Virus record (IMG/VR): IMGVR_UViG_3300020122_000238
Span: 1-64,000 of that record
Reading direction: 5' to 3' (one strand)
Source of the DNA: a virus
DNA length: 64,000 nt
In this document: positions 1 through 64,000 of the stretch, piece after piece
Position numbering within the stretch: the first letter of the stretch is position 1
Layout: each line of letters opens with the position of its first letter
Made by a program: the position numbers and the translations under genes
The notes under the pieces: generated by a model
Seen by the model: only the letters and a program-made list of their open reading frames with translations
The model's database searches: none
What the model was told of the DNA's origin: nothing

Positions 1-1914
1 AGCAAGTACGCTCGGTATCTCCCGGAGCAACGACGGCGAGAAGTCTACGCTGAGACGGTGGCCCGGGTGGAAGGCATGCACTGCCAACAGCACCCTGCTT
101 TCGCCGAGGAGATCAAGGAGGCCTTCGACATCGTCCGGGAGAAGCGCGTGCTCCCGTCGATGCGTTCGATGCAGTTTGGGGGTGACGCCATTCTGGCCAA
201 CCACAACCGCATCTACAATTGCAGCTTCTCCCTCGTGGATCGGCTTGATGTCTTTTCCGAAGCTCTCTTCCTACTCCTCTCGGGGTGTGGCGTGGGCTAT
301 TCGGTCCAGTTCGATCACGTCGAGAAGCTCCCGACGATCCCGTACATCGACCCCACCAAGATCCGGCATCACGTCGTCGAGGATACCATCGAGGGCTGGG
401 CCGATGCGCTCAAGGCTCTGCTTCGGAGCTACATCGATGGGGTCTACCTCGAACTCAGCTACTACAAGATCCGGCCGGCTGGGACGCCTCTCCGGACCTC
501 TGGGGGACGTGCTCCCGGCCATGTGAAGCTCAAGGCATCCCTGGAGTACATCCGGGGGGTCATGAACTCCGTACAGGGGCGGAAGCTGCGTCCTGTCGAG
601 TGCCACAGGATCATGTGTCACGCCGCGGATGCTGTCCTCTCGGGGGGCATCCGTCGTTCGGCGATGATCTGTCTCTTCTCCTTGGACGACTCGGAGATGA
701 TCAACGTCAAGACGGGGGACTGGTATGTCCGTGAGCCCTGGCTCGCGAACTCCAACAACTCGGTCGTCCTCAAGCGTGATGACGTGCGGAAGAAGAGCTT
801 CAAGCGCATCTTCCAGATGACGAAGCAGTGGGGCGAGCCCGGCTTCTACTTCACGAGCGACTATGACTACGGGACCAACCCCTGTTGTGAGATTGGTCTC
901 AATCCAAACCTCAAAGTTACTCCTGAAATTCAAGCATTTCTTGCTCGGGAGTTTATCTTTACGGAAGTGGGCGATACCCTCACGGGGTGGGCCTTCTGCA
1001 ACCTCTGTGAACTCAATGCAGCCCAGTTCACGAGTCTCGAAGACTTCCTGGCAGCGGCAAAGGCAGCCACTCTCATCGGGACGCTTCAGGCCACCTACAC
1101 GGACATGCCCTACCTTGGGATCGTGTCCGAGCTGATCGCCAAGAGGGACGCGCTTCTGGGCATCGGGATGACGGGGATGCTCGATGCTCCCCACATCGCC
1201 TGCAATCCGGAATATCAGCGGGAAGTGGCGCTGAAGGTCGTCCAGTGGAACGCCGAGTACGCGGCCCGTCTGGGGATCGAGCCCGCAGCCCGAACGACGT
1301 GCGTCAAGCCCTCGGGGACGACCTCTCTGGAGCTGGGTTGCGTTGCCTCGGGGCATCATGCCCACCACGCCCGACGCTACATCCGCCGGGTGACTGCGGA
1401 CGAGATGGAGTACGTCTTCCAGGCCTTCCGGGCTATCAACCCACACATGTGTGTGCGTAAGCCTGATGGGAAGTGGGTGATCGAGTTCCCCGTCGAGGCG
1501 CCCGCTCTGGCAACGGTGAAGGACGACATTACGGCCCTACCCTTCCTCGACATGATCCGGTCGACGCAACAAAACTGGGTCATCCCCGGAACGGCGCGTC
1601 CCGAGTATTCTCCTGGTCTTACCCACAACGTCTCCAACACGGTGACGGTTCTCCCCGAGGAGTGGGACAAGGTTGCGGACTACCTGTGGGAGAATCGGGA
1701 GTTCTTCACGGGGGTCTCGATGCTTGCGGCCACGGGAGACAAGGACTACGCGTTCGCCCCCAACGAGGCGGTCACGACGCCTGTTGATGAGGCGAGGTGG
1801 AACGCCATCTTGGCCGGCTACAAGCCCGTCGACTACACGATGATCGTCGAGAACACGGACGACACCAACCTCAGCAATGAACTCGCTTGTGCTGCGGGTG
1901 CCTGTCTGATCTAG
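1..1914 (+). CDS. nrdJ: Adenosylcobalamin-dependent ribonucleotide reductase (class II), 5' end cut off
   Basis: Reduces ribonucleotides to deoxyribonucleotides for phage DNA synthesis using a B12-derived thiyl radical. The frame is open from base 1 and the first residues (KYARYLPEQRRREVYAET) match the usual N-terminal part of this family, so the true start is left of the window. Visible motifs are the NCS cysteine, the active-site NPCCEI (radical Cys with flanking Asn and Glu), FCNLCEL with the disulfide partner, and a C-terminal CAAGAC pair whose spacing of five matches the redox-shuttle cysteines of the monomeric Lactobacillus-type enzyme. The loop between NPCCEI and FCNLCEL is long (about 30 residues) and more AT-rich than its surroundings. 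Ends two bases before a short gap and the next gene. Confidence 0.93.
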   Translation, partial: SKYARYLPEQRRREVYAETVARVEGMHCQQHPAFAEEIKEAFDIVREKRVLPSMRSMQFGGDAILANHNRIYNCSFSLVDRLDVFSEALFLLLSGCGVGYSVQFDHVEKLPTIPYIDPTKIRHHVVEDTIEGWADALKALLRSYIDGVYLELSYYKIRPAGTPLRTSGGRAPGHVKLKASLEYIRGVMNSVQGRKLRPVECHRIMCHAADAVLSGGIRRSAMICLFSLDDSEMINVKTGDWYVREPWLANSNNSVVLKRDDVRKKSFKRIFQMTKQWGEPGFYFTSDYDYGTNPCCEIGLNPNLKVTPEIQAFLAREFIFTEVGDTLTGWAFCNLCELNAAQFTSLEDFLAAAKAATLIGTLQATYTDMPYLGIVSELIAKRDALLGIGMTGMLDAPHIACNPEYQREVALKVVQWNAEYAARLGIEPAARTTCVKPSGTTSLELGCVASGHHAHHARRYIRRVTADEMEYVFQAFRAINPHMCVRKPDGKWVIEFPVEAPALATVKDDITALPFLDMIRSTQQNWVIPGTARPEYSPGLTHNVSNTVTVLPEEWDKVADYLWENREFFTGVSMLAATGDKDYAFAPNEAVTTPVDEARWNAILAGYKPVDYTMIVENTDDTNLSNELACAAGACLI

Positions 1915-1932
1915 GTGGTGTAGCGTGTCGGT

Positions 1933-2265
1933 ATGCTCCGTTATACTGACACAAATAAGATGTTGAAGGGTATCCGTGAATTCTCCCTTCAACATTCCGG
2001 TACGATTGTGTCGTCGAATGACGACGAAGCCAATATGTTGGTTGGCTTCGTCGCGATTGCTCCGGGGGTACTTCCTGAAGTTTTCACCATTCGAGCCCAA
2101 GACTTGAAACAGACCCTTCCGTTGAATGTCTACCAACGAGAAGCCATCCTGCATGCAGTGGGGAGAGTCGATTTGGCGAGTTCCTTGAGCAATTTGCGAT
2201 CGAACCAAGAGGTCGAACCGAGGGTTGACCCTCGGACATCTTGGGAGGTCCTCCTGGACGACTGA
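1933..2265 (+). CDS. Hypothetical protein, 110 aa
   Basis: Unrecognised small soluble protein between the reductase and the ligase. No clear Shine-Dalgarno precedes ATG 1933; a second in-frame ATG at 1960 is an alternative start. No membrane segment or cysteine pattern is seen. It is on the same strand and tightly packed with its neighbours, which supports a real gene in the nucleotide/replication operon. Confidence 0.6.
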   Translation: MLRYTDTNKMLKGIREFSLQHSGTIVSSNDDEANMLVGFVAIAPGVLPEVFTIRAQDLKQTLPLNVYQREAILHAVGRVDLASSLSNLRSNQEVEPRVDPRTSWEVLLDD

Positions 2266-2282
2266 CGGTGTACTCGTTGAGG

Positions 2283-4268
2283 ATGGATTTCGACGAGATG
2301 ATGGACCAGGCGAAGAACCAAATGGTTGACGTTCTGGAGAAGAAGATCAACCAGGCCCGCCTCGACTACTTCAACGGAACCCCCACGGTCCTCGACGCCG
2401 TCTTCGATGGCTGGATTGCCGAGCTTCGGGAAATCAAGCCCGATAGCACGGCGATCACGGCCATCGGAGCCCCCGTGCCGGTCGTCTCGGAGTGGAAGAA
2501 GGCTTCCCACGGGTACGTGATGGGAAGCCTCGACAAGGTGAACACGCCGGTTGAGATGAACCTCTGGGCTGCCACTACAGCCGGCAAGAACGAAGCTCTC
2601 TTCATCACGGAGAAGCTTGACGGGATCAGCATCGACCTTAAGTACGAGGACGGAATGCTGATCCAGGCGATCACCCGCGGGGATGGGATCGAGGGCGAGG
2701 ACATCACATCCAACGTTCAGCGCATGAAGGGCGTCTCGAAGTCGGCCGTGTATCGCTCCATCATGGGGTCTGAGCGTCCCTTCACGGGGGCAATTCGGGC
2801 GGAGATCGTCCTCCTGAAGAGCGACCTCAAGAAGCACTTCCCCACCTACGCCAACCCCAGGAACGCTGCCTCGGGGATCTCGAAGCGGTTCGATGGGACC
2901 GGCTCCGAGCACCTCTCGGTCATGGCCTACGAGATCGTCGAGGGCAACGTTCAGCCTGTGACCGAAGACGAGCAGTTCAAAATGCTCCGGATGATGGGGT
3001 TCGTGACGCCCCCCTACAACACCTACACCCCCGGGTCTGACGCTCGGGGCCCGGTCGAGTACTGGAAGGTCTACCAGGAGACGGAGCGGGCTCGTCTCGA
3101 CTACGAGATCGACGGGCTCGTGATCCGCATCAACAACCTCACCAAGCAACACGAGCTGGGGGAGAAGGATGGCCGTCCCAAGGGAGCCGTTGCTTTCAAG
3201 TTCGAGGCGGAAGGCAAGCTCACGACGATCACCAAGATCGAGTGGCAGGTTGGGGGGACGGGTCGAGTGACGCCCGTGGCCATCTTCAACCCTGTCCACG
3301 TCATGGGTGCGACGATCACCAACGCGAGCGTCTACAACCTCAAGTACATCCGTGACCTGGGGATCGGCGTCGGAGCCGAGGTCATGATCGTCAGGGCCAA
3401 CGACGTCATCCCGCGGGTCGCTGCGGTCCACCAGAAGCCTGAAGAGGTCGAGGAAGGCCCTCTCAACTGTCCTGTCTGCGGGACCAGCACGGAGATGGAG
3501 GGCGAGTACCTCATCTGCCCGAACACCCTTGAATGCTCCGCTCAGTCGGCGGGCCGGATCAAGCGCTACGTCCAGGTCCTCGACATCAAGGAATGGGGCG
3601 ATGGCCTCATCGAGAAGCTCGTGGATGGGGGCCACGTCAAGACGGTCATGGACCTCTACAAGCTCACGGTCGAGAAGCTCTCCAGCATCGATCGCATGGG
3701 GGACAAGAGCGCGTCCAAGGTCCACAAGCTCCTCTGGGCCAAGAACCCGATCCCCCTGGAGGAGTTCTTGGGAGCCATGTCGATCTCTGGTTGTGGGTCT
3801 TCGACCTTCCTCCTCTTGATGGACGCGGGCTACGACACGATGTCTGCGATCCAGGCGGGGAGCTTGGAGACGTCGAAGGCCATCGCGGGGAACCGTACGG
3901 GCCCCTTCCACTCCATCGCGGGCATCGGCCCGGTGAAGGCAGGCGACCTCGCCAAGTGGTTCACCAACCCCACGAACGAAGCCATGCTCCAGGAGATTCT
4001 GACCCTCGGGATCGAGATTCGGGGTCGGGTCAAGGGAACTCTCACGGGGCAGTCTTTCTGCTTCACGGGCAAGAGCACTCTCCCTCGGAAAGAGCTGGAA
4101 ACCCTCGTTTCCGACAACGGCGGTGTGGTAAAGTCTTCGGCTGGCAAGGGGGTCACATACCTCGTCATCGCCGACCCGGACTCGACGAGCACCAAGGCCG
4201 TCGCAGCTCGAAAGGCGGGGGTCTCGTGTATCTCTGAAGAGGCCTTCCTCAAGATGGCCGGTCGATGA
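2283..4268 (+). CDS. ligA: NAD-dependent DNA ligase
   Basis: Seals nicks in DNA using NAD. The adenylation motif KLDG carries the nucleophile Lys at about residue 111, followed by the RGDGIEGED segment typical of the family. An OB-fold region leads to a four-cysteine zinc finger (Cys396, 399, 412, 418), helix-hairpin-helix repeats and a C-terminal BRCT domain (about 585-661). Full domain order and the 661-residue length match bacterial LigA. The start is placed at ATG 2283; GTG 2268 and TTG 2241 or 2277 in the same frame are alternatives, and a gggagg element lies at 2243. The stop overlaps the next ATG. Confidence 0.95.
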   Translation: MDFDEMMDQAKNQMVDVLEKKINQARLDYFNGTPTVLDAVFDGWIAELREIKPDSTAITAIGAPVPVVSEWKKASHGYVMGSLDKVNTPVEMNLWAATTAGKNEALFITEKLDGISIDLKYEDGMLIQAITRGDGIEGEDITSNVQRMKGVSKSAVYRSIMGSERPFTGAIRAEIVLLKSDLKKHFPTYANPRNAASGISKRFDGTGSEHLSVMAYEIVEGNVQPVTEDEQFKMLRMMGFVTPPYNTYTPGSDARGPVEYWKVYQETERARLDYEIDGLVIRINNLTKQHELGEKDGRPKGAVAFKFEAEGKLTTITKIEWQVGGTGRVTPVAIFNPVHVMGATITNASVYNLKYIRDLGIGVGAEVMIVRANDVIPRVAAVHQKPEEVEEGPLNCPVCGTSTEMEGEYLICPNTLECSAQSAGRIKRYVQVLDIKEWGDGLIEKLVDGGHVKTVMDLYKLTVEKLSSIDRMGDKSASKVHKLLWAKNPIPLEEFLGAMSISGCGSSTFLLLMDAGYDTMSAIQAGSLETSKAIAGNRTGPFHSIAGIGPVKAGDLAKWFTNPTNEAMLQEILTLGIEIRGRVKGTLTGQSFCFTGKSTLPRKELETLVSDNGGVVKSSAGKGVTYLVIADPDSTSTKAVAARKAGVSCISEEAFLKMAGR

Positions 4269-4432
4269 GCGACCGCGATCTCTGGTGCCTTTTCTACACG
4301 GCGGCCCTGACGAGGGAGCACCTTTCTGCAAAAGGTGCTGCCAATCGGGCGGATGAAGCTCTTGCCGAATTGAGGGCAAGGGACGCAAAGAAAGCCTTCG
4401 ATAAACCCGAGGGTAGTTACCGACAAGGGTGA
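4265..4432 (+). CDS. Small hypothetical protein, 55 aa
   Basis: Short reading frame starting with an ATGA overlap on the ligase stop and ending five bases before the helicase gene, so it fills the gap exactly. It encodes MSDRDLWCLF at the N-terminus and an Ala/Arg-rich helical middle (ANRADEALAELRARDAKKAF). No known family is recognised. The translational coupling geometry is the main evidence that it is expressed. Confidence 0.5.
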   Translation: MSDRDLWCLFYTAALTREHLSAKGAANRADEALAELRARDAKKAFDKPEGSYRQG

Positions 4433-4437
4433 GCTGA

Positions 4438-6720
4438 ATGGCGACTATCAGTGGCGTGGTTCTCTCCATGCGATGCAGGGGAGAGAACGGATTCTGGGTC
4501 TTCAAGATGGTGGTGGACGACGCTTCGCCCAGTATCCCTGAGACCACGGCAACGGTTGCTGGTCGTCTGTTCGGTCTTGTCCAGGTGCGCCCTGGAACGA
4601 CGGTCGGGTTTCAAGGTGAGTGGAAGTCTCATCAGAAGCACGGCCGTCAGTTCGTTCCTTCGGGGTGGCTCCCTTACACGAGACAGACACAGGATGTGGA
4701 GAGGTTCCTCTCCGATTGCATCGAGGGCTTCGCTGAGCCGGGCCTTGCGAAGCTCGTCGCGGATCGCTTCGGGATGGAGACCTACCAGGTCCTCTCGAAC
4801 GAACCGGACAGGGTTCGCCTACTCGCGGGGGAAGACGACCCCCTACGAGAGAAGCTCGACCGAGCCCTACTCTTGTGGGCGCAGTCAAGGTCGTTGAGCG
4901 GGCTCGCGGCCTTCCTCAAGGACTACGATCTTCCTTCCCAGCTCGTGGAGCAGATTTCGCGAGCCTTCGGGGTTGGGGCGCTGGAGACGATTCTACAGGA
5001 CCCCTACCGGCTCCTCGAAATCGCGGGCTTTGACTTCGCGAAAGCGGATCGTTTCGCCCTTCGCCTGGGGATCTCGATGGGGGACCCTCGCCGTATCGAG
5101 GGGGCCATCCTGTGGGTTCTTCGCAAGGCTCTGAACCAGGGCCATCTCTTTCTTCGCCGGGGAGACCTCCCCCAGAGCATTCACGAGATGCTCCAGGAAG
5201 AGCACGCTGAGCCTTTTGAGGGGCAGGACCTACCCACGACGGTGGCGGAGGGTCTCCTTCGCCTGGAGGCCCGCAAGACGGTTCGCGTGGACCCGGGCGT
5301 TGGGGTCTACCTTCCTCAGTCGTTCCTCTACGAGCGGGAGGCGGCGAACAAGCTCGCTCGCTTCAAGACGCCCGTCGACCTCCAGATCGATCTTGGGGGG
5401 TTCCTCGAAACGTACGAGAAGAATCAGCGGATTGGGTTGTCGGAGGCGCAGAGGGCTGGCGTTCTCCAGCTCATTCAGAATCGGGTCTTGGTTCTCACGG
5501 GACTCCCTGGTACGGGCAAGACGACCTTGGTTCGCTCGTTCGTCCACCTTTTCAAGGCGGCCGGGATCTCGCACATGCTCATGGCCCCCACGGGGATTGC
5601 TGCGAAGCGTCTGGCAGCCGTCACGGGAACGGATGCGATGACCATTCATCGGTCGCTCCGGTACGATGGAGATGGTTGGGGGTACAACAGCTACAACAAG
5701 CTCCTCGTCGGGGCTGTGGTTGTCGACGAGATGAGCATGGTGGATCAAGAGCTGTTCTATCGGCTCCTGGATGCCCTTGACCCGAGTGCCATGCTCGTTC
5801 TTGTGGGTGACGATGCACAGCTTCCTTCGGTGGGAGCGGGCAACGTTCTACGCGAGCTTCTCTCGTGTTCGGCGATCCCTCATGTGCGGCTCACACAGAT
5901 CCATCGTCAGGCTTTGACGAGTGAGATTGTGCAGGCGGCCCACAAGGTCAACCGGGGAGAGACCCCGACCCTCAACAGCACTCCGTCAGAGTTCCAGTTC
6001 GTGAACTGCTCCGATGAGAGCACGATCGCGGACCTCATCGTGAGGATGGCGGTCAAGCTCAAGGAACGAGACGCCAATTTTCAGGTGCTGTCCCCCAAGT
6101 ACGCTGGTCCTGTGGGGGTCGACAACTTGAACTCTTGCTTGAGGGAGGCGCTCAACCCAGCGGACGACAACAAGAAGGAGTACAAGCTCTTCGATACCCA
6201 TTTCAGGGTTGGGGATCGACTCATGGTCATTCGGAACAACTACGACCTGAGTGTCTACAACGGCGACATGGGCAAGCTCCATGATGTTCGCAAAGACGAA
6301 CTGGTTGTTCGGATCCACGGGGTGGGAGCTGGCAGCGTGGATATGTATGTCGACATCCCGAAGGAGAAGGCTCCCGAGATGCTCCGGCTTGCCTATGCAA
6401 CCACGGTCCACAAGAGCCAGGGCTCGGAGTACGACACGGTGATTCTACCTGTGGTGAAGAGCCAGGGGAGGATGCTGCAACGCGAGCTGTTCTATACGGC
6501 CATCACGCGAGCGAAGCGGAAGGTGTGGCTCATCGGGGAAGCTAATGCCGTTGAGCGGGCTGTGGCGAACGATCGCGTGGTTTTCCGGAACACGGTTTTC
6601 GGTAACGCCGTGTCGGAGGCTGTTCGAGCTTTCCTTGGTGTAGCTGTGGGCCATGAACGAAACGAAGACGGAACCGGACTCGCAGAAGCAGAGAAGCCCC
6701 CTGGACAGTCTCAATCCTGA
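4438..6720 (+). CDS. RecD2-like superfamily 1B DNA helicase
   Basis: ATP-driven 5'-3' DNA helicase of the RecD2/TraA group, likely acting in phage recombination or fork processing. N-terminal OB-like and helix-hairpin-helix regions (residues 1-330) precede the motor. Walker A is GLPGTGKTT (Lys361), Walker B VVDEMSMVD (Asp430/Glu431), motif III LVGDDAQLPSVGAG, and the C-terminal motifs are YATTVHKSQGSEYDT and FYTAITRAKRKVW. About 760 residues is the usual RecD2 length. It follows the ligase in the same transcription direction, and its 3' end overlaps the next gene by 68 bases. Confidence 0.92.
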   Translation: MATISGVVLSMRCRGENGFWVFKMVVDDASPSIPETTATVAGRLFGLVQVRPGTTVGFQGEWKSHQKHGRQFVPSGWLPYTRQTQDVERFLSDCIEGFAEPGLAKLVADRFGMETYQVLSNEPDRVRLLAGEDDPLREKLDRALLLWAQSRSLSGLAAFLKDYDLPSQLVEQISRAFGVGALETILQDPYRLLEIAGFDFAKADRFALRLGISMGDPRRIEGAILWVLRKALNQGHLFLRRGDLPQSIHEMLQEEHAEPFEGQDLPTTVAEGLLRLEARKTVRVDPGVGVYLPQSFLYEREAANKLARFKTPVDLQIDLGGFLETYEKNQRIGLSEAQRAGVLQLIQNRVLVLTGLPGTGKTTLVRSFVHLFKAAGISHMLMAPTGIAAKRLAAVTGTDAMTIHRSLRYDGDGWGYNSYNKLLVGAVVVDEMSMVDQELFYRLLDALDPSAMLVLVGDDAQLPSVGAGNVLRELLSCSAIPHVRLTQIHRQALTSEIVQAAHKVNRGETPTLNSTPSEFQFVNCSDESTIADLIVRMAVKLKERDANFQVLSPKYAGPVGVDNLNSCLREALNPADDNKKEYKLFDTHFRVGDRLMVIRNNYDLSVYNGDMGKLHDVRKDELVVRIHGVGAGSVDMYVDIPKEKAPEMLRLAYATTVHKSQGSEYDTVILPVVKSQGRMLQRELFYTAITRAKRKVWLIGEANAVERAVANDRVVFRNTVFGNAVSEAVRAFLGVAVGHERNEDGTGLAEAEKPPGQSQS

Positions 6721-7087
6721 GCTGAGGGCAAAACTGACGAAGCTCCAGTCCGAAGTCTCTCTCAACAAGCTCACGACTTCATTTTCGATCGAGGAACGTA
6801 CGCAAGGCGGAAAGAAGAGCACCTTCTACTCCGCCACGGCCAGTCGGGGACACGGGGCTGAGGTAACCCAGTTCCACGCTGACGCCCCTTCGATTGGCTT
6901 CAACCCCGAAGAGGTCCGGGTGGTTCGGTGCCTTCTCGCCAAGCACGTTGTGGGGGCCACCTACGACGACGCGGCCAAGCGGGGGATTCTTGGTCGTAAG
7001 CAGGCGGCGGAGGAAGCCAAAGCCATCCTCAACGCCTACGATGAGGCCATCGTCAAGATCCTCACCCCCAACGAGACCAAGGCATGA
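6653..7087 (+). CDS. Hypothetical protein, 144 aa
   Basis: Starts inside the 3' end of the helicase gene in another frame and ends with an ATGA overlap on the next gene, so three genes are probably translationally coupled. The N-terminus is charged; the middle (FNPEEVRVVRCLLAKHVVGA) and C-terminal helices look like a small folded domain. No family recognised. Confidence 0.7.
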   Translation: MNETKTEPDSQKQRSPLDSLNPELRAKLTKLQSEVSLNKLTTSFSIEERTQGGKKSTFYSATASRGHGAEVTQFHADAPSIGFNPEEVRVVRCLLAKHVVGATYDDAAKRGILGRKQAAEEAKAILNAYDEAIVKILTPNETKA

Positions 7088-7857
7088 CCCCCGAGCAAAT
7101 CAAGGTCATTTACAGTACCATCACCAGGTTGACGATCGATCTCCACTCGGACCCTTCGTCGTTGGGTCCGAAGTACCTACAGGACGTCACGGCGACCTGC
7201 AACAACTACAAGAACGAGGTCTCGGGGATCCTCATTCAGTTGATGCAACAGAAGCACCTCGTCACCCGAGAGCTTCAGACTCGGATGTCCGCCTACCAGG
7301 TCTCCTTCGATGACCTTCTGGCGAACAACCAGCACGTCAGCCGGCTCCCGAACATCGAGGATCGCAAGGCAACGGCCAACGTGATGCTCCGGGAAGATCG
7401 TCAGGCCATCGCTCGGCTCGAAGCGGAGCAGAAGGACCTGGAGTCGATGGAGAAGGTCGTCCGACATCGCCACAAGGAGCTGTCGGACACCATGGCTGCC
7501 ATCAAGGTTCAACGATCGCTTATCAGGGATGAGCTTGACACGAAGTCCTTCTATGGGGACGAGCGGATCAACAAGCTGCCTGGAAGCGGTGGTGGATCGT
7601 CCTCTCCTCTCGGAGGGGATGACGTCAACGAAGAGGAGCTGCTTCTTCTCTTGGAGGGGGACACTGCAAAGGCTGTGGAGCCTGATGCAGCCGAGCCTGA
7701 GCCCGTGGTCGTGGTTCCCACCACGAATCGGTCTCCTGTTCTCCCCTCGGTCACGGCCGCAGAGACCTCCGACGAGCAAGCCATTCAGAACTTCCTCGGA
7801 GCCTCGCCGGCAATCGTCACTGAAGACGATTACGAGGACGTATTTTCAGGACTTTGA
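7084..7857 (+). CDS. Coiled-coil hypothetical protein with acidic C-terminus
   Basis: 257 residues. Residues 1-150 are predicted almost wholly helical with heptad-like stretches (RQAIARLEAEQKDLESMEKV). Then follow a Gly/Ser linker and an acidic tail. Its place just before a candidate single-strand binding protein and near RecA would suit a recombination mediator of the UvsY kind, but I see no motif that proves this. Starts by an ATGA overlap. Confidence 0.65.
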   Translation: MTPEQIKVIYSTITRLTIDLHSDPSSLGPKYLQDVTATCNNYKNEVSGILIQLMQQKHLVTRELQTRMSAYQVSFDDLLANNQHVSRLPNIEDRKATANVMLREDRQAIARLEAEQKDLESMEKVVRHRHKELSDTMAAIKVQRSLIRDELDTKSFYGDERINKLPGSGGGSSSPLGGDDVNEEELLLLLEGDTAKAVEPDAAEPEPVVVVPTTNRSPVLPSVTAAETSDEQAIQNFLGASPAIVTEDDYEDVFSGL

Positions 7858-8009
7858 TACGTCCGTAGGGTACAATCGGCGACCGGCAAAAACTGAGTCC
7901 TCTCAGTCGGAGTCGGTCGCAACAAGGGTTCAAACGTCGTCCTTCGCTACCCGTCGTAACCGACACATGTAGCAGTGAAGGCGATTTCACACCGAAAGAG
8001 TGCAGAGCG
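7858..8009. promoter_or_regulatory. 152-base gap before the SSB-like gene
   Basis: Non-coding stretch separating the helicase operon from the next transcription unit. It contains tacaat at about 7872 but no convincing -35 partner at normal spacing, so it probably holds a promoter I cannot define. A short dyad (gagtcctctcagtcggagtcgg region, 7898-7918) is weak. Confidence 0.3.
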
Positions 8010-8900
8010 ATGAGCATCGATCCGTTCACTTACGATTCCTTCGACGATGACGTGGGTCTGGGCGAGGAGGACAAGAGCAACTTCAAGCAGCGCGAAGAGT
8101 GGCTGAAGATGACGAAGGGCCAGATCCTTCGCGGCTCCTTCGTGTACTTCCACTCTGCGGACGTGGTCGGGGTCCAGCGGGCCAACAAGGCTGCCAAGGA
8201 CAAGGGGGAGAAGAACACCCCCGAGCAGATGAGGGCGATCGGCCAGAAGATCCTGGCGGAGCGTGCCGAGTCTCTGGGCAAGAGCGTCGACCAGCTCACG
8301 CAGGTCGACAAGCTCTACCTCGACGAGTGCAAGTTCAAGCGCATGAGCTTCCACTACCAGCAGGGCATGGGCTACGTGCTGAGCCGTCTCGGCCTCGATG
8401 GGGCAGAGGCGGACTTGGTGTGGAAGCGGCTGGAGGCGCCGAAGACGGCGTACACCACCCTCCTGATTCTCTACCCCACCGACCGGAAGGGCGAGATCAA
8501 CAAGGCCGCTCTCGCGACCGACTGGCAGATCATCCCGTGGCGCTTCGGCCAGAAGGGGTACGAGACGATCTGGAAGCTGAACGAGGGCCTACGTCAGAAC
8601 AACATGGGCTTGCACACCCAGGATCTCAAGCTGGAGTGCAAGGACGCGCAGTACCAGAACATCGACGTGTCGTTCGTCGGTCAGGCCATCTGGCGGAAGG
8701 TCCCCAAGTTCCAGGCGGCGGTCCTGGACAAGGCTGTCAGCATGTACGACAAGCTGATGCCGTTCCGGGATATGACCACGGACGCGGTCCGTGCGAAGCT
8801 TGGGATGGGCGGGTCCTCGGTGTCGGACATCGGGGCTGGGGCTCTCGGCGCGGCAAACGCCAGCGTCGGGGACTTCACCGACCTTCTGGATCAGGTCTGA
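8010..8900 (+). CDS. Candidate single-stranded DNA-binding protein
   Basis: 296 residues. The core is rich in Lys and aromatic residues (DWQIIPWRFGQKGYETIW), and the C-terminus is a flexible Gly/Ala/Ser linker ending in an acidic-hydrophobic tip, SVGDFTDLLDQV, the layout of gp32-type and other phage SSBs whose tail recruits replication partners. It stands as its own unit between a promoter-like gap and a strong terminator, fitting a protein needed in high amounts, and it is next to resolvase and RecA genes. No sequence motif is decisive; another abundant DNA-binding protein is possible. Confidence 0.5.
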   Translation: MSIDPFTYDSFDDDVGLGEEDKSNFKQREEWLKMTKGQILRGSFVYFHSADVVGVQRANKAAKDKGEKNTPEQMRAIGQKILAERAESLGKSVDQLTQVDKLYLDECKFKRMSFHYQQGMGYVLSRLGLDGAEADLVWKRLEAPKTAYTTLLILYPTDRKGEINKAALATDWQIIPWRFGQKGYETIWKLNEGLRQNNMGLHTQDLKLECKDAQYQNIDVSFVGQAIWRKVPKFQAAVLDKAVSMYDKLMPFRDMTTDAVRAKLGMGGSSVSDIGAGALGAANASVGDFTDLLDQV

Positions 8901-8913
8901 TACCCTGGTAGGA

Positions 8914-8950
8914 GACGGGGGAGGAGCTTCGGTTCCTCCCCCGTCCTCTT
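8914..8950 (+). terminator. Strong intrinsic terminator with UUCG tetraloop
   Basis: Arms GACGGGGGAGGA (8914-8925) and TCCTCCCCCGTC (8934-8945) pair perfectly and are extended inward by a G-T and a C-G pair to a TTCG loop, giving a very stable stem. CTCTTT follows. It ends the transcript of the SSB-like gene. Confidence 0.85.
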
Positions 8951-9004
8951 TGGGTGCAACCATGCTGAAATGGCCCAACATTGGGGCACTCTAGGTTCCG
9001 AATC

Positions 9005-9658
9005 GTGATTGTTTTGGGCTTGGATCCGTCTTTGACTGCCCTGGGATGGTGTGTACACGACTCTGAGGCTGAAGGTCCTGAACGCATTGTTGGTCGAGGC
9101 TTGATCTCGACCGTCGCGAAGGACATCTTCGTTCAACGCTACATGACGCTTCGTGAGGGCGTGGGTGATCTGCTCGACAGATACTCCGCGATTGAAGCCG
9201 TGGGCGTGGAATCCCCTGCATTCGGAGAGCAGTGGTCTCCAGGGGCTTATGCCCTTTTCATCATGGTGAACGAGGCGATCTACACTCGACGCAAGGATGT
9301 GGTGTATTTCGATCCGGGCACTTTGAAAATGCTTACGAAGGTCGACCCCAAAATCAGATTGGGGAAGATGTTCAAAGCAGATATGGTGGACGCTGCCAAA
9401 GCGGACACTGGTCTCAAAGGGCGTATCACACATGATGAAGCAGATGCCTATCATGTGGCTCGGTTTGCCGCTCGTTTCTGGCTATTTCTCAAAGGGGCCA
9501 TCCTCGAAGACAGCCTATCTCCCGCAGAATATCAAGCATTCGCCAAGATACACACCTTCACAAAAGGGGATCGGGCGGGTCAGACGGTGATGCAGGGGGC
9601 GGCATTCAAAGAGAATCGTCGTTTCTTCCGCTTCTCTCAACTTGATACACCCAAGTAA
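9005..9658 (+). CDS. RuvC-like Holliday junction resolvase
   Basis: RNase H-fold nuclease that cuts four-way junctions. The four acidic residues are in place: Asp7 in VLGLDPSLTALGW, Glu69 in GVESPAFG, and Asp144 and Asp147 in THDEADAYHVA, the spacing of RuvC. GTG 9005 is chosen because it places the first Asp seven residues in, as in RuvC; TTG 8981 is in frame upstream. The gene is more AT-rich and has plainer codon use than its neighbours. It is followed directly by the HNH gene. Confidence 0.85.
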   Translation: MIVLGLDPSLTALGWCVHDSEAEGPERIVGRGLISTVAKDIFVQRYMTLREGVGDLLDRYSAIEAVGVESPAFGEQWSPGAYALFIMVNEAIYTRRKDVVYFDPGTLKMLTKVDPKIRLGKMFKADMVDAAKADTGLKGRITHDEADAYHVARFAARFWLFLKGAILEDSLSPAEYQAFAKIHTFTKGDRAGQTVMQGAAFKENRRFFRFSQLDTPK

Positions 9659-9681
9659 AAACATGTAAGTCTTGTGGGAAG

Positions 9682-10116
9682 GTGAAGCCTCTGGCGTCTT
9701 TCTACGATCACCCTCGTACGAAATTGGGGGTGGGAGTCAACTGCAAGCAGTGCATCAGTGAGAAAGGCCGAGGAACATACGATCCTCAAAAAGGACGCGA
9801 TAGTTACCAGAGGCGCCGGACGAGTATTCTTCTTCGGGTGAAGAATACTCGTGATACTCGTAAACACGAGTACATAACTCTCCTCGGAGGGCGGTGTAGA
9901 GATTGTGGGATTGCCCCTGGTAGTGAGTGGCCTATTGACGTGTTCGATTTCCATCATCTTGGAGTAGAAGACAAGGATATGGAGATAGGTCACATGCTTT
10001 CAAAAAAGAACCAAGAACAAGTTCGAGCTGAAGTTCTGAAGTGTGTTTTGCTGTGTGCAACCTGTCATCGACGCAGACACGCATGGCCAAATTTCTCCCA
10101 ACTGGAGTCTAAATGA
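9682..10116 (+). CDS. HNH endonuclease, probably N-terminally truncated
   Basis: C-terminal HNH domain: CRDCG, DFHHLG and LLCATCHRRRH supply the metal and zinc ligands, as in free-standing phage homing endonucleases. A CKQC pair is near the N-terminus; its expected partner CKSC (codons 9664-9675) is in the same frame but upstream of the first possible start, GTG 9682, with a stop at 9643 and no ATG, GTG or TTG between. So the first zinc knuckle seems to be lost, or expression needs a non-standard start. It lies between resolvase and RecA genes in AT-richer DNA, as expected for an inserted element. Confidence 0.75.
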   Translation: MKPLASFYDHPRTKLGVGVNCKQCISEKGRGTYDPQKGRDSYQRRRTSILLRVKNTRDTRKHEYITLLGGRCRDCGIAPGSEWPIDVFDFHHLGVEDKDMEIGHMLSKKNQEQVRAEVLKCVLLCATCHRRRHAWPNFSQLESK

Positions 10117-11429
10117 CGACTGCGACGACCACGAAAGACAAGAAGGCCAAGGCTCCTGTTTCCTCTGCATCGGCAGTGGCGACCCTTGCCAGGGCCATGA
10201 TCCTCAAGACCACCAAGCAGCGGCCGATGACGGCCCAGCAAACGACTCTACCTCACGTTCCTTCGGGTTCGGTCATTCTCGACACGAGCATCGGGGGTTC
10301 GCGAACGGCAGATGGGAAGGGCTTCGTTTGCCCCGGTTACCCCCGGCGTCGCATCACGGAAATCTACGGTCCGGAGTCGAGTGGCAAGACGACGGTGGCT
10401 CTCACGGCCATCGCGAACGTCCAGAAGAATGGGGGGACGGCGATGTTTCTGGACTTCGAGCACGCCCTTCACCACGGCTACGCGAAGCAGATTGGGGTCC
10501 AGTTCGAAGACCTCCTTCTCTACGCTCCCGACACGATGGAAGATGGCTTCAAGATGATTCTTGTCGGCATCATGGCTGGCGTGGATATCATCGTCGTCGA
10601 CTCGGTCGCCTCGATGGTTCCTGCTCTGGAGTTGGAGAAGAAGATCGAGGACACCGCCAAGATCGGTGCGGTGGCGAAGAAGATGAGTGAGACCCTACCC
10701 AAGCTTGTCTTGTGGCTTGCCAAGTACCCGACGAAGGGGGCAGGGGAGAGCAAGATCTCTGACCCCGAGCGTCTCGGGACGGCCCTTATCCTGCTCAACC
10801 AGGAGCGAGCCACCATCAGCACGGGTGGTGGTCATGGTGCTCCTGAAGCCAACACGGCTGGAGGAAAGGCTCTCAAGTACTTCGCCTACGTTCGGCTGCG
10901 TCTCGCTCGGATTCTCTCCGAGCGTGTCGAGCGGAAGGACCCCGCCACGGGGAAGATCAAGAAGTATCCCTTTGGCAACCTCACCTCCGTGAAGGTCATC
11001 AAGGCAAAGGCCGACGCAAAGCAGGGACACGAAGCTACGATCTTCATTCGCTACGGCTTCGGGATCGACGACCTCTACAGCATCATCATGGCGGCTGAGG
11101 CCAACGGGATCATCAAGCGTGAGGGCTCGAAGTACACCTGTGCAGGCGAGTCCTTCATGGGGAAGGACAAGCTGCGCGCACACTTGATCGCCAACCCCAA
11201 GCTCGCAGCGGAGATCAAGGGGAAGGTTGTCGAGGCCATCTCTTCGGCAATCCCGACGGCGATCCCGGACGAGGATATCTCGGATGAGGACGCGATGCAG
11301 GCGGACCTCAGTGGCGAGCTGGGGGACGACGATGATGATGCGTCTGGGGGTGGGACGCAGGAAATCACGATCGACACTGACGATCCGATCATGGAAGATT
11401 CGGCCGAGGACGAGTCCGGCGGCGAATGA
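10113..11429 (+). CDS. recA: RecA-family recombinase
   Basis: Strand-exchange ATPase for phage recombination and repair. Walker A GPESSGKTT has Lys92; FLDFEHALHHGYA matches the RecA DxEHA(L)DP segment; Walker B is IIVVDSVASMVP; loop 2 is LNQERATISTGGG...TAGGKALKYFA. The C-terminal tail (about 385-438) is long, acidic and Ser/Gly rich, which in RecA proteins tempers DNA binding. Overlaps both neighbours by a few bases. Confidence 0.95.
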   Translation: MTTATTTKDKKAKAPVSSASAVATLARAMILKTTKQRPMTAQQTTLPHVPSGSVILDTSIGGSRTADGKGFVCPGYPRRRITEIYGPESSGKTTVALTAIANVQKNGGTAMFLDFEHALHHGYAKQIGVQFEDLLLYAPDTMEDGFKMILVGIMAGVDIIVVDSVASMVPALELEKKIEDTAKIGAVAKKMSETLPKLVLWLAKYPTKGAGESKISDPERLGTALILLNQERATISTGGGHGAPEANTAGGKALKYFAYVRLRLARILSERVERKDPATGKIKKYPFGNLTSVKVIKAKADAKQGHEATIFIRYGFGIDDLYSIIMAAEANGIIKREGSKYTCAGESFMGKDKLRAHLIANPKLAAEIKGKVVEAISSAIPTAIPDEDISDEDAMQADLSGELGDDDDDASGGGTQEITIDTDDPIMEDSAEDESGGE

Positions 11430-12649
11430 TCTCGGTCGAGGTCTGCAACTTTCAATCGATTGAGCGTGTTTCATTCCAGATTGACGGCTTCACAGCTCTT
11501 GTGGGCCGGTCGAACATCGGGAAGAGCGCGCTCATTCGAGCGATTCGTTGTGCTCTCACTGGAGCGCCCGTGGCGGCATTCGTCCGTCACGGGCGCTCTT
11601 GCGCCCGCAAGCTGAAGAAGCAGAAGACGTGCAAGTGCCATGTTTCTGTGCATCTCCAGTCTGTGGACTTCGATCTCCTTTGGGAGAAGGGCGATTCGAT
11701 CAATCGTTACGTCTTCAATGGAGCGGAGTATCCCGCCGCCGAACGAGGGATGCCGGACTTCCTGATTGCGACCTTCAACGAGGTCAAAGTGGGGGACAAG
11801 AACGTCCTCCTTCAGGTCTCCGATCAATTCAACCCCATCTTCCTTCTCGACCAATCCCCTGGTGTGGTCGCGGATGTCCTCTCGGACATGGCCAAGCTCG
11901 ATCAGGTCAATCTCGCCATGCGGATGGTCGAGAAGGACAGGAGGGAGGCTACGGCTACACGGAAGGTCAGGGAGAAGGACGTTATCGAGGCTACGGCCCA
12001 GCTTGCGTCGTATGACGGGCTCGACACAGCTCTTCGAGACGTCAAGACCGTCAAGACGAAGCTGGGGGTTGTCCAGGCGACTCAAGCCAAGGTCACACAG
12101 CTCGACTACTTCATTGACGGGCGAGCTGCTCTCGAATCGCGGGTGGCGAGTCTTGAGGGTGTGGTTGCTCAGGCACCCCCAAATCCAACGGAGCTACAGG
12201 AAGGTCAGAAGACCTTCTCTCTTCTCCAGAGGCTATGTCTCCAGAACGCCACCCGAAGGGCATCCCTGGCTTCTCTCGATGGGGTGAGCAAGATCGAGAT
12301 CCCGAGTGTGACGGATCTTCGGACCTTCGCGGAGGTCACCTTTCAGCTCCTCGAAGGGTGGATCACCCGCCTTCGAGGGTTCAAGGAGAGCATGGGTCGT
12401 CTCAAGGATGTAAAAACCCTTGAGATGCCTTCCCTTGCTTCGGTTCATGCCGCGCACAAAAAACACGAAAACCTGATCGACTTCGCGGGGGATTACGAGG
12501 TGACTCTTCGTAATATCGCCACTTTGGAACGGGGGTGCAGCCTCGTCTATCTGGAAGAAGAGGTCCTCAATCGGGAGTGGGCTGAGCTGGGTGTTTGTTC
12601 GACCTGTTCCCGTCCTTTTCATTCCGATTCTCATCTCGAACAGGTGTAG
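11426..12649 (+). CDS. Rad50/SbcC-like ATPase, N-terminal half
   Basis: Carries the front half of an SMC/Rad50-type ATPase: N-terminal strand MISVEVCNFQSI, Walker A GRSNIGKSALIRAI (residues 27-40), Q-loop region FLLDQSPG, then long coiled coil (about 155-385) ending in a CSTC zinc-hook-like motif (Cys391, Cys394), followed by a stop 13 residues later. The signature motif, Walker B and H-loop are absent here but present in the separate gene at 16376. Begins with an ATGA overlap on recA and is followed by its Mre11-type partner, so it should form the Rad50/Mre11 (gp46/gp47) nuclease complex. Confidence 0.85.
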   Translation: MISVEVCNFQSIERVSFQIDGFTALVGRSNIGKSALIRAIRCALTGAPVAAFVRHGRSCARKLKKQKTCKCHVSVHLQSVDFDLLWEKGDSINRYVFNGAEYPAAERGMPDFLIATFNEVKVGDKNVLLQVSDQFNPIFLLDQSPGVVADVLSDMAKLDQVNLAMRMVEKDRREATATRKVREKDVIEATAQLASYDGLDTALRDVKTVKTKLGVVQATQAKVTQLDYFIDGRAALESRVASLEGVVAQAPPNPTELQEGQKTFSLLQRLCLQNATRRASLASLDGVSKIEIPSVTDLRTFAEVTFQLLEGWITRLRGFKESMGRLKDVKTLEMPSLASVHAAHKKHENLIDFAGDYEVTLRNIATLERGCSLVYLEEEVLNREWAELGVCSTCSRPFHSDSHLEQV

Positions 12650-12660
12650 AGTGAGTGTGG

Positions 12661-13641
12661 ATGCCTCGACTATCCTTCCTTTTTAGGACCGACACCCACG
12701 TAGCGGATCGGAGCCCCGCGTCTTGGAAAGCAGACTACCCGTCGGAGATTTGGTCGAATCTCGAACAAATCGGGCAATTCGCGAAGAAGTTCGAGGTGAC
12801 GGCTGTACTCGACGGGGGGGACTTCTTTCACGTCAAGGCCGCAAGTCGGAATCCACATGGCCTGGTTGAGCGAGCTGCTCGGATCCATCAGGCCTACCCA
12901 TGCCCTGTGTGGTCCGTCGAGGGGAATCACGACATTGCCTACAACAACCTGGACACCCTGGCGAAGCAACCTCTCGGTGTGCTCCTAGCAACGGGGGTCT
13001 TCCACCATCTTCGAGAGCAGGTCTTTGAGGATGGTGGGGTTCGAGTACGGGTGGTGGGGGTTCCCTACAGCCCCCATCGAACCGTGGCGGAGCTGAAGAG
13101 GATCAAGAAGAAGCCGGGGGACGACTTCCTCATCGCTGTCGTTCACGCCCTCGCAGCTCAGGAACCACCCCCCAACGTCGAGGGCTTCTTCGGTGAGCCT
13201 GTCTTCCGGTACGGCGACCTCGTGACCGAGGATGGCCCGGATTCTTGGTGCTTCGGGCACTGGCACAAGGACCAGGGGATCGTGACCGTGGGGGGCAAGC
13301 AGTTCGTCAACCAAGGGGCTGTGAGCCGAGGGGCTCTCGTTAGAGAGAACACCTTGAGGACCCCCCAGGTGTCTCACATCGTGATCGAAAACGGTGTGCT
13401 TCGGATCTGGCCTGTCCCGCTGATCGTTGCCCCGGCGGAGGATGTCTTTGACATCGAACGCAAGGAACGAGAAGAGGCCGAAGACACGGCGATCGATGCC
13501 TTTGCAGCTCGTATCAAGGCCGACGCGATGTTCGATCCCTCCTTGGGGATCGAAGAATCACTGAATAGTCTTGACTATGCCCGTGATGTGCGTGATCTCG
13601 CACAGGGCTACTTGGAACGAGCGCGGGCGGAGGTTGGCTGA
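12661..13641 (+). CDS. SbcD/Mre11-type DNA exonuclease
   Basis: Calcineurin-like metallophosphoesterase subunit of the Rad50/Mre11 complex, which resects DNA ends. Metal-binding motifs in order: RTDTH (Asp11, His13), GGDFFH, GNHD (about 88-91), VHALA, and GHWHKDQ. About 326 residues is usual for the phage version. ATG 12661 is preferred over the in-frame GTG 12655. Its stop overlaps the next ATG (TGATG). Confidence 0.9.
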   Translation: MPRLSFLFRTDTHVADRSPASWKADYPSEIWSNLEQIGQFAKKFEVTAVLDGGDFFHVKAASRNPHGLVERAARIHQAYPCPVWSVEGNHDIAYNNLDTLAKQPLGVLLATGVFHHLREQVFEDGGVRVRVVGVPYSPHRTVAELKRIKKKPGDDFLIAVVHALAAQEPPPNVEGFFGEPVFRYGDLVTEDGPDSWCFGHWHKDQGIVTVGGKQFVNQGAVSRGALVRENTLRTPQVSHIVIENGVLRIWPVPLIVAPAEDVFDIERKEREEAEDTAIDAFAARIKADAMFDPSLGIEESLNSLDYARDVRDLAQGYLERARAEVG

Positions 13642-14546
13642 TGTATCTGTCGTATTCTGGGTTCAAATCGTACGACTCCTGTCCCAAGGCGTACTGGTAT
13701 CGCTACGTGGGCAAGACACCTCTCTCCGAACCGGAGAACAAGGTCAACTCCATCTACGGCAGCACGGTGGGCCGGCTCTTCGAGCTGTTCTACGCCAACC
13801 AGATCTGGAAGCAGTCGAACACAATCGAGACTCTTTTGGGGATGGTCGAGCCCGAGCTAGACGACACCATTCAGAAAGAGCGCCGGAACGGGGTCATCGA
13901 CTACACGGACAAGAGGTCGAACTACGCATCTCGGGATGCCCTGGTTGCGGACATCCGAGCGGCTATTCCCCGAGGGATTGCCATCATCAGGCACCACCGG
14001 CTGATCGGTGCTGATGCAGCGGCGGAGGTCAAGTACGACACGATGATCGAGGGGCACACGATTGGGGGTCGTGCTGATTTCGTTCTTCGTAGGGTTGCCC
14101 CCCACCGGGACCGAGTTCTACTCGATGGGAAGGGATCCCGGCATCGGGAGAAATACGTCGATGATCGCCAGCTCGTGTGGTACGCGATGCTTCATCGAAT
14201 TCGTCATGGATCTCCCCCCGATCGTTTGGGGTTCGTCTTCTGGCGGTATGAACCGGAGGAGAGTCTGGATTGGATCAACTTCACCGCGGCGGACCTCGAC
14301 GGGCTCCTTGCCCATGTCCTCAGCACGGTGCGGAAGATTGATGGGGGTATCAACACCCTCATCTCGGGGAGCAAGGAAGTCCAGAAACAAGTGATGGGGG
14401 ATGTGTTCCAGGCTCAACCTGGACAGGGCAAGTGCAAGCTCTGCTCCTATCTCGCAATCTGCCCTGAAGGCCAGAGCTTCACAGCGAAACATCAGATCCC
14501 CGTCTACGCTGGAGAGGGTGTAGAAGACGTGGGCATCGGGGATTGA
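13641..14546 (+). CDS. Cas4/RecB-like PD-(D/E)XK nuclease with iron-sulfur cysteines
   Basis: Exonuclease of the RecB/Cas4/AddB fold. Catalytic residues are Asp146 in GGRADFV and Asp162-Gly-Lys164 in LLDGKGSR, followed by the motif IV-like DDRQLVWYAM. One N-terminal cysteine (Cys14 in DSCPKAYWYRY) and three C-terminal (Cys265, 268, 274 in KCKLCSYLAICP) form the 4Fe-4S pattern of Cas4 and AddB. There is no CRISPR array nearby. The position inside a recombination operon, coupled to Mre11, argues for end processing. Confidence 0.88.
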   Translation: MYLSYSGFKSYDSCPKAYWYRYVGKTPLSEPENKVNSIYGSTVGRLFELFYANQIWKQSNTIETLLGMVEPELDDTIQKERRNGVIDYTDKRSNYASRDALVADIRAAIPRGIAIIRHHRLIGADAAAEVKYDTMIEGHTIGGRADFVLRRVAPHRDRVLLDGKGSRHREKYVDDRQLVWYAMLHRIRHGSPPDRLGFVFWRYEPEESLDWINFTAADLDGLLAHVLSTVRKIDGGINTLISGSKEVQKQVMGDVFQAQPGQGKCKLCSYLAICPEGQSFTAKHQIPVYAGEGVEDVGIGD

Positions 14547-14556
14547 AAGGACACGT

Positions 14557-14829
14557 ATGACTCCTGACGAGATCAAGAAGAAGATCGAGGACCTATCGAG
14601 GCGAACCGAAGTCGTCTCGAAGAAGAAGTCGCAGTACGAGGGGCAGCTCCAGAAGGTCAAGGAAGACCTCGCGGATCTGGTCACCGAGGTGAAGGCTGCG
14701 GGCTACGACCCCAAGACTCTCTCCGCCGAGAGGGACAAGGCGGAGGCAAGTCTCCTTCAGGAGATTGCCGAGTACGAGACCAAGTTGCTGGCCGTGGAGA
14801 CTTCCTTGGCCGGCTACGACAAGAAGTAA
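14557..14829 (+). CDS. Small coiled-coil protein, 90 aa
   Basis: Two helical segments (about 5-45 and 55-85) with heptads such as KKIEDLSRRTEVVSKKKSQY, broken by AAGYDPKTLS. No enzyme motif. It lies between the two halves of the Rad50-like ATPase, so it could be a structural piece of that complex or an unrelated coiled coil; sequence alone does not decide. Confidence 0.7.
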   Translation: MTPDEIKKKIEDLSRRTEVVSKKKSQYEGQLQKVKEDLADLVTEVKAAGYDPKTLSAERDKAEASLLQEIAEYETKLLAVETSLAGYDKK

Positions 14830-14851
14830 CGACTCCCAAAATGAGGATGGA

Positions 14852-16132
14852 ATGAAAATCACGCTCAAGCTCGCCGACCTGATCAAGGCCCTCGCCATCG
14901 TTTCGATCGTCCCCCCGCGTCCCCTGACCCCGGCGGGCGGGGCCGGCTACCTCTTCGTCATCCGAATGGGAGGCCTCTGCTCGATCTACTCCCGCGACGC
15001 TCTTCACGTTGCTCGCGCCACGATCTCCTGTGATGAGAAGGAGACCGAGGGGTCCTTCATCTTCCCCTCGGAGTTCACGAGTGGTTTCCGTTTCCTTCGG
15101 GATGACGACATCACGATCGAGTCCAAGGTGGACTCGGACAACTTCACGGTTTCCTGGAGCACGAACTCGGGAGCTGGGGCGGATCGCGCGAGCTTCGATC
15201 CGAAGCTCATGGCCTCGTGTGATCGGGATCTCGCCGGAGCCAAGGATGAACGCTCCTTCCCCGTGGGCCTATTCAAGGAGGCGATGACGCTGGCCAAGCC
15301 CTTCCTTGGGAAGGCCGACGACACGCGGATCCCGGAGCACTTCAAGACGCTCCAGCTCTTCGACAAGTCCAAGCCCGAGTGGGAGAAGGGTTCCGGGCAT
15401 CTCTTCGCTGCGAACACCTTCCAGGCGTTCTGGTTCTACAGCGCTGCCTTTGTCGACAAGGGGTTCTCGATCCACGTCCAGCACATGTCCTTCTTCACAA
15501 GCTTCCTCGCGAAGTCGGATGGAGAGGTGAAGCTCCTGACGGGCGACAACATGATCTTCGCCGTCGACTCCAAGGGGAACGCGCTCGGGTGGGCGAAGCA
15601 CGAGTCCGTTCACGGGAAGTTCTCCTACTACTCGAAGGCGATGGACAAGCTCATCCTCGGGCTCCCCAAGTCGCTGACGGTGGACGCGCTCCGCTTCATG
15701 CGCTCAGAGCTGGATTCCAAGGAAGACAAGATCACTCTGGTCGTCAACGAGTTCCGTGACGTCGAGGTGGGCGAGAAGGTGCAACGCCAAGCAACGATGC
15801 TCTTCCGAGTGGCCGAGACGAAGGGCAAGGCTCGGAGCTTCCCGCTCCCGGCTGTCGTCATCGACGGCTCCGAGGAGCAAGAGATCACCTTCAACGTCAA
15901 CATCGACCGGCTCATCGACCTCATCGACGGCGTGAAGGGCATGGACGTCCAGCTTCGGATCGCGGTCATCAAGGCCGACGACAAGTCCCCCAAGGAACGG
16001 GCCATGTTCCGCACTATCGACGAGTTCCTCATGGACGACAACGGCAAGGTGGTCGGGGACATCACGGCGGAAAACCGGCCGGAAGGGTCGCACGAGTGCC
16101 GCGTAACCAGGTACATGCCCTCGAAGGACTGA
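14852..16132 (+). CDS. DnaN-like DNA sliding clamp
   Basis: 426 residues beginning MKITLKLADLIKALAIVS, the opening strand and helix of beta-type clamps. Later strands and short helices fit three clamp-like repeats, and the length is close to a bacterial beta clamp (about 370). ATG 14852 is preceded by gagga at good spacing. A DnaX-like loader gene at 19620 supports the call. Sequence identity to cellular DnaN looks low, so the family assignment rests on the N-terminus, length and context. Confidence 0.65.
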   Translation: MKITLKLADLIKALAIVSIVPPRPLTPAGGAGYLFVIRMGGLCSIYSRDALHVARATISCDEKETEGSFIFPSEFTSGFRFLRDDDITIESKVDSDNFTVSWSTNSGAGADRASFDPKLMASCDRDLAGAKDERSFPVGLFKEAMTLAKPFLGKADDTRIPEHFKTLQLFDKSKPEWEKGSGHLFAANTFQAFWFYSAAFVDKGFSIHVQHMSFFTSFLAKSDGEVKLLTGDNMIFAVDSKGNALGWAKHESVHGKFSYYSKAMDKLILGLPKSLTVDALRFMRSELDSKEDKITLVVNEFRDVEVGEKVQRQATMLFRVAETKGKARSFPLPAVVIDGSEEQEITFNVNIDRLIDLIDGVKGMDVQLRIAVIKADDKSPKERAMFRTIDEFLMDDNGKVVGDITAENRPEGSHECRVTRYMPSKD

Positions 16133-16134
16133 CC

Positions 16135-16371
16135 ATGCTTGTACGACCTAAATTGTGGCTTGAGGCGGAACGCATTACGACTGCGAAACAAGCGTCAAAA
16201 GTCACGATTCTTCCCCAAGTCATTGGCCCGCGGGGTTGGTCTGGTTTTGTTGGGGACTGGATCATCACGGCTCCGAATGGGGATACTTTCATTCGCCCAG
16301 ATGCCACTTTTGCAAAGGACTACGAGGTCAAGCATTGGTGGGATTTGTTGACCAAGGTGTGGGGGTTCTAG
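16135..16371 (+). CDS. Small PGDYG-like protein, 78 aa
   Basis: Contains FVGDWIITAPNGDTFIRP and a following F-x-Y element, like the small PGDYG family found in phages and bacteria, whose role is unknown. Two bases separate its ATG from the clamp stop. Slightly AT-richer than the clamp gene. Confidence 0.6.
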   Translation: MLVRPKLWLEAERITTAKQASKVTILPQVIGPRGWSGFVGDWIITAPNGDTFIRPDATFAKDYEVKHWWDLLTKVWGF

Positions 16372-16375
16372 AAGC

Positions 16376-17035
16376 ATGAAAGACTGGGCTGCGAGGACTG
16401 AAGCTCTCGCATTGAAAGCAGCTCGTCTCCAGGCCCTCCGCGATCAAAAGCGGGCGGATCTGGAGTCGAAAAGCGCGGAAGTGACGGCTCTCTCGGCCCA
16501 GATCGAGAAGCTCTTCAAGGTGGGGGAGCTTCTCCGCATCCTTTTGGACAAGCTCGTCACGGACAGGGTTCGGACCCTGGAGGCTCTTGTCTCTGAGGGT
16601 CTGAAGACCATCTTCTTCGATCAGAAGCTCTCGTTCGAGGCAGCGATCGGACAGGCTCGGAACAGGGTCTCCATCGACTTCTTCATTCGTCAGGGAGACG
16701 AAGAGGCCGGCGTTCGTGGGCATCCCCTTGATTCTTTTGGGGGTGGTCCTGCGAGTATCGTTTCCTTGATTCTCCGTCTCCTTCTACTCCTCCGCTTGAA
16801 GCGGTTCCCCGTGCTCCTACTCGACGAGACGCTTGCGGCAGTCTCGGATGAGTACGTGGATGCAGCCGGACGTTTCCTTCAACGTCTCGCGGAATCGACC
16901 AACATCGACATTTTGTTTGTCACCCATAAGCAAGCCTTCCTCGAACACGCGAACATCGCGTACCAAGGATCTGAAGAGCTGGGTGCGGATGAGACGACGT
17001 GGCTAGACATTCGCCGCCTTCGGAGTCATCGGTGA
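16376..17035 (+). CDS. Rad50/SbcC-like ATPase, C-terminal half
   Basis: 219 residues that supply what the gene at 11426 lacks: an N-terminal coiled coil (5-48), the ABC signature SFGGGPAS (120-127), Walker B PVLLLDETLAAVSDEY (145-160, catalytic Glu151), and the H-loop FVTHKQ (His194). No Walker A is present, so alone it cannot be a working ATPase. It begins as a returning coiled coil would after a zinc hook. Ends in a GTGA overlap with the next gene. Confidence 0.85.
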   Translation: MKDWAARTEALALKAARLQALRDQKRADLESKSAEVTALSAQIEKLFKVGELLRILLDKLVTDRVRTLEALVSEGLKTIFFDQKLSFEAAIGQARNRVSIDFFIRQGDEEAGVRGHPLDSFGGGPASIVSLILRLLLLLRLKRFPVLLLDETLAAVSDEYVDAAGRFLQRLAESTNIDILFVTHKQAFLEHANIAYQGSEELGADETTWLDIRRLRSHR

Positions 17036-17589
17036 GAACGCAATCTGAAATCATCGGTCGCATTCGTTTCCTGCTTGTGAAGGAGCTGGAGGATCGTGTG
17101 ACGGCTGCCAGGGAGAGGTTGCCCCACCGCTGCATGTACAACTACAGGCAACCCCTCGATGTTCGTCGAACTATCGACGACGAGCCCAACCCGAACTACA
17201 ACCGAATCACGATGGGGTCTGGGCTTGGGGGGCGCCACCTTCCCGTCCTTCAGACCATCGGTCTCTGCATGTACGGGGTCGAGGACATCATCTCCGCCGA
17301 GATCCGGATCTGTGAGGATCCCTCGGATGCACAGCAGTGTCCCTTGTTCGAGCCCACCCTCAACAAGCACCAGTTGTGGACGGAGTACGCGGAACAGATC
17401 GATAGTCCTGATTGGTTGCGAGAGAACATGCCCGAGGTTCACGGCCTCGCGTGGGCCCTGGGAGATGGAATGCCTCGGATCCCTTGGTGGGCACGTCTGT
17501 GGTTCCGCCTGACTCAGATTCGACCGGAGCCCATTCGAATCCCTACCGATCTCGTGAAGTACCTCCCGGACCCCAGCTCCCTGCAATGA
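17032..17589 (+). CDS. Hypothetical protein, 185 aa
   Basis: GTG 17032 overlaps the previous stop. N-terminal helix (IIGRIRFLLVKELEDRVTAA) followed by a domain with several Cys (CMYNYRQPLD, GLCMYGVEDI, ICEDPSDAQQCPLF) that are not spaced as a standard zinc finger. Unrecognised; co-directional within the recombination operon. Confidence 0.7.
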   Translation: MRTQSEIIGRIRFLLVKELEDRVTAARERLPHRCMYNYRQPLDVRRTIDDEPNPNYNRITMGSGLGGRHLPVLQTIGLCMYGVEDIISAEIRICEDPSDAQQCPLFEPTLNKHQLWTEYAEQIDSPDWLRENMPEVHGLAWALGDGMPRIPWWARLWFRLTQIRPEPIRIPTDLVKYLPDPSSLQ

Positions 17590-18185
17590 GCTTCTCAATC
17601 CTGGAGCAAGTGCTGGTTGTCGACCGGCATCGACAGAGGGCTTCAGGTAAGCAGGGGTTCTCTACCCCCTACCTGTGCACTGCGAAGGTGATCCCCAGCT
17701 CGGTCCCATTGGTGGTCACCAATGCCCGGGGTGGCTTTGTTGGCACAAGGCCTTCCAAGGATGGGGACGCGAGGTATGGCTTCTCCCTCCTCTCAGAGGA
17801 AGGCGATCCTGATGTGCTCGTCCTTGCACTCTATCGGGATGTCCGGGGTCTTTCGACTCAGGGCAACTGGGGGAATCGGTGTAGCTCGGTCCTCGTGGCC
17901 ATGGAGCGTCTCCGAAAATCAGGACTCGAACCGAAGTCCCTCATTCTCTCCTCGGCCCTCCTCAAGGAGGTCTGCGGGGAGAAGGCGGCGTCGGTGAAGG
18001 GTGGATTCGTGACGACCCTGGAGGGCGGTCTCCAGGTCTTCGTTGCAGCTCTTCCGGATGGAGCAGCTCTTGTGCTTCCTTCGCCTGAAAAACTAGGGTT
18101 CTACACGCGAGTGCGTGATTACGTGGGGGTCATGATTCGGCGAGCTGACCAGACGATCATGGTGGTCGGCCGTGACCTGGCTTGA
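17586..18185 (+). CDS. Hypothetical protein, 199 aa
   Basis: Starts with ATGA overlap at 17586. Mixed alpha/beta protein without a motif I recognise; strands such as DPDVLVLALY and GLQVFVAALPDGAALVL suggest a globular fold. Lies directly before the primase and overlaps it by 14 bases, so probably replication-linked. Confidence 0.7.
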   Translation: MSFSILEQVLVVDRHRQRASGKQGFSTPYLCTAKVIPSSVPLVVTNARGGFVGTRPSKDGDARYGFSLLSEEGDPDVLVLALYRDVRGLSTQGNWGNRCSSVLVAMERLRKSGLEPKSLILSSALLKEVCGEKAASVKGGFVTTLEGGLQVFVAALPDGAALVLPSPEKLGFYTRVRDYVGVMIRRADQTIMVVGRDLA

Positions 18186-18897
18186 CGATTTTGTCGTTGA
18201 ATCTGGAGCTGAACTACCCGACCGTGTCAGGGAATCCTTGTGGGGTCGGGGAGTTACAGACGAGCAGATCAAGCAATTTCAAATTGGGTACATCGACCGG
18301 GTTTTACCAGCGATCAACTACCCCCAAGACTTCGTGTCTTGGTCGGGGGATGGGGGGAAGCTTGACGACTGCTACGTTCTTCCGATTACGAACACCATCG
18401 GTGAGCTTCGAGGCCTCCAATTTCGGCACGTCGAGAGGGAGCGTGGGGGCTACATGGACTTCATTCTCGCTCAGGATGAAGCTGTGGGGTTCGGGCTCGC
18501 TCAGGCAATGCCTACAGTGTGGGAGTCTGGGGAGATCCTTCTGGTAGAAGGCGGGTTCGACCTTCTACCCCTCCAGCGGTTCCTTCCCGGGATTGCTTCA
18601 ACGCTGACTGCTCGGGTCACCGAGGGATTTGTTCGGATCCTACGACGTCTTGTACGCCGCGTGTGGATCGGATATGATATGGATTCGGCCGGAAATAGGG
18701 CGTACGACAGGTTTCGCCAACAGTACGGCCGGGAATTCGATGTTCGTCGGGTAGTTTACCCCCGGGTCACTATGGTCGGCGGTAAGCTGGTCAAGGATCC
18801 TGGAGACCTCTGGGAGGCCTGGGGAGATGCCCGACTTGGTGAGTACCTCCGATCTCATGTGAGGTCGGGTAGCCTGATGGAGTTTCCCTATGGGTAA
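18172..18897 (+). CDS. DnaG-type primase core (TOPRIM), no zinc-binding domain
   Basis: Makes RNA primers. The N-terminal part (RGVTDEQIKQFQIGYID) and YVLPITNTIGELRGLQFR match the DnaG RNA-polymerase core; the TOPRIM acidic residues are Glu126 in LLVEGGFD and Asp169/Asp171 in IGYDMDSAGNRA, followed by KDPGDLWEA. At 241 residues it lacks both the N-terminal zinc finger and the C-terminal helicase-binding domain of full DnaG, so another protein may provide template recognition. Confidence 0.88.
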   Translation: MTWLDDFVVESGAELPDRVRESLWGRGVTDEQIKQFQIGYIDRVLPAINYPQDFVSWSGDGGKLDDCYVLPITNTIGELRGLQFRHVERERGGYMDFILAQDEAVGFGLAQAMPTVWESGEILLVEGGFDLLPLQRFLPGIASTLTARVTEGFVRILRRLVRRVWIGYDMDSAGNRAYDRFRQQYGREFDVRRVVYPRVTMVGGKLVKDPGDLWEAWGDARLGEYLRSHVRSGSLMEFPYG

Positions 18898-19381
18898 GAT
18901 TTACAGTGTGAGTGAGACGGTCGCAACCATTGCGAAGAACCTGATCCCCGGGTATCACCCGGAGCTGGCCACCGCACGGCTAAAGTACGCCTTCGTGGAC
19001 AAGGGTTCGACGAAGTCTGGCCGTCCCGTCCTCGGCAAGGCACGGAAGCTATCGGGCATCTCGCAGTTCTTCATCGACTGCGACTTCATCATCGAGGTCG
19101 CCGAGGACACCTGGAACGAGCTGACGGAGAACAAGCGAACGGCTCTCATCGATCACCTCCTGGAGCACTGTACGGGGGAGGAAGACGACAAGACCGGGGA
19201 CATGGTCTGGGTTCTCCGTACGCCGGACGTCGAGGAGTTCACCTCGATTCTCCGTCGGCACGGTGCCTGGAACGAGACCCTCACGGCGTTCGCGAGCGTC
19301 GCCAAGGCTATCGAGATCGAAGACATGGTGGACGACATCGTGATGTCGTCCTCCGAAGGGGAGTCCGCTCCGGCGCACTGA
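18890..19381 (+). CDS. Phage metallopeptidase-like protein with altered active site
   Basis: Matches the layout of the putative phage metallopeptidase family: HPELATARLKYAF, a central DFIIEV strand, TALIDHLLEHC, and TPDVEEFTSILRRHGAW. In the family the motif is normally DHELCH with a later HDVEEF. Here it is HLLEH (His89, Glu92, His93) and the later His is replaced by Pro112, so the standard HExxH zinc peptidase site is not intact. It may be inactive or use a changed geometry. Overlaps the primase by eight bases. Confidence 0.75.
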   Translation: MGKIYSVSETVATIAKNLIPGYHPELATARLKYAFVDKGSTKSGRPVLGKARKLSGISQFFIDCDFIIEVAEDTWNELTENKRTALIDHLLEHCTGEEDDKTGDMVWVLRTPDVEEFTSILRRHGAWNETLTAFASVAKAIEIEDMVDDIVMSSSEGESAPAH

Positions 19382-19619
19382 AAACCTGTGTGGGACACCA
19401 ACATCATGAACATCACCCGTGCCGGACGGAAGCTGCCGTCCGGCAGCTCTCTCTTGGCGCGAGCCCCTCATTTGACTCAGGAGTGGAGTCCTGAGAAGAA
19501 CCGAGGGATCCAGCCGGAAGACGTTCATGGTGGTTCCCCATTCGAGGTGCGGTGGGACTGTACGGACATTCCTGGTTGTTTTCGAGAATGTCTCCGTTCA
19601 ATCTCAAGGGAAGTCTAAC
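19382..19619 (+). promoter_or_regulatory. Leader region before the clamp loader, with two hairpins
   Basis: The stretch holds a perfect 10-bp stem TGCCGGACGG/CCGTCCGGCA (19420-19445, six-base loop) followed by gctctctctt, and a 7-bp stem CTCAGGA/TCCTGAG (19476-19495). The first looks like a terminator or attenuator. A 76-codon frame (GTG 19388 or ATG 19406 to 19618) crosses both hairpins; it has no ribosome binding site and I do not treat it as a gene, though it cannot be excluded. AAGGGAAG at 19605-19613 serves the next gene. Confidence 0.45.
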
Positions 19620-21080
19620 GTGTGGGATATTCGTTATCGTCCTCAAAAATTCTCGGACGTCCTCGGCCAGCGAGGCACTGTTCAGATCCTCCAGACGCGA
19701 CTTCGTGATGGGACGGCCCTCAGCAAGAACTACATCTTCGCTGGGGGTCATGGTCAGGGGAAGACGACGCTTGCTCGGATCATGGCCAGGGCCATGTTGT
19801 GCCAAGACCTCGACTTGACCAATCCCGAACCTTGTAACGAGTGCGACAACTGCCTGGAGATTCTCGCCGAAACTTCGCTCGCATTCGTTGAGCGGGATGC
19901 GGCGAGCTGCGGGACTGTCGACCACATGCGAGCCCTTGTCGAGGAGCTGCCCTTCGCGGTCTACGGGGCCTCGAAGCGGATCCACCTCTTCGATGAGGCG
20001 CATCGCATGACCCGGGATGCACAGGATGTTCTCCTCAAGCCGTTGGAGGAGAACAAGCTCGTCGGGATCTTCTGCACTACGGAGGTGGAGAAGATCCGAG
20101 CGACGATTCGGTCCCGGTGCGAAGACTACGTCATTCGAAAGGTGACCCGCGAAGACATCCTCGTGAGGATGAAGTCCATCCTCACAGCGGAAGGTGTCTC
20201 CTTCGAGGATGACGCTGTGCTTACCGTCATTGACTATTCGGGGGGACACGTTCGGGATGTCCTCAACCGGCTGGAGATGATCGGGCAAATGGGGGATGTC
20301 AATCTCGCCAACGTGCGGGAGTACCTTCGCCTCCCGCTCGTCTCGACGTACTACGAGATCATGCTCTCGCTTGGGAACCCCCAACGTGCGATCGAGTTGG
20401 TGGGACAGGCTTGTGAGCAGGTCTCTCCTCAAGATGTGGCTGATGGCATCGCCGAAGCGGCGATGAATTCCTACCGGATGGCGAACAACATGTTCGCCGA
20501 CTTCGTCTACGTTGACCGAGCGCTCGGTCAGAAGGTCTACGAAGCGTTCGGCGTGAGCACCCTCAAGCTCTCGGAGTACTTCCTTCAGCGGCGGAACACC
20601 ACAAGGGTGAACCTCTTCTGCGACATCCTCAATCTGGCCGGAGGTATCCCTGCTCCTTCGGCTGTTGGGGTTCCCATGGCACCTCCCATTCAGGTGGTAA
20701 CGGCAGCTCCGGTTCAGGCCACGGCTCCTGTTCAAGCTCCGGTGATCAGCTTGATCGACGCAGTGTCCGCACACCCCGGTTTGGCGGTCCCGGTTGGAAG
20801 CGTTTCGCCGGCTGTCCAGGTCTTGCCTGAAGTGAAGAAGCCGGAGAAGAAGCCCGACGGGACTCGGTTCGATGGGGTGGGCCCCATCGGTTCTGGCGAC
20901 GTCTGCGCCCTGACTGAGCTGGATCACAAGGGCGTCCCTGTGAACAAAGCTCGGGGCCGCAATCACGTCCATGTCCCGGTTTCTTTCCCCCGACGTGGGG
21001 ATCCGGCAGACGACCTTCGTATGTTGACTCCGGATGAATGGCGGCGAGAGTTCGAGCGAACTTGGCCCAGCCGAGGATAG
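19620..21080 (+). CDS. DnaX-like clamp-loader ATPase
   Basis: Loads the sliding clamp. Opens with WDIRYRPQKFSDVLGQ, the DnaX/RFC N-terminal box; Walker A AGGHGQGKTT (Lys48), a zinc module around CNECDNC, Walker B/DEAH-type HLFDEAHRM, and IRSRCEDY for the sensor/arginine-finger SRC. Residues 370-486 form a Pro/Val/Ala-rich linker and a unique C-terminal end. GTG 19620 is chosen because AAGGGAAG precedes it and it puts the box at the N-terminus. It should act on the clamp at 14852. Confidence 0.92.
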   Translation: MWDIRYRPQKFSDVLGQRGTVQILQTRLRDGTALSKNYIFAGGHGQGKTTLARIMARAMLCQDLDLTNPEPCNECDNCLEILAETSLAFVERDAASCGTVDHMRALVEELPFAVYGASKRIHLFDEAHRMTRDAQDVLLKPLEENKLVGIFCTTEVEKIRATIRSRCEDYVIRKVTREDILVRMKSILTAEGVSFEDDAVLTVIDYSGGHVRDVLNRLEMIGQMGDVNLANVREYLRLPLVSTYYEIMLSLGNPQRAIELVGQACEQVSPQDVADGIAEAAMNSYRMANNMFADFVYVDRALGQKVYEAFGVSTLKLSEYFLQRRNTTRVNLFCDILNLAGGIPAPSAVGVPMAPPIQVVTAAPVQATAPVQAPVISLIDAVSAHPGLAVPVGSVSPAVQVLPEVKKPEKKPDGTRFDGVGPIGSGDVCALTELDHKGVPVNKARGRNHVHVPVSFPRRGDPADDLRMLTPDEWRREFERTWPSRG

Positions 21081-21083
21081 TCC

Positions 21084-23060
21084 ATGGCATCACGCCAAAT
21101 CAAACCTGTCATTGACCTCACAAAGCCTTCGGAGTGGGTTGCTCTTGAGCTTGGGCCCAAGGCGGATGGTGAAGACCCGGATCTCATTAAGCAGTCCATT
21201 CGTCACCACCTCCGAGACGCGGACGTGTTCATTCCAGCGTCCGTCACTCAGGTGGGCGGGGACAGGGTCATTCAGTACCTCCTCGAAGGGTATGCTTTCA
21301 TTCGGCGGGCTCATGCTGAGGAGAAGTACTACCGGCTCGAAGGGAGCAAGTACGTTCAGGGGGTCATCAGCCACGTCGACCGAAGTCGCTTTCGGTCGAC
21401 ACGCCGGATTGCGTACGTCCCGGATCATGAGGTCTCCAGGCTACGACGGCAGATCGAGGCACAGGAGAACCAGGGGATCGAGGTGGGGGACCTCGTGCTC
21501 ATCCTATCGGGGCCTTACCGGCTGATCAAGGCGAAGGTCATCGAGGACATTCCAGAAAAGGACGAGGTCCAAGTTTACATTCAGCTCCGCTCCAAGGAGT
21601 CTCTCATCACCTTCCCCCGAGCTGGGCTCAGGCTTGTCGCGAAGGGGGAGAAGAATTTTCTGACCTACCAGACCCGATGGATGACCCTTCAGCAATGGGG
21701 AGAGGCTGCTTTCCCTGTCATGCAGTGGTCCTCGGATGGTTTTGATGGGATCCTTGATGGGCTGGCGTCCTACACAATGCTCGATGTGTGGACCACCAAA
21801 GAGCGGACTCTTCTCGATCAAGACTTGGTCGCTGGTTACGCGCTCGATTTCGACCCCCTTCGGTTGGAGCTACTCTGGGGGGAGCACGCCAAGCTATCGA
21901 CGTGGATTTCGGCGGGGCAGAAGCAGGTGAACTTCCTTCGAGCGATGTCTTCGACTCCTTCCACGGAGCATTTGCTTCAGCTTGGTGAAGAGGTCCAACG
22001 TCTCTCTAGATGGACTACGGCCGTCAACCAGTTGGTGACGGCCGTCCGAGCCTTCAACATAACCCCCTCTCTCACTCCCATCGAATCGCGGTATCTCGAA
22101 TTGGAGTGGCTCCAGGACATTCAGCTCCGGTTGAAGGCCTTGAGCGACAAGTTGACGGACATAGAAGACGATGTGGAAGACCCTGCAATGACCCAAAATC
22201 TCATCATCGACGGCAACAATCTCGCGGTTCGCTGTGGGCGGGCTCCTGGACTCGATCAGCTCAAGGATAAGCAGGGGCGTCCTTCTGGAGTGGTGACGGG
22301 GTTCCTTCGGAGCCTGGGGGCTCTTCGCAAGAGGTTCCCCAAGGCCACCATCTACGTTTGCTGGGACTACTCCTCGCAGCGTCGTATGAGCACCTTCCCC
22401 GGGTACAAGGCGGGGAGGACTCCCTTCGAGGGACGCGACCAGATCGAGTGGCTGAAGGCAGCCCTACCGTCTTTTGGGGTCGTCCAGGCCTACAACGAGG
22501 TGGAAGAGGCCGACGATGCCATCGCGACTCTCGTCTCGGGTCGCCTCAAGGAGGATGTGAACGTCATCCTCTCGAACGACCGGGATCTTCTCCAGCTCGT
22601 GACTGCAACGACGACTGTCCTCGCTCCTTCGAGTGGTCTCCGCCCCGAGAAGCTCTTCGATGTCGATGCCGTGAAGGAGGAATACGGGGTTCCTCCGGGC
22701 AAGATGGTCTACTTCCGGGCCATGTCGGGAGACAGCTCGGACAAGATTCCTGGTGTTTTCAGGCTCCAGGAGAAGACCATCGTGCATTTGATCCGTACAT
22801 ACGGATCCATTGATGGCGTTTTTTCATCTTCTCTGCCAGAGTTGACGAAATCTCAGCAAGAGAAGATTCGTGCCTCTGAGGCACAGGTCAGGAAGAACGT
22901 GGGGCTCATGGCCCTCGTCTCGAACCTGGACCTTACTTTCGTCCACCCGATGACGAACCCGGAGGCAGCCTCGAAGCACCTCCAAGATGTTGATGTGAAG
23001 GTCGAGCCGATGTTGACGGCGTTCTTCCGTCTGGCGGAGTCCCCTACGAATACAACGTAG
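21084..23060 (+). CDS. NusG-like factor fused to 5'-3' flap exonuclease
   Basis: One uninterrupted 658-residue frame with two unrelated parts. Residues about 15-165 follow NusG: an NGN domain (SEWVALELG, VFIPASVTQV, LLEGYAFIRR, YYRLEGSKYVQGVI), YVPDHEVSRLRRQIE, then a KOW domain (EVGDLVLILSGPYRLIKAKV). Residues 165-365 are a helical connector of unknown role. Residues 369-658 are a FEN/T5-type exonuclease: NLIIDGNNLA, CWDYSSQRRMSTFPGYKAGR, NEVEEADDAIA, ILSNDRDLLQLV, GDSSDKIPGVF. ATG 22188, at the start of the nuclease, has ggaag upstream and could give a separate nuclease product. Starts after gagga, four bases past the clamp loader. Confidence 0.88.
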   Translation: MASRQIKPVIDLTKPSEWVALELGPKADGEDPDLIKQSIRHHLRDADVFIPASVTQVGGDRVIQYLLEGYAFIRRAHAEEKYYRLEGSKYVQGVISHVDRSRFRSTRRIAYVPDHEVSRLRRQIEAQENQGIEVGDLVLILSGPYRLIKAKVIEDIPEKDEVQVYIQLRSKESLITFPRAGLRLVAKGEKNFLTYQTRWMTLQQWGEAAFPVMQWSSDGFDGILDGLASYTMLDVWTTKERTLLDQDLVAGYALDFDPLRLELLWGEHAKLSTWISAGQKQVNFLRAMSSTPSTEHLLQLGEEVQRLSRWTTAVNQLVTAVRAFNITPSLTPIESRYLELEWLQDIQLRLKALSDKLTDIEDDVEDPAMTQNLIIDGNNLAVRCGRAPGLDQLKDKQGRPSGVVTGFLRSLGALRKRFPKATIYVCWDYSSQRRMSTFPGYKAGRTPFEGRDQIEWLKAALPSFGVVQAYNEVEEADDAIATLVSGRLKEDVNVILSNDRDLLQLVTATTTVLAPSSGLRPEKLFDVDAVKEEYGVPPGKMVYFRAMSGDSSDKIPGVFRLQEKTIVHLIRTYGSIDGVFSSSLPELTKSQQEKIRASEAQVRKNVGLMALVSNLDLTFVHPMTNPEAASKHLQDVDVKVEPMLTAFFRLAESPTNTT

Positions 23061-23071
23061 GCGGAAGGAAA

Positions 23072-23782
23072 ATGATGTCGACTGGATACGTGATTTCGGT
23101 AGACCCGGCTACTTTGGCCAACCGCTTTCCTTCTGGTCGAGGGAACGAGGAGGAAGACCTCCTCCTCGATCGTCTCCAGATTCTTGAGGACACGGCTGCG
23201 GGCCTCATTCAAGAAGAGGATGACGATGATCCCATTGCAGAGTTCCTCTACTCGGGGGACTACGAAGATCGTCTGGCTCCGCTTCTAGATCGCATCCCCA
23301 AAAGGGAAGCCGATCTCATCTACCTCTACTACATTCAGAAGAAGCGTCAGGCGGATATCGCCGAGATCTTCGACGTCACCCAAGCCGCCATCTCCTATCG
23401 TCTCGATCGGGGTCTTCAGAGGATCAAGTTCCTCCTGTCGATCCCCCAAGTCACTGAGACCGAGCTTCGGCGCGACCTTCCCCTCATTCAAGATGGTCAT
23501 CTCAAGCCTGCGTTCAAGGCCATCGATGTGGACATCTTGGTGGGGATGTGGTCGACGACCTGTCAGAGCGAAGTGGCGATGCGACTCGGCTTGACTCAGG
23601 GTCGAGTCCGGCATCGGTTCTTCAAGGCGGTGAAGCTTCTTGGTGAGGCCTCGGGGAAGGATGGTCGCTTCCTTCGCTATCACAAGGTCTTCGCTGCCAT
23701 TTCGAACAAGAAGTTCAACATCCTCCGTGAGGTGAAGCTCCCCCAGTGGGCGGACCGGGGAGGCGATGCTCTTGACGGGTAG
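23072..23782 (+). CDS. Sigma-factor-like transcription regulator (region 4 HTH)
   Basis: Residues about 68-125 (LLDRIPKREADLIYLYYIQK, QADIAEIFDVTQAAISYRLD, RGLQRIKFL) match sigma-70 region 4, which reads the -35 promoter element. A second helical segment near 160-190 (STTCQSEVAMRLGLTQGRVRHRFF) looks like another HTH. Region 2, needed for -10 melting, is not evident, so it may act with host or phage partners. ggaagga sits just before ATG 23072. It is the last gene before the virion module, where a late-gene activator would be placed. Confidence 0.8.
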   Translation: MMSTGYVISVDPATLANRFPSGRGNEEEDLLLDRLQILEDTAAGLIQEEDDDDPIAEFLYSGDYEDRLAPLLDRIPKREADLIYLYYIQKKRQADIAEIFDVTQAAISYRLDRGLQRIKFLLSIPQVTETELRRDLPLIQDGHLKPAFKAIDVDILVGMWSTTCQSEVAMRLGLTQGRVRHRFFKAVKLLGEASGKDGRFLRYHKVFAAISNKKFNILREVKLPQWADRGGDALDG

Positions 23783-24030
23783 GTAGCCCCTGAGAGGGCG
23801 GAAGGTACGCATCGGAACATCGCCTCCGTGATCCATGCCCTTTCCAAAGCAGACCCTATGCCAGGTCCAGAGACATCGGGGTAGCCTGGCATTTTCGTAT
23901 TTCGCTTCGTCTGAAGGGTGCTCTTGTCGCGGCACCCTGCCCCACTGGGGCATGAAATCTCGAAACACGGCTGTTTTCCAGCCAACATCAGTGTTTTCTT
24001 TTATCGTTTACGCAGAGATGAGGCCGAGCC
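23783..24030 (+). promoter_or_regulatory. Non-coding boundary between replication and virion modules
   Basis: About 250 bases without a supported gene. It contains the terminator-like hairpin described separately, a GGGTGC/GCACCC stem (around 23917-23938), a small CCCC-ACT-GGGG dyad, and an AT-rich stretch (tgttttcttttatcgttta) near 23990-24010 that is a reasonable place for a late promoter. No consensus elements can be assigned. Confidence 0.4.
23858..23902 (+). terminator. Terminator-like hairpin after the sigma-like gene
   Basis: ATGCCAGG (23858-23865) pairs perfectly with CCTGGCAT (23885-23892), with a 19-base loop, followed by TTTCGTATTT. The large loop lowers certainty, but position and T-rich tail fit an intrinsic terminator closing the early operon. 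Confidence 0.55.
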
Positions 24031-24933
24031 TTGCCTATCTCTGCGTCCAATCTCCAAACCCAAGAATACCAGTTCAAAGTCCAGACCCCCTCCGGTCTGT
24101 GGCGGTGGACGACTCGCGTCGATCTTTCGCAGGCAACCCCTGCCTACCAGATCCGTGACATCACCACCCCCTACGGTCTTCTTCGAGACTCGGTCCCCCT
24201 TCCCGGCGCTGTGGTCCAGGAGATGGGCAATTCGATTACGCTGCTCCAGCAACAGTTCGCCCCGTCGATTCTGTTGGGGTTGTCGAGCCTGACTTTTGTG
24301 GTCGATGAGGGTCGAGGCTTCAGTCTCCCCCAAGATATACAGATCACCAACAACGGAGTCTTCGGGTCTCTCCTCGGAACGGTGCTTACAACCTCCGCTT
24401 CCTGGGTGACGGTGGACCCCCAACGGGTGGGTGGGCTTGCCTCGGGTTCTGCGGGAGCCTCAAGCGTTGCTGTGGACTCTACGACGCTCGTGTCTGCGAA
24501 CAGCCCCTATGCAGCCACGATCCTGATTCAGGACCCGTCTGCGGTGAACACTCCGCAGACGGTCTCTATCGCGATTGTGGTTCGGCCGTTGGCCATCATC
24601 AGCCTCAACCCCACTGCTCTCAACTTCGCTGTTGTGAAGCCGATCAGCGGTCCGTTTTCTGGGGTTCTGACCCAAACCTTCCAGATCACCAACACAGGTC
24701 CGACGGGATCTCTTCTCGACTACCAGATCCAAAAACTCTGTGGGTGTACGGATTGGTTGTTTTCCTTCAACCCCCCGTACAACACCCTTGCCTCTGGGGC
24801 CTCGCAAACGACAACGGTCAGGGTTCAGCCCCCGGACACGATGTGTCCGGGGACCTATACAGAGACCCTACGCGTGAGCGGGTACAGTCAGAACTACACT
24901 CAAGACGTCGTTGTGACTCTTGTCATTTCATGA
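24031..24933 (+). CDS. BACON/Ig-like domain virion protein
   Basis: 300 residues with two tandem beta-sandwich repeats: about 95-185 (LTFVVDEGRGFSLPQDIQIT ... SWVTVDP) and 187-300 (NFAVVKP, FQITNTGPTGSLLDYQI, PGTYTETLRVSGYSQN). Such repeats are common in phage surface proteins that bind carbohydrates. The start is TTG 24031, since gatgagg lies seven bases upstream and no ATG is in frame. First gene of the virion module. Confidence 0.7.
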   Translation: MPISASNLQTQEYQFKVQTPSGLWRWTTRVDLSQATPAYQIRDITTPYGLLRDSVPLPGAVVQEMGNSITLLQQQFAPSILLGLSSLTFVVDEGRGFSLPQDIQITNNGVFGSLLGTVLTTSASWVTVDPQRVGGLASGSAGASSVAVDSTTLVSANSPYAATILIQDPSAVNTPQTVSIAIVVRPLAIISLNPTALNFAVVKPISGPFSGVLTQTFQITNTGPTGSLLDYQIQKLCGCTDWLFSFNPPYNTLASGASQTTTVRVQPPDTMCPGTYTETLRVSGYSQNYTQDVVVTLVIS

Positions 24934-24939
24934 GGATCC

Positions 24940-25206
24940 ATGGCCAACTTTGATCTCAGCCAAATTCAGATCTCCGGGGCATCTGGCTTCGATTCTCTGT
25001 TCGATCGGGAACCGCAGATCGTGAAGCCCCTCAAGACCACTCGGCGACGAGTGGCGTCCCTTCAGGACCTTAAGGGGTTCCAGAGGGTTTCTGAGGACAC
25101 GCTGGTCCGAAAGAGCGACAACGACCTCTGGGCGATCCGCAAGGAATCGAACGGGTCCTTCTTCATCGAGCGCTTGTTTGATGATGTCGAGCCTGTGAAG
25201 GGGTGA
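24940..25206 (+). CDS. Hypothetical protein, 88 aa
   Basis: Small basic protein with RRRVASLQDLKGFQRV and a beta-rich end (DLWAIRKESNGSFFIERLFD). The ATG sits in GGATCCATGG, a context shared with two other genes nearby. Function unknown. Confidence 0.7.
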   Translation: MANFDLSQIQISGASGFDSLFDREPQIVKPLKTTRRRVASLQDLKGFQRVSEDTLVRKSDNDLWAIRKESNGSFFIERLFDDVEPVKG

Positions 25207-25214
25207 GCGGATCC

Positions 25215-26255
25215 ATGGTGGCGTACAAGAAGACGTTGGCGGCTCTCGCAAAGAACGAGCGTATGAGGCTCGCAGCGGGTCCTGTATTGCCTCCTGACCC
25301 CTCTGGGGCACCTGGCGGGGCACCTCCTGGCGGGATGGCTCCTTCTCCTTTCGCGGACAATGCGAAGCGGACCATCCCGGCGAACTTCAAGTTCGACCCC
25401 CATTCGCTCAAGCCTCTTGCGCAGACCCTCTGGGCCTTGTCGATCTCCCTTGGCCACACACTGACGGCACACCGTCAGTTCGCCCGGGTGAAGTCTGCGA
25501 CGGTATCTCCGGATGGGATGCTGGGTGGACGTGGGTACGTCATGGGGGTCAAGGACATTCGGCAGCGTCTCTACGAGGCGTCCGAAGCTCTTTCGGCCAT
25601 CTGCGACACGATTCACGACGAGATCAACGCGCCCCATTGGAAGCCCCGGCTTGCCGAGCTGGAGAAGGATGAGGCGGATGACCTGAAGCGCCTTCTCACC
25701 GACGCCGAAGACAATCTCCAGAATCCTGAAGAGGAAGCTGAAGAGGACATGGAGGCTGTTGAAAACGGTGAGAAGGACAAGGGGCCTGGGGGAGGCAAGG
25801 ACGTCTCTTGGAAGCCTGGAGGGGATGAGCGTTTCGACAAGCAGGAACCTGCCTCTTCGGTCCCTTCGGGAGGCGACCAGGAGACTCTGCATCGAGGCGG
25901 GCCCAAGCCTCCGAGCAAGAAGCAGGCGTCTTCACGCTACTCCTACGACTACACAGGCGGTCCTGTGGCGGAGTCGGGTCTCCCGAACGATGGCGAAGAC
26001 GCTGTTGATCGGGCCGATTACTACCGGGGGCCGAAGGGCAACGGAGTCGCAATGGGGCCCGTGTCTGAGTCCGAGCTTCCTTCGGCGGATGGTGGTCCGC
26101 CGAAGGAGGACATCGACCTCCCCAATACCAGCCTTCGTGGGAAAGACCCCAGCAACCAACGTCCGAACTGGGATTCTCCGGTACACGAAACGTACATTCG
26201 CGACCCTTATCAGAGGCTCGACGATGCGATGATGAGGAGGGTTCCCCGTGGGTGA
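25215..26255 (+). CDS. Hypothetical virion-module protein, acidic and disordered C-terminus
   Basis: Residues 1-60 hold a Gly/Pro-rich linker (PSGAPGGAPPGGMAPSP). Residues 60-175 are helical, and the rest is highly charged and low in hydrophobics. ATG 25215 lies in GGATCCATGG; GTG 25203 in the same frame overlaps the previous stop and is the alternative. No family recognised. Confidence 0.65.
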   Translation: MVAYKKTLAALAKNERMRLAAGPVLPPDPSGAPGGAPPGGMAPSPFADNAKRTIPANFKFDPHSLKPLAQTLWALSISLGHTLTAHRQFARVKSATVSPDGMLGGRGYVMGVKDIRQRLYEASEALSAICDTIHDEINAPHWKPRLAELEKDEADDLKRLLTDAEDNLQNPEEEAEEDMEAVENGEKDKGPGGGKDVSWKPGGDERFDKQEPASSVPSGGDQETLHRGGPKPPSKKQASSRYSYDYTGGPVAESGLPNDGEDAVDRADYYRGPKGNGVAMGPVSESELPSADGGPPKEDIDLPNTSLRGKDPSNQRPNWDSPVHETYIRDPYQRLDDAMMRRVPRG

Positions 26256-28503
26256 TCTTGGCGATCTCGGTTCGTTCCTGAAGGATGGTTCTCTCGCAAA
26301 TCTCGACTGGCTCAACGTGAATGAGTCGGACTACCGGGATCTCGACAACCTCCCCAAGCAGAACCTCGATGTGTCTCCTGACCTGGAGGCCCTCTGGGGG
26401 CATGACGGGTCGAACCCGACGAGTTTCGTACCCAACCGGGGAGATGCTCCTCGAACGGTGGGTGATCTCAGCGAGCAAGGGAACTTGCGAGCGGGGCCGG
26501 AGGATGTCGTGAAGGTTGCTCGGCTTGCGTTGATGCAGTCGAGCGACACACAGAAATTCCGAGCGGCTCTTGTGGGACGCTTTGACCAGAACACGCTTCG
26601 AGCGAATCGTGCGGTCATTGCTGGAGTTCTCGCCGAACGCGGGCTTCTGGGCAAGCTCTACATCTCTGCCGAGGACTTTCCTGGTTGCCATCGCGGCTCC
26701 AAGAAGCCCATCGAATTCGTCCGCAAATTCGCAGGGGATGCCAGGTTCGTCCTCGCGAAGCCGGCGTGCTCGGGCTGCATTCATTCCCAGAAGAGCCCTG
26801 TGGGATCCACACAGACTTGCTCTGTCTTCCACAAGGAGATCCAGATCGAGGTCCCGTACTCGGATGCTCTCGCGGCGGAAGTCGAGCAGATGCAGCGAGT
26901 AAAGGGGAAGGATATTCAGCACTTGGCCTCCGTCCCTCGGGAACGGGTGCGCCTCGCCATGCTGGCTCCGAACGTTCGTCTCGAAGGCCCGGCACCTCAG
27001 CCGAAGCCTGTAGAGGCAACGGACCGACTTCTTCGTCCGATCGAAGAGACGCCTCAGCTACAGCTCCCGGTGGACCTCACCTACATCCGGGCAACAGCTC
27101 GGGAGACGGCGGCAAAGGCCTTCACCAAGGGCGGGCTCACGGTCGCACAAGCACAGGACACCTTCTTCGCAATTGCTCATTCTCAGGACGAGAGCTTCCT
27201 CCTCAAGATGGCCGAACGCATGGCCGACCTCGCAGATGTCGAGCTGGCTCCTCGTGTCTACCAGGGGATGGGGGAGCAGGCGAAACCTCAGCTCATTGAC
27301 AGGACCGAAGCGGAAGCTCAGCTCATTTCCGTCGCCAACCTCACGAAGAAGAAGGAGGCGGCCACCAAGATGATGCTGTCCGCCGACCGAGCCAGGCCGG
27401 TTGTGGAGCTGCTTCGTCGGGAGATGCTCAAGGGCCGAACTGCTGAAGATGTGGCGAGCATCTTGAAGCAGTCGTTTCAGTCGACGGACCTCCAGGCAAC
27501 CAAGGACCACTGGGCACCCATCTTCCGTGAGGCGGGTGTTTTCGGCGTGCTCTACTCCACACAGGAGAGCTTCGACGATTGCCGGACCGGGCATGACTTC
27601 CTCGCGAAGCACAACCCCGGCATCAAGGTGATGGTCGCCGGCTCCAAGTGTGGCGGGTGCATCTACAACAAGATCGGCCGATGCCTCCTGTACGGGAGGC
27701 CCTTGGTGGCGTCCGCTGAAGCGGTTCTCACCTGGGATACGGCAGAGCGCCAGCTTCAGGAGCACAAGGCATCGGGGCGTATACAGCCCTGGGGTCCCAC
27801 GGCTTCGGAATGGGGTGCTTCTCCTCGGGAGGCTCTCCAGAAGATGCATCGGTCGGCTTCTCTGAAGAGCGGGGCCACCTCGGCACCTACTCGAATGGAG
27901 GTCGTCAAGGCCTACCACAGCAGGTCTCAGGCGGTTCGAACCAGTGCGCTTGTCCGTCGAGACATCGTGAAGGTGGCCTCCCGCTTCATGAATGAGGGGC
28001 TCTACGGCAAGGACCTCCTCATGGCTCTCAAGGGGCGGTTCGACTCGCGGGACTTGGCGGCATCGGCGGAGGACTTGAGGCCGGTCATTGCGGAGCAGGG
28101 TCTCCAGGGGATCTACTTCGTCGATCCGAGCATCTACGACGATTACGGCAAGGGCTGTGAGGAGGCCTCCCGGCTGCATCGGGCTCGCCTGGTCGAGTAC
28201 GTGAAGATCGGCTCACGCTGTGGGTCGTGCGTTCTTCAGACTCGTACGGGCTTCTGCTCGAAGCTCAACAAGCCTCTGGTCAACGAGCCTCCCTACTACG
28301 ACAAGCTTGCCCAGCAACGGGAGATCATGGCTTCGGGAGCGGCTACCGAGATCCCGTTTAGCCAGATCATGAACAACGGTCAGTCGATGATGGTCGAGTA
28401 CGAGATGCAGCACAGCCCGATGGACATCGACCTCAACCCTGTCACGACGGCGGCTGATGTCGATGTCGAGCTGGGGACGGCCAACCAGGGGTTCAGGCTG
28501 TGA
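26248..28503 (+). CDS. Protein with three Cys-cluster repeats
   Basis: 751 residues with the same module three times, at about 90-195, 385-485 and 573-680: a helical part (FRAALVGRFDQNTL; VASILKQSFQSTDL; LLMALKGRFDSRDL), a single Cys (FPGCHRG; FDDCRTG; GKGCEEA), then CSGC, CGGC or CGSC and one further Cys. Four Cys per module suggests three zinc or iron-sulfur sites. Lies upstream of the terminase genes. I know no named family with this pattern. GTG 26248 overlaps the previous stop. Confidence 0.75.
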   Translation: MGDLGDLGSFLKDGSLANLDWLNVNESDYRDLDNLPKQNLDVSPDLEALWGHDGSNPTSFVPNRGDAPRTVGDLSEQGNLRAGPEDVVKVARLALMQSSDTQKFRAALVGRFDQNTLRANRAVIAGVLAERGLLGKLYISAEDFPGCHRGSKKPIEFVRKFAGDARFVLAKPACSGCIHSQKSPVGSTQTCSVFHKEIQIEVPYSDALAAEVEQMQRVKGKDIQHLASVPRERVRLAMLAPNVRLEGPAPQPKPVEATDRLLRPIEETPQLQLPVDLTYIRATARETAAKAFTKGGLTVAQAQDTFFAIAHSQDESFLLKMAERMADLADVELAPRVYQGMGEQAKPQLIDRTEAEAQLISVANLTKKKEAATKMMLSADRARPVVELLRREMLKGRTAEDVASILKQSFQSTDLQATKDHWAPIFREAGVFGVLYSTQESFDDCRTGHDFLAKHNPGIKVMVAGSKCGGCIYNKIGRCLLYGRPLVASAEAVLTWDTAERQLQEHKASGRIQPWGPTASEWGASPREALQKMHRSASLKSGATSAPTRMEVVKAYHSRSQAVRTSALVRRDIVKVASRFMNEGLYGKDLLMALKGRFDSRDLAASAEDLRPVIAEQGLQGIYFVDPSIYDDYGKGCEEASRLHRARLVEYVKIGSRCGSCVLQTRTGFCSKLNKPLVNEPPYYDKLAQQREIMASGAATEIPFSQIMNNGQSMMVEYEMQHSPMDIDLNPVTTAADVDVELGTANQGFRL

Positions 28504-28988
28504 TACACCTTGCTCGTCGTGTCCTATCTCGATATCTGAAGCAGATTCGAGGGACAATGCCTGTTGAGGACTATTACGATGTGGTGCATTCGGAAGATAT
28601 AGGCCAACAGGAAGGTTTCGTATTCCGTTTTCTACTCGCGGATCAACCCGTTGGACAACGGAAGCGAGATCGCGAGCTTGCGACCCCCATCAACCGTACA
28701 CGGGGGATTGACGAGAAAATTCAAAAGGACAACGCGAGGACGGATGATAGCCACGATGATGCTGTGGAGCCGGATCGACGGGACATCTTGCCTTCGGATG
28801 TCTTCTCTCCTTCGCCTCGCAGCATGAGCGTTCGCAACTTCGCCGAGACAGGCGAAGACCAAGACAAGGTGCTTCGTACCCAGGTCCACAAGGACAAGGG
28901 GTGGGACACCGTCAAAAATCTCTCTCAGTACCTCATTCGGACCGAAGGCGGAGGGGACACCCCTCCAGCCGGGAAGAACCTGAAGTAA
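28500..28988 (+). CDS. Hypothetical protein, 162 aa
   Basis: GTG 28500 overlaps the previous stop. Hydrophilic and probably largely disordered, with a short helix at the N-terminus (MIHLARRVLSRYLKQI) and a Gly/Pro-rich end. No motif recognised. Ends one base before the probable small terminase gene. Confidence 0.65.
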   Translation: MIHLARRVLSRYLKQIRGTMPVEDYYDVVHSEDIGQQEGFVFRFLLADQPVGQRKRDRELATPINRTRGIDEKIQKDNARTDDSHDDAVEPDRRDILPSDVFSPSPRSMSVRNFAETGEDQDKVLRTQVHKDKGWDTVKNLSQYLIRTEGGGDTPPAGKNLK

Positions 28989-28989
28989 A

Positions 28990-29676
28990 ATGGCAACTGC
29001 AACCGACGAAACCATCAAGGACGCGACACTCGAAGACGCTGCCGAGGATGCCTATGACGAGACGGATCCGGGGGCGGATCCGATCGAGCCGGATGATGTG
29101 GAAGAAGAGACCGAGGTCCTCCCGGACAACGTGCGGAAGCTCCCTCTGCACTCGCTCGCGGACAAGGACGGCATCATCAAGGTCAAGAGGAGTCGAGGTC
29201 GCCCGCGCACCGTTAACCGGAAGCCGGACATCTCGGACCTCGAATACCATGCCGAGATGAGCGAGGAGAAGCGGAAGTACATCGCCACGGATCCCGTCGT
29301 CATTGCTGCCAGTGGCCATGGCGAAGCGATGGTCATGCTCCGTGTCATTCGTTCCGAGATCGCGAAGGAGCAGGCTGCGCTGGCCTTCCAGCGAGGTGAA
29401 ACCGAGAAGTACGGCAAGGACACCGCACAGGTCTCCAGCCGTCGGATCGAGGCTCTCACCAAGATCGCCAACATCGAGCTGGAGATGAAGAAGCTTGGCG
29501 GGGACGTCGTCGACTTCCGCGGGGAGCGATTCCAGAAGGTCTTCCAACTGTGGGTTTCGACCCTTCAGGAAATCGCCGAGGAAATCCTCTCTCCGGAGCA
29601 GATCGACCTCTTCTTCAACCGCTTCGCAACGAAGATGGATGGTTGGGAGGACCGCGCTTCGAGCGTGGCACGGTGA
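28990..29676 (+). CDS. Probable small terminase subunit or terminase partner
   Basis: Directly precedes the large terminase, the usual place for the small subunit that recognises phage DNA. Very acidic N-terminus (1-45), then an AT-hook-like KRSRGRPRTVNRK (about 75-87), helical central part (AMVMLRVIRSEIAKEQAALA) and a helical C-terminus. No classic HTH is evident, so the call rests on position and the DNA-binding-like basic motif. Confidence 0.55.
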   Translation: MATATDETIKDATLEDAAEDAYDETDPGADPIEPDDVEEETEVLPDNVRKLPLHSLADKDGIIKVKRSRGRPRTVNRKPDISDLEYHAEMSEEKRKYIATDPVVIAASGHGEAMVMLRVIRSEIAKEQAALAFQRGETEKYGKDTAQVSSRRIEALTKIANIELEMKKLGGDVVDFRGERFQKVFQLWVSTLQEIAEEILSPEQIDLFFNRFATKMDGWEDRASSVAR

Positions 29677-29679
29677 TCC

Positions 29680-32600
29680 ATGGCATCCCCCAAAACCAAA
29701 GCTGAGAATGCTGGGACGAGCCTTGCAGCGCTCGTTCGAACAGCAGGGCAGCAGGCAAAGACAACGGTTGTTGAGAACCTCGAAAAGGAGGCCCTCTCCC
29801 AAATCGAGGTCGTCGATGGGGACCCCCCGGCTCAAGTACGGCCCGCGACGGCTCGTATTTTCAGCATCCTCGACTACATCGAACAGCCTTGGGGGTTGAA
29901 TCTCACCCTCTATCCTGTCCAGAAATTCATCGTCAAGCTCTACTACCACCTACCGTTGGAAAGCAAGGTCAAGACCATTGAGGTCAAGGACATGTTCAAT
30001 ACGGTTCTGTTGCACCATTTCACCGAAGTGGAGTACCTCAAGTTCTTGTACGAAGATGGCCGTTGCAACATCGGCGTACAGGATCATATACGCCGAGAAC
30101 TCCTACTTTCCATAGGTCGTCGTGGGGGAAAATGTGTTACAGGTGACACATTGGTCCTCACCGACCATGGTATCATTCCTATTGAAGAGCTGGGTACAGC
30201 TTCGAAAGAGGACTTCTCTGAATTGAAAGTTGGTGTTGCTCAGGAAGGATCTACCTTGTCTGAGTCCTCCCACTTCTACAATGGTGGGGTGAAGCCGACA
30301 TACCGTCTTCGTACGAAGGCTGGGTATTCGATCTGCGGTACGGGAAATCACCGCGTTCGAGTCATGACTTCCTCAGGCAAAGTCGACTGGCGGTATCTCG
30401 ATGAGCTACGTCAAGGAGACTTCGTCGCGATCCATCGTGGGACGGACTTGTGGGCTTCCGAGAATCTCGACCTTGAGCCTTTCCACAACGGAGATGGTCA
30501 CAAGGATGTCAAGCTTCCTGGTGTTCTGGATGAGAAGCTTGGAAACCTGCTCGGGTATCTAGTCGGGGATGGTACTTGGGGGGACGGGCACGCTATCTCT
30601 CTCACGGTCGAGCACCACGAGACGTGGCGTCATCTTCGATCTCTCATTTCAGAAGTGTTCGGGGCTCCCCGCGTCCAGATGGACAAGCGGACGAAGAATA
30701 CAGGGCGGATCGAGTTCTGTAGCGTCCGAGCCCGAAGGTTCCTTGACGCATTGGGGTGGTCTCTCGATTGTACCCGAGACACCAAGATGATCCCTTGGGC
30801 CATCCTACGGTCTCCCAAGACGGTCGTCTGTGCCTTCCTCAGGGGTCTTTTTGAGACGGACGGCTGCGCTGAGTCTGGTGGGAGGAAGGTTACTTTCTCC
30901 ACCGCCAGCTTCCAGTTGGCTCATGAGGTTCAGGTAGTTCTCTTGAACCTTGGGATTGTGTCTAGTGTTCACCGTAAATGGAACACCAAGACTGAGCGTT
31001 ATTACGCTTATCTGAATTTGCTTGGGGTTCGATCTCGACGTCGGTTCGCAGAACTCGTCGGATTTGATTCGCTTAAAAAGCAACGCCCCCTGCTTGCATC
31101 TCTTCTCGTTGCTGAGGAAGGGAAGTCGGATACAGAGAGCATTCCTCATCAGTACCGAAGGGTGCGAGATCTTCTTGAGTCTATTCCCAAGCGGAACCCG
31201 AGTCGTGGCGAGATGGGCTGGGGTCGATCGAAGCTCCGCCAGGCTATTGGTAATACCTGCAAGCCTGGTTCTGGGGAAGACTTGACGTATCATCGTCTAG
31301 CCAAAGCAATCAAAATCGCAGATGAGCTGGCGGCGAGGCATACCGAGATTGCTCATTTCGAAGAGCTTCTTCGTCTCGATTACTTTTACGATCCAGTGAC
31401 TTCTGTGGAAGAAGGGGAGGATCAGGTCTACGATCTCTCTGTCCCTGTGGGTACATCCTTTGTTGCCAACGGGATGACGAACCACAACACAACATTATCG
31501 GGAATTTTCGCGAGCTATGAGGTCTACCGACTTCTGAATTTGGGGAACCCCCAAGGATACTACGGTCTTCCGAACGGTAACCGTATTCAGATCGTCAGCA
31601 TCGCGACGGACAAGGATCAGGCAGGTCTTCTCTTCAACGAGGTGACCTCACACTTGAGTCGTTGCGAGTACTTCAAGCCCTACATCGCCAACAACACCCT
31701 GAGCCACATTCAGTTCAGGACCCCCCACGACATCGAGAAGTACGGGGCGACAAGCCGGCACGAGAACGGCAAGTTCACCTCGTTCAACGGCAAGGCGACC
31801 ATGAGGGTCACCTTCAAGTCCTGTATCGCGAAGGGGCTTCGTGGCGCGGGTAATGCTGTCGTCATCATGGACGAGATGGCCCACTTCAAGGACACGGGGC
31901 AGTCGAGTGCGAAGGACATCTACGACGCCGTCACTCCTTCTACCGCCGCTTTCTCCCCGAAGGACCCCAACGACACGACGAAGCCAATTGGTGACGTCGA
32001 GGCTCGGGTTATCGCTATTTCGTCGCCTCTCAACAAGCAGGGGAAGTTCTACGAGCTGTATCACCAAGCAATGAGCGGAGGTGAGCCGGCCAAGAATATG
32101 ATCGCGATTCAAGCTCCGACATGGGAAATCAATCCCACGGTTCCTGCCGACTACTACCGGCAGAAGTACCACGCCGATCCTCTGGTCTTCATGACCGAGC
32201 ACGGGGCGCAATTCTCTGATCGTGTCCGTGGTTGGATCGAACGAGAGGTGGATCTCCTGGACTGCATTGATGCAAACCTACGTCCCAAGGAGGCGGGGCG
32301 TCCTCGTGAACCACACCAGATGGGGATCGACATCGGGCTCATGGGGGACGGGACGTCGATTTTCATCACTCATGTCGAGAACAACGAGATCGTTCTGGAC
32401 TACCATGAGTCGTGGTATGCTGGTGTGGACTGGCGTGAGACGAATTCCCATCTTGGGGGTTCCCCCTCGATGGCCTATGCCCGCGGCCTGAAGGACGTCG
32501 AGCGCCTGGACTTCGAGGAGATCGGGAACTGGATCGAGAACCTGACCAAGAGGTTCTTCATCACCGCCGGGATCTTCGACCGTTGGAACGGTATCCCGCT

Positions 32601-33072
32601 GGAGCAGGCTCTCAACAAGAAGGGGCTCAAGCAGTTCAAGTCGGAACACTTCAAGCGCGACTTGTCGAGCCAGATATACCAGAACACGAAGCTCATGATG
32701 TTCGACCGGAAGCTCCGTCTCTATGACTGGCCCAAGGCCACGGTCGGGAACCGGCACTCTCCTTTCATTCAGGAGTTGCTGGGCCTTCAGGCTGAACAGG
32801 TCTCTCGGAACTTGGTCATCGTCTCGGCTTCTGAGACGGTTGGCCAGCATGACGACATGGCTGACGCCTTCGTTCGAGCCGTGTGGCTGTCTGCTCAGCG
32901 CATGACGAATACCCGGCTCGCTCTTGGTCCTTCGGACAGTCGCGGTCAGACGGGGATGGGCATGTCGCTCGCTCGCTACCAGATGGCTCGAGCCCGCAAC
33001 CACGGTGGGTTCTCACAGCGGGTCGTGCCGAGGGGCAGCGGCATGGGGCTTCGGTCGCGAGGAGGCCGGTAG
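29680..33072 (+). CDS. terL: Large terminase subunit precursor containing an intein
   Basis: DNA-packaging motor: ATPase plus nuclease. After removal of the intein (residues 152-603) the mature protein would have 678 residues. The Walker A GRRGGK-TT is formed only by splicing; Walker B is VVIMDEMAHF (Asp731/Glu732 of the precursor). The RNase H-like nuclease domain has GIDIGLMGDG (Asp884), GIFDRWNG and HDDMADAF (Asp1058-1059). The C-terminal 60 residues are Arg/Gly rich. Starts at an ATG within GATCCATGG three bases after the previous gene. Confidence 0.95.
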   Translation: MASPKTKAENAGTSLAALVRTAGQQAKTTVVENLEKEALSQIEVVDGDPPAQVRPATARIFSILDYIEQPWGLNLTLYPVQKFIVKLYYHLPLESKVKTIEVKDMFNTVLLHHFTEVEYLKFLYEDGRCNIGVQDHIRRELLLSIGRRGGKCVTGDTLVLTDHGIIPIEELGTASKEDFSELKVGVAQEGSTLSESSHFYNGGVKPTYRLRTKAGYSICGTGNHRVRVMTSSGKVDWRYLDELRQGDFVAIHRGTDLWASENLDLEPFHNGDGHKDVKLPGVLDEKLGNLLGYLVGDGTWGDGHAISLTVEHHETWRHLRSLISEVFGAPRVQMDKRTKNTGRIEFCSVRARRFLDALGWSLDCTRDTKMIPWAILRSPKTVVCAFLRGLFETDGCAESGGRKVTFSTASFQLAHEVQVVLLNLGIVSSVHRKWNTKTERYYAYLNLLGVRSRRRFAELVGFDSLKKQRPLLASLLVAEEGKSDTESIPHQYRRVRDLLESIPKRNPSRGEMGWGRSKLRQAIGNTCKPGSGEDLTYHRLAKAIKIADELAARHTEIAHFEELLRLDYFYDPVTSVEEGEDQVYDLSVPVGTSFVANGMTNHNTTLSGIFASYEVYRLLNLGNPQGYYGLPNGNRIQIVSIATDKDQAGLLFNEVTSHLSRCEYFKPYIANNTLSHIQFRTPHDIEKYGATSRHENGKFTSFNGKATMRVTFKSCIAKGLRGAGNAVVIMDEMAHFKDTGQSSAKDIYDAVTPSTAAFSPKDPNDTTKPIGDVEARVIAISSPLNKQGKFYELYHQAMSGGEPAKNMIAIQAPTWEINPTVPADYYRQKYHADPLVFMTEHGAQFSDRVRGWIEREVDLLDCIDANLRPKEAGRPREPHQMGIDIGLMGDGTSIFITHVENNEIVLDYHESWYAGVDWRETNSHLGGSPSMAYARGLKDVERLDFEEIGNWIENLTKRFFITAGIFDRWNGIPLEQALNKKGLKQFKSEHFKRDLSSQIYQNTKLMMFDRKLRLYDWPKATVGNRHSPFIQELLGLQAEQVSRNLVIVSASETVGQHDDMADAFVRAVWLSAQRMTNTRLALGPSDSRGQTGMGMSLARYQMARARNHGGFSQRVVPRGSGMGLRSRGGR
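30133..31488 (+). mobile_element. Intein with LAGLIDADG homing endonuclease, in the terL P-loop
   Basis: 452-residue in-frame insertion beginning Cys (CVTGDTLVLT, splicing block A) and ending VPVGTSFVANGMTNHN, followed by Thr as the +1 residue. Block B is represented by GTGNHRVRV. Two dodecapeptide motifs, LLGYLVGDG (about 292) and LRGLFETDG (about 387), show an apparently intact DOD-type endonuclease. It splits the Walker A sequence between Lys and Thr, a highly conserved site typical of intein homing. Base composition is somewhat more AT-rich than the flanking terminase. Confidence 0.95.
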
Positions 33073-33327
33073 GTGAACGATCGGCCCGACCCTCCTCGTG
33101 TCTTTGCGAATCGTGTCATCAGGCAGATGATTGATCACATGCTGGCGGAGGACATGATCGCAGAGCCCAAGGACTATCTCACCATGCGGACGGCCTTCCG
33201 AGCCAAAGGAGGGTCGTGGAGTGCGATTGGTGAAGGGTCGACGAAGGACCTGGAAACCCTCAAGGACATCGTCATTGAATGGGGGCAGATGCCCGACCGT
33301 GAGAAGGAATCGGACAGGGAAATCTGA
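33073..33327 (+). CDS. Hypothetical protein, 84 aa
   Basis: GTG start directly after the terminase stop. Helical, charged, no cysteine pattern. Its stop overlaps the ATG of the first of three paralogous genes. Function unknown. Confidence 0.65.
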   Translation: MNDRPDPPRVFANRVIRQMIDHMLAEDMIAEPKDYLTMRTAFRAKGGSWSAIGEGSTKDLETLKDIVIEWGQMPDREKESDREI

Positions 33328-33848
33328 TGCCTGAGCTACCTCGTACCAGGGACTCCTATACCCTCTCGAAGGGGGATACATTCACCGTCACGATCACGGA
33401 CCGTATGGCTGTGGGTGGCTGGAAGGGTGGGCAGGGGGTTCAGTACACCTCCTCGGCCAAGGATGAGGTGACGGTCGATTACTCGGATGGGCTCTACGCG
33501 GGGTTCATGCTTTGGGGGTCCGACGAATCTTCGGACAAATTTACGGCGATGACGCAGAATCAGCCTGCGTACAAGTTCGTCGTTGTCGGGGCTGGGGGCT
33601 GGGTCATCATGACGACAACCTACGAGAAGTACACATACGCTTCTCGCATGGCAGGTCCTCCGTACGTGCCCATCGAATACCACGCCAGCGACCGGATGGT
33701 GTTCTCGCTTCGGGGGTACTGGACGAACGAGGATGAGTGGACTCTCTCGGGGGACCCGCGGGGAGCCAACAACTACTACATCGGCTTCCTGATCCAACGC
33801 CCTACTCCAGCTCGAAACGAGTATATGACACTCCAGGTCAGCATTTAG
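33327..33848 (+). CDS. Tandem paralogue 1 of 3, virion-module protein
   Basis: 173-residue beta-rich protein. It shares with the next two genes the order WKGGQGVQ, FMLWGSDESSDKFTAMT, TYEKYTYASRMAGP and FSLRGYWTNEDEWTLSGDP. Located between terminase and portal genes. No enzymatic motif; a capsid decoration, host-recognition or adaptor role is possible but not shown. Confidence 0.75.
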   Translation: MPELPRTRDSYTLSKGDTFTVTITDRMAVGGWKGGQGVQYTSSAKDEVTVDYSDGLYAGFMLWGSDESSDKFTAMTQNQPAYKFVVVGAGGWVIMTTTYEKYTYASRMAGPPYVPIEYHASDRMVFSLRGYWTNEDEWTLSGDPRGANNYYIGFLIQRPTPARNEYMTLQVSI

Positions 33849-34364
33849 ATGGAAATCGAACGAACCCGTGACGTCATCGTACTCGTTTCAGGCACGGCCA
33901 ATCCCGTTGTCGTTGATGCCCTGATGGCCTCTCAAGGCTGGCCTGGGGGGCAAGCCGTAACGTGGAAAGACAGCCCTGACGACACCTTCATGGTCACGTT
34001 TTCGGACGGGACCTACGGGGGCTTCTTGCTGTGGGGGTCGAACGAGGCGGCCGACCAGCTCACGGCGATGACGGGGCAACAGTCGATCTACAGATACGCG
34101 ACCCTGTGCTCGGGGACCTGGATCATCTCGACTTCGACCTTCGAGAAGTACACATACACGAGTCGAATGGCTGGCCCTCTTGTCGAGAACCTGTACGTTG
34201 AAGGGGGGCGGTTGACCTTCTCGCTTCGAGGGTACTGGACTGTTGAGGATGAATGGACGCTTTCGGGGGACCCTCGCGCTCCCAACGACTACTTCATCGG
34301 GTATGTTGCTCAGGCTCCGAGCCTAATCACCAAAAACTACTTGACGGTTCAAACCTCGATCTGA
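33849..34364 (+). CDS. Tandem paralogue 2 of 3, virion-module protein
   Basis: 171 residues with the conserved segments GWPGGQAVTW, FLLWGSNEAADQLTAMT, TFEKYTYTSRMAGP and FSLRGYWTVEDEWTLSGDP. Starts at the base after the paralogue 1 stop. Divergence is greatest at the N-terminus, which suggests different partners for a common fold. Confidence 0.75.
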   Translation: MEIERTRDVIVLVSGTANPVVVDALMASQGWPGGQAVTWKDSPDDTFMVTFSDGTYGGFLLWGSNEAADQLTAMTGQQSIYRYATLCSGTWIISTSTFEKYTYTSRMAGPLVENLYVEGGRLTFSLRGYWTVEDEWTLSGDPRAPNDYFIGYVAQAPSLITKNYLTVQTSI

Positions 34365-34366
34365 CC

Positions 34367-34900
34367 ATGGACATCAACTTCCGAGGGATCGATATCATCC
34401 GGGGTCGTGACTGCACGATCTTCATCAAGGGGGATACCTACGCTGTGACTGTGGACTCTGCCCTGCTCGCGAATGGGTGGGTTGGGGGTCAAGGTGTGCA
34501 GTGGGTGGACTCGGATACGGATGAGCGAGTCGTTACGTATTCCAAGGGGTTGTACGGAGGGATTCTCATTTGGGGGTCCGACGAGCAGGGGGATCGCTAC
34601 ACAGCAATGACCCAACAACAGCTCGTCTACTCGACGGCTGTGATGATGGTGGGCCGGGGGCTCATCTCGACTCTTGCTTATGAGAAGTACACGTATGCAA
34701 GTCGACTGATGGGGCCTCTCGTCCCCATCGTCTACATGCCGCACGACATCTTGTACTTGTCCCTCCGAGGGTACTGGACGAACGAGGATGAGCTGACGCT
34801 GTCTTCCGATCCTCTGGCCCCCTGCTTCTTCACGGGATTCGTGGCTCAAGTTCCGAAGGTCAACAACCAATTCCAGCTCGGCATTCAGACTTCGATGTGA
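34367..34900 (+). CDS. Tandem paralogue 3 of 3, virion-module protein
   Basis: 177 residues with GWVGGQGVQWV, ILIWGSDEQGDRYTAMT, AYEKYTYASRLMGP and LSLRGYWTNEDELTLSSDP. ATG 34367 follows the previous stop by two bases. All three copies have intact frames, so they appear to be kept by selection. Confidence 0.75.
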   Translation: MDINFRGIDIIRGRDCTIFIKGDTYAVTVDSALLANGWVGGQGVQWVDSDTDERVVTYSKGLYGGILIWGSDEQGDRYTAMTQQQLVYSTAVMMVGRGLISTLAYEKYTYASRLMGPLVPIVYMPHDILYLSLRGYWTNEDELTLSSDPLAPCFFTGFVAQVPKVNNQFQLGIQTSM

Positions 34901-34933
34901 GGCTGTTTGTCGCCCGAGAGCATGTGAGTTTCG

Positions 34934-35359
34934 ATGCCGCACCAAAATCCCGCTCGTATGGCTCCCGAGGAGATTGTTCGCGAGATCCGGACCCTACAGA
35001 GTGGGATCGAGCAGAACACCTTGCGAATCTCGGAGTTGTCCTTGTCCCTCTACAGCAGGGCTCGCCGTCGGAAGCTGGCTCTACCTGGGCAAGAGGAGCC
35101 GAAAGACACGGTCCCCTACATCGTGTTCGCGAACTCGTGGGCGAGGATGTCCAGCTCTCTTCGTAACGGCGTGCAGAGGATGGCACGCACCGATAGGGTC
35201 TTCACTCGGCATACCATCCCCGACCTGGAAGAGACCCCCAAAAAGGAACGCCCCGCTGTTCTCCCGGTCTTGGCCCCGGAGTTCGAGGACGACGATCCGA
35301 TGGAAGACCTTGTGTCCCTCTATGGTGGGGAGATCGTAAACGATGCCCGCCCGCGGTAG
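34934..35359 (+). CDS. Hypothetical protein, 141 aa
   Basis: N-terminal helix (EEIVREIRTLQSGIEQNTLR), a basic RARRRKLAL segment and an acidic C-terminus (EFEDDDPMEDLVSLYGGE). Overlaps the portal gene start by 17 bases, so probably coupled to it. No family recognised. Confidence 0.65.
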   Translation: MPHQNPARMAPEEIVREIRTLQSGIEQNTLRISELSLSLYSRARRRKLALPGQEEPKDTVPYIVFANSWARMSSSLRNGVQRMARTDRVFTRHTIPDLEETPKKERPAVLPVLAPEFEDDDPMEDLVSLYGGEIVNDARPR

Positions 35360-37181
35360 AATTTCCAACGCCACCACGCGATTCACTTCGATGCCGTCGC
35401 AAAACCGTCGGCATACAACTCCACATATTGCGCAGGGGGAAGGTGGGGGTCGTACCCCGCTCACCCCCAACGAGCGTGAAGCCCGGCGGCAGCAACGTGC
35501 CATACGTCAAAACAACCGCACCGCGGCGATGAATGGCGCGTTCTCGGTGGACAACATCGGGGGCTCCAACACGGTTCAGGCTGGAGCACAGCAGACGTTC
35601 TCCGTCCAGATGTCCACGGACTTTCTGGAGCTTCCGCAGTCGATTCAAGAGAAGCGGGAGATTTACAAGCACTTTTACAACTCGGATCCGATCGTTGGGC
35701 AGGCTATCGACCTGCACACGGAGCTGCCTCTCTCGAAGGTTCGTCTGGCTACTCCGAAGCCCACCACAACTCCGAAGGGTTTCAAGAGCCCCGAGGACTA
35801 CGGCAAGTACATCCTCTCTCGCTTCGAGAAGATGTGTAGGAAGGTGAAGCTGTTCCAGCGACTCATCACGGCTGTCCACCACTACTGGCTCGACGGGACA
35901 TGCTGCATCTTCGCTGAGGACTCGGATGTCCAGGTTCCGTCTGAAATTGGGTATGACCGTCAAGTTGAGCTTCGAAGCTCGATCGATGACGAAGGCAACC
36001 CGATTGAAACGAAGGAAGACATCTGGGTTGAGCGTCCTGATCGAGAAGAGCAGGAACTCGCGCATTACCAGAAGAACTACAAGGGGTGGGACCGGCTGAT
36101 CGTTGTCCCTGTCGACCAGATCCGAGTCACGGCGTGGTCGTTCTCCGACCGCTTTCGTGTGGAGCTGATTCCCTCGGACCGTGATCGGGCAATCGTCGAG
36201 CAGGCTCGCATGGGAGACCCGGATGCCGAAGAGATGGCCTCCGACATCCCTGATGAGGTTCGCGAGCACATCGAGGATGGGCGGCTCATCCCTCTTGGAA
36301 CGGACCCCGACGAGGGGAGCTTTGCGTTCATCCTGACAGGACGCAAACAAGCAGGGGAAGAGCTGGGGGCGAGCATCCTCGATCGTTGTTTGAGAACTTT
36401 ATTTTACCGAGAGAAGCTCCGCCAGGCGCAGACGCAGATCGCCAGCCGGGCCATGACTCCGAAGCGCATCGTGTGGGCCGAAGACATCTCGGACGACGAT
36501 TGCGAGCAGCTTCGAGAGCAGGTCGACCTTTCGTTGGTCGACCCCGACTACTCGATCGTGGCCAACTACGAGATCCACTGGGAAGAGATGGGGTCGAAGG
36601 ACCGCCTCTTGGACCTCTCGGGGGAGTACGAGATCACGGATCGCCAGCTCCACGCGGGGCTTGGCGTCACGGAATCGCTTCTCTCGGGGGAGTCTCTCTA
36701 CTCGGGAGACCGGCTCAAGCTGGAGGTCATCAACACCCGCTACTTGTTCCTCCGGGAGATCCTTCAGGAGTACGTCGAGGAGTACCTGTTCAAGCCGGTT
36801 GCCCGTCGCATGGGCTTCGTCGAGAAGGATGAATGGGGCGAAGAGGTCGTGCTTTTTCCCAAGCTGTCGTTCACCCGGCTACCTCTTCGAGACAGCCAAG
36901 ACACGTACGACGCGCTCTTCAACCTCTATCAAAAGGGCTCAATCTCGATCGATGTCATCCTGGAAATGTTCAACATCGACCCGAACGACACCAAGCTCAA
37001 GATCGAAAAGGATATGTTTACCACCAACGACGCGACCTTCAACGAGGTCATGCGTGGCATCTATGGTGCGGTGGGGCAAAAGCTGGCTGACTCGACGGAC
37101 GTCACTGAGAAGATCGCTGCCTACCTCAAGCTCAAGATGACGGCACAGCCTGAAGGCGAGGGTGAGGATCGATTTGGTTGA
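35343..37181 (+). CDS. Portal protein
   Basis: Forms the dodecameric DNA channel at one capsid vertex. The 612-residue length, the position after the terminase, and segments such as EIYKHFYNSDPIVGQAIDLH, WLDGTCCIFAE and IVVPVDQIRVTAWSF match large-phage portals. The first 70 residues are Arg/Gln rich and probably disordered. A short AT-rich patch (about 36388-36408, coding RCLRTLFYRE) stands out in GC-rich DNA without breaking the frame. Confidence 0.85.
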   Translation: MPARGRISNATTRFTSMPSQNRRHTTPHIAQGEGGGRTPLTPNEREARRQQRAIRQNNRTAAMNGAFSVDNIGGSNTVQAGAQQTFSVQMSTDFLELPQSIQEKREIYKHFYNSDPIVGQAIDLHTELPLSKVRLATPKPTTTPKGFKSPEDYGKYILSRFEKMCRKVKLFQRLITAVHHYWLDGTCCIFAEDSDVQVPSEIGYDRQVELRSSIDDEGNPIETKEDIWVERPDREEQELAHYQKNYKGWDRLIVVPVDQIRVTAWSFSDRFRVELIPSDRDRAIVEQARMGDPDAEEMASDIPDEVREHIEDGRLIPLGTDPDEGSFAFILTGRKQAGEELGASILDRCLRTLFYREKLRQAQTQIASRAMTPKRIVWAEDISDDDCEQLREQVDLSLVDPDYSIVANYEIHWEEMGSKDRLLDLSGEYEITDRQLHAGLGVTESLLSGESLYSGDRLKLEVINTRYLFLREILQEYVEEYLFKPVARRMGFVEKDEWGEEVVLFPKLSFTRLPLRDSQDTYDALFNLYQKGSISIDVILEMFNIDPNDTKLKIEKDMFTTNDATFNEVMRGIYGAVGQKLADSTDVTEKIAAYLKLKMTAQPEGEGEDRFG

Positions 37182-37211
37182 TGTGTATCCTTCTATCAGG
37201 CGTGTCTGGTG

Positions 37212-40181
37212 ATGTTGCATTGGGCGACGAAGGATACGCATGAGCGGGAAGAGGAAGAGGCCGAGCGCCTTGTCCGTCCCGCCCCGAAGATCAAGCCTCC
37301 TCGGCGGGATCGTCGGCGGGAACAGGTGCGTCCTGAATCTGATCCGGACCTGAAGAACGAGTCCTCCAAAGACTTTTCCCTCAACTACAAGGGTTCTTTG
37401 AAGGGTCGTATCGTCGATCGCTTCCTCGAAGCCGCGAAGGACAACGGGAAGGTCAAGGTCGTCCGCAAGGAGACCGGAGAGACCACCTACATCAAGCCGG
37501 AGACGTTGAAGCAACGCTCCGACGAGTACTCCTTGCCCGAGGATGGGGACTCGGGTCCGGCATGGGCGCCCGAGGATCACGAAGCCCACATGCAGGGCAA
37601 GAAGCTCTGGGATGCTTCGAAGGCTGATCCCGAGCTGGCGTCGGTCTTCAAAGATCTGCTCAACCCGACCTCGCAAGGTGGCGGGTATGTGGCGAAGAGC
37701 ACCCCCAATCTGCCCGCAGAGATCATGATGCGGGGGCGTCCTCTCCCCGAAGGCGTCAAGACTCTTGGGCAGCTCGTCAAGGTCTTGAACCAGGGGAAGA
37801 AGAACCCCCCCAAGGCTCAAGAAGCACCCAAAGCTCCGGAGCCCCCCAAGGCGGAAGCTCCGGAAGCAGAGAAGGGTCCTGAAGAGGCTCCGAAGGGTCT
37901 TCCCCCTTCGGAGCCTCTTCAGGACCCTGATGAAGCTTCCGAGAAGCCCAAGGAAGACGCGAAGAAGCCCGAGAAGGCTCCTGAAGAGCCTCCGAAGGGC
38001 AAGGGGAAGACTCCAGAGCCGAAGAGGCGTCAGGCGGAAGAGTGGGAGCACATGGCCGCGAAGTCGGCCATTCTCGAAAACCTACCCCGTGGCGCCATGC
38101 GGGAGGGCTTGCTCGATGCGAACCTCCATCCGGATGATGTGGCGGATATCCTCGCGACCTACCATGCGGCCCGCTCGGGGGACATGGGGGCAAAGGCGGC
38201 GGAGAAGCTGCTCGGGAAGGCTCGGCATTGGTTTCAGCCGGACCCCACGAAGGTGTCTCTACCGAAGACGGGGAAGGACCAGGCTGGGAATGAGGTCCCG
38301 TTCGCCGAGCTTTCGCCTGATGAGCAGGCTGAGGCTGGGGCTCAACACCGAAATCGAACGGTGGCTTTGAGTCTTGCTGCGCATGACCAGGTGACTCGGT
38401 CGCTCACCCGTACGTTGGGGGCTCCCCCGGCGTTGGCTGACTTACTTTCCGCCTTCCTTCTACAGCAGAAGCCGCCGAAGGAAGGCGAGAAGGTCGACCC
38501 CGAGAAGGATGCTGCTCAGTCGAAAGATCTTGCCTCGAAGGTCTTCCAGAAGGTTCTGATGGAGGGCAAGGATGAGAAGATCGCCCCGGGGACGATCAAG
38601 AACGTCCTGGAGTTCACCCAGAGCAACCCGGCAGCTGAGCGTCTCGCGGTCTCCTACTTCCAAGCTCGTGACTACCAGACAGCTCGGTCTCGATTTCTAG
38701 ACCCATCGTCTCCCGAGCACATCTCGGAGCACCAAGGACCTACGGACATTGCTCGTGGGGTGGTCGATGGCAGCCGGTTCCTCATGGATCGCTCTCGGCT
38801 TTACCCGCCCATGGCTATCACACAGGACCCTGCGGGAGCTTTCCGGAACCGAGTGCTGAAGCATGTTCAGACGCTCAACCCGGAGAAGTACCCCTTCGTT
38901 CGGAATCATGTCGACAAGTACGAACGTCAGCTCTTCGATTCGGAGACTGCCCGTCACGAGAAGCTCGTGACGCGGACCATGGATCGGTACGAGAAGGTTG
39001 TTCAGAAGGTTCTCGACAAGCACGACAAGAGTATTGAAAAGCTCCGCTCGAAACATGAGGGGACCCTCGACGAGTACAAGGAGAAGGCCAAGGTCTTCGA
39101 CAAGGACTACCGAAAATACGTCAAAGAGAAGGTCAAGTTCCAGAAGTTCGTGCAAGAAGCCATGCGCAAGGGGAAGGACTATCGCGAGTCTCCTACCCAG
39201 GGGATGGAGCCGCCGAAGCCCCCTGAGCCGCCGAAGCCCCCGCCGGATCTGGACTTGCCTGACGTCCCTGAACTGCCTCCGGAACCGGAACTCCCCGAGC
39301 CTCCGGCGAAGCCGGTCCGGTATGGGTTGGGGGATGAAGACCAGGAAGAGGAGCGGGAACGACTCTGGGACGAGCAAAATCGCCAGATGACGGCCTCGTT
39401 TTCTTCTTATTCAGGGAGCAAGTCGATGGGTCTTCAGAACCGCCAGGCTGTCTATTGGGGGGTTGCCCCCTACCCGAAGGGGCATGAGGGCTTCGCCCCC
39501 TATACGAAGTGGAATCAAGTCCACGATCGTGATCTTGGGGAGAAGGATTTCACGAAGGTCCTCAAGTCGGCAAGGGAGTGGCTCAAAGCCCCTGTGTTGT
39601 CGAAGTCTGTGGAAGGGATTGAGCGGGACACCCAGCTACGGGCCGCTCTTGACCTCGCCATTCAAACGCTCGAAGACGGGAGGTACTCTGCGGGTTTCGA
39701 CCCCAAGACGTACAACTCTCTTCTCGCTCGGTTGGTTGGGAAGTCCGAAGACGAAACGCTGTTGACGGTCCATGCAGCCGCTGCTCACGGATCCGTTTAT
39801 GTTGCTACAGGAGAAGAACCCATGAGCGCATCCGCCGTAATCCGCAAGCAGGCCGCCGAAATGGCATCCACCAACCCCTCCGCCGCGTACGATCTCATCG
39901 TCCTCGCGGACAAGGTCGCTCAGGAAGAGCAACAGGAGAAGGCTCAGCAGTCCCAGGAACAGCAGAAGCAGGGTGGACAGGTGCCTCCCCAGTTCCTTGA
40001 GCACATGAAGGGCAAGGGGGACAAGAAGGACGACCAGAAGGACGACCAGGGTCAGGAACAGCAGAAGCAGGCTGCCTCCTACCGTGCCTTGAAGGCGTCG
40101 GTCATCGACTTCGCCACGAAGAACCCGGCGATGCGTCCCCACATCCGGCCGATTCTCCAGACCATCAAGAACCTCGGCTGA
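37212..40181 (+). CDS. Large head-region protein, Pro/Lys/Glu rich with coiled coil
   Basis: About 989 residues between portal and protease genes. In order: basic N-terminus, a folded part, a Pro/Glu/Lys linker (about 195-275) whose DNA holds a perfect inverted repeat, a helical region, a long coiled coil (about 590-655, e.g. KLRSKHEGTLDEYKEKAKVF), a second Pro-rich linker, and a Gln-rich end (KAQQSQEQQKQGGQ) closing with a compact helical tip. ATG 39822 with aggagaag upstream may give a 119-residue C-terminal product. A scaffold, internal head or portal-associated role is possible; no family recognised. Confidence 0.75.
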   Translation: MLHWATKDTHEREEEEAERLVRPAPKIKPPRRDRRREQVRPESDPDLKNESSKDFSLNYKGSLKGRIVDRFLEAAKDNGKVKVVRKETGETTYIKPETLKQRSDEYSLPEDGDSGPAWAPEDHEAHMQGKKLWDASKADPELASVFKDLLNPTSQGGGYVAKSTPNLPAEIMMRGRPLPEGVKTLGQLVKVLNQGKKNPPKAQEAPKAPEPPKAEAPEAEKGPEEAPKGLPPSEPLQDPDEASEKPKEDAKKPEKAPEEPPKGKGKTPEPKRRQAEEWEHMAAKSAILENLPRGAMREGLLDANLHPDDVADILATYHAARSGDMGAKAAEKLLGKARHWFQPDPTKVSLPKTGKDQAGNEVPFAELSPDEQAEAGAQHRNRTVALSLAAHDQVTRSLTRTLGAPPALADLLSAFLLQQKPPKEGEKVDPEKDAAQSKDLASKVFQKVLMEGKDEKIAPGTIKNVLEFTQSNPAAERLAVSYFQARDYQTARSRFLDPSSPEHISEHQGPTDIARGVVDGSRFLMDRSRLYPPMAITQDPAGAFRNRVLKHVQTLNPEKYPFVRNHVDKYERQLFDSETARHEKLVTRTMDRYEKVVQKVLDKHDKSIEKLRSKHEGTLDEYKEKAKVFDKDYRKYVKEKVKFQKFVQEAMRKGKDYRESPTQGMEPPKPPEPPKPPPDLDLPDVPELPPEPELPEPPAKPVRYGLGDEDQEEERERLWDEQNRQMTASFSSYSGSKSMGLQNRQAVYWGVAPYPKGHEGFAPYTKWNQVHDRDLGEKDFTKVLKSAREWLKAPVLSKSVEGIERDTQLRAALDLAIQTLEDGRYSAGFDPKTYNSLLARLVGKSEDETLLTVHAAAAHGSVYVATGEEPMSASAVIRKQAAEMASTNPSAAYDLIVLADKVAQEEQQEKAQQSQEQQKQGGQVPPQFLEHMKGKGDKKDDQKDDQGQEQQKQAASYRALKASVIDFATKNPAMRPHIRPILQTIKNLG
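37873..37928. repeat. Perfect 25-bp inverted repeat, 6-base loop, inside a gene
   Basis: Bases 37873-37897 (AGGGTCCTGAAGAGG... ) are exactly complementary in reverse to 37904-37928, with loop TCTTCC. It encodes part of a Pro/Glu-rich linker (EKGPEEAPKGLPPSEP). Such a stem in mRNA or extruded DNA would be very stable and is not expected by chance. Confidence 0.97.
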
Positions 40182-40189
40182 GGGCCTGA

Positions 40190-40212
40190 GTCGCTCAGGG
40201 ATCCTGAGCGAC
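40190..40212. terminator. Hairpin after the large head-region gene
   Basis: GTCGCTCAGG and CCTGAGCGAC pair perfectly around GAT, nine bases past the stop. No T-run follows (cccccttcc), so it may be an mRNA stabiliser or a weak terminator rather than a classic one. Confidence 0.5.
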
Positions 40213-40238
40213 CCCCTTCCACCCCCGGAGAATTCTCA

Positions 40239-40616
40239 ATGAGCAACATGAAGTTCGCGTCCAAGGACGCCAGCCGTATCCTCGGGCGTCTCGACGTCCT
40301 CGCCAAGACCATCCAGGAGAAGTACGCCGACTTCGGTTTCTCCTTCGATGATGCCAAGGGGATGGTCAACGATCTCGACACCGTGGCCGATCGTGTCGAG
40401 ATCGACTCCTTCGGCAAGGAGTCGTTCACCTCTCGTCAGGCGGAGGTGCTCCAGAAGGAGTCCGACGAGCCGTACATGGGAACGTACAAGAACCCCATGC
40501 AGCCCATTCAGACGGAGTCCGACGAGCCGTACATGAAGGCTTACGGGGATGACCAGTCGTCGGCTGTGATTCACGGCAAGGCGGAGAACGGTCGGCCTCT
40601 CGCACAGGGCCACTGA
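40239..40616 (+). CDS. Hypothetical protein with ESDEPYM repeat, 125 aa
   Basis: Helical N-terminus (ILGRLDVLAKTIQEKYADF) and a C-terminal half with the direct repeat ESDEPYMGTYKN / ESDEPYMKAYGD, encoded by near-identical DNA about 60 bases apart (40458 and 40518). cggag lies upstream of ATG. Function unknown; probably a minor head component. Confidence 0.7.
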   Translation: MSNMKFASKDASRILGRLDVLAKTIQEKYADFGFSFDDAKGMVNDLDTVADRVEIDSFGKESFTSRQAEVLQKESDEPYMGTYKNPMQPIQTESDEPYMKAYGDDQSSAVIHGKAENGRPLAQGH

Positions 40617-40710
40617 TCCGGCTCTGTCCCGAAATGAACTCCGACGAGAAGTCTTCAATGGGGTCGTCCCACGAAATGACCATCCTGGTGAAGTGGCGGG
40701 AAGGGCTGAC

Positions 40711-41424
40711 GTGAGTATCGATTATTGGGCATTGGCAGCCGACTTCAAGACTGGGGATACCGTGCAACGGTTCGCTCCCGGTCTTGGGGGTCTATCGCTA
40801 TCGCCCTTCATGGGGAGGGTGACGGCGGTCCACAAGGGCTTGGGAGTCCTCGATGTCCAGTGGCCCTATGGTGTGGAACGCATGTTTCCAGACGACATCG
40901 TTCGGGTCGACCCTCGTCTGTCCGTGTATCTTCCTCCGACGCTCGACCAGTCGTACTCCTCGTACGACACCCAAAAGCAAGCCTCCGCTGGGACCTGGCG
41001 CACGCTGGAGGTCCCTCCTGACTTCCACAGGCACCTCGCTCAGCTTTGGGCCCGCAAGGCGAGCGACGTTTTGGCTTACGACGAGCTGTGGAAGAAGTAC
41101 GGCTCTTCGGTCTCGGATGCCATTCTACAGAGTGAGGTGCAGAAGTTCTACACCGTTGCCTCAACTCTTGTGGATCTGCGGATTCAGCAACACGCCATCA
41201 AGACGGCGGCATACTGGGTTTCGCAGAATCGGCAGTATCGGGTGACGAGCGAGGAGCACAACAGCCAGAAGCCTCTCTGCCCTCGGTGCGGCAGCATGAT
41301 GAGGAAGACCACCTACAAGATGGACAAGGGGGCACGGATGCGCCTCTTCGCCTGCCCCAAGGACCTCTTCCTTGTCAAGCAAACGGACCTTCTCGGACCT
41401 GGTGGAGAACCCATCGAATGGTGA
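40711..41424 (+). CDS. Zinc-ribbon hypothetical protein, 237 aa
   Basis: N-terminal SH3-like strand region (FKTGDTVQRFAPG, GRVTAVHKGLGVLDVQWPYG), helical middle, and C-terminal CPRCGSMMRKTTYKM with a later FACPKD, a partial zinc ribbon. GTG 40711 is preceded by gggaaggg. Its stop overlaps the next start. Confidence 0.7.
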   Translation: MSIDYWALAADFKTGDTVQRFAPGLGGLSLSPFMGRVTAVHKGLGVLDVQWPYGVERMFPDDIVRVDPRLSVYLPPTLDQSYSSYDTQKQASAGTWRTLEVPPDFHRHLAQLWARKASDVLAYDELWKKYGSSVSDAILQSEVQKFYTVASTLVDLRIQQHAIKTAAYWVSQNRQYRVTSEEHNSQKPLCPRCGSMMRKTTYKMDKGARMRLFACPKDLFLVKQTDLLGPGGEPIEW

Positions 41425-41690
41425 CAGGTGCTCGTGTTATCCAGCGCTTCTACCAAGAGAAGGCAGCCACCGAATCTGCTCAACTCGCTCAGCAGATCAA
41501 GGATCTGTTGGGTGCTATTGAGAAGGCTCAAAGCCAGGCTTCAAAAGCTGAGGCTGCGGGACAACTCGGTAGGGCAGATGGCCTTCGATCCAAGATCCGG
41601 GACTTCCGCCAGAAGCTCGAACGTGCTGAGCATGACCATGTGATGGCCTTGGACCGTGAGGCGCCCTTTGAGGCGGAGGAATCCAAGTGA
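41418..41690 (+). CDS. Small coiled-coil protein, 90 aa
   Basis: Almost wholly helical (QLAQQIKDLLGAIEKAQSQA, RSKIRDFRQKLERAEHDHVM). ATG 41418 overlaps the previous gene by seven bases and its end overlaps the next start, so three genes are coupled. Could be a head assembly chaperone or scaffold helper; not recognised. Confidence 0.7.
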   Translation: MVTGARVIQRFYQEKAATESAQLAQQIKDLLGAIEKAQSQASKAEAAGQLGRADGLRSKIRDFRQKLERAEHDHVMALDREAPFEAEESK

Positions 41691-42022
41691 GTACCGTTGA
41701 TGCGGGATGGTTCCACAAGGACCTGAAGGACTTGGGGGATGGGGAGGGGAACTCTTACAACCTCGTGGGTCGTAATGGTATTCGCTACCCCTTCGACCAT
41801 GGGATCGTGATCGAAGGGGTAGCGAAGGACGGTCTGTTCCATGTCCAACAGGCTGGAGACAAGCTGGGGGTGAAGAACTCCCTCGCGGAAGCCAAAGCTC
41901 TGGCTCTCTCCAAGGCGGACTTCATGAAGTACGAGTACATGACAGGGATCCTGGCGACTCGTGTCCTTGCTCGTTTTCAAGCTGAATCGAAGGACGGCAA
42001 GCACCTTCCCACTCAGAAATGA
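41687..42022 (+). CDS. Hypothetical protein, 111 aa
   Basis: GTG 41687 overlaps the preceding stop. Contains a beta segment (YPFDHGIVIEGVAKDGLFHV) and a helix (AEAKALALSKADFMKYEYM). Lies immediately before the head protease gene. Function unknown. Confidence 0.65.
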   Translation: MSTVDAGWFHKDLKDLGDGEGNSYNLVGRNGIRYPFDHGIVIEGVAKDGLFHVQQAGDKLGVKNSLAEAKALALSKADFMKYEYMTGILATRVLARFQAESKDGKHLPTQK

Positions 42023-42030
42023 GCCACTAA

Positions 42031-43518
42031 ATGGCCTTCCTACGATACGCAAACGCAGCCATCGTCAAGCCGGACATCAAGTTCGCCGGCTGGGATGAGG
42101 TCAAGAGCAAGAGTCAGACGAAGGGGAACCCCTTTGCTGATCGTGCCGCTGCCAAGGTCGTCTTCCAGAAGTACGACCCTTCGAGCTTCATGCTCTCCCA
42201 CTGCACGATCATCGCCTCGGTCGACACAGAGGAGAGCCCGGCAGAGCTTGGGGATCAGGTTGTTGCGGGCTTCCCGATCAACCGCAAGTACAAAGATTGG
42301 CTGATCGCCCCCAAGACGTCGAAGTATATCAACAACAACCACGACGCCTGGGAGCGGAAGCTCCTCTTGTCGTGCTTCCGTACGTTCATCGGCGGGGAGA
42401 ACTACGTCGAACACATTCAGATCCCGGAGATGTCTCGCGGGAAGATCATCGATGCAGCGGCTCGGGACATCGGGGACTCCATATATGTGGACATTCTCGT
42501 GGCCACCGATAGGAAGCACCGCCCCCTCATCTCGGCCATCACGAGCGGGCAGCTTCAGACCCTCTCGATGGGGTGCCAGGTTGAGTTCACCGTCTGTACG
42601 AAGTGCGGCAACGTCGCCTACGACGAGACGCAGCTCTGCCCCGACATTCGTTACGCCAAGGGCAATGAATGGGTCGACGACTTCGGCAACAAGCGTCGAA
42701 TTGCAGAGCTGTGCGGGCACATCGCAGACGAACCCGGGAGCGTCAAGTTCATCGAGGCGAGCTGGGTTGCAAACCCAGCTTTCACTGGTGCCGTCCTCCG
42801 CAGCATCCTATCTCCCGAAGAGATTGCTTCTTATGGGGGTCAGATTCAGGCGGCATTCGCTGGGGGCACCCGGGTGGCAAATCCGGATCTCTTCCAGAAG
42901 GCTGCCTACAGCCTCATCCGGCAAGCTCAATTTGGGGGTGACGATACTCAGGAAAAGGAAGATGTCACCAAGCCGCCTACTCCCGCCCCCAAGGCACCGG
43001 AGAAGGCTCCCTTTGACAAGGCCGTTGATGACCTCGCAGCTACCCTCCAGGAGAAAGCTCTGGAGAAGGTGCGTGGGGACATGGCCAAGAGCGATTCCCC
43101 GATTGGGGACGCGAACAACAACGACAACCTCATCAAGTCCGCTCTCCGGAATCCTATTTGGAAAGAGGTGGCTCGTTCCTTGGTGGCGACTGTTGGGGGT
43201 GGTAGGTCTGCACGGCAAACCCTTTTGGGTCTCATCCTCCTCAAGACGGGTGGTTGGGGTGCCGTGCAAGCTTCGAAGATGCTCAGCGGACGTGAAATCC
43301 TGGCTGTTTCTCGTATTGTGGACCTTGCAAGCAAGCGAACCATGATGGCGGGAGAGGGTCGGATCTATCGAGCCGTGGTCGCGGTTGGGGGGACGTCCCG
43401 CTATCGTGATGTCACGCAATACATGACGGCTTGCTGTCATGCCCTCGGACGTGAGCCCTCCGAGGACGAGAAGAAGGCACTCTTGGTCAAGGGTCAACTC
43501 TTCTCGCTGGGTGCGTGA
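42031..43518 (+). CDS. Putative head maturation protease with zinc module
   Basis: Located between portal and scaffold/capsid genes, the usual prohead protease position. Candidate catalytic residues are Ser179 in QTLSMGCQV and His57 in MLSHCTIIAS, as in T4 gp21/HK97-type serine proteases. A Cys cluster (Cys189, 192, 203, 228 and His230) embedded after the Ser probably binds zinc, followed by VKFIEASWVANPAFTGAV, typical of large-phage versions. The C-terminal third (from 310) is a Pro/Lys linker plus helices, perhaps the self-cleaved or scaffold-binding part. Confidence 0.7.
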   Translation: MAFLRYANAAIVKPDIKFAGWDEVKSKSQTKGNPFADRAAAKVVFQKYDPSSFMLSHCTIIASVDTEESPAELGDQVVAGFPINRKYKDWLIAPKTSKYINNNHDAWERKLLLSCFRTFIGGENYVEHIQIPEMSRGKIIDAAARDIGDSIYVDILVATDRKHRPLISAITSGQLQTLSMGCQVEFTVCTKCGNVAYDETQLCPDIRYAKGNEWVDDFGNKRRIAELCGHIADEPGSVKFIEASWVANPAFTGAVLRSILSPEEIASYGGQIQAAFAGGTRVANPDLFQKAAYSLIRQAQFGGDDTQEKEDVTKPPTPAPKAPEKAPFDKAVDDLAATLQEKALEKVRGDMAKSDSPIGDANNNDNLIKSALRNPIWKEVARSLVATVGGGRSARQTLLGLILLKTGGWGAVQASKMLSGREILAVSRIVDLASKRTMMAGEGRIYRAVVAVGGTSRYRDVTQYMTACCHALGREPSEDEKKALLVKGQLFSLGA

Positions 43519-43607
43519 TTCTGTTTATAATTCGTCAGCCTACGTAAAACACGGTCGAGAACTTCTTCTCATCGTCTTCGGAGGCTGTCCCGATAGGGAG
43601 TCAAGAC
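43519..43607 (+). promoter_or_regulatory. Gap before the scaffold gene with TATAAT
   Basis: TATAAT at 43526-43531 resembles a -10 element, but nothing like TTGACA lies 16-18 bases upstream. A promoter using a phage sigma factor is possible. gggag at 43596 is the ribosome binding site of the next gene. Confidence 0.3.
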
Positions 43608-44885
43608 ATGCGTACACGCACCACCTGGAACCGAGATCAGATCAAGCAGGGGTCGTCGCGGACGGCAGAGGATCCCCGGTCCATGAATCAGGACCACCTC
43701 AGCCAACAGCCTTCGGCGGACAAGTACACCAACGGAGATCCGTCTTCATGGGCGGAGGACATTCACTCCCCCAATGAGTGGGAGAAGGAGTACTCGGGTG
43801 GGCAGACCAAGCGTGACGAGATCGGCATGCCGGAGAAGCGCCCCGAAACCTACAACCATCCTGAGAAGACGGCTGCGGCCGGGAACGAAGAGTTCTACAT
43901 GAAGAAGGCCGATTTCACCGTCAAGCTCGCAAGGATGATGCTCGGCAACACGGCACCTGAGTCGGCCATCGAGGATCAGGCGGTCAATCTGATGCATGTG
44001 CCGGATACGGCCCTCATCGCGACCTACGCCAGCCTCTCCGAGCGTCTCGCTCAGCAGGGTCAGTCACAGGAAGAGAAGGATCAGGAGCAGACTCAGCAGA
44101 AGCAGGCTGCCCTCCAGCTCCGCGCTCAGAAAGCCTTCCAAGCTGGTGATCTCGCCGGAGCCAAGCTGGCTCTCGATGAGGCCCTCGCCATGCCGGCCCC
44201 CACTGCGACGACTCCTGTCGACACCTCGACGGCCCCCTCGACCAGTGTCGCTGCGCCCGCGGCCATGCAGAGCACCCAGGCCCCCGCGGTGTCTGCGGAC
44301 ATCATGCAGGTTGTCCAGGCGGCTGTCACCGCTGCTCTCAAGCAGGCGGGTGTCCTTCGCGCGAACGATCAGCAGATGCCGCAACAGCAGCAGGTCTCGC
44401 AGCAGCAGATGCCCCAGATGCAGCAGTCGCAGCAGCAGATGCCGCAACAGCAGGTCTCACAGCAGGCTCCTCCGATGCAACAGCAGTCGGATGACGCTCT
44501 CCTCGACGACCTCATGGGCGGGATGGGCGGCGGCGACATGTCCGAGTCGGACATCGAGCTGGACGCCCCTCCGATGGACCTCGGCGATGGTGGGGAGATG
44601 CAGCTCGGTCCGGAGGACGACGTCCTCCGGACCCTCTTCGCAACCCAGGAGTCGCAGGACGCGGAGCAGGCACAGCAGGATCAGCAGGGCGCGCAACAGC
44701 AGAAGCAGGCTGGCATGGGCCGCACGGCTTCGACTCGCACGGTCGGGACTCGTCCCACGGGCGGCGTCTCGCGGGTCGGTGGCGGAGTGGCTGGCTCGGG
44801 CAATCGCTCAGGCAATGACATCGACAAGCTCTCGGCCCTCTGGCCCTCGGCTCCCGATGTTCGCGACGCCTTCAACATGAAGTGA
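43608..44885 (+). CDS. Candidate scaffolding protein, Gln/Met/Pro rich
   Basis: 425 residues directly before the decoration-like and capsid genes, the usual scaffold position. Hydrophilic N-terminus, a helical region (about 95-185) with EEKDQEQTQQKQAALQLRAQ, and a long Gln-rich low-complexity stretch (about 250-300, repeats of QQQMPQ and QQVSQQ), then an acidic segment and basic tail ending DVRDAFNMK. Low complexity and charge pattern fit a scaffold removed after capsid assembly; not proven. Confidence 0.6.
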   Translation: MRTRTTWNRDQIKQGSSRTAEDPRSMNQDHLSQQPSADKYTNGDPSSWAEDIHSPNEWEKEYSGGQTKRDEIGMPEKRPETYNHPEKTAAAGNEEFYMKKADFTVKLARMMLGNTAPESAIEDQAVNLMHVPDTALIATYASLSERLAQQGQSQEEKDQEQTQQKQAALQLRAQKAFQAGDLAGAKLALDEALAMPAPTATTPVDTSTAPSTSVAAPAAMQSTQAPAVSADIMQVVQAAVTAALKQAGVLRANDQQMPQQQQVSQQQMPQMQQSQQQMPQQQVSQQAPPMQQQSDDALLDDLMGGMGGGDMSESDIELDAPPMDLGDGGEMQLGPEDDVLRTLFATQESQDAEQAQQDQQGAQQQKQAGMGRTASTRTVGTRPTGGVSRVGGGVAGSGNRSGNDIDKLSALWPSAPDVRDAFNMK

Positions 44886-44981
44886 ACCAGCCGTCTGAAA
44901 GGACCTCTGGTGCGCCCTCACGGGCGGGATCGAATCGAATTAACACCCGAAATCACGCCACGCTAAGGGAGTAGATACAAA
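44886..44981 (+). promoter_or_regulatory. Leader of the capsid genes, with a repeated 14-mer
   Basis: Contains a short CGCCC/GGGCG hairpin (about 44909-44922), the 14-mer ATCACGCCACGCTA (44952-44965) that recurs before the gene at 53965, and gggag as ribosome binding site. Probably a promoter or RNA processing region for the strongly expressed capsid genes. Confidence 0.4.
44952..44965 (+). repeat. 14-base exact repeat, copy 1
   Basis: ATCACGCCACGCTA, identical to bases 53930-53943. Both copies lie in the short leader upstream of a virion gene, 17 and 22 bases before the ATG. Confidence 0.8.
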
Positions 44982-45614
44982 ATGAGTTCCTTCGCCATCG
45001 GCGGACAGTCTTCGGGTGACTTCAAGGAGACCGCAGCTCGGGTCCAGCTTCTCAACATCGTCACACGCAACAGCGTGGGTGTTCTGACGCCGGATTCGTT
45101 CACGCAGGCCAATCCCCCCGTCGTCACCACGCAGAAGTCCACCACCCTTTCGAACATCAGCAAACTCGGAGTGCTTGGAGGCAGCATCGCCTTCACTCGC
45201 TACGACTACGGCAATGGGTTCCACGGTGGACCTGTCAAGGTCTCGGGTGCCTACGACGCCAAGATCAAGCCGCTGGGCATCTACCTGAACGACAGCCTCG
45301 GGAACGCCTTCGAGAACACCCCTGGTGTCGCCTCGAACCGTGGTCCCTACGCCTGTGGCTCGGGGACGACTGTGGGCCTCTCGGTCTACGAGACCAAGAA
45401 GCAGCTCGCGACCACACCGGGTGATGTCATCACCTACGCGGCTGGCGATGCGGTCTACGCCTCGGTCAACGGACTCGTCACGAACGTCCTCGCGGACGCC
45501 TACGAGTACAACGTCTCTGGTCAGGGCTTCGTGTACTTCGTGACCCTGATCGGCATCGTGAAGGTGGCTCCGGACGCCAACTCGTCGCTCCTCGTGATCG
45601 ACCTGCGGGTCTGA
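44982..45614 (+). CDS. Capsid decoration-like protein, 210 aa
   Basis: Beta-rich protein just upstream of the major capsid gene, the usual place for head decoration or stabilisation proteins. Segments such as GDVITYAAGDAVYASVNGLV match the style of capsid-binding beta-tulip folds. Strong Shine-Dalgarno gggag nine bases before ATG. No cysteine motif or enzymatic residues. Confidence 0.65.
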   Translation: MSSFAIGGQSSGDFKETAARVQLLNIVTRNSVGVLTPDSFTQANPPVVTTQKSTTLSNISKLGVLGGSIAFTRYDYGNGFHGGPVKVSGAYDAKIKPLGIYLNDSLGNAFENTPGVASNRGPYACGSGTTVGLSVYETKKQLATTPGDVITYAAGDAVYASVNGLVTNVLADAYEYNVSGQGFVYFVTLIGIVKVAPDANSSLLVIDLRV

Positions 45615-45651
45615 TCCAACACCGGATTTCTGAGGAGCAAAAGAGGACGAC

Positions 45652-46533
45652 ATGAACAACCAGGTTTCCAACGAGCTGAAGCAGCAAATCATCAGCGAGT
45701 ACATCAAGACGGCCGCCGGCCGTGCAAAGCTCGCTGCGTCGATGATCCAGCCCCTTCGGCTGCGTCGTGACTACACCGCGGTCGGTCGCAAGACCTTCCT
45801 CGTCGAGCAGCTACCGGATGGAGCGTTGCCGATCTATGACAAGGACCCCGACGTCACGGCCTTCGTGGTCGGCGAGGAGGGTCAGAACATCCTCGCGATC
45901 CAGAAGCCGCGTCGGGTCATCTTCCCGCTGTTTGAGATCGCCTCGAACCCCGAGATCCCGCTCACGCAGATCAAGGAGCGTCGCTTCGACCTCATCGAGC
46001 GTTCGCAGGACCTCGCGAAGGCCCAGATCCAGGCCGCCGAAGATGAGCGCGTCTTCACGGTTCTCGACTCGATCGCCGTTTCCGGCTTCGACACCCTCCC
46101 CGGGCAGTCGAACCCTGACGTCGCGGTGGTGGCCCCCATCTCTCCGGCCGTCCTCGCGGACGCGTTCGCCGAGATCGAGCGTCACGACCTTCGGGTTGCC
46201 CGGATCTACATGAACGCGGTCGACTACGCGGACATCCGCAAGTTCGGCCGTGACATCCTGGACATCGAGAGCCAGGCCACCCTCCTCAAGACTGGCCTCC
46301 AGGCCGTCCTCTGGGGTGCGCAGATCATCACGTCGAGGCTCGTCCCCGTCGGGTTCGTCTACATCTGCGCGGAGCCCGAGAACTTCGGTCGCTTCCCGGT
46401 CCGCACGGAGCTGACGGTCCTCTCGGCCGACGATCCCAAGGCCCGCACGATCGGCTTCTCGTGTTTTGAGAACGTCGGCATTGGTGCCTTCAACCCCAAG
46501 GCACTCACTCGGGTGGTTGTGCAGCGTTTCTAG
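45652..46533 (+). CDS. Major capsid protein, HK97 fold
   Basis: 293 residues with the N-arm, E-loop region (VEQLPDGALPIYDKDPDVTA), long spine helix (IERSQDLAKAQIQAAEDERV) and A-domain segment VARIYMNAVDYADIRKFG...WGAQIITSRLVP typical of HK97-type capsids in myoviruses. tgaggagcaaaagagg precedes ATG. A bidirectional terminator follows. Part of its A-domain (about 172-242) is duplicated in the fusion protein at 57241. Confidence 0.9.
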   Translation: MNNQVSNELKQQIISEYIKTAAGRAKLAASMIQPLRLRRDYTAVGRKTFLVEQLPDGALPIYDKDPDVTAFVVGEEGQNILAIQKPRRVIFPLFEIASNPEIPLTQIKERRFDLIERSQDLAKAQIQAAEDERVFTVLDSIAVSGFDTLPGQSNPDVAVVAPISPAVLADAFAEIERHDLRVARIYMNAVDYADIRKFGRDILDIESQATLLKTGLQAVLWGAQIITSRLVPVGFVYICAEPENFGRFPVRTELTVLSADDPKARTIGFSCFENVGIGAFNPKALTRVVVQRF

Positions 46534-46566
46534 TCGCTGAGCTGGCCTGAAAAGGCCAGAAAAGAA

Positions 46567-46606
46567 AAGGCCCTGCTCGGGAAACCGGGTGGGGCCTTTC
46601 TCTTTG
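46567..46606. terminator. Bidirectional intrinsic terminator
   Basis: AAAGGCCC (46567-46574) pairs with GGGCCTTT (46593-46600), with an inner CTCGG-GAAA-CCGGG stem loop. On the plus strand CTCTTT follows; on the minus strand the hairpin is followed by CTTTTCTTTTC. It ends both the capsid operon and the convergent minus-strand operon. Confidence 0.9.
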
Positions 46607-46693
46607 GTGTATATTCGGGCGATGACGAAAGAAGAACTAGCCGCTCTCAAAGAGCAAATCTTTCAGGTGTGCACTTGCAGACTTGGGGTTGAG
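46607..46693. other. Convergent gap with a short plus-strand frame
   Basis: ATG 46622 opens MTKEELAALKEQIFQV, which looks like a gene start, but the frame then runs antisense to the minus-strand gene at 46694. It may be a remnant of a displaced gene or chance. No further structure seen. Confidence 0.3.
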
Positions 46694-46969
46694 CTACTCC
46701 AAGAGTTCGAGCTGCTCCGGGCCGTCATCGACGACGTCCTTCTTCGAGCCCTTGCCCTTCTTGAACTTCACGGGTTTCTGACGCTGCTCTTCGATGAAGG
46801 AGCGGATCACCGTGATGCAGTCTTCCTTCGCAATCCCAGATCGCATACACGCATAGAGTGTGATCTTCCAGTTACCGGGGACCACCTTGGCAACTGCTCG
46901 TCCCAGCTCGCGAAGATCCTCGATCCCCTCGGCTCGCTTCTTCTGCATGATGGTGAGGAGGCTGTCCAT
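46694..46969 (-). CDS. Hypothetical protein, 91 aa, last gene of minus-strand island
   Basis: Helical N-terminal part (LLTIMQKKRAEGIEDLRELG) and a Lys-rich then acidic tail (KFKKGKGSKKDVVDDGPEQ). Follows the next minus gene by ten bases; both read towards the bidirectional terminator. No family recognised. Confidence 0.65.
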   Translation of the reverse strand: MDSLLTIMQKKRAEGIEDLRELGRAVAKVVPGNWKITLYACMRSGIAKEDCITVIRSFIEEQRQKPVKFKKGKGSKKDVVDDGPEQLELLE

Positions 46970-46979
46970 GAGGTGCTCA

Positions 46980-47183
46980 CTACGCTGTCTTGAGGACAGC
47001 CTGAAAGTTTCTCTCCAGCTCGATGGTGTTGATCGGTCCCGTCGAGGTCTTGATGTACTTCAGACAGATGAGCAGGAGTTCGAGGGTGGTGGCCACGCCG
47101 TCGATCGCAGGAGCTTGGTCTCCTTGCTCCAGGCTATCGAGTTGAGCTTGAGCAACTTCTTGAACTGTATCGAGAGCGTCCAT
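46980..47183 (-). CDS. Hypothetical protein, 67 aa, minus-strand island
   Basis: Small helical protein (TVQEVAQAQLDSLEQ; TTLELLLICLKYIKTS). On the minus strand agaggggaa sits at ideal distance before ATG, one of the best ribosome binding sites in the window, which supports expression. Middle gene of three. Confidence 0.7.
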   Translation of the reverse strand: MDALDTVQEVAQAQLDSLEQGDQAPAIDGVATTLELLLICLKYIKTSTGPINTIELERNFQAVLKTA

Positions 47184-47213
47184 TTCCCCTCTACAGGTCG
47201 CAGGCGTTGACGA

Positions 47214-47588
47214 TCAACCGACCGCTTCCGGGATGTCGTTCATGTCGGCCCACGTCCAGTAGCCTCCAGCCCCGACCCATTGCACGGTGGGGTTCCTCAC
47301 CTGCCTCAGAACGTCGTCAGGTCCGGCGTCAGGGTGTCCAGGGCGGACCTGATCTTGGCTGTAGCCGTTGGTGATGGAGTGGATCCGGACCTTGTAGGTC
47401 CGACCAGCCGGCGGGCGATCTGGGCCGGTCGATCCCAGTTTGGTGCCCTTGGGGATGGTCACCCATTGCCCCTTGCTCACCTGGAACTTGGTGGGGTCGC
47501 AAAAACCGACGAATTTTTTGGGGGTAGTCACGCCTCTACCTACACCTCTACCAGCTCCAAGATCAACCCCTCGGATGCGGTAGTACAC
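47214..47588 (-). CDS. Hypothetical protein, 124 aa, first gene of minus-strand island
   Basis: GTG start at 47588 on the minus strand. Gly/Arg-rich N-terminus then a beta-rich domain (VSKGQWVTIPKGTKL, RTYKVRIHSITNGY, NPTVQWVGAGGYWTWADM). The 52 bases between it and the plus-strand gene at 47641 must hold divergent promoters, but no consensus is visible. Function unknown. Confidence 0.65.
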   Translation of the reverse strand: MYYRIRGVDLGAGRGVGRGVTTPKKFVGFCDPTKFQVSKGQWVTIPKGTKLGSTGPDRPPAGRTYKVRIHSITNGYSQDQVRPGHPDAGPDDVLRQVRNPTVQWVGAGGYWTWADMNDIPEAVG

Positions 47589-47640
47589 TTATCCGTTTGC
47601 TCTTGATGGGGACCTACATCTTCTTCAGGAGAGCGGACAC

Positions 47641-48870
47641 ATGGCATCGGAACAGATTGCATTTCGACACGGCGAACTCCAGCACTTCATCACGACCCGG
47701 GGCTTCACGCTTGGCAACATCGGCAACGGGCAACCCTTGACTCTCTCGAAGGGGACGGATGTCATGTTTGATGGGACCACAGCCGAAGTGAATGGGGGTC
47801 GCTACCCGATGCCGCAGCTTCGGGGGGCGTTCAAGGCTGGCTGGCTCATCCGCGCACAGAACTACGACGAGTTCGATACGACGTCGGAGCGTCCGCGTTC
47901 GGCGAACATCCAGGTCAAGCATGCAGCGGATGGTGGCAACCCACTCCGACCGAACCAGTCGAACTTTGCACGGGCTACGAGCGAAGATGTCGACGAGCGT
48001 GAGGTGGGAAACGTCACGGTTCATGCGAACTCGATTCGGGATCGCAACAACGGGTATGTCCCCGGCCAGCGGGTGACGGGGCAGGTCATCATCGAGCCGC
48101 AAGACGGCGTCGAGGTTCGAGCTGGTTTTCAGACTCCTTCGGGAGATGAGGCGAACCGGCACGCCCTCAACAGGTCGCAGCTTCGTGGGGACAATGTTGG
48201 GGGTCTTCTGCATCACGCGAACAACGTGGGTCAGATTGCTCCTGGGGAAGGCATCTCCGAAGAGGAGTACCTGGCTCGCATGAGTCCTCGCCAGAGGGAT
48301 GAGTATCTCGCGCAGATCGAGATGCGCCGTTCGCAGTACGTCTCGGAGCCCCGTCAGTCCCAGCCGACGATGCTGGACAACAGTGGTTCTCGGGTGGTGG
48401 GTCGGGTTCAGAACCGCGGGTCGGAGACTCGGGAGGGGATCACTGCTAGCCTCTACACGGGCGGCGGGACCGAGACGGCCGACATGTCGGGGTATGACCA
48501 GGCTCCGGCTCGTTTGTCGACCATCACCCAGGATGGGATGACCTTCAGGACCACCAATGGTCCCCGAAGGGACGTCAACAACGTGGCCGAAGCCTCGGGA
48601 GCACCCACTCGGGTGGTCGCTTCGCTCAACCCTTCGCCGGCTGTGTCGGTCAAGGAAGCTCCGGCGAACGTTCGCCGGATGGTCGCCAAGCAGTTCTGTG
48701 CTGACTTCCCCGACAACTACGACTTCACGGTGTCCCCCCGGAAGAAGCTCGCTCGTCTCCAGGCCGACTACGAGGATCGTCACGATGTCCTCAAGGCCGT
48801 CTTCGCAGCCGAGGGCGACGACATGAAGGAGATGCTTCTTTCGGAGTTCCCCCAGGCTTTTGAGAGCTGA
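47641..48870 (+). CDS. Virion-module protein, 409 aa
   Basis: Hydrophilic protein with an N-terminal beta region (FRHGELQHFITTRGFTLGNI, LSKGTDVMFDGTTAEVNG), long low-complexity middle, and helical C-terminus (ADYEDRHDVLKAVFAAEG). caggaga precedes ATG. First plus-strand gene after the minus-strand island. Not recognised. Confidence 0.7.
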   Translation: MASEQIAFRHGELQHFITTRGFTLGNIGNGQPLTLSKGTDVMFDGTTAEVNGGRYPMPQLRGAFKAGWLIRAQNYDEFDTTSERPRSANIQVKHAADGGNPLRPNQSNFARATSEDVDEREVGNVTVHANSIRDRNNGYVPGQRVTGQVIIEPQDGVEVRAGFQTPSGDEANRHALNRSQLRGDNVGGLLHHANNVGQIAPGEGISEEEYLARMSPRQRDEYLAQIEMRRSQYVSEPRQSQPTMLDNSGSRVVGRVQNRGSETREGITASLYTGGGTETADMSGYDQAPARLSTITQDGMTFRTTNGPRRDVNNVAEASGAPTRVVASLNPSPAVSVKEAPANVRRMVAKQFCADFPDNYDFTVSPRKKLARLQADYEDRHDVLKAVFAAEGDDMKEMLLSEFPQAFES

Positions 48871-48916
48871 ATCCCTAGTCCTCTTGTGAGCCGTCTCCCG
48901 GTGATGGAGATGGCTC

Positions 48917-49762
48917 ATGACAGAATCTAGCGGCGGTTGTTTGAGTCGCGCTGGACACGAAAAGAACGCTTCCGGCGTCGTCGTGTACCTCATTGAAGAG
49001 CTGGGAGACGCTCGTCTCCGTACAGCACAACTCAAGAAATACGTTCAAGAAGCTGTCGATCTCATCGACAAGGCCGAAAATCGGGACCAGCTCTTCGAGG
49101 TGGCGGGGCATTTGATCCACGGGATCCCCGACATGCTGTTCAAGCTTGACAAGGCTTTGGACGCATCGGCCATGGCTGCCGCTCGTCTCGACTACGAAGA
49201 AATCAAGCAAAACCTCAAGCCTGAGAAGGCGGAGGAACTTGAGGATGTCCTTCAAGACATCCGTCTACCATACTTGAAGCGTCGATCTGAGGATGCAACC
49301 CCCAAGTCGACTCAGATTGACAACGTGCAGAGGACTACTCCCATGAAGAACACGAAAGAAGCGGCTGCGGAACTGATCAAGATGGCAGAGATTGCCGATG
49401 CAACGGGCAAGGTCCCGGTGGCTCGTCTCGTCTCGCTCATCGCCCACCTGGAAGGGAATCAGCGCCAGGCTGGGGACATCTCGAAGAAGGCTTCACGCTT
49501 CTTCCAACAGGCGGCAACGACCCTGTCGACGCAGAAGAACCCGAGCCGGACGCAGCTCGCTTCCGTCCTTCGGAAGGTGCTCGCCGACTCGATGCAGATG
49601 GATGCGGCGACCATGCAGTCCGCCATCTTCCAACAGGCCAACTCTCGCGAGGAGGTCATGAAGGGCTTCCAGAAGGCCAACCCCAGCATGTCGGATGCTG
49701 ATGCCGAGAAGGCTGCCGATCAGTGGGAAAAGAACAAGAACGTCGTCAAGGACAAGCACTGA
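48917..49762 (+). CDS. Coiled-coil virion-module protein with possible internal start
   Basis: 281 helical residues (RTAQLKKYVQEAVDLIDKAE; TKEAAAELIKMAEIADATGK). ATG 49344 (MKNTKEAAAE) has agagga upstream and begins a segment with codon use and composition resembling a separate 139-residue protein, so two products or an old gene fusion are possible. Not recognised. Confidence 0.65.
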   Translation: MTESSGGCLSRAGHEKNASGVVVYLIEELGDARLRTAQLKKYVQEAVDLIDKAENRDQLFEVAGHLIHGIPDMLFKLDKALDASAMAAARLDYEEIKQNLKPEKAEELEDVLQDIRLPYLKRRSEDATPKSTQIDNVQRTTPMKNTKEAAAELIKMAEIADATGKVPVARLVSLIAHLEGNQRQAGDISKKASRFFQQAATTLSTQKNPSRTQLASVLRKVLADSMQMDAATMQSAIFQQANSREEVMKGFQKANPSMSDADAEKAADQWEKNKNVVKDKH

Positions 49763-49763
49763 C

Positions 49764-50330
49764 GTGTTCGGATGGGACCCTTCTGTGGCGGAGTACAAGC
49801 TCCCTGGAGGGGGTCCTTCTCCCCGTGGGATGTCTCTTGACAAAGACACCCCTTACCGAGAAGGTCTGACTGCCTTTTTCGTTGCCCACATGTTCTATAT
49901 GGAGCGGGCTCCCGAACGTCGGCTGACTGCCGCTCGTGTCGAGCATATAGAGCAGGGGTTGTCGCGTCAAATTCGAGATCGAGCGAAGAAGTGCCAGGTG
50001 ACTCTCAAAAGGGTGGACGCTGGCAATCTGCGTTGGATCTTCGCAGTCGATTCAGGCAAGGGTCCAAAGGTCGTTCGGCTCAAGGCAACCAGGCTTGGGA
50101 AAGTCGTCCGGTTGACCAAAATGGACCTTCATTTCGCGTGCTCGTGTCCTTCCTGGCAGTGGCAGGGTCCTGAATATCATGCGAAGCAAGAAGGATACAT
50201 TGATGGAAAGCCCAGAGGTACAGCCTCAGCTCCAAATGTCGCAGATCCAGAGCACGAAAACCGTGTGTGCAAACACGTAGCTGCCGTGCTCGATTTCGTT
50301 CGCAAATGGGAGGTCCCACCTCCGAAATGA
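49764..50330 (+). CDS. SWIM-type zinc-finger protein, 188 aa
   Basis: The C-terminal half holds FACSCPSWQW and, 38 residues later, RVCKHVAAVLDF, the CxC...CxH pattern of SWIM fingers, which bind DNA or proteins. Upstream strands (GNLRWIFAVDSGKGPKVVRL) form a small domain. GTG 49764 is one base after the previous stop; ATG 49830 is an alternative. Confidence 0.75.
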   Translation: MFGWDPSVAEYKLPGGGPSPRGMSLDKDTPYREGLTAFFVAHMFYMERAPERRLTAARVEHIEQGLSRQIRDRAKKCQVTLKRVDAGNLRWIFAVDSGKGPKVVRLKATRLGKVVRLTKMDLHFACSCPSWQWQGPEYHAKQEGYIDGKPRGTASAPNVADPEHENRVCKHVAAVLDFVRKWEVPPPK

Positions 50331-50342
50331 AAAGGAATCAGA

Positions 50343-50753
50343 ATGCCTACCTACACGTCTCGTTGTCTTGGGTGCCAGGCCACCAACAACCTTCGTCTCT
50401 CTTTTTCGGATTACGAGGGGGTGAAGCTCGGGGTGAAGCTTCTGGAGTGTTCCTCTTGCCAAGGGAAAGTGGAGATCGTTTTCAGCCCGGGGGAGATCAG
50501 CTTTGTCCTGAAGGATGGTGAGAGTGGGGGTTGGCCTGGGAAGGCTCTCATCGAGAACAAGCTGAGGGCCCGGCGGCGAGAGATTCTCGCCAAGAAGGAA
50601 CAGGATCATGTCTTCAAGTCGCGGCTCATCCCGAACTACAAGGGGATGGATACTGGGACTTGGAAGGAAGCACAGGAGGTCGCTCGTTCCGAGAACGGTA
50701 ACCACCTCGCGGCAACGTATGATCCTCTTGTCCAGAAGGAGAAGGCAGGATGA
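50343..50753 (+). CDS. FmdB-like zinc-ribbon protein, 136 aa
   Basis: Begins MPTYTSRCLGC and has CSSC at about residues 36-39, a zinc ribbon like the N-terminus of the FmdB family. The C-terminal half is basic helix (LRARRREILAKKEQDHVF). aaaggaa lies before ATG. Its end overlaps the next ATG. Role unknown. Confidence 0.7.
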   Translation: MPTYTSRCLGCQATNNLRLSFSDYEGVKLGVKLLECSSCQGKVEIVFSPGEISFVLKDGESGGWPGKALIENKLRARRREILAKKEQDHVFKSRLIPNYKGMDTGTWKEAQEVARSENGNHLAATYDPLVQKEKAG

Positions 50754-51379
50754 ACAGAACGTTTTCAGTCATCAGGCGGCGAGCCCATATCGTCGATCTG
50801 GTCACTCCCTTGGTCGATGGGACTCAGACTTACCGTCTCAAGTGGGCGGCGAATTTCGATGGGTCCTTCACCACGTTCTTGGACTCGACGAACGTAGGCT
50901 TCCTGGACACGGCGATCGACATCGCCGTTGTGGGTGCTCAGCCGACTTCTGGACGTCAAGTTCGGATTGTCTTTGACCCTACGACCTACAGCATTCCGGA
51001 TGGTAAGTCATTTTGGCTTCAGCTTTGGCGAGTGCCTTTTGGGGGTAGTGAAGTCCAGGTGTCGGCTGCTGGTCTTATCTTGGCGGATTCTGCTCAGCAT
51101 GGTACGGGAGCAGTGGTAATTCAAGGTAATGCTCCTTCAGGTGTTGACAGCACGGACGCTCTTCAGCTCGATTTCCCTAGGCGTATGCAGGATTTTCGTA
51201 TTCAGCATACAGGTCCTTCTGGTACACTCTACGTGTCTACAGAGCAAGATGGGGATGAAGTTAACTTCTCTCCCAGTTCTGATACAGCATTTGGCTTAAA
51301 TGTGATGCAGGGGAGTTTGTGGGTACGAGGTGGGGGGGGACTAGTACCATTTTCCATCATCTGTACTTCTTCTCGTTAA
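50750..51379 (+). CDS. Beta-rich virion protein, 209 aa
   Basis: No recognised family; regular beta strands (TYRLKWAANFDGSFTTFL, VRIVFDPTTYSIPDGKSFWL, GTLYVSTEQDGDEVNF) suggest a jelly-roll or Ig-like virion protein. From about 51000 on the DNA is clearly more AT-rich than its neighbours, hinting that this domain came from another source. Confidence 0.65.
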   Translation: MNRTFSVIRRRAHIVDLVTPLVDGTQTYRLKWAANFDGSFTTFLDSTNVGFLDTAIDIAVVGAQPTSGRQVRIVFDPTTYSIPDGKSFWLQLWRVPFGGSEVQVSAAGLILADSAQHGTGAVVIQGNAPSGVDSTDALQLDFPRRMQDFRIQHTGPSGTLYVSTEQDGDEVNFSPSSDTAFGLNVMQGSLWVRGGGGLVPFSIICTSSR

Positions 51380-51440
51380 CGATTGAGCTTCTTTTTATGA
51401 TTTCAGATCGACGATCCCACTTCAGAGGGGCAGGAGCACC

Positions 51441-52403
51441 ATGATTCGACTCATTCACGCACAGACTGTCTCTGGTGCCATCCTCGTCGATGATCTCGAC
51501 GATGGACTGCCCAACAAGCAAGTCCACCGGCTCGGGAGCACGGCAGACCCCAAAGCGTACAAGCGCGATGGGTACGCGAATGAGCCGAAGCAGCCTTGCT
51601 ACGTCCCTCGCACCAAGCCGGGCGATGCAACCCTCCCGGGCTATATCGACTTGCAGGAAACGGCTCGGGTCGTCCTCTCGGCCGGCAAGGGGAAGATCTC
51701 CAAGCTCGTCACGGCGGGGCTGATCACGTCGGTCTCGCTGGTTGCGTCGAGCCTTGCGACGCCCGTCATCACCAACGCTCAGGCGAACACCCCGACGGCT
51801 GGCGATGTGACCCTCACGGGTACTGGCTTCCTCTCGACGGCCCCCAACATCTCGTCGGTCATCCTCACGGGAAGCGGTGCGGTCACCCTCACGCAGGCTC
51901 AGATCCTCGCGGGTGGTGGGACCATCTCGAACACCTCGATCGTTATCCCCTCCGCCCTCATCCCGGCCGCAGTGGCGGCCACGGGCTCGATCACGGTGGT
52001 GGCTGGAGCCAGCTTGGTGGCCGCGCAAACGTTCACCCTCAACGACGGCGTCAACGCGGCCACGGTCTTCGAGTTCGATTCCGGTGGTGGTGTGACGGGT
52101 GCCCATGTCGCCGTGCCCTTCACCTCGGGTGATTCTCTTGCCACGGTGAAGGCGGCTGTCATCGCTGCGATCAACGGTGTCGGAGCTGGGCTCGCCATCA
52201 CGGCTTCGAGCGGAGCAACGGGAGTCGTCAACCTCGTGAACGACGCTCTCGGCGTGATCGGTAACGTGACGATCACGGAGACGGTCGTCAACGCTGGCTT
52301 CATCGTCTCGGGGATGTCTGGTGGTGGTGGTGCGGCGGCTACCTCGTCATCGGCGCAGGTCAAGTCGGACGACCACCTCTCGAACGTCTTCGTGCTGGTC
52401 TGA
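51441..52403 (+). CDS. Virion protein with IPT/Ig-like domain, 320 aa
   Basis: Residues 1-80 form a unique N-terminal part; about 110-180 an IPT/TIG-like domain (ANTPTAGDVTLTGTGF, TSIVIPSALIPAAVAATGS); the rest is Ala/Val/Gly-rich beta structure. The IPT-like segment is shared with the gene at 52818, whose C-terminus ends in the same SVQVKYD/AQVKSDD element. Likely a surface or fibre protein. Confidence 0.7.
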   Translation: MIRLIHAQTVSGAILVDDLDDGLPNKQVHRLGSTADPKAYKRDGYANEPKQPCYVPRTKPGDATLPGYIDLQETARVVLSAGKGKISKLVTAGLITSVSLVASSLATPVITNAQANTPTAGDVTLTGTGFLSTAPNISSVILTGSGAVTLTQAQILAGGGTISNTSIVIPSALIPAAVAATGSITVVAGASLVAAQTFTLNDGVNAATVFEFDSGGGVTGAHVAVPFTSGDSLATVKAAVIAAINGVGAGLAITASSGATGVVNLVNDALGVIGNVTITETVVNAGFIVSGMSGGGGAAATSSSAQVKSDDHLSNVFVLV

Positions 52404-52410
52404 TCGTGAC

Positions 52411-52779
52411 GTGCAGTACCGCCTTCTACGCGAAATCCTGGATCTGGAGGGGTCATCCTTTCAGCGGATTGAACGTCGTTGGCGGCCTACGGACCTGTTC
52501 TACCAACAGCAGGTCCGTGCTCTCCTCAACGACATCCGCTCACGGTACGATCGGATGTCGTTTGCGGAGGAAGAGCTTCGGACGTTGGATCGGTCGGACC
52601 TCTACATCCGTGCCATTCGGAGAATGCGGCTATTCACACGAGCGGCAAACTTCACTTGGAAGTCGGACCAGCTCATCTTTCTCCGGTCGATCTCTGGGTT
52701 CTACGAAAGTTACGGCGTCATTTTACGCCTTCTCAAAATCGACCAGGCGAGGGGACGACTCGCCGATAGCACAACGTAG
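52411..52779 (+). CDS. Hypothetical protein, 122 aa
   Basis: Helical basic protein (RLLREILDLEGSSFQRIERR; FYQQQVRALLNDIRSRYDRM). GTG 52411 follows the previous stop by seven bases. It sits between two related Ig-like genes. Could be an assembly adaptor; no family recognised. Confidence 0.65.
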   Translation: MQYRLLREILDLEGSSFQRIERRWRPTDLFYQQQVRALLNDIRSRYDRMSFAEEELRTLDRSDLYIRAIRRMRLFTRAANFTWKSDQLIFLRSISGFYESYGVILRLLKIDQARGRLADSTT

Positions 52780-52817
52780 GGGGTCCTCGAACCTCCGTAG
52801 ATTGGGAGTCTGAGACA

Positions 52818-53930
52818 ATGCGTATTGGTGTCATTCGCGGGGACCTTTCGGGGCCCATCTTCTTGGCCGATCTGGAGCCCACGTCCCAGACCGACTTCCC
52901 GGTCGAGCCCGCAGGCTCGACCCGGTACCTCTCGCGTCCGGATTCCACGGTTGGAGCATCAGCTCTGGCATTGGTTCCGGCGACTATCGCCAGCACGGGA
53001 GACATCACGTTCCCGTTGACGGTGAACGGGTCGAACAACGTCCTGAAGCTTCGTATTCTCAGCACGGGTCTTTACACCACGGTCACGATTGCCAGCGCGA
53101 CCTACGCCAACATCACGACGCTGCTCGCGGCGATCAATGCGGCTCTGGTGACGGCTGCTATCTCGGCTCACGCCTCGACGTCGATCGGTCTCAGCTCGAC
53201 CCTTCGGATTGCTCTCAGCACGACGGCTTCCTTCGGGCCCGGGGCAACCATCGGAATCGACTCGACCGGCAACGGCTCGATCGCCAACGCTTCTCTTGGA
53301 CTTGGCACCGCTGCCCGTGCGGTCACGGTGCCCACCGTGGCATCCATGGTCGCGGCTTTCCTCCCGGTGGGTGGGCCCCTCGACGTCTCGCAGGCAACGA
53401 TCCTCTCGACGGTCGGGTACGGTCTCTCCCTGGTTCAGGTCAAGGCCATCGCAGACGCCATCGCTCCGCAGTTCGTCGAGAGCAACGTCGCCATTCAGAG
53501 CCTCAAGAAGGGCAACCTGGCGGGGTTCCTGTCGGCGAGCTTCAATCCTGACGTGTACCGGCTCCCGGCCATCTCCGCTGGGGCGGCAATCACGGTCGTC
53601 CACGATGATGGGAGCACGGTCTTCTCGACGGGCCTTCCGGTTATCACGAGTGCAGCCATCAACACCCCGAATACGGGTGACGTGACCATCACGGGGACCA
53701 ACCTCGGCAACGCGGAGCAGGAACTCGTGACCGTCAAGTTCACGGGCCTGGTTCATAAGTCGATCGTTCAGAAGGTCCTGGAGACGACCAACACGGGTGG
53801 AACCCAGGGCTCCGTCTCGGCGACCTCGATTGTGATCCCGGCTTCTCTCATCCCTGGGGCGGCTGCGGCCACCACGAGCGTGCAGGTCAAGTACGACAGC
53901 TTCGCATCGGGGATCACGCTTCTCACCTGA
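52818..53930 (+). CDS. Virion protein with IPT/Ig-like domain, 370 aa
   Basis: Short N-terminal segment (GPIFLADLEPTSQTDFPVEP), a long Thr/Ala/Ser-rich beta region, helical linker, and a C-terminal IPT-like domain (INTPNTGDVTITGTNLGN, TSIVIPASLIPGAAAATTS) related to the gene at 51441. The low-complexity composition suits a long, repetitive tail or head fibre. Confidence 0.7.
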   Translation: MRIGVIRGDLSGPIFLADLEPTSQTDFPVEPAGSTRYLSRPDSTVGASALALVPATIASTGDITFPLTVNGSNNVLKLRILSTGLYTTVTIASATYANITTLLAAINAALVTAAISAHASTSIGLSSTLRIALSTTASFGPGATIGIDSTGNGSIANASLGLGTAARAVTVPTVASMVAAFLPVGGPLDVSQATILSTVGYGLSLVQVKAIADAIAPQFVESNVAIQSLKKGNLAGFLSASFNPDVYRLPAISAGAAITVVHDDGSTVFSTGLPVITSAAINTPNTGDVTITGTNLGNAEQELVTVKFTGLVHKSIVQKVLETTNTGGTQGSVSATSIVIPASLIPGAAAATTSVQVKYDSFASGITLLT

Positions 53931-53943
53931 TCACGCCACGCTA
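53930..53943 (+). repeat. 14-base exact repeat, copy 2
   Basis: ATCACGCCACGCTA, identical to 44952-44965, overlapping the stop of the previous gene and lying before ATG 53965. Confidence 0.8.
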
Positions 53944-53964
53944 CAAAGATGAAATGAGGATGTA

Positions 53965-54213
53965 ATGCCTGTTGGAAACGCTCCCGAATTCCGTACGTCA
54001 GATCTCTACTTCGCGGCCTACTTGAAGACTGCGGGTGTCGAGATGAGGCGTGCGGAACGCTCTACAAACGGCAAGGTGCAATTCGTGTTCGACACGAGCA
54101 TCGCGAACATTGACGAATTGCAATCGGGTTGGATCAACAACTCGGGGAAGGTGCCTGCCAACACCTACGCCTTCAACATCAAGAGCTTGAAATCGATCTG
54201 TCACATGCAGTAG
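53965..54213 (+). CDS. DUF5659-type small protein, 82 aa
   Basis: Matches the pattern of the DUF5659 family seen in phages and bacteria: FRTSDLYFAAYLKTAGVEM, VQFVFDTS, and a C-terminal LKSICH. Role unknown. gagga upstream of ATG; leader contains the second copy of the 14-base repeat. Confidence 0.75.
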   Translation: MPVGNAPEFRTSDLYFAAYLKTAGVEMRRAERSTNGKVQFVFDTSIANIDELQSGWINNSGKVPANTYAFNIKSLKSICHMQ

Positions 54214-54226
54214 GGCTCGGAGCACC

Positions 54227-54400
54227 ATGTCCGTCATCGAGTTGAATGCCGTCGTTCAGGGGGTGTCCGAAGTGAAGGCTGGCGTGGGGGTGTCGTTGTC
54301 CCTATATGCGTTTCTTCGCACTTTGAGTGTCCTCGGGGTGGGTCGTCCCAAACAAGCCGTTGAGAGCCACCCGAAGGCTCATGAGGAATCCTCAACGTGA
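54227..54400 (+). CDS. Small hypothetical protein, 57 aa
   Basis: Short frame filling the gap between two genes: cggag precedes ATG 54227 and the stop overlaps the next GTG. It has a hydrophobic stretch AGVGVSLSLYAFLRTLSVLG that could be one membrane segment or a buried helix, then a polar tail. Spacing and coupling support it. Confidence 0.55.
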   Translation: MSVIELNAVVQGVSEVKAGVGVSLSLYAFLRTLSVLGVGRPKQAVESHPKAHEESST

Positions 54401-54780
54401 ATCTTCGCTGGAGGCTCATTCCTACGAATCAGCCAGCTCTCGATCTGGCTGATATCTTCCAGGTGGACGGGTTCACCCGGATCACGGGCCTTTCTGCGTC
54501 GCAAGTCAGCGTCCAAGTCTTCTGCAACAATATCCCCCAGCCCTGGACGACCCTCAGTGGAGCCGGTTTCACTGATGCACAGCTTCTCACGGGACATGTC
54601 TATTGGCATGAGGTGGGGGCTGGAACGGGGTACTACAGCGTTCGTTGGCGGCCGAATGGGGTGGGTTTCTGGCGGGTACTCATCACCTATGCTGTGGTCC
54701 CCCAAGTCACAGCTCTGGACTACGACGTCGTGGCATTTCCCCCTGATAGCCAGGGGCTCAAGGTTTCATTTGTACCTTAA
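54397..54780 (+). CDS. Beta-rich virion-module protein, 127 aa
   Basis: GTG start overlapping the preceding stop. Contains an Ig-like layout (LADIFQVDGFTRITGLSASQ, GTGYYSVRWRPNGVGFWRVL). The GYYSVRW segment resembles the GEYYxxx...RW pattern in the genes at 55228 and 56325, hinting at a common domain. Confidence 0.65.
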   Translation: MNLRWRLIPTNQPALDLADIFQVDGFTRITGLSASQVSVQVFCNNIPQPWTTLSGAGFTDAQLLTGHVYWHEVGAGTGYYSVRWRPNGVGFWRVLITYAVVPQVTALDYDVVAFPPDSQGLKVSFVP

Positions 54781-54800
54781 CGAGGGGAGGAGCCAGCGAC

Positions 54801-55184
54801 ATGCCCAAGAGCATATACCTCATCAATGAAGTTCTGAATTCGGTTCTACGGAACACCGCGTTCGTTGTCCCGACAACGTCCTACGTTGCTCTGTACACGG
54901 TAGCCCCGGGCATTGGTGGTGGTGGGACTGAGGTGACTGGCGGATCCTATGTGCGTCAGGCGGCCACGTTCGCCGCCCCTTCAGGGGGTGCGTCGGCAAC
55001 ATCTGCCGACGTGGTGTACCCCATCGCCACAGCAGACTGGGGTACGGTGGTGGCGTTCGCCCTCTTTGATGCGTCGACCGCGGGCAACCTCCTCTACTTC
55101 GCGAATCTTACGGTTTCCAGGTCCATTCTCACGAATGACCAAGTGAAGTTCCCCTCTGGGCAGCTCATCGTCACCGAGTCCTGA
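54801..55184 (+). CDS. Common phage tail-fibre-type protein, 127 aa
   Basis: Matches a widespread small phage structural family: VALYTVAPGIGGGGTEVTGG, YVRQAATF, DWGTVVAFALFDASTAGNLL, and a closing FPSGQLIVTES. Usually found near tail-fibre or baseplate genes. gaggggagg upstream of ATG is a very strong ribosome binding site. Confidence 0.75.
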   Translation: MPKSIYLINEVLNSVLRNTAFVVPTTSYVALYTVAPGIGGGGTEVTGGSYVRQAATFAAPSGGASATSADVVYPIATADWGTVVAFALFDASTAGNLLYFANLTVSRSILTNDQVKFPSGQLIVTES

Positions 55185-55227
55185 TCGATGGTCTCCGGCC
55201 AAACTGTCTTCCAAGGTATTTGTCAAC

Positions 55228-55911
55228 GTGCATACAGTGTCGGGCACCTCGGATGGAGTGGGAGACTTTACTGGGACGCTGATTGATGTTGGCATGACTG
55301 GGGTTGTGTTCGGAGTGGGGGCTCTGCAAAGTTCACTCAGCATCGAGATCAACCCGACGGCTCATGTTTTTGGGGGTGTCGATCTGCAAGGTGACGGGGC
55401 CCTCCTTCGCTCGCTGATTGGGGACGTCTTCGGTCATGGTGGGCTCCAGCTATCCGAGCTTGAAGCTCTCGCGGGGATTGGGATCTTGGCGGGCTACCTG
55501 GATCTCGTACATGTCCCGAGGCCTATCCGTTGTCCCTGGAGGTCCAGGGATTTCCGGCTCGGTCATGTCTTCGGCCGTGGCGATTTGAGCTTCTTGTTGC
55601 GACGCGACGGGGCATACAGTTCGCCGTATCGAGTGACCTACAGTTTGTTCCAGGTGCATCCTGGGGGATCCCAACAGCTTGTGGGATCTCCTGAACGCTA
55701 CCCTGTTATGGCGGCGGTCGGGGAATACTACGCCACATTCCGGTCCGATGATGTGGGCCAGCCGGGGGATTGGTTGATCCGATGGCGGTATCAACTAAGT
55801 TCTTCTACTCAACAAGAGGTTGAGGACTACAGGTTCCGTATCCTCGATGCGGTTCTTGCGAAAGATCCAAACGATGGCACTCCCCGAAAGACACGACGCG
55901 GCTGGTTCTGA
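55228..55911 (+). CDS. Virion-module protein with VGEYY domain, 227 aa
   Basis: N-terminal half is Gly/Val-rich beta; the C-terminal half (about 130-215) holds YRVTYSLFQV, AAVGEYYATFRSDDVGQPGD and WLIRWRYQ, paralogous to the start of the gene at 56325. GTG 55228 is the first good start. Overlaps the next gene by 38 bases. Function unknown. Confidence 0.65.
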   Translation: MHTVSGTSDGVGDFTGTLIDVGMTGVVFGVGALQSSLSIEINPTAHVFGGVDLQGDGALLRSLIGDVFGHGGLQLSELEALAGIGILAGYLDLVHVPRPIRCPWRSRDFRLGHVFGRGDLSFLLRRDGAYSSPYRVTYSLFQVHPGGSQQLVGSPERYPVMAAVGEYYATFRSDDVGQPGDWLIRWRYQLSSSTQQEVEDYRFRILDAVLAKDPNDGTPRKTRRGWF

Positions 55912-56323
55912 TCTGACCTCCCGGGTGGCTCATCGCTACTCGGGGTCAAAGAAGGTCGCCCTCAACCAGGACTTCTGGTTGAACTCCGACGATGTTGCCG
56001 AGGTGTGCCCTCCTTGTGGGAAGCGCATGGCTTCGTTGGGGATCCGTCGCATCCGAGCATCAGTCATCTACGGGCAGGACATGCTCAAGCTCGCAGCCAC
56101 AGTTCATCTGGCTTCGGAGTGGAAAGACCTCCCTGAAGGTTGGACTGATGACTCCAGGAAGAAGTTCTGGGAGAGCATTGGGGGATCCGTTGCAAGGTGC
56201 ATCGCGAAGGTTCAGGGGCATGTGACTGACCCCCAGGCTTTCGCTGAGGCCCTCAAAGATCGCATCGAAGGCAAGTCGGGGTGGTCTGAGCCAAGGGCGT
56301 CAGAGTCTCCCTTGGAGGACTGA
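55874..56323 (+). CDS. Hypothetical protein, 149 aa
   Basis: Begins inside the end of the previous gene. Has VCPPCGKRM, a single CxxC pair, and helical segments (MLKLAATVHLASEWKDLPEG). Ends one base before the next ATG. No family recognised. Confidence 0.65.
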   Translation: MALPERHDAAGSDLTSRVAHRYSGSKKVALNQDFWLNSDDVAEVCPPCGKRMASLGIRRIRASVIYGQDMLKLAATVHLASEWKDLPEGWTDDSRKKFWESIGGSVARCIAKVQGHVTDPQAFAEALKDRIEGKSGWSEPRASESPLED

Positions 56324-56324
56324 C

Positions 56325-57224
56325 ATGGGCACAGCATTCTTCCGAGGACAACAGCTCGGGCGTAGCGATCTCAACATCTTCCTGGTCAACGCCTCGGGCA
56401 CGCCCACCAACGCCGCGGAGATCACGTACGCCCTCCTCGACTTCACGACGGGAGGGGAAGTCGTTGTGGGGCCTCCTCGAAGGAACCCCGCGAACCCTTC
56501 GGTTGGGGAGTACTACGCCAGCATCGTCATCCCCCTCGACGCCAATATCGGTTCTTATCGGATTCGTTGGACGATACGCGAGATAGTGGGGGCTCCCATT
56601 CAGCAGGTCGTCCAGGAGTTCGAGGTGGTGGACAAGACGACCGTGGGGGAGTGGGGCCCAGCGACGTACACCCTCATCGAGAGGGACCTCATGCGCCGGC
56701 TGCGCATGCTCCTTCGCGACAACAACCCGGATCGGAACTACCACTTCAGGCCGCCGTCACGGGAGACCACCGTGAAGCAGTACAACCGGGTCTTCGGGTA
56801 CATCTGGGAGGACGAAGAGCTGCAAGAGTTCATCGAGCGTTCGATGGACATGGTCATCGCCTCGCCTCCGAGGACCCCATTCGCGAACATCGACCAGATG
56901 TGCCGGGCTCGCCCCGAGTGGCGAACGCTGCTCCTCACGGGAGGAATGATCCATGCCCTCCAGGCCGTTCGCATCAACTGGATTGCCGACGAGTTCGATT
57001 ACTCGATTGGCGGGGTATCCCTTAACCTCGACAAGGCCAGCAAGTATGAGGGGGCTCTTCAGTCCTCTACCGAGCAGTTCGACAAGCAGCTCGAAAAGGC
57101 CAAGGCCACGGTCAACTACGTTCGAGGTCTCCAACAACCCAAATTCGGGGTTGGTATTCGGTCGGCCTTCGGCCCCTATACCGGAGCTGGCGTCCTGACC
57201 CCCAGGAAGTTCACGGGATTCTGA
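56325..57224 (+). CDS. Virion structural protein, 299 aa
   Basis: N-terminal domain (1-110) is a beta-sandwich with EITYALLDFTTGGEVVVG, PSVGEYYASIVIPLDA and SYRIRWT, shared with the gene at 55228; the C-terminal part is helical (LIERDLMRRLRMLLRDNNPD, KYEGALQSSTEQFDKQLEKA). The domain order suggests a neck or tail-connector component, but I recognise no named family. Confidence 0.7.
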   Translation: MGTAFFRGQQLGRSDLNIFLVNASGTPTNAAEITYALLDFTTGGEVVVGPPRRNPANPSVGEYYASIVIPLDANIGSYRIRWTIREIVGAPIQQVVQEFEVVDKTTVGEWGPATYTLIERDLMRRLRMLLRDNNPDRNYHFRPPSRETTVKQYNRVFGYIWEDEELQEFIERSMDMVIASPPRTPFANIDQMCRARPEWRTLLLTGGMIHALQAVRINWIADEFDYSIGGVSLNLDKASKYEGALQSSTEQFDKQLEKAKATVNYVRGLQQPKFGVGIRSAFGPYTGAGVLTPRKFTGF

Positions 57225-57240
57225 TCCCAGGAGAAATCAC

Positions 57241-58149
57241 ATGGCATACGATCTAAATCACATCTTCACGTACCACCGTCCCACTGCGGATCAGCTCCCG
57301 AAGTACGAGATGATCCGAGATGCAGCGAAGACTTTCGCCTCGGTCGTTCTCGCGTGTACTCCCGCTGGGGAGGACCAGACGACGGCCATTCGGCACATCA
57401 GGGATGCGGTCATGACCGCCAACGCGGCCATCGCTTTGAAGGGCGTCCTGACCAAGGGTGAGACCTTGCTGAAGGCTCTGTCTAGCAAGGTCTATGCGTC
57501 CATCGAGCGGGATGATGTCCGTGTTGCTCGGCTCTACATCAACAACGAAGAGTACGTGACTCTCCGAACGGAGTGCTTGGCATCGTTCGATAGGACGTCC
57601 AACCGAGCAATCATTGAGGCAGGCATCATGGGGAGTCTGTTGGGCGCTCAGGTATACATCTCCGAAGCTGTTCCTCCGGGCTTCGCTTGTGGATTTGCGG
57701 ACGACGCCGACTTTCCCACCCTTGTGATCACTCCGGAGCTGATCCAGACGAAGCTCGTGAACCTCTGCGACTATGGGGATGCGGTTTCGGTATACCCCCG
57801 GCCGGATGCTGTGGCCCGAAAAGCGGCTGTGATGAAGGCCTACGCGGAGAGGGTCTTCGCTTCCCATGGGGCTGCGGGCAATAAGGTCGAGCACATCTAC
57901 ATGAACGCGTACGAGTATGCGGACATCCGCAAGTTCGGACACGATGTCCTGGAGATCGAAAGCCAAGCTATCATCCTCCGCAAGGGGATCATGGGGGTCT
58001 TCCACGGCGCACAGGTCCACGTCTCGCGGGAGGTTCCTCGCGGACAGGTGGCTGTTTTCGCGACGGGGGACGTGATCCCTGAGAAGGTCTCGGAGATGAA
58101 GTTCTTCACGCTGATGTACCCCGAGGAGCAGGGGTCGGCAGCGGTGTAG
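57241..58149 (+). CDS. Acb2/Tad1-type hairpin domain fused to duplicated capsid fragment
   Basis: Residues 5-69 (HIFTYHRPTADQLPKYEMIR ... AIRHIRDAVMTANAAIALKG) match the Acb2/Tad1 hairpin domain, a helical family whose studied members bind cyclic di-, tri- or gcADPR-type nucleotides and so block CBASS or Thoeris. Residues 84-160 and 203-280 are two copies of the A-domain segment of this phage's major capsid protein: VARLYINNEEYVTLR...LLGAQVYISEAVPPG and VEHIYMNAYEYADIRKFG...FHGAQVHVSREVPRG, against VARIYMNAVDYADIRKFG...WGAQIITSRLVP. A 20-base stretch (gcggacatccgcaagttcgg) is identical to the capsid gene. ggagaaat precedes ATG. Confidence 0.8.
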   Translation: MAYDLNHIFTYHRPTADQLPKYEMIRDAAKTFASVVLACTPAGEDQTTAIRHIRDAVMTANAAIALKGVLTKGETLLKALSSKVYASIERDDVRVARLYINNEEYVTLRTECLASFDRTSNRAIIEAGIMGSLLGAQVYISEAVPPGFACGFADDADFPTLVITPELIQTKLVNLCDYGDAVSVYPRPDAVARKAAVMKAYAERVFASHGAAGNKVEHIYMNAYEYADIRKFGHDVLEIESQAIILRKGIMGVFHGAQVHVSREVPRGQVAVFATGDVIPEKVSEMKFFTLMYPEEQGSAAV

Positions 58150-58158
58150 GGACGGAGC

Positions 58159-58536
58159 ATGCCCGCCTTTGTTCACCCCTGTATTTGCGGTTTTCTAGGG
58201 CGGGGCCTGAATCTGATGAAGCGGCATCGAGCCCGGTGCCGCTTGTGGAAGGACCGCCCGGACCCGCGGGGATTGTCGATCCAGCGCCGGAAGGCGGCTC
58301 TTCTTCGGGGTGGTGAGCCCAAATGCGCGGAGTGCCATAACCGGGTTGATGGCCATCTCTCGACATGCTCCCAGTCGTTGTCGGAGAAAGCACGCAAGGA
58401 TGCGCTTCTCCGCAACGGGATCAACCCGGCACAGTTCGAGGTGTTCCTTCGTCTCCTGGCGAAGAGGTACGAGGACGGGGGTCAGTTCAGCGACAGGGGA
58501 ACGGCCGGCGGCTTGAGCACCGCGCTGTCGAAGTAG
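58159..58536 (+). CDS. Zinc-knuckle hypothetical protein, 125 aa
   Basis: Two candidate zinc knuckles: CICGFLGRGLNLMKRHRARC (C-x-C...H-x3-C) near the N-terminus and CAECHNRVDGHLSTC in the middle, followed by a helical end. Probably nucleic-acid or protein binding. Its 3' end overlaps the convergent minus-strand gene by 55 bases. Confidence 0.6.
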   Translation: MPAFVHPCICGFLGRGLNLMKRHRARCRLWKDRPDPRGLSIQRRKAALLRGGEPKCAECHNRVDGHLSTCSQSLSEKARKDALLRNGINPAQFEVFLRLLAKRYEDGGQFSDRGTAGGLSTALSK

Positions 58537-58739
58537 CAGGTCTTGTCCTTCGCGTCCGTGGCCATGAAGATCATGCGGAGGCCTCCAACTTCGGGGACGT
58601 TCACGACGTGCGGCGTCCACCCGGTCTGCTTGCAGATGTGGAAAAGGGCGTGAAGAGCCCCATCCGTGGCGAGGTTGATGGCCATTTCCACGTCCATCGG
58701 CATGGACAGAGGGACTTCGGTGCTTTGGTTCGTAGACAT
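58482..58739 (-). CDS. Hypothetical protein, 85 aa, minus strand
   Basis: Well-formed small protein (MEMAINLATDGALHALFHIC; TPHVVNVPEVGGLRMIFMAT) with an N-terminal helix and beta strands. It is the only explanation for the 240-base gap between plus-strand genes. Convergent overlap with the gene at 58159. Function unknown. Confidence 0.6.
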   Translation of the reverse strand: MSTNQSTEVPLSMPMDVEMAINLATDGALHALFHICKQTGWTPHVVNVPEVGGLRMIFMATDAKDKTCYFDSAVLKPPAVPLSLN

Positions 58740-58780
58740 ACACGTCGTACAGGCTTCGAGCCTCGGCGATCAACAACGAG

Positions 58781-59068
58781 ATGGAAATGAGTAACGAAAC
58801 CGAGAAGAAGCTCACCGTGAACGACCCGGTCGATGCTGCCACCCTCAAGCACCTCGAAGAAGTGGACGGGGCTCGCAAGATGCTCGCGGCCCAGCTCCTC
58901 GAACTGGAGGAAGAGAAGATCCGCCTCCTCGTCGCCGCTCGCCCACTTCGAGATGAGCGGGACAAGGTCTTCCAGAAGATCCTCATGGATCGGGGTCTAC
59001 CCCCGGACTTCCCTGTGGATGTTGACGAGACGGGGAAGCTCTTTCCTTTGAAGCCCCTTCCGAAGTAG
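58781..59068 (+). CDS. Small coiled-coil protein, 95 aa
   Basis: Helical middle (AATLKHLEEVDGARKMLAAQ; LLELEEEKIRLLVAARPLRD) and Pro-rich end. ATG 58781 or 58787. Probably a virion-assembly helper; not recognised. Confidence 0.65.
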   Translation: MEMSNETEKKLTVNDPVDAATLKHLEEVDGARKMLAAQLLELEEEKIRLLVAARPLRDERDKVFQKILMDRGLPPDFPVDVDETGKLFPLKPLPK

Positions 59069-59076
59069 GAGTAAAC

Positions 59077-59421
59077 ATGGAACGACGAGATTTCATTTCG
59101 AGTGTTTTGGGAATGGGCGCAGGCCTGACCCTGGGGTGTTCTATGCAGCAGTCGTTGCTGACGGCGGCTGCGTGGAGTCCCAGGTCGGACATCGTCCGGG
59201 GGATTCAAGAGCGAAAGTTATATCTTAACGGACGGAAAGGATTCGTTCGGGTCATGCAACATAACCCGATTTACAGGGACACACATGGGGTATGCTGTTG
59301 GAACATCAGGTGGAATGATCCCCCTCATCTTGAATGGCATGAGAGCAGTGAGACCTTTGAGGGCACCATGGGACTCGTGGACGAGCATCTGAGAAACCTG
59401 GGATTCACCTTGATCTCCTAA
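59077..59421 (+). CDS. Protein with twin-arginine-like signal, 114 aa
   Basis: Opens MERRDFISSVLGMGAGLTLGC: the RRDFI motif and following hydrophobic stretch match a Tat export signal, and LTLGC is close to a lipobox. The remaining 85 residues hold GVCCWNIRWNDPPHLEW and no recognised domain. aggag lies seven bases before ATG. If exported, it would act in the host envelope, for example in superinfection exclusion or lysis control; this is inference. Confidence 0.65.
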   Translation: MERRDFISSVLGMGAGLTLGCSMQQSLLTAAAWSPRSDIVRGIQERKLYLNGRKGFVRVMQHNPIYRDTHGVCCWNIRWNDPPHLEWHESSETFEGTMGLVDEHLRNLGFTLIS

Positions 59422-59451
59422 TCCTCTTGTCTCCAGGCCCCTATAAGGGCC

Positions 59452-60792
59452 ATGCCGTACGCAACTCAACGAGATCGACCGATCACCAACCTGGAGATTT
59501 CCAGGGCTCCGTGGCCGGCTCCGCCGTTGAATCTCTTCCTCACCAGTGGGTACGAAGCGGGGATCTTCGACCTGGTGTGGGACGACCCTTCCCAGCTCAG
59601 CCGTAACGGGGACTTCATCCTTTTGGGGGTGAATGTCTACCGTAGTTTCGACAGCGAATTCGGGCCTTTCCAACGGCTGACGAACCTCCCTGTGGGGGCC
59701 ACCTATTGGCGGGACCGCACGGACATCGAGCTGATCGTCGAGGAAGATGTCTCGGCGAACTTCATCTTGAAGGGTCAGGCCAGCGTGAGCCATGATCTCC
59801 GTCGGTACGTATTCAAGACTCTTCACTACCCCATTGTGAAGTCTGGCTCGCAGGGTACGAACGCAGATAGCCCCGAGGATGTCCACGTCTACGTGGATGG
59901 GGTCCAGGCGGTCGTGAAAGCCGTCCGAGGCTTCGTGGGTGAGGTCGAGATCGACGGCTCTGTGCAGGCCGACGTGGCGACGCAGAAGGCGGTGCTTCCT
60001 GTGTACCCGAAGGAGGACAGCCATGTCCTCTGTTCCTATCGGCGGGTGAGGTCGCTGCTTCGTACGGACCTCTCTCAGCGGGTGTTCTACCGGGTAACGA
60101 CGGTCGGTATCTTGGCGAGCGATCCGTCAGGGGAAGTCGTCGAGACGCCTCTTGAGAACGCGATCTCAACGTCGAGCTTCGAGATCGAGAAACTCGACTA
60201 CATCTGGCGAGAAGCTGTCCATCGGAACCGATGGATCCTGGAGCAAGGTGGGGAGCGGGTGAAGGTCTTCCTCCGAAAGAATGTGGGGCTTCCTTGTCCC
60301 TGCATCGAGGATGACTTTCACAACCAGCCCATCAACGATTGCCTCATCTGCTTCGGGACTGGGATCGTCGATGGCTATGAGGGGCCCTACGACATCATCA
60401 TCGCCCCCGACGATGCAGAACGGAAGATCACCCAAAAGGACATCGGCCGTACGATCGAGCACACCTACGAAGCCTGGACGGGGCCTTCTCCGTTGCTCGC
60501 TCATCGTGACTTCTTGGTCAAGATCAACGGGGAACGGTACAGCATCGGGGCGGTTCGTATGCCGACGAACCGAGGCATGATCCTCCAGCAACACTTCAAC
60601 ATTGGGCACTTCGACGAGAAGGACATCAGGTACAAGGTGCCCATGGACGGCCCCCGGAGATTCCCTGCCGCCGGCTTCATTCCTTCGGGGCCCGAGGATG
60701 AGGCTGAAGCCACCCCCACCGATCATCAGGATGTCCCGGCGGAGGTACAGCTTCGCGGCCGTTCTTTGGCGTGGGAGAATACAACCTGGTGA
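59452..60792 (+). CDS. Virion protein with FN3-like and DnaJ-type zinc motifs
   Basis: 446 residues. The N-terminal 1-90 region is FN3-like (GIFDLVWDDPSQLSRNGDFI, GVNVYRSFDSEFGPFQRLTN). About residues 285-310 contain CPC and CLICFGTG, the CxxCxGxG element of DnaJ zinc fingers, as in some phage head-tail connectors. C-terminal part is acidic and Pro-rich. A GGCCC-CTATAA-GGGCC dyad overlaps the start region. GTGA overlap with the next gene. Confidence 0.65.
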   Translation: MPYATQRDRPITNLEISRAPWPAPPLNLFLTSGYEAGIFDLVWDDPSQLSRNGDFILLGVNVYRSFDSEFGPFQRLTNLPVGATYWRDRTDIELIVEEDVSANFILKGQASVSHDLRRYVFKTLHYPIVKSGSQGTNADSPEDVHVYVDGVQAVVKAVRGFVGEVEIDGSVQADVATQKAVLPVYPKEDSHVLCSYRRVRSLLRTDLSQRVFYRVTTVGILASDPSGEVVETPLENAISTSSFEIEKLDYIWREAVHRNRWILEQGGERVKVFLRKNVGLPCPCIEDDFHNQPINDCLICFGTGIVDGYEGPYDIIIAPDDAERKITQKDIGRTIEHTYEAWTGPSPLLAHRDFLVKINGERYSIGAVRMPTNRGMILQQHFNIGHFDEKDIRYKVPMDGPRRFPAAGFIPSGPEDEAEATPTDHQDVPAEVQLRGRSLAWENTTW

Positions 60793-61292
60793 GTACCGAC
60801 TTCTTCCGTGTCTCACGGGTCAATCTCAAGCCTATGTTGGGAGATCCTTTCAATGGAATTGACCCCCATCGGGCTTTGAATCTGCTACAGAGGACGCTTC
60901 TGAAGCAGATTCGGGAGAAGCTGATGCAGACGGCTTTCTCCCTTCGGGCTCGGAAGTCGCTATCAAAAGCACTGTCTCTCAAGGTGGGGGATAGCAGCCT
61001 CACGGTGATTGCAAATCACCCCGCTTGGGGACCTCTCGTCAGTGGGCAGAAAAAGGGGCCGATGACTTGGCTACAGAAGGCCAAGGGTCCCATCCCGATT
61101 GTCACGGAAACCGGGGAAGTCATTTTCCGGTCGGCCAACGCCAAGACGATGAAGAACGGGGCCTGGGTTCATCCCGGAAGAGGTCCCACCAACTTCATCG
61201 AAAAGGCGAAGAAAGAAGCCCGAGAGGCTATTCGTACAAGGCTTCTTCGGGATCTCACCAAACAGATTCAAGCAACATGGGCGAGGAAATAA
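60789..61292 (+). CDS. Possible head-tail/tail completion protein, 167 aa
   Basis: Basic helical protein with WLQKAKGPIPIVTE, WVHPGRGPTNFIEKAKKEAR and a helical C-terminus; the P-x-x-F-x-x-x-A near the end recalls HK97 gp10-type tail completion proteins, which are similar in size. GTG 60789 overlaps the preceding stop. Assignment is tentative. Confidence 0.5.
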   Translation: MSTDFFRVSRVNLKPMLGDPFNGIDPHRALNLLQRTLLKQIREKLMQTAFSLRARKSLSKALSLKVGDSSLTVIANHPAWGPLVSGQKKGPMTWLQKAKGPIPIVTETGEVIFRSANAKTMKNGAWVHPGRGPTNFIEKAKKEAREAIRTRLLRDLTKQIQATWARK

Positions 61293-62062
61293 TGTCAGGT
61301 AACGTCGTCGTTTTTGGGATTTCTCCGGACACGGTCATGCTGGAGGACATTCAGATGGATGTTCCTCACTCGACTTCCGTTACGATCCCGGAGGATCTCG
61401 CTCTCAAGTCGAAGGACCTGTGGCGGGCGCTCTCGCAGAGGAGGATCTTCCGTCTGACGAGTGATCTCAACCCCCACAAGGTGTTCACGGCCTCCCCGGC
61501 GCCTCTCCTCGTGAGTCCTCCGCCTTCGGACGACCAGGAGCGCATCACGTCTCTGGCTCATGGGTACAAGAAGCTTCAGGATGAAGTCGAGCGTCTCTTG
61601 CCGTTCGAGGCTGAGGCGGCAAAGCATACCGTCGCACTGGACGTCCTGGAGCACAGGAACAAGTACGCGCTCGATGAGAACGAGGGGCTCCGGCTTTCTG
61701 TGACCAGCCTTCAGGAGGAGAACGTTCGCTTGAAGTCGGGCAACGAGCTGCTCACGAACGACATTGCTCGGCTTCAGGGCCAGCTCGACCTCTACGAGGC
61801 TCAGATTGGTGGACGCGAGAAGCTTGATGAGATCCTCACGCTGCTCAAGGAGCGGCCTGTCGTGATCATGCAGAACACGGGTGGGCTCGGGATCCTGAAG
61901 GCTGTGACGGATGTGGTGGGTGGTGACGCTCCGGCATTCATCCCCTCGACCATCGCATCGAAGGACATGGATGCCCATGTCGAGGTTCAGTCGGAGACTT
62001 CGGAAGGGTCTTCGGTCTCGGAAGCCTCGGCCGCCCTCAAGAAGAAGCGTCAGGGTAACTGA
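61292..62062 (+). CDS. Coiled-coil virion-module protein, 256 aa
   Basis: gaggaa precedes ATG 61292, which overlaps the previous stop. N-terminal beta part (NVVVFGISPDTVMLEDIQM), then strong coiled coil (about 85-175: LQEENVRLKSGNELLTNDIA). The C-terminus is Ser/Ala-rich. Unrecognised. Confidence 0.65.
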   Translation: MSGNVVVFGISPDTVMLEDIQMDVPHSTSVTIPEDLALKSKDLWRALSQRRIFRLTSDLNPHKVFTASPAPLLVSPPPSDDQERITSLAHGYKKLQDEVERLLPFEAEAAKHTVALDVLEHRNKYALDENEGLRLSVTSLQEENVRLKSGNELLTNDIARLQGQLDLYEAQIGGREKLDEILTLLKERPVVIMQNTGGLGILKAVTDVVGGDAPAFIPSTIASKDMDAHVEVQSETSEGSSVSEASAALKKKRQGN

Positions 62063-62098
62063 TAACCTTCTTTCGTAGCATCACAGTGAGGAGTTAGC

Positions 62099-63061
62099 AT
62101 GCACCCCCGACAAGCCAATATTTTGAATGATGCCAACGAGTTGCGCGAAAAGCTCGCGGCCAAAACTGATCCCAAGCCCGGGGGTCCTGCTATCCTTTGG
62201 AAGTACACGGATCCGGAAGGGCGTGTCTTCTACCTGGAGGAACGCCTCACTTCGATCAAGTCTCCCTACAACGGCAAGACCTTCGCGGCCAAGCCGAAGC
62301 GCTTCACGCCGGCTCAGGTCGGACAGGAGATGCGCGAGGAGGGGCAGGAAGCCAAGAAGGCTCCCAAGGCTCCCAAGGCCCCCAAGGGGCCGAAGACCGC
62401 AGCCGATTGGGCTGTGACGGCTCTCGACTCGCGCAGTGAGGGCAAGTTCGATCGCCTGAACCGGGAAGGGGAGAAGATGGCAAAGGCCATCGCCTCATCT
62501 GTGGAAGATTACCAGTACGTCCTGGAGCAGCTCTCCGAGATCCCTGCTCTCCCTCCTGCTGTCATTTCAACGGCCAAAGAAGCCATGAAAGAAGCTGGGA
62601 AGGACCTTTCTCGATGGAAGGGCCTGATGGGGAGTTACTTTCCACTCATGGATCGCCAACTGGAGAAGGGCGAGTCCAAGGATCCTGATCTCAGCCAAAT
62701 GAATCGCAACCATATCATGGTTGCCAAGAAGGACCCTTGGGCCGCCTCGACTACCAAGACGGCTGAGGACTGGGTCTCGGATGGAAGCCCGGAAGAGAAT
62801 GAAAGCGAAGGTCTAGACACCAAGGAGTGGGAGAGCTTCCAGGCCAAGCACGAGCGAATTACGGTTTCTATCAGTCAGGACATCGAACAGTATTACTTCC
62901 TGATGGAGAACGTGCAGGACTACAAGTTCGCCCCCCCAAAGGTGAAGGCGTTCGCCAAGAAGTGCGAGGACATGGGACGGAAGGAAGAGAAGGTGTGGAA
63001 GGACACCTTCGATGATTTCAAGGTCATGGAGAGCCTCTTCGAGGAATCGCACAAGGAGTAG
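62099..63061 (+). CDS. Hypothetical virion-module protein, 320 aa
   Basis: N-terminal small domain (ILWKYTDPEGRVFYLEERLT), a Lys/Pro/Ala linker (KKAPKAPKAPKGPK), then two related-looking helical segments (EKMAKAIASSVEDYQYVLEQ ... LPPAVIS and ERITVSISQDIEQYYFLMEN ... APPKVKA), suggesting an internal duplication. ATG 62099. Not recognised. Confidence 0.65.
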   Translation: MHPRQANILNDANELREKLAAKTDPKPGGPAILWKYTDPEGRVFYLEERLTSIKSPYNGKTFAAKPKRFTPAQVGQEMREEGQEAKKAPKAPKAPKGPKTAADWAVTALDSRSEGKFDRLNREGEKMAKAIASSVEDYQYVLEQLSEIPALPPAVISTAKEAMKEAGKDLSRWKGLMGSYFPLMDRQLEKGESKDPDLSQMNRNHIMVAKKDPWAASTTKTAEDWVSDGSPEENESEGLDTKEWESFQAKHERITVSISQDIEQYYFLMENVQDYKFAPPKVKAFAKKCEDMGRKEEKVWKDTFDDFKVMESLFEESHKE

Positions 63062-63070
63062 GGTCCAGAG

Positions 63071-63787
63071 ATGCGTCAAGGAGATCCGGAGCTACCTGAG
63101 CGAGAAGAGAGCGAACATGCGGAGGGGATCTTTGCAATGTGGCACGACCCCACGATGTATGATCCCTTCCAACACGGGCCTCCCTATCTTCCTGAGTCAA
63201 AGTCTCGAACGCCTGTGACCGCGGGGCAGAAGGAGGCGGATGCTCCGCTCATCATTCTGTCCCAGATCCTCCAGAAATTCGCAGCCGATTACGGGGGTGC
63301 GCCTCTTTCGGAGCTGGCGGCGATTCTCGCGTTCCTTCGAGCAGAGGCCATGGTTCACCAGTCTCACCACTGGCAGACCCGAGGGACGACGTTCTATGGG
63401 GATCATCTCCTCTACGACCGGCTTTATGACGACATCCAGAAGCTCATCGATCGCGTGGCAGAGCGGGCCGTTGGAGCTGGGCATCACGTTCTCGCCCACC
63501 CCATGTTGCATGCCTACCATGCGGCGGTTCTCGTTCGAGTCATGTATGAGGGGGCTCCCCTCGACCCTTCTCCGAGCGACTACGCTCTCCTCAGCTTGAG
63601 GATGGTGCATCGGTTTCTCGCTTTTGAGAAGATGGTCTACGCCATCCTCGAAGAACGCGGCCAGCTTTCCCACGGGACCGACAATCTCCTCCAGGAGATC
63701 GCCGACAAGCACGAGGAGCACATCTACGTTCTGAAACAACGAACCCGAACAGCGTCGTACGACCGTCGGGATATGGCAGTCAAATGA
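63071..63787 (+). CDS. Dps-like ferritin, 238 aa
   Basis: Residues 75-225 form a four-helix bundle with the Dps signature HHWQTRGTTFYGDH...LIDRVAERAVGAG. The four ferroxidase residues of E. coli Dps (His51, His63, Asp78, Glu82) map to His100, His112, Asp127 and Glu131 with identical spacing. Dps oxidises iron and shields DNA from peroxide. The first 60 residues are an added acidic N-terminal tail. Overlaps the next gene by the ATGA type. Confidence 0.82.
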   Translation: MRQGDPELPEREESEHAEGIFAMWHDPTMYDPFQHGPPYLPESKSRTPVTAGQKEADAPLIILSQILQKFAADYGGAPLSELAAILAFLRAEAMVHQSHHWQTRGTTFYGDHLLYDRLYDDIQKLIDRVAERAVGAGHHVLAHPMLHAYHAAVLVRVMYEGAPLDPSPSDYALLSLRMVHRFLAFEKMVYAILEERGQLSHGTDNLLQEIADKHEEHIYVLKQRTRTASYDRRDMAVK

Positions 63788-64000
63788 GAAAGAAGGATCA
63801 GATGGGACAGGATCGCACGGGATACAAGCCGGGGGTTGGGCTCGACATCGGCACGATGAACATCGTCAGCGCCCGTATGGCTGGCAACGACATCAAGACC
63901 AAGAGGATGCGGGACGCCTTCATCGACCTCGACTTGGAGGCCAAGAAGCAGCTCCGGCTCTCGAAGGTCAACTACGTCGAGAAGGACGGCAACCTGCTCG
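63784..64000 (+). CDS. Actin-like ATPase, start only (cut by window end)
   Basis: ATGA overlap with the Dps-like gene. After a short basic start comes VGLDIGTMNIVSARM, the phosphate-1 loop of the actin/ParM/MreB superfamily. The remaining visible part (DAFIDLDLEAKKQLRLSKVN) resembles bacterial actin-like segregation or filament proteins. Only 72 residues are visible, so the subfamily cannot be told. Confidence 0.65.
   Translation, partial: MRKKDQMGQDRTGYKPGVGLDIGTMNIVSARMAGNDIKTKRMRDAFIDLDLEAKKQLRLSKVNYVEKDGNLL

Follow-up and report, generated by a model that had tools for sequence, protein, structure and literature searches.

Rad50-type ATPase halves encoded by separate genes cut at the zinc hook, with a candidate third subunit, in giant phages and some Bacillota

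The Rad50-type ATPase encoded in the 64,000-nucleotide window analysed here (positions 1 to 64,000 of the virus record IMGVR_UViG_3300020122_000238) is divided between two genes, and this division is not peculiar to this phage. Textbook Rad50 is one folded-back chain. Here, the ATPase N-lobe with Walker A and Q-loop, a long helical arm and a C-terminal zinc hook belong to one protein, Rad50-N (11426..12649, plus strand), and a short returning arm and the C-terminal ATPase lobe to another, Rad50-C (16376..17035, plus strand). The two reading frames lie 3,727 bases apart, where a sequence-only reading of the window had placed them, and its proposal that two gene products, divided at the hook, make up the Rad50 is upheld by the partition of motifs, by 76 clusters of loci, by profile and fold matches and by the absence of SbcC. 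Comparison of the sequences indicates that the split Rad50 is an old and conserved arrangement. Together with K, a 90-residue coiled-coil hairpin encoded between the halves (14557..14829, plus strand), Rad50-N and Rad50-C probably constitute the three-chain Rad50 of a Mre11-Rad50 DNA-end-processing complex.

Rad50-N was described beforehand as having Walker A, a coiled coil and a CSTC hook and then stopping, which is the case: Walker A (GRSNIGKS, residues 27-34; 11504..11527, plus strand) and the Q-loop glutamine Q134 are followed by the arm and by the hook motif CSTC (residues 391-394; 12596..12607, plus strand), placed 13 residues ahead of the C-terminus, with the stop codon after residue 407. 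G27, G32 and K33 are conserved in all 56 aligned relatives, with the Walker A GK likewise in 56/56 and Q134 in 55/56. The protein matches PHROG 16465 'exonuclease' (3.5e-18) and Pfam AAA_15/AAA_23 (3e-6 to 3e-5, under the Pfam cut-offs), and its profile finds Rad50 head structures at 8e-9 to 1e-7 (best 5f3w, 8e-9) and the Rad50 hook structures 1l8d/6zff at 4e-4. In its AF2 model (pLDDT 83; Z 10.8 to 1f2u_A) the arm is mostly helical and spans approximately 230 residues. Because a CxxC lies 4-24 residues before the C-terminus in 95 of the 97 N chains of relatives, the terminal hook is not a matter of chance. In two relatives, L062 and L090, Walker A of Rad50-N is interrupted and an intein is probably present.

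Rad50-C, of 219 residues, carries Walker B (LLLDE, residues 147-151, within LLLLDE; 16814..16828, plus strand) and the H-loop histidine H184, with D150 and E151 in 53/53 aligned relatives and H184 in 52/53. It matches PHROG 15167 'ATPase' (2e-18) and SMC_N (1e-4), its profile matches 3qkr_B (7e-10), and its AF2 model (pLDDT 94) resembles the C chain of Pyrococcus furiosus Rad50 (Z 13.2 to 9a9j_B, 12.8 to 1f2u_B). Thus, Walker B and H-loop are present as had been claimed for the second gene; however, the returning coiled coil comprises merely about 55 residues against about 230 in the Rad50-N arm, and the signature position (FGGGP, residues 121-125; 16736..16750, plus strand) lacks the canonical LSGGE-type motif, with both Ser and Glu missing. 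In an HMM alignment Ser793 of P. furiosus Rad50 falls on Gly122, which is invariant in 53/53 relatives; in an alternative register it falls on F/Y/R/H/N. T4 Rad50 retains the signature serine (Ser471), and changes at this serine in P. furiosus Rad50 block ATP-dependent dimerisation (PMC7247530), so that, with Gly in place of Ser, the ATP cycle of the split Rad50 may differ. The degenerate signature motif and the occasional large distance between N and C in the genome would also suit a reading of the halves as decaying remnants or as parts of different complexes, C serving, for example, to regulate and N to tether DNA. Such a reading is very unlikely: the catalytic residues are unchanged among proteins down to 19-25% identity, Rad50-C was found in 16/16 records checked, and the N/K/C set is found where SbcC is otherwise missing.

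The N and C motifs are complementary and almost invariant, and the partition of the ATPase is also seen in comparisons with known structures and families. Profiles of N match 1ii8_A, 1f2t_A and 3qkr_A and those of C match 1ii8_B, 1f2t_B and 3qkr_B, which are different chains of the same crystals, since the P. furiosus Rad50 head (1f2t/1f2u, 1ii8, 3qkr) was crystallised as two chains, an N-terminal and a C-terminal segment, which form the head together. That two-chain head is a laboratory construct without full arms or hook, whereas the phage partition is natural and leaves arm and hook on N. With cellular Rad50/SbcC and Mre11/SbcD the split form shares the head halves (by profile and fold), the CxxC hook and a Mre11 gene alongside; it differs in being two chains cut just past the hook, which therefore does not lie between the arms of one chain, in an additional constant coiled-coil gene, in its very short returning arm and in the Ser to Gly change of the signature. 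Phage SbcC of PHROG 77 is one chain where the split form is two, and this single chain is tiled by the N (301-748) and C (741-955) proteins of relatives.

Independent loci were counted as 90% clusters, 76 of which hold both halves, and N and C are separate genes in 76/76. Relatives were gathered with pattern scans derived from sequence pairs and from a Mre11 alignment; an alignment of six N or six C chains contained no stretch conserved enough for an alignment-wide pattern. For the structure models, rows from the phage collection were left out of the alignments. The three-gene form N+K+C recurs across many giant phages. Both halves are kept about 107 kb apart in Tunturi_5 and 40-93 kb apart in Magritte. 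Searches found no second, one-chain SbcC in the 275-kb record to which the window belongs, and the 44 related records hold neither an AAA_23 frame above 503 aa nor a one-chain SbcC. Post-transcriptional or post-translational joining of the halves by protein trans-splicing, a trans-spliced intron or recoding, which would restore an ordinary one-chain Rad50, might be suggested by the probable inteins interrupting Walker A of N within this family (L062, L090), but is barely conceivable, as the N chain ends just 4-24 residues past the hook, the start of C carries no intein-like sequence, and the halves are separated either by several complete genes or by as much as about 107 kb. Moreover, in a rough test, an SD-like motif stands ahead of K in 75/81 loci and ahead of C in 54/81, as compared to 29% of random positions. 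No description of a split Rad50/SbcC was found in the openly accessible literature; a survey of jumbo phages reports SbcC/SbcD as near universal, and its passages on SbcC/Rad50 are silent on a split (PMC7824862).

Joined versions were sought, and were found merely as three Bacillota fusions (L155-L157) in which Mre11, the N lobe and the C lobe form a single chain of about 690 aa that lacks the arm, the hook and K. By profile these fusions belong to the split-Rad50 family, and they are nested within the split Bacillota clade. Mre11-Rad50 fusions (SbcDC; Mimivirus R555 type) are known as an unusual, virus-spread Rad50 chain architecture, and the fusion of Bacillus phage 0305phi8-36, which lies outside the collection compared here, is reported to lack one P-loop segment (PMC3175470). 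They represent the opposite rearrangement, a single chain, whereas the window has Mre11 and the two Rad50 halves as separate genes. Single-chain defence ATPases, LmuB of Lamassu and mad3, were also considered. In some members of the family both halves match such proteins, for example LmuB in L158 (9e-17 and 6e-13); window Rad50-C matches mad3 at 5e-9 and window Rad50-N matches LmuB at 4.8e-4 over 44 residues; however, the L158 N half scores better with Rad50 profiles (2.7e-24), identity with LmuB was rejected, and the split Rad50 has Mre11 as its partner and lies next to recA.

The split genes are embedded in a conserved recombination cassette on the plus strand, the gene order of which is kept in relatives. 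It is opened by a RuvC-like Holliday junction resolvase (8981..9658; PHROG 159, 1.5e-12) and continues with a RecA/UvsX-like recombinase (10113..11429; PF00154, 1.3e-47; PHROG 97, 6e-55), whose stop (11429) overlaps the Rad50-N start (11426). As had been proposed for the interval between the halves, it contains a Mre11/SbcD-like nuclease (12655..13641; PF00149, 8e-10; PHROG 100, 4e-8), which is encoded alongside the split Rad50 in relatives too, a PD-(D/E)XK nuclease of Cas4/AddB type with a C-terminal CxxC...C (13641..14546; PF12705, 1.2e-15), the 90-residue coiled coil, and a sliding clamp-like DNA polymerase processivity factor (14852..16132; PHROG 947, 4e-4), whose position is kept in relatives and whose start is better set at ATG 14852. 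T4 gp46/gp47 likewise represents a phage-encoded Rad50-Mre11 pair beside recombination genes. A small ORF of 91 aa (16096..16371, plus strand) had been labelled PGDYG-like, which Pfam does not confirm, giving no match; since it is missing at the same site in the 97%-identical relatives L002 and L003, it probably stands outside the Rad50 system.

K, marked by a conserved turn Gly-x-Asp-Pro in its hairpin, is very probably the third Rad50 component. In 76/76 clusters its gene is found between those for N and C, on their strand, even in Bacillota N-K-C loci without a clamp or PD-(D/E)XK gene nearby; its gene is missing beside the arm-less fusions, and where the N chain lacks a hook (Magritte and G038) K is absent too. 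This constancy and this joint loss argue against a Rad50 of only two chains, in which N and C would form the head with Mre11 and K would be a neighbour such as a RecA-loading mediator or a clamp adaptor. The two-chain alternative is unlikely, although it accords with the position of K among nuclease and clamp genes in jumbo-phage cassettes, with its lack of a specific homologue among arms and mediators, the solved structures it matches being generic coiled coils only, and with G039, which has a hook and no detectable K within its 108-kb fragment. A GapR-like DNA-binding role for K was rejected: PF10073 matches window K at 0.0049, below the cut-off, and is not among the families matched by several members of the K family.

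In the three-chain complex, Rad50-N and Rad50-C would pair non-covalently into one ABC-type head, with Walker A and Q-loop contributed by N and the signature region, Walker B and H-loop by C, and two such heads would sit on one Mre11 dimer. The N chain would extend as a long helical arm, whose CxxC hook at the tip could join a second hook via Zn; a hook peptide of 4 residues suffices for a Zn dimer (PMC5093744). Since the Rad50-C arm (about 55 residues) and K (about 80) are far shorter than the Rad50-N arm, a simple classical two-stranded arm fits poorly, and K may either replace the missing returning strand or brace arm and hook. An arm without covalent closure at the hook might provide an extra opening gate, and the proposed complex would trim DNA ends and supply the adjacent RecA. 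Communication between hook, arm and head, as well as the need for ring opening, is hard to test in one-chain Rad50. Where nature encodes the two halves of the head, the arm with its hook and a small arm protein in different genes, each of them can be deleted, exchanged or titrated. A widely conserved repair machine thus tolerates, and repeatedly retains, an interruption at the structure most characteristic of it.

Some Bacillota chromosomes carry the gene order recA-Mre11-N-K-C-rny, and a prophage origin was rejected for at least nine such loci, which are flanked by recA, rny and mostly ymdB. We give an even chance to the broader view that three-chain Rad50 represents a branch of Mre11-Rad50 both ancient and widespread, that in one set of Bacillota, where recA and rny enclose its genes, it serves as the cell's own complex in place of SbcC, that jumbo phages carry the same machine and that the hook-open arm lets N, K and C part and the ring open. 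Should some bacteria have no Mre11-Rad50 other than the split form, pipelines that annotate genomes by a search for SbcC wrongly score the complex as absent in them. One-chain SbcC is detectable in 0/40 sampled split-carrying as compared to 18/40 other Bacillota genomes (Fisher 6e-7, for genomes that are not phylogenetically independent and whose completeness is not established), and hence the two forms rarely coexist in Bacillota.

The window spans the first 64 kb of a virus record comprising 275,300 bases, and the two halves of Rad50 lie in a run of genes on one strand, encoding in order a RuvC-like resolvase, an HNH endonuclease-like protein, RecA, Rad50-N (11426-12649, + strand), Mre11, a PD-(D/E)XK nuclease, a coiled coil of about 90 residues designated K (14557-14829, + strand), the clamp, a 91-residue ORF and Rad50-C (16376-17035, + strand). 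Rad50-N contains Walker A, the Q-loop and a long helical arm with a CSTC motif 13 residues before its end, and Rad50-C begins with a single helix of 78 residues, about 55 of which belong to the arm, followed by Walker B and the H-loop. The ORFs read in the window confirm the coordinates that the sequence-only reading had given for a split Rad50, and its motif calls are also correct except for the signature motif, which is non-canonical here. The HNH-like ORF (9682-10116), located between the RuvC and RecA genes, is possibly a homing endonuclease. The 91-residue ORF (16096-16371), between the clamp and Rad50-C genes, is missing from two 97%-identical relatives (L002 and L003) with a clamp-Rad50-C gap of only 30 bases, a comparison that points to its recent insertion or loss.

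When compared with the PDB, the Rad50-N profile (56 chains) had Rad50 heads among its top matches (8e-9 to 1e-7), with its last 60 positions matching the Rad50 zinc-hook structures 1l8d (5-62 of 112) and 6zff at 4e-4, and the Rad50-C profile (53 chains) matched best to 3qkr_B, the C-terminal chain of P. furiosus Rad50 (7e-10), and also to 1ii8_B and 1f2t_B. AF2 models of Rad50-N (pLDDT 83; Z 11.0 to 9a9j_A and 10.8 to 1f2u_A) and Rad50-C (pLDDT 94; Z 13.2 to 9a9j_B and 12.8 to 1f2u_B) showed the same likeness. Cohesin and RecF heads also score close to the Rad50-N model and hence fold alone cannot tell Rad50 from its superfamily; it is told apart by the hook, Mre11 and the profiles. The P. furiosus Rad50 structure consists of two separate chains forming one head, and the same partition occurs naturally in the window. 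On PHROG 77, the one-chain phage SbcC profile, the N halves of relatives cover 301-748 and the C halves 741-955, and the halves already have two independent PHROG families, annotated 'exonuclease' and 'ATPase'.

Separate genes for both halves are present in five deposited phages, LR745208, Magritte, Tunturi_5, vB_BboS-125 and Mvi-JY20. Scanning of IMG/VR with Mre11 and with Rad50-C yielded 80 loci (L011-L090) with about ten further loci besides, and profile scans gave 81 non-redundant loci with the halves on separate ORFs; all loci with separate halves form 76 clusters at 90% identity of Rad50-C. Most jumbo-phage loci (44 loci) exhibit the order RuvC-RecA-N-Mre11-PDDEXK-K-clamp-C. A CxxC lies 4-24 residues (median 11) before the chain end in 95 of 97 N chains, the other two, from Magritte and record G038, being members of one clade. 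When 44 whole records were searched with AAA_23, the matching frames never exceeded 503 residues, and hence no one-chain SbcC is present there. Nor is the split contradicted by a second complete SbcC in the window's own record, which may be incomplete: AAA_23 was found in Rad50-N only, without a PHROG 77 match.

In an even sample of Bacillota, the C family was present in 67 of 398 genomes, with frames of about 155-314 residues in all but four. Full reading of 20 loci showed the split in 17, nine of which (L158-L164, L166 and L168) have the chromosomal order recA-Mre11-Rad50N-K-Rad50C-rny, mostly with ymdB adjoining, which is an ordinary chromosomal neighbourhood. Other split loci (Paenibacillus, Sutcliffiella) adjoin an integrase and look like prophages. 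One-chain SbcC, scored as a TIGR00618 match at 1e-15, was found in 0 of 40 split-carrying versus 18 of 40 other genomes (Fisher 6e-7) and, with an earlier set added to the phylum sample, in 2 of 51 versus 18 of 40 (3.5e-6), relatedness of the genomes inflating the significance of both comparisons. No frame resembling full SbcC was found in the nine recA-rny genomes. A divergent SbcC could escape detection in any of these searches. The data are most simply read as the split complex substituting for SbcCD in those Bacillota. At one recA-rny locus, Rad50-N is broken into two ORFs of 109 and 280 residues (L168:3344-4647), suggestive of frameshift or decay.

The midpoint-rooted tree of Rad50-C has two sides, jumbo phages including the window versus Bacillota. 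Three Mre11-Rad50 fusion proteins of 684-700 residues (L155, L156 and L157), without arm, hook or a K gene of their own, are nested in the Bacillota side (enclosing-node support 0.73 and 0.94), and hence fusion looks secondary to the split. K itself, of 75-97 residues in the aligned set, has a sequence pattern predicting two helices that flank a near-invariant Pro, usually in Gly-x-Asp-Pro, and searches for family and structure matches gave nothing specific. It lies between the halves on the same strand in all 76 clusters, and no K was detectable in the two records that supply the hook-less N chains, the exception being record G039, with a hook and no K found within its 108-kb fragment. From this distribution across split, fused and hook-less loci, we infer a joint function of K with the arm or hook.

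Mechanistically, Rad50-N and Rad50-C would pair into one head, and two heads would dimerise over ATP upon an Mre11 dimer, with the N arms extending outward, two CxxC tails sharing one Zn, and K bracing the arm or standing in for the absent returning strand; cut ends would be handed to RecA. A hook at the chain end is plausible chemically, since a hook peptide of 4 residues assembles into Zn(Hk4)2, and the Zn(Cys2)2 core contributes -20.4 kcal/mol, the hairpin -5.8 and the coiled coil -2.1 (PMC5093744). This mechanism is weakest at the signature region: the S793R substitution in P. furiosus Rad50 prevents ATP binding and dimerisation (PMC7247530), and the Ser793 position is Gly in 53/53 C chains. 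The split form may accommodate Gly at that site, or its ATP sandwich may be different. The system is filed as a distinct split branch working like Rad50 and not as canonical Rad50, because it is not one chain and its signature departs from the canonical one. No description of a split Rad50/SbcC was found in the open-access literature; known contrasts to the split form are the Mre11-Rad50 fusions (PMC3175470) and a jumbo-phage survey that gives SbcC/SbcD as near universal (PMC7824862).

In two relatives (L062:4609-6729 and L090:7755-10001), an intein-like stretch of about 340 residues interrupts Rad50-N exactly within Walker A (GK|T). Mre11 ORFs of 744-775 residues whose family match is interrupted near residue 200 (L081:9803-12130 and L082:9998-12232) suggest an intein in Mre11 as well. 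In vB_BboS-125, an AP2-domain protein, gp33 (L008:11032-11604), is inserted between Rad50-N and K, and Mre11 (L008:12872-13852) carries no annotation in its record. Just downstream of Rad50-C, phage LR745208 (485 kb) has a pair of TnpB/OrfB-like ORFs bearing zinc-ribbon motifs (L005:14971-15681 and 15774-17210).

Follow-up and report, generated by a model that had tools for sequence, protein, structure and literature searches.

A NusG/Spt5-type transcription factor and a flap endonuclease encoded as one conserved protein in a clade of huge phages

RNA polymerase (RNAP) is bound at the clamp helices of its largest subunit by the NGN domains of all NusG/Spt5 family members studied (PMC7819879). 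In E. coli NusG, a loop formed by I164, F165, and G166 contacts Rho, and RfaH does without this loop (PMC7593976). In B. subtilis, the flap endonuclease (FEN) acts preferentially on RNA-DNA hybrid flaps and nicks; a role in Okazaki primer removal has been proposed for it (PMC10191290). In phage T4, the product of gene 33 is a late-transcription coactivator that connects the clamp gp45 to the late sigma factor gp55 (PMC2988020), and the FEN gene rnh adjoins dsbA and gene 33. We found no earlier description of a NusG-FEN fusion in phages in a search of open papers, with few subscription journals and preprints among them.

We analyzed a 64,000-nucleotide stretch of viral DNA (the window; positions 1 to 64,000 of IMG/VR record IMGVR_UViG_3300020122_000238, which is 275,300 bases long). 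In it, a NusG-like part and a FEN share one gene, which lies between a clamp-loader gene and a sigma factor gene:

19420 to 19445, plus strand: terminator-like hairpin 5' of dnaX (10-pair stem with 8 G-C pairs; found by pattern match alone)
19527 to 21080, plus strand: dnaX-type clamp-loader gene (PHROG clamp loader, E = 8.4e-52; Pfam; synteny)
21084 to 23060, plus strand: fused gene for NGN-KOW, helical connector, and flap endonuclease (658 amino acids, open frame)
21126 to 21461, plus strand: NGN domain, residues ~15-126 (NusG/RfaH/Spt5 fold match; T. maritima NusG profile match)
21471 to 21644, plus strand: KOW domain, residues ~130-187 (fold match, column counts, NusG alignment)
21654 to 22187, plus strand: helical connector, residues 191-368 (five predicted helices at low pLDDT; weak internal repeats)
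22175 to 22190, plus strand: GGAAG and internal ATG (22188-22190), the former nuclease start (unfused relatives start at the same position)
22188 to 23057, plus strand: flap endonuclease domain, residues 369-658 (Pfam, alignments, FenA fold match)
23072 to 23782, plus strand: Sigma-70 region 4 protein (Pfam Sigma70_r4, E = 2.5e-13; PHROG sigma factor; synteny)

The fused frame opens with an ATG at 21084 and runs through 658 codons to a stop at 23058-23060, with zero internal stops. A preliminary description, made from the sequence alone, had read it as a NusG-like factor joined in a single frame to a flap exonuclease, and had named homologues as a test of that reading. We searched IMG/VR using the full protein as well as profiles of the NGN and FEN parts, and classified the resulting open frames. 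This yielded 40 non-identical FEN sequences fused to NGN-KOW (a few of these genes being near-copies of one another), with FEN identity down to 34% and on contigs of up to 529 kb; in 6 relatives the parts are neighboring separate genes. Thus, both domains and their single frame held up, as did the choice of test, and the contrary expectation, that homologues would always encode the parts separately, failed; other details of that description needed revision, as given below. Two genes joined by an assembly error or a frameshift would be an extremely improbable origin for this frame. Indels are possible in principle in metagenome contigs, and we found no support beyond that; the same fusion is open in 40 non-identical sequences on many contigs, which rules such an artefact out, and neither the window nor these homologues has a stop or frameshift between the parts.

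For pairs with usable dS (window-L002, L032-L040, L041-L042, L033-L046, L069-L076, and L018-L020), dN/dS was 0.035-0.091 in NGN-KOW, 0.085-0.203 in the connector, and 0.054-0.110 in the FEN; purifying selection acts on each of the three parts. These low values in every part indicate that translation and selection extend over the entire fusion and, with the frame open in 40 homologues, they exclude chance as well as artefact. These data demonstrate that the fused NusG/Spt5-type and FEN protein is genuine and is conserved among a large clade of huge phages. Among bacterial genome contigs, no relative was confirmed, and among the matches listed for named phages the full protein was matched in its FEN half only. 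As a separate observation, dS between the window (21084-23057) and L002 (6001-7974) falls along the gene, from 0.49 in NGN-KOW through 0.29 in the connector to 0.14 in the FEN, which hints at recombination or silent-site constraint in the 3' part.

The NGN and KOW features reported earlier for the N-terminal half were borne out by profile and by fold, although the half scored below threshold in a single-sequence Pfam search (15.2 bits, under the 22.2 cut-off). It matched the PHROG family "transcription antiterminator" with an E-value of 2.5e-5 and T. maritima NusG with an E-value of 1.1e-5 alone and 3.2e-8 with a profile of 11 relatives. NusG, RfaH, and Spt5 were the top Foldseek matches of the predicted structure of residues 15-189 (E of ~2e-9 to NusG). 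VIA-align of the predicted fold to archaeal Spt5 gave a Z of 10.6 over residues 17-188, and the KOW domain matched the E. coli NusG C-terminal domain with a fold Z of 9.8. The order of NGN then KOW, which is a criterion of the NusG/Spt5 family, is thus found here by profile and by predicted fold. In named phages, the only NGN match was in LR745208, with Bacillus phage G and others appearing just at chance-level E-values. Where E. coli NusG has the Rho-contact loop IFG, the window and nearly all family members have LRS. As read from the residues, this would exclude the Rho-recruiting type of NusG and not membership of the NusG/Spt5 family; with LRS instead of IFG, Rho recruitment is unexpected, and an antitermination role appears more likely for the NGN-KOW half.

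A helical connector of 200 residues had been proposed between the two halves. The connector is present, but its length is ~178 residues (191-368) and its helices are predicted at low confidence; among relatives, its length ranges from 93 to 197 residues. Self-similarity within the connector reached a z of 15 in L016, 11.5 in L056, and 4.5 in the window, with none in many relatives, and a repeat array was dropped as a general feature of the connector, being clear in the first two, moderate in the window, and absent in many. Structure predictions were built from 10-11 sequences, with pTM values of 0.46 and 0.35, and the models fix neither the orientation of the domains nor that of the connector.

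The C-terminal half matched Pfam 5_3_exonuc_N over residues 373-535 (E = 4.8e-27; 95.1 bits, cut-off 34.3) and 5_3_exonuc over residues 536-619 (E = 3.1e-13; 50.5 bits, cut-off 40). Nine acidic residues (D376, D428, E475, D477, D478, D499, D501, D550, and D553) are invariant in the family alignment and align with those of M. smegmatis Pol I and FenA. With both Pfam domains and all catalytic carboxylates in place, the FEN motifs are complete from residue 369, as had been stated. The earlier label of FEN/T5-type needs refining, the predicted model being nearer to the mycobacterial FenA and Pol I 5'-nuclease type than to T5 FEN (Z 27.1 over 280 residues on FenA; 19.7 on T5 FEN). The conserved ILxAFF end was considered as a C-terminal clamp-binding peptide and dropped; in the model it falls within the last helix, and that helix aligns with the end of FenA.

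In unfused relatives, the FEN mostly starts 6-8 codons, usually 7, before the first catalytic aspartate. A start codon is retained at this old FEN start in 36 of the 40 fusions, the exceptions being L056, L067, L078, and L087. It is an ATG in most and a GTG or TTG in several (L033, L046, L072, L041, and L042), and in some fused genes an ATG sits a few codons upstream of the old start. Complementarity to the 16S tail before the retained start averages -6.0 kcal/mol versus -4.1 kcal/mol at other in-frame ATGs, with a Shine-Dalgarno p of 3e-5 over the family that is too small, since the rows are related. The preliminary description had pointed to an internal ATG with a ribosome binding site at 22188. 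The ATG is there and the start is kept family-wide, but the binding site of the window is ordinary, with a Shine-Dalgarno energy (-4.0 kcal/mol) equal to the average of other in-frame ATGs. The retained internal start may thus give rise to free FEN in addition to the fused protein.

The true start of dnaX is probably downstream of 19527. On the plus strand, the search detected no terminator-like site from dnaX to the sigma gene; together with the strong hairpin before dnaX, this suggests that dnaX, the fusion, and the sigma gene are co-transcribed as one unit, with the hairpin at 19420-19445 as its possible boundary. The gene order primase-type Toprim, metallopeptidase-like, dnaX, NusG-FEN (fused or separate), sigma, Ig-like is constant in nearly all fusion contigs. 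Nearby genes encode an NAD-dependent ligase, a RecD2-like helicase, RecA, an SbcD-like phosphoesterase, a PD-(D/E)XK nuclease, and the primase-type Toprim protein. The record also carries a Pol A gene (966-aa frame), in which the FEN profile found no 5'-nuclease part. Across the whole record, which is possibly incomplete, we found no second FEN by profile, no second NusG-like gene of the same family, no RNAP beta' domain, and no match to the one Pfam model used for beta-clamp domain 3 (PF02768).

Other genes of the window and its relatives gave observations of their own. The small conserved gene 5' of dnaX (18890-19381, plus strand) matches a Pfam phage metallopeptidase (E = 1.3e-28) and, in conflict with that, a PHROG transposase (E = 1.2e-14). 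The Ig-like (HYDIN-type) protein encoded at 24031-24933 (plus strand) is conserved directly after the sigma gene in fused relatives and looks odd beside replication genes. In L011 (10678-10890) and L012 (10646-10783), the sigma gene is followed by a second, short stretch resembling residues ~133-195 of the sigma-like protein; it may be a DNA-binding gene that arose by duplication. A large frame at 29680-33072 (plus strand) contains an intein bearing a LAGLIDADG domain, and the dnaX frame of L016 (5263-7989) is interrupted by a related intein-like stretch with 36% identity to it, so that inteins apparently spread from gene to gene in these phages. The gene at 57241-58149 (plus strand) encodes a protein with an Acb2/Tad1 hairpin domain (E = 3e-11). 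Phage proteins of the Acb2/Tad1 family bind and withhold the signalling nucleotides of host defence, and this gene is a possible counter-defence gene.

In FEN trees, the 40 fused rows cluster together, with L087 and L078 on long branches and the FEN-only row L091 joining L087 in the careful tree. Two relatives with separate genes fall inside the fused clade: L006 pairs with L012 at an ultrafast bootstrap of 100, and L071 with L074 at 91. In both, the NusG-like protein still ends in a connector, the two genes of L006 overlap as ATGA, and both are apparent fissions of a fused gene. The deep two-gene lineages L082, L083, L086, and L088 have NusG-like frames of 173-227 amino acids without a connector; their NusG-like and FEN genes still lie between dnaX and sigma, and three of the four (three being the number scored) match the PHROG "transcription antiterminator" family. 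In L090, NGN-KOW is joined straight to the FEN without a connector. The best tree puts L090 outside the fused clade, as a possible second, independent fusion; one origin for all fusions including L090 is absent from that tree, yet it is not rejected by the AU test (p = 0.105), and long branches make the placement of L086, L087, and L090 uncertain. In LR745208, a 485-kb uncultured phage genome, dnaX, a NusG-like gene, and sigma follow one another with no FEN between, and the FEN profile had no match in that whole record. We infer that an old dnaX-nusG-fen-sigma neighborhood was fused and then kept, the transcription factor being first in the replication-transcription cluster, the nuclease being or becoming its neighbor, and the fusion arising later via a growing arm.

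The likeliest model, which we hold tentatively and at a little under even confidence, is that an RNAP-docked factor tethers a replication FEN. The NGN domain would dock on the clamp of the host RNAP, which is the presumed partner since no phage RNAP was found, and the docked NGN-KOW would act as an antitermination-type elongation factor. The helical arm would keep the only detected 5' nuclease of the phage near RNAP, where it would remove RNA:DNA hybrids (Okazaki primers or remnants of R-loops) as well as 5' flaps at sites where transcription and replication of the phage DNA meet. The shorter product from the internal start could serve bulk Okazaki processing beside a Pol A without a 5' nuclease. 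The model draws on the conservation of the fusion, the purifying selection that includes the connector, the NusG/Spt5 and FEN folds, the clamp-loader/sigma neighborhood, the Pol A without a FEN part, the finding of no other FEN, no other NusG of this family, and no RNAP beta' in the record, the possible second fusion in L090, the binding of NGN domains of known family members to clamp helices (PMC7819879), and the preference of a bacterial FEN for hybrids (PMC10191290). We consider it unlikely that the protein is a dedicated transcription-replication conflict machine, in which a phage elongation factor on host RNAP would carry the sole 5' nuclease on its arm of variable length, free nuclease would come from the internal start, and RNA of R-loops or Okazaki fragments would be trimmed at encounters of forks with transcription units. 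The preliminary description had likewise suggested that the fusion, tied to RNAP, perhaps clears R-loops or handles transcription-replication collisions.

The main rival to tethering is a fusion of convenience, in which adjacent, translationally coupled genes lost a stop and the two halves do unrelated jobs, one as elongation factor and the other as Okazaki nuclease, the fusion persisting through a fixed expression ratio or through harmlessness while the internal start gives free nuclease. We regard this as possible but somewhat doubtful. It would fit the adjacency of the genes already in unfused deep relatives, the ATGA overlap in L006, and the start that 36 of 40 fusions retain, where the family ribosome-binding energy is above average. 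It would also fit the two apparent fissions, whose position within the fused clade indicates that covalent linkage is not indispensable, and a retained start that frees the nuclease would weaken the need for a tether. However, the fusion has been retained for long across a deep clade, its connector is under purifying selection, and L090 may be a second fusion, made without a connector. Alternatively, NGN-KOW may have lost RNAP binding and become an adaptor for nucleic acid or the replisome, delivering the nuclease to the fork or the clamp loader, which we judge quite improbable. While the very divergent NGN below the Pfam cut-off, the adjoining clamp-loader gene, and the replaced Rho-contact loop speak for such an adaptor, the unfused relatives match transcription antiterminators and adjoin the sigma gene, and LR745208 has its NusG-like gene between dnaX and sigma in a genome where a FEN was not found.

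In a large group of giant phages, this single protein may thus tie transcription physically to replication. A FEN fusion that is selected lineage-wide offers a handle on the meetings of host RNAP and replisome in phages with long genomes, and the system is testable: a single gene has relatives in nature that are fused or unfused, an arm that varies naturally in length, and a predicted second product.

Compared with NusG, RfaH, and Spt5, the fused protein has the same NGN-then-KOW order and the predicted fold of NusG and archaeal Spt5; it differs from them in its connector and nuclease, in its very divergent sequence, and in having LRS for IFG. The gene for gp582 of Bacillus phage G, annotated as NusG-like, stands alone and away from a cluster of the dnaX-sigma type. 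With M. smegmatis FenA, the Pol I 5'-nuclease, E. coli ExoIX, T5 FEN, and T4 RNase H, the nuclease half shares the PIN-type core, the nine acidic residues, and the helix-hairpin region (Z of 27 for FenA and 18-20 for the T5 and T4 enzymes). The other phage FENs that we found are separate genes or lie within other proteins, whereas this one follows an N-terminal elongation-factor half. The T4 late-transcription system (gp33, gp55, and gp45) also keeps genes for clamp loader, sigma, transcription factor, and FEN in one group, and the T4-type feature of a phage sigma gene with replication genes is seen here in the Sigma-70 region 4 gene directly downstream. This likeness is a parallel in gene order only, and here a single protein unites the transcription factor with the FEN.

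Follow-up and report, generated by a model that had tools for sequence, protein, structure and literature searches.

The large terminase subunit (TerL) gene carried on the 64,000-nucleotide stretch of viral DNA analyzed here, called the window and belonging to a virus record of 275,300 bases, is interrupted within its Walker A motif by a 452-aa insertion. We hold with high confidence that this is a class 1-type intein bearing a homing endonuclease (HEN), one that would splice out of the precursor, cut intein-less terL genes and spread. The insertion itself is real and no chance resemblance, since dozens of related phage contigs use the identical codon boundary. The host belongs to a huge-phage lineage that is largely uncharacterised.

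Insertion site and host gene

The features of the precursor and the evidence for each are as follows.

29680..33072, plus strand: TerL precursor, 1130 aa (ORF; PHROG terminase large subunit matches; alignment to intein-free TerLs)
29680..30132, plus strand: N-extein, with Walker A GRRGGK as its C-terminal end (junction translation)
30058..30132, plus strand: upstream core of the putative co-converted flank, 79-80% identity to the empty allele (alignment; regional median 93%)
30115..30132, plus strand: Walker A residues GRRGGK, the next Thr lying beyond the intein at 31489-31491 (junction translation)
30133..31488, plus strand: intein with LAGLIDADG homing endonuclease, 452 aa (junctions, Pfam, residue conservation, predicted fold)
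30133..30447, plus strand: N-terminal splicing (Hint) part, residues 1-105, including Cys1 (alignment, structural matches)
30340-30351, plus strand: block B TGNH (TxxH), residues 70-73 (alignment)
30517..31122, plus strand: LAGLIDADG homing endonuclease domain, residues 129-330 (LAGLIDADG_3; I-DmoI and I-Tsp061I structural matches)
30547..30573, plus strand: first LAGLIDADG motif LLGYLVGDG, residues 139-147, acidic D146 (alignment)
30838..30864, plus strand: second LAGLIDADG motif LRGLFETDG, residues 236-244, acidic D243 (alignment)
31363..31488, plus strand: C-terminal splicing part, residues 411-452, ending in NHN (His451-Asn452) (Pfam, alignment)
31489..33069, plus strand: C-extein, first residue Thr+1 (TTLSGIF) (junction translation)
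31489..31563, plus strand: downstream core of the putative co-converted flank, 77% identity to the empty allele (alignment)
31858-31875, plus strand: Walker B VVIMDE within the C-extein, which also holds the nuclease part (motifs named by inspection)

The TerL ORF is interrupted in frame, the 452 intein codons containing no stop and being read continuously with the remainder of the gene. The N-terminal junction reads ...LLLSIGRRGGK/CVTGD... and the C-terminal junction ...FVANGMTNHN/TTLSGIF..., which places the insertion between Lys151 and Thr152 of Walker A (GRRGGK/TT). The coordinates given for the intein in the initial annotation match these junctions exactly, and the translation bears out its statement that the Walker A Lys and Thr are split. 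Five Walker A residues (G146, R147, R148, G150 and K151) are invariant across intein-free TerLs. The extein sequence matches terminase large subunits in PHROGs; Pfam leaves the terminase of the intein-bearing precursor below its cut-off, a pitfall of which annotators of such precursors should beware. Profile searches of the whole 275,300-base record recovered the two halves of the window intein with PF14890 and its endonuclease with PF14528, and no other match with either profile.

Among the neighbouring genes, three consecutive ORFs directly 3' of TerL (33327-33848, 33849-34364 and 34253-34900) resemble tandem paralogues of one ~170-aa protein; the first of them, the sole one queried, had no PHROG match. 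A 751-aa ORF at 26248-28503 contains three similar Cys-rich segments (CSGCIHSQKSPVGSTQTC, CGGCIYNKIGRCLLY and CGSCVLQTRTGFC) and also had no PHROG match.

Empty alleles, distribution and divergence at the junction

Comparison with intein-free alleles, which the initial annotation had proposed, was possible with two contigs, L005 and L006, which are identical to each other over the 9.6 kb compared. Their terL corresponds to that of the window, with 95.3% protein identity in the exteins, and is empty at exactly the K/T position. The terminase outside the intein looks intact, as the joined exteins align to this empty allele with zero gaps (679 codons in each including the stop, or 678 residues). 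At the DNA level, the window and L005/L006 share ~90-94% identity over most of 6-54 kb (roughly 40 kb), with a median of 93%. A relative of the intein was sought across the L005 and L006 records, in a search that had no positive control inside those records, and none was found. Two local departures from this background were noted away from the insertion. Upstream of terL, positions 28500-28640 have very low identity to L005 in a region otherwise at ~93%, possibly a small indel or replacement, and a second, weaker dip (0.79-0.88) with many amino acid changes lies inside the C-extein at 31956-32156.

Identity between the window and L005 falls well below its level elsewhere in the 25 codons before (79%) and after (77%) the insertion, and the differences there are mostly synonymous. 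Plain identity in 75-nt windows was not decisive, with ~10 regional windows as low or lower (several of them without a coding check), and a synonymous-only scan was therefore adopted, using sliding windows of 31 fourfold sites across 26 putative genes. Among its 4,379 sliding windows, fourfold-site divergence reached its maximum (17/31) at 30061-31603, spanning the junction, against regional means of 0.10-0.27; permutation of the scan within terL gave p 0.009. Within terL, fourfold differences number 15/30 near the junction and 65/285 far from it (Fisher p 0.003), but the near region was picked after the dip had been seen, so that the stronger evidence comes from the regional scan.

The divergence peak fits co-conversion of the flanks during homing from a diverged donor, a signal that comes from one informative filled/empty pair, the window and L005. 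L003 and L004 were tried as flank donors and rejected; their match to the window tract is no better than that of L005, and the donor would thus be an unsampled one. Profiles of six further filled/empty pairs were mostly uninformative owing to synonymous saturation; in the pair L069/L078 a dip was seen on the downstream side only. A near-identical phage without the intein, together with what looks like a scar left by foreign DNA on both sides of the insertion, indicates that the intein arrived recently in the window phage. Outgroups side with L005 by 27 to 14 in the tract, but by 68 to 42 in the remaining gene; since the rest of terL leans to L005 as well, outgroup polarity alone gives no direction.

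On a wider scale, a search with the C-extein only found the intein in 15 of 80 TerL loci, every one at the same K/T position. The intein is scattered over a tree of 86 distinct TerLs (32 filled and 54 empty, a set enriched in inteins since intein searches fed it), which requires 19 intein state changes, at least 15 of them forced by starred branches. The intein and extein trees disagree, and L112 is plainly discordant. Between L112 and the window, the inteins share 59% identity and group together (98, starred), whereas the exteins share 37% and that of L112 falls with the distant terminases L127/L128/L131 (100, starred).

We also weighed vertical inheritance followed by loss, in which the ancestral TerL was filled and the L005 lineage was emptied by recombination, the divergent flanks then belonging to L005. 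Precise recombinational loss also leaves a local tract, and the tree counts state changes, not their direction. Distances of inteins and exteins do show a weak correlation (Mantel r 0.24, p 0.009), as such inheritance would have it, but inteins are closer than exteins in all listed pairs with the window. Moreover, the other close TerLs (L027, L026, L050 and L010) are likewise empty, and the GC3 of the window flanks (0.39-0.56) is near that of the intein itself and lower than in the L005 flanks (0.70-0.80). On this evidence, we judge ancestral presence with loss in L005 to be unlikely, and prefer gain by homing in the window phage.

Splicing and endonuclease parts

Pfam recognizes both parts of the intein, Intein_splicing at 54.1 bits (cut-off 35.8) and LAGLIDADG_3 at 70 bits (cut-off 22.5). 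The class 1 residue set is complete (Cys1, T70-G-N-H73, H451-N452 and Thr+1), and includes the terminal Cys, HN and +1 Thr that had been read from the sequence at the outset. In an alignment of 30 related inteins, C1, H73, H451 and N452 never vary, while conservation of T70 and N450 reaches 90% or more. The two LAGLIDADG motifs are present as first described, and neither catalytic Asp is replaced; in the same alignment all sequences share D243, and at least 90% share D146.

An AlphaFold2 model built from this alignment (pLDDT 91.5, pTM 0.92) was compared with known structures by Foldseek and VIA-align. The top-ranked matches are full-length HEN-bearing inteins, with TliVMA as the best (Z 32-33), followed by PI-PkoII (30.6), PhoVMA (29.3) and PI-PfuI (27.6). 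The Hint fold is present (Mxe GyrA intein, Z 21.7-22.1, rmsd 1.9-2.0 A), and residues 129-330 of the model match I-DmoI and I-Tsp061I. Judged by the model, the splicing part and the two-motif endonuclease both look complete. TliVMA, the Thermococcus litoralis V-ATPase A subunit intein (PDB 7qss/7qsu), shares the combination of Hint and LAGLIDADG with the window intein, although the two are ~21-24% identical and the TliVMA host gene encodes an archaeal V-ATPase. The same two-motif architecture is found in PI-PfuI (1dq3) and PI-PkoII (2cw7), which reside in archaeal host proteins and have ~20% identity to the window intein.

Inteins usually pass through a stage of HEN decay in their life cycle, and a splicing-competent intein whose endonuclease has decayed to inactivity, retained solely as its loss must be precise, would fit that pattern. 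For the window intein, this is improbable: the HEN domain is whole, retains its two acidic residues and has a high-confidence predicted fold, the peak in divergence at the junction hints at mobility in the recent past, and identity to relatives is only slightly lower in the HEN (64-68%) than in the N-terminal splicing part (70-75%). A codon model aimed at selection on the endonuclease gave IQ-TREE branch lengths of ~6-10 substitutions per codon site, so that synonymous sites are saturated among the known inteins of the group. A non-splicing insertion, with TerL dead or split and packaging left to another terminase, is scarcely credible given that all splice residues are conserved, the extein is gapless against the empty allele, and the Walker B and nuclease motifs are kept.

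Both splicing and cleavage by the window intein are activities that we infer from its sequence, conserved residues being no proof of rapid splicing or of an active nuclease. By established intein chemistry, the 1130-aa precursor would excise the 452-aa intein and ligate Lys151 to Thr152, which would restore GRRGGKT and the packaging ATPase. Because Walker A cannot form with 452 residues interposed, TerL activity is expected after splicing only; unspliced TerL would be inactive and packaging would depend on splicing. During co-infection, the freed intein would then target terL alleles that lack it and cleave them at the conserved DNA of the P-loop; repair of the break would spread the intein with short flanks carried along.

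Related inteins and the place of the window intein

The Lys/Thr site of the TerL P-loop was described in 2016 as TerL1-a, a 'classic' P-loop insertion (Kelley et al., PMC5050341). Like the window intein, TerL1-a of mycobacteriophages is inserted between the invariant Lys and Thr; the likeness is one of insertion site, the lineages being mycobacteriophages in one case and huge phages in the other. The same study demonstrated splicing for five TerL inteins and cleavage for two, with experimental sites b, c, e, f and g and site a outside this set; the BAKA b and Bethlehem c inteins were shown to splice and to cut intein-less partners (PMC5050341). Cleavage there extended to a pair, BAKA-Courthouse, with 75% identity in the 20 nt to either side of the site (PMC5050341); the corresponding figure for the window and L005 is ~76% in 21 nt to either side. 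The annotated terminase of Psychrobacillus phage Perkons (MT325768) also has an intein at the P-loop K/T (RGFGK^C...N^T), but intein identity to the window is ~27-30%, with no detectable TerL extein match. HEN-bearing homologues covering the full query occur in phages of Staphylococcus, Enterococcus, Listeria and Bacillus (Twort, EFP01 and others), where the host gene is a DNA helicase and identity to the window intein is 20-27%. Inteins are known in jumbo and huge phages, and the host genes named in the portions of these accounts concerned with them are others than TerL (PMC7824862, PMC6892783, PMC12363816).

Relatives of the K/T type were also found outside TerL, at the GK/T of a DnaX-like protein (L142/L143) and of an SNF2-like helicase (L149). 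The contigs L104/L143 and L105/L142 carry a TerL K/T intein and, ~12 kb apart, a second intein at GHGQGK/TT of the DnaX-like clamp loader that is 36% identical to that of the window. In L137, L145, L146 and L147, related inteins (34-36% identity) occupy a second site of TerL-like proteins, which lies before SSA[DE]x[IV]YRA and maps just past Walker B. The intein of L022, considered as a TerL intein, was rejected as it sits in a gene unrelated to TerL. A much bolder reading, which we regard as very improbable, is that conditional splicing at K/T (late in infection, or according to ATP or DNA state) could act as a packaging timing switch, and that the wider family moves, within the same phages, among P-loop ATPases unrelated to one another (TerL, the DnaX-like clamp loader and the SNF2-like helicase).

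The kind of element and its insertion hot spot are already known, and the window intein is a further member. The additions are a huge-phage TerL lineage, a mosaic of filled and empty alleles, and a single filled/empty pair that bears a scar at the junction. Together, the window phage and its empty sister form a natural pair suited to direct tests of homing and flank conversion. The overall distribution shows that the element, which breaks up the catalytic loop of an essential packaging motor, has been gained and lost repeatedly.

Follow-up and report, generated by a model that had tools for sequence, protein, structure and literature searches.

To our knowledge, the phage sponges known to date are small free proteins. 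Acb2 (T4 Vs.4; PaMx33 gp24) is a free protein of ~90 aa, and Vs.4, a proven sponge, forms a hexamer with three cGAMP molecules that are contacted by Y8, H11, K23, S74, R79 and F82, with L29, F33, A66, A73 and A77 in the interface (PMC10097602). In Tad1, an N-terminal beta-sheet domain precedes the helices (PMC12043709), and phiKZ, a jumbo phage, carries a Tad1 that it injects (PMC13282480). On the capsid side, the A-domain of the HK97 fold occurs apart from a shell in the Family 4 (A-domain) encapsulins (PF08967), which are archaeal or bacterial and associated with enzymes (PMC8346489). Free A-domain proteins are thus known, as are free-standing hairpin sponges. Their combination, which we describe here, is not: our literature search turned up no sponge with a capsid domain attached, in line with the original prediction, which knew of none on a capsid-like scaffold.

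The window analysed here covers the opening 64 kb of an IMG/VR virus record of 275,300 bases that belongs to a huge bacteriophage. The gene and its parts are:

57241..58149, + strand: fusion gene of a hairpin and two capsid A-domains, an ORF of 302 aa (P0001)
57229..57233, + strand: ribosome-binding site AGGAG of this gene, 7 nt before the ATG
57268..57435, + strand: Acb2/Tad1 hairpin domain, residues 10-65 (PF24729, E 3e-11; model helices)
57436..57486, + strand: linker helix, residues 66-82, of low confidence (pLDDT ~45-50 at residues 67-91)
57487..57732, + strand: capsid A-domain copy A, residues 83-164 (major capsid protein profile, i-E 3e-13 to 9e-13)
57853..58071, + strand: capsid A-domain copy B, residues 205-277 (same profile, i-E 2e-19 to 4e-18; pLDDT 75-84)

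P0001 is a genuine, conserved and unusual fusion. Chance matches as the source of its domain assignments are ruled out by the E-values and by an orthologue under selection.

Results

An N-terminal hairpin of the Acb2/Tad1 family

Residues 10-65 of P0001 match PF24729 at 43.8 bits (E 3e-11), against a Pfam gathering cut-off of 27, which bears out the N-terminal Acb2/Tad1 hairpin of the original prediction; this is the sole PF24729 match in the whole phage record. The gathering threshold is also passed by the orthologue (49.0 bits) and by P0002 (28.5 bits), a fusion protein from a second phage, and T4 Vs.4 is in the same family (E 7e-20). The hairpin profile further matches the solved relative 'Acb2 homolog 43' (9ptq, six chains) at E 3e-5, while the Tad1 PDB chains match at E 0.02, that is, by a superfamily motif in common. 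The best PHROGs of P0001, 1454 and 31113, both without an assigned function, match its hairpin at ~1e-14, whereas the Vs.4 homologues constitute PHROG 717 (PMC10097602).

We compared the pocket using the Vs.4 contacts of PMC10097602. Three alignment modes pair Y11 and R26 of P0001 with Vs.4 Y8 and K23, retain the helix-cap threonine as T15 and align A49, A56 and A60 with the hexamer-interface alanines A66, A73 and A77; a hand alignment that had paired Y8 and H11 with F9 and H12 was superseded by these computed alignments. Four Vs.4 contacts are changed in P0001 (H11 to P14, S74 to V57, R79 to A62 and F82 to A65), and in P0002 the stacking tyrosine is replaced by leucine. The hairpin assembly therefore looks conserved, and a pocket is plausible, though for a different ligand.

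P0001 thus shares with Acb2 the PF24729 hairpin, the tyrosine and basic pocket positions and the alanine hexamer interface, but it adds 230 residues of capsid-derived sequence. Because the contacts and the PHROG differ, we regard it as a PF24729 member by profile and not as an Acb2 orthologue. Nor is it a Tad1, with which it has the superfamily motif in common: only nine residues precede its hairpin match, leaving no N-terminal beta domain, and, unlike Tad1, it carries extra domains after the hairpin. The proven sponge phiKZ gp184 (Tad1; L342 13470-14162) is not recognised by PF24729, hence the Pfam model overlooks some members.

Two A-domain copies related to the phage's own capsid

The parent family of the two copies is that of the major capsid protein, whose gene lies 10.7 kb upstream of the fusion gene:

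45652..46533, + strand: major capsid protein (phrog_2522, E 6e-52; NF042927, E 5e-43)
46186..46386, + strand: core of the capsid A-domain, ~residues 179-245 (from alignment)

This capsid protein is 82% identical to that of the uncultured phage record LR745208.1 and 39% identical to phage G gp27; the Bacillus phage G gp27/phrog_2522 capsids are the nearest characterised capsid relatives, with A-domain homology to P0001. We searched 20,892 ORFs with an A-domain profile made from 66 capsid proteins of related phages, trimmed to the A-domain and with the fusion proteins left out. It matched P0001 at 83-149 (i-E 3e-13) and at 214-274 (i-E 2e-19) and found a single copy in P0002 (i-E 5e-5); no other non-capsid ORF among the 20,892 matched. 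The full-length capsid profile and hhalign agree on two copies (hhalign identity 33% and 50%; 33-55% identity to the capsid overall), in which the A-domain core residues N, G, A, S, P and G are retained. A sequence search of solved structures also matched P0001 to phage G gp27 (PDB 6wkk, E 3e-5).

The capsid profile aligns to P0001 over positions 182-264 of 305 only. The capsid-derived segment comprises the A-domain and the end of the preceding helix, and homology past the A-domain is not significant. Unlike the gp27/phrog_2522 capsids, P0001 therefore has the A-domain only, twice, and the N-arm, E-loop and P-domain of the HK97 capsid fold are absent from the profile match. Judged by its sequence, P0001 is not a capsid protein. 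It resembles the Family 4 encapsulins in having an HK97 A-domain apart from a shell; those proteins, however, have no hairpin fusion (PMC8346489), and PF08967 is not among the Pfam matches of P0001.

Age of the copies and selection

The original prediction had described the region as a tandem duplicate of a piece of the capsid A-domain with a 20-base identical stretch. The two A-domain copies are real and the identity is present (57919-57938 equals 46228-46247), but the copies are ancient or fast-diverged, lie outside the capsid clade and comprise the A-domain alone, and the stretch is no evidence of recent copying. Identical residues use the same codon in 19/34 cases, against 15.5 expected from codon usage, so that protein conservation and codon usage account for the 20-base match. 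When placed in a tree among diverse capsids, the copies join the clade of their own phage's capsid as opposed to Tunturi-type capsids (97/94), and both branch outside every member of that clade, on long branches; the placement of P0002, on a very long branch, is unreliable. MAFFT misaligned the sets in which hairpin and capsid rows were mixed in large numbers, and these alignments were excluded. The codon comparison and the tree speak against the copies having arisen recently by tandem duplication of the capsid gene, and we reject that origin.

A syntenic orthologue of the fusion gene, 83% identical, is found in two IMG/VR contigs (L001 and L002, identical over the compared 20.9 kb) and is under purifying selection, with an overall dN/dS of 0.33. 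Conservation is highest in the hairpin (91% identity, dN/dS 0.14), followed in identity by copy B (87%, dN/dS 0.51) and copy A (73%, dN/dS 0.36). The capsid copies evolve fast, at a dN/dS of about 0.4, whereas most neighbouring genes have values of 0.03-0.15 and a few reach 0.35. For the same phage pair, the capsid gene has 0 replacement and 29 silent changes, against ~58 and ~40 in the copies (Fisher p 7e-10). Together, the dN/dS values and replacement counts indicate that the copies are still coding and constrained in their fold, yet released from the constraints on the capsid.

A second lineage and the distribution of the fusion

Does the fusion occur outside this phage lineage? P0002, a protein of 172 aa from a 528,957-base huge-phage record, combines the hairpin with one A-domain. 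Its gene lies 67 kb from its own capsid gene, in an unrelated, non-structural locus among GroEL-like (chaperone), DNA-metabolism/replication and methyltransferase genes, names that come from reading the ORFs, without a profile search. After the hairpin, P0002 scores 77 against copy A, where the shuffle maximum was 44, and its A-domain scores 96 against copy B and 74 against the capsid. The distance from the last glycine of the hairpin to the asparagine of the A-domain is 33 residues in both P0001 and P0002. This shared junction spacing and the similarity after the hairpin show that the fusion is old; a single ancient fusion event is the simplest account. The end of the P0002 gene is overlapped by 4 nt by an ORF of 132 aa (L098 1043-1441, - strand), which may encode a partner of P0002.

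A hairpin above the cut-off is absent from 26 of the 29 searched records with the same capsid, the carriers being L001, L002 and the record of P0002, and every such hairpin in the searched phages of the capsid clade is joined to an A-domain. None of the best 80 other IMG/VR hairpin loci or of the cultured-phage examples carries an A-domain, and those hairpin proteins are nearly all free-standing or short-tailed. Among 84,980 cellular genomes scanned there was no relative, and plasmids gave one match, to the hairpin only. Apart from the window, the fusion carriers found in these capped scans, which included fragmentary records, came from three adjacent IMG sample numbers; the known range is therefore narrow.

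Accessory cargo in a structural array

The genes at 42-63 kb all lie on one strand and form a structural array, in which the fusion gene is flanked by:

56325..57224, + strand: p299, conserved structural-array gene upstream of the fusion (followed by p95 in relatives)
58159..58536, + strand: Cys/His-rich neighbour of 125 aa downstream, patchy in relatives
58781..59068, + strand: p95, conserved, directly after p299 in relatives without the fusion

Since p299 directly abuts p95 in the relatives, the fusion gene must have been inserted between the two as cargo, and so must the small Cys/His-rich gene. The fusion gene is thus accessory (moron-like) cargo in a late structural array, and is presumably expressed late.

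Two further features of the array were observed. The p299 homologues are split, with parts ~0.6-1.6 kb apart, in several huge-phage relatives (G010, G011, G014, G017, G020, G023, G026 and G032), mostly after residue ~131, which suggests insertion of an intron, an intein or a homing endonuclease. At 63071-63784, a ferritin-like protein (PF00210, E 1.5e-5) is encoded within the array.

Structure model

An earlier model of P0001 (pLDDT 54.7) was set aside as too weak; the model used here, from 35 aligned rows, has a mean pLDDT of 60.8, that is, low confidence (copy B 75-84, copy A ~60, hairpin 54-68). The hairpin is modelled as two long helices, 19-39 and 44-67, at a pLDDT of only 54-68, and the identical A-domain order of strands and helices occurs twice. 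A fold search of the PDB gave mostly HK97 capsid proteins as top matches (NF5, T4 gp24, PhiTE, HK97, lambda), none below E 0.001, and a weak match to the archaeal A-domain-only protein 2pk8 (TM 0.58 by target, probability 0.57, E 1). BFVD yielded matches to annotated hairpin proteins, to capsids (phage G gp27 among them) and to uncharacterised phage proteins of ~100 aa. The model is consistent with the sequence evidence and adds little independent weight.

Several BFVD matches have 109-146 aa: A0A6J5RWA2, A0A2H4IBH4 and A0A2H4IAS8 (Erwinia phage Y3), and S5VZG9 (phage PaBG). All are uncharacterised and probably match the A-domain part of the model; phages may therefore also encode A-domain proteins that stand alone.

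Discussion

We tentatively favour, as a reading that falls just short of probable, that P0001 is a late-made sponge of a nucleotide signal, the capsid-derived part of which would be a binding or scaffold module and not a shell subunit. The N-terminal hairpin would probably assemble into an oligomer like Acb2-type hairpins, hold a nucleotide immune messenger of the CBASS or Thoeris type and so shield the host cell during the late phase of infection. The two A-domains would have been recruited from the stem of the capsid lineage of their own phage, and may serve for binding or as a scaffold that keeps its fold while its surface changes. By family membership, the most likely function, and a plausible one, is to sequester a nucleotide immune signal. 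Counting against the sponge reading are the late gene position, which is atypical for counter-defence, the changed Vs.4 contacts, the P0002 hairpin without the stacking tyrosine and the low confidence of the whole-protein model. A shell role is disfavoured by the lost shell-building parts (N-arm, E-loop and P-domain) and by copies that diverge while the capsid stays unchanged; the suggestion of the original prediction that the protein might enter the capsid is, for a shell subunit, unlikely.

The A-domains could also, as in Family 4 encapsulins, add no more than bulk or extra oligomerisation and have nothing to do with the capsid. The retained core residues fit this, as does the resemblance of the model to 2pk8 and to the ~100-aa phage proteins, but the 2pk8 matches are weak (E 1), and we regard it as a possible if doubtful account. 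It is rather unlikely that the A-domains dock the hairpin on or in the capsid for delivery with the DNA: the gene lies within the structural array behind a good ribosome-binding site, and a jumbo phage, phiKZ, injects Tad1 (PMC13282480) from a gene, gp184, annotated as structural, but the shell-lattice parts are missing, rapid divergence from an unchanging capsid speaks against lattice contacts, and the single-copy P0002 is encoded in a non-structural region by replication and chaperone genes. Loss of messenger binding in favour of another task, for instance in head assembly, seems unlikely to a similar degree. The lost Vs.4 contacts and the late structural location would agree with it, but the hairpin is the best conserved part of the protein, and, as 26 of 29 searched capsid-sharing records have no family match above the cut-off, it is not an essential head factor.

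Could the A-domains instead serve as decoys that occupy a capsid-recognising host sensor, with the hairpin soaking up the messenger of that sensor? This is conceivable, since the major head protein is what triggers the Thoeris proteins ThsB1/ThsB2 (PMC12578639) and capsid mutation lets phages without acb2 escape CBASS (PMC10419184). The A-domain copies change fast where capsid and hairpin do not, and the constant joining of hairpin and A-domain in the capsid clade would also suit a decoy. However, in the one case studied the sensor contacts depend on the E-loop and P-loop (PMC12578639), both missing from P0001, and not on the A-domain; between the copies and the present-day capsid, 45-67% of positions differ, and the rapid change of the copies may equally reflect relaxed constraint. 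We consider a decoy improbable, and the full form of the idea, a two-in-one counter-defence protein co-expressed with the capsid that pairs a decoy of a sensor-recognised capsid region with a messenger sponge, a long shot.

Under the favoured sponge reading, sponge and capsid modules kept together in two huge-phage lineages would show the reuse of shell pieces in counter-defence, and the combination suggests a novel means by which phages may dampen bacterial immunity. As at least one Thoeris system senses capsid protein and capsid mutations free phages without acb2 from CBASS, P0001 offers a direct handle on the joint countering of capsid sensing and messenger signalling.

Hairpin-only genes were also seen next to the portal gene of Gordonia phage Schomber (L135 1489-1704) and near the terminase gene of Arthrobacter phage Jasmine (L137 1396-1695); hairpin genes thus recur beside structural genes.
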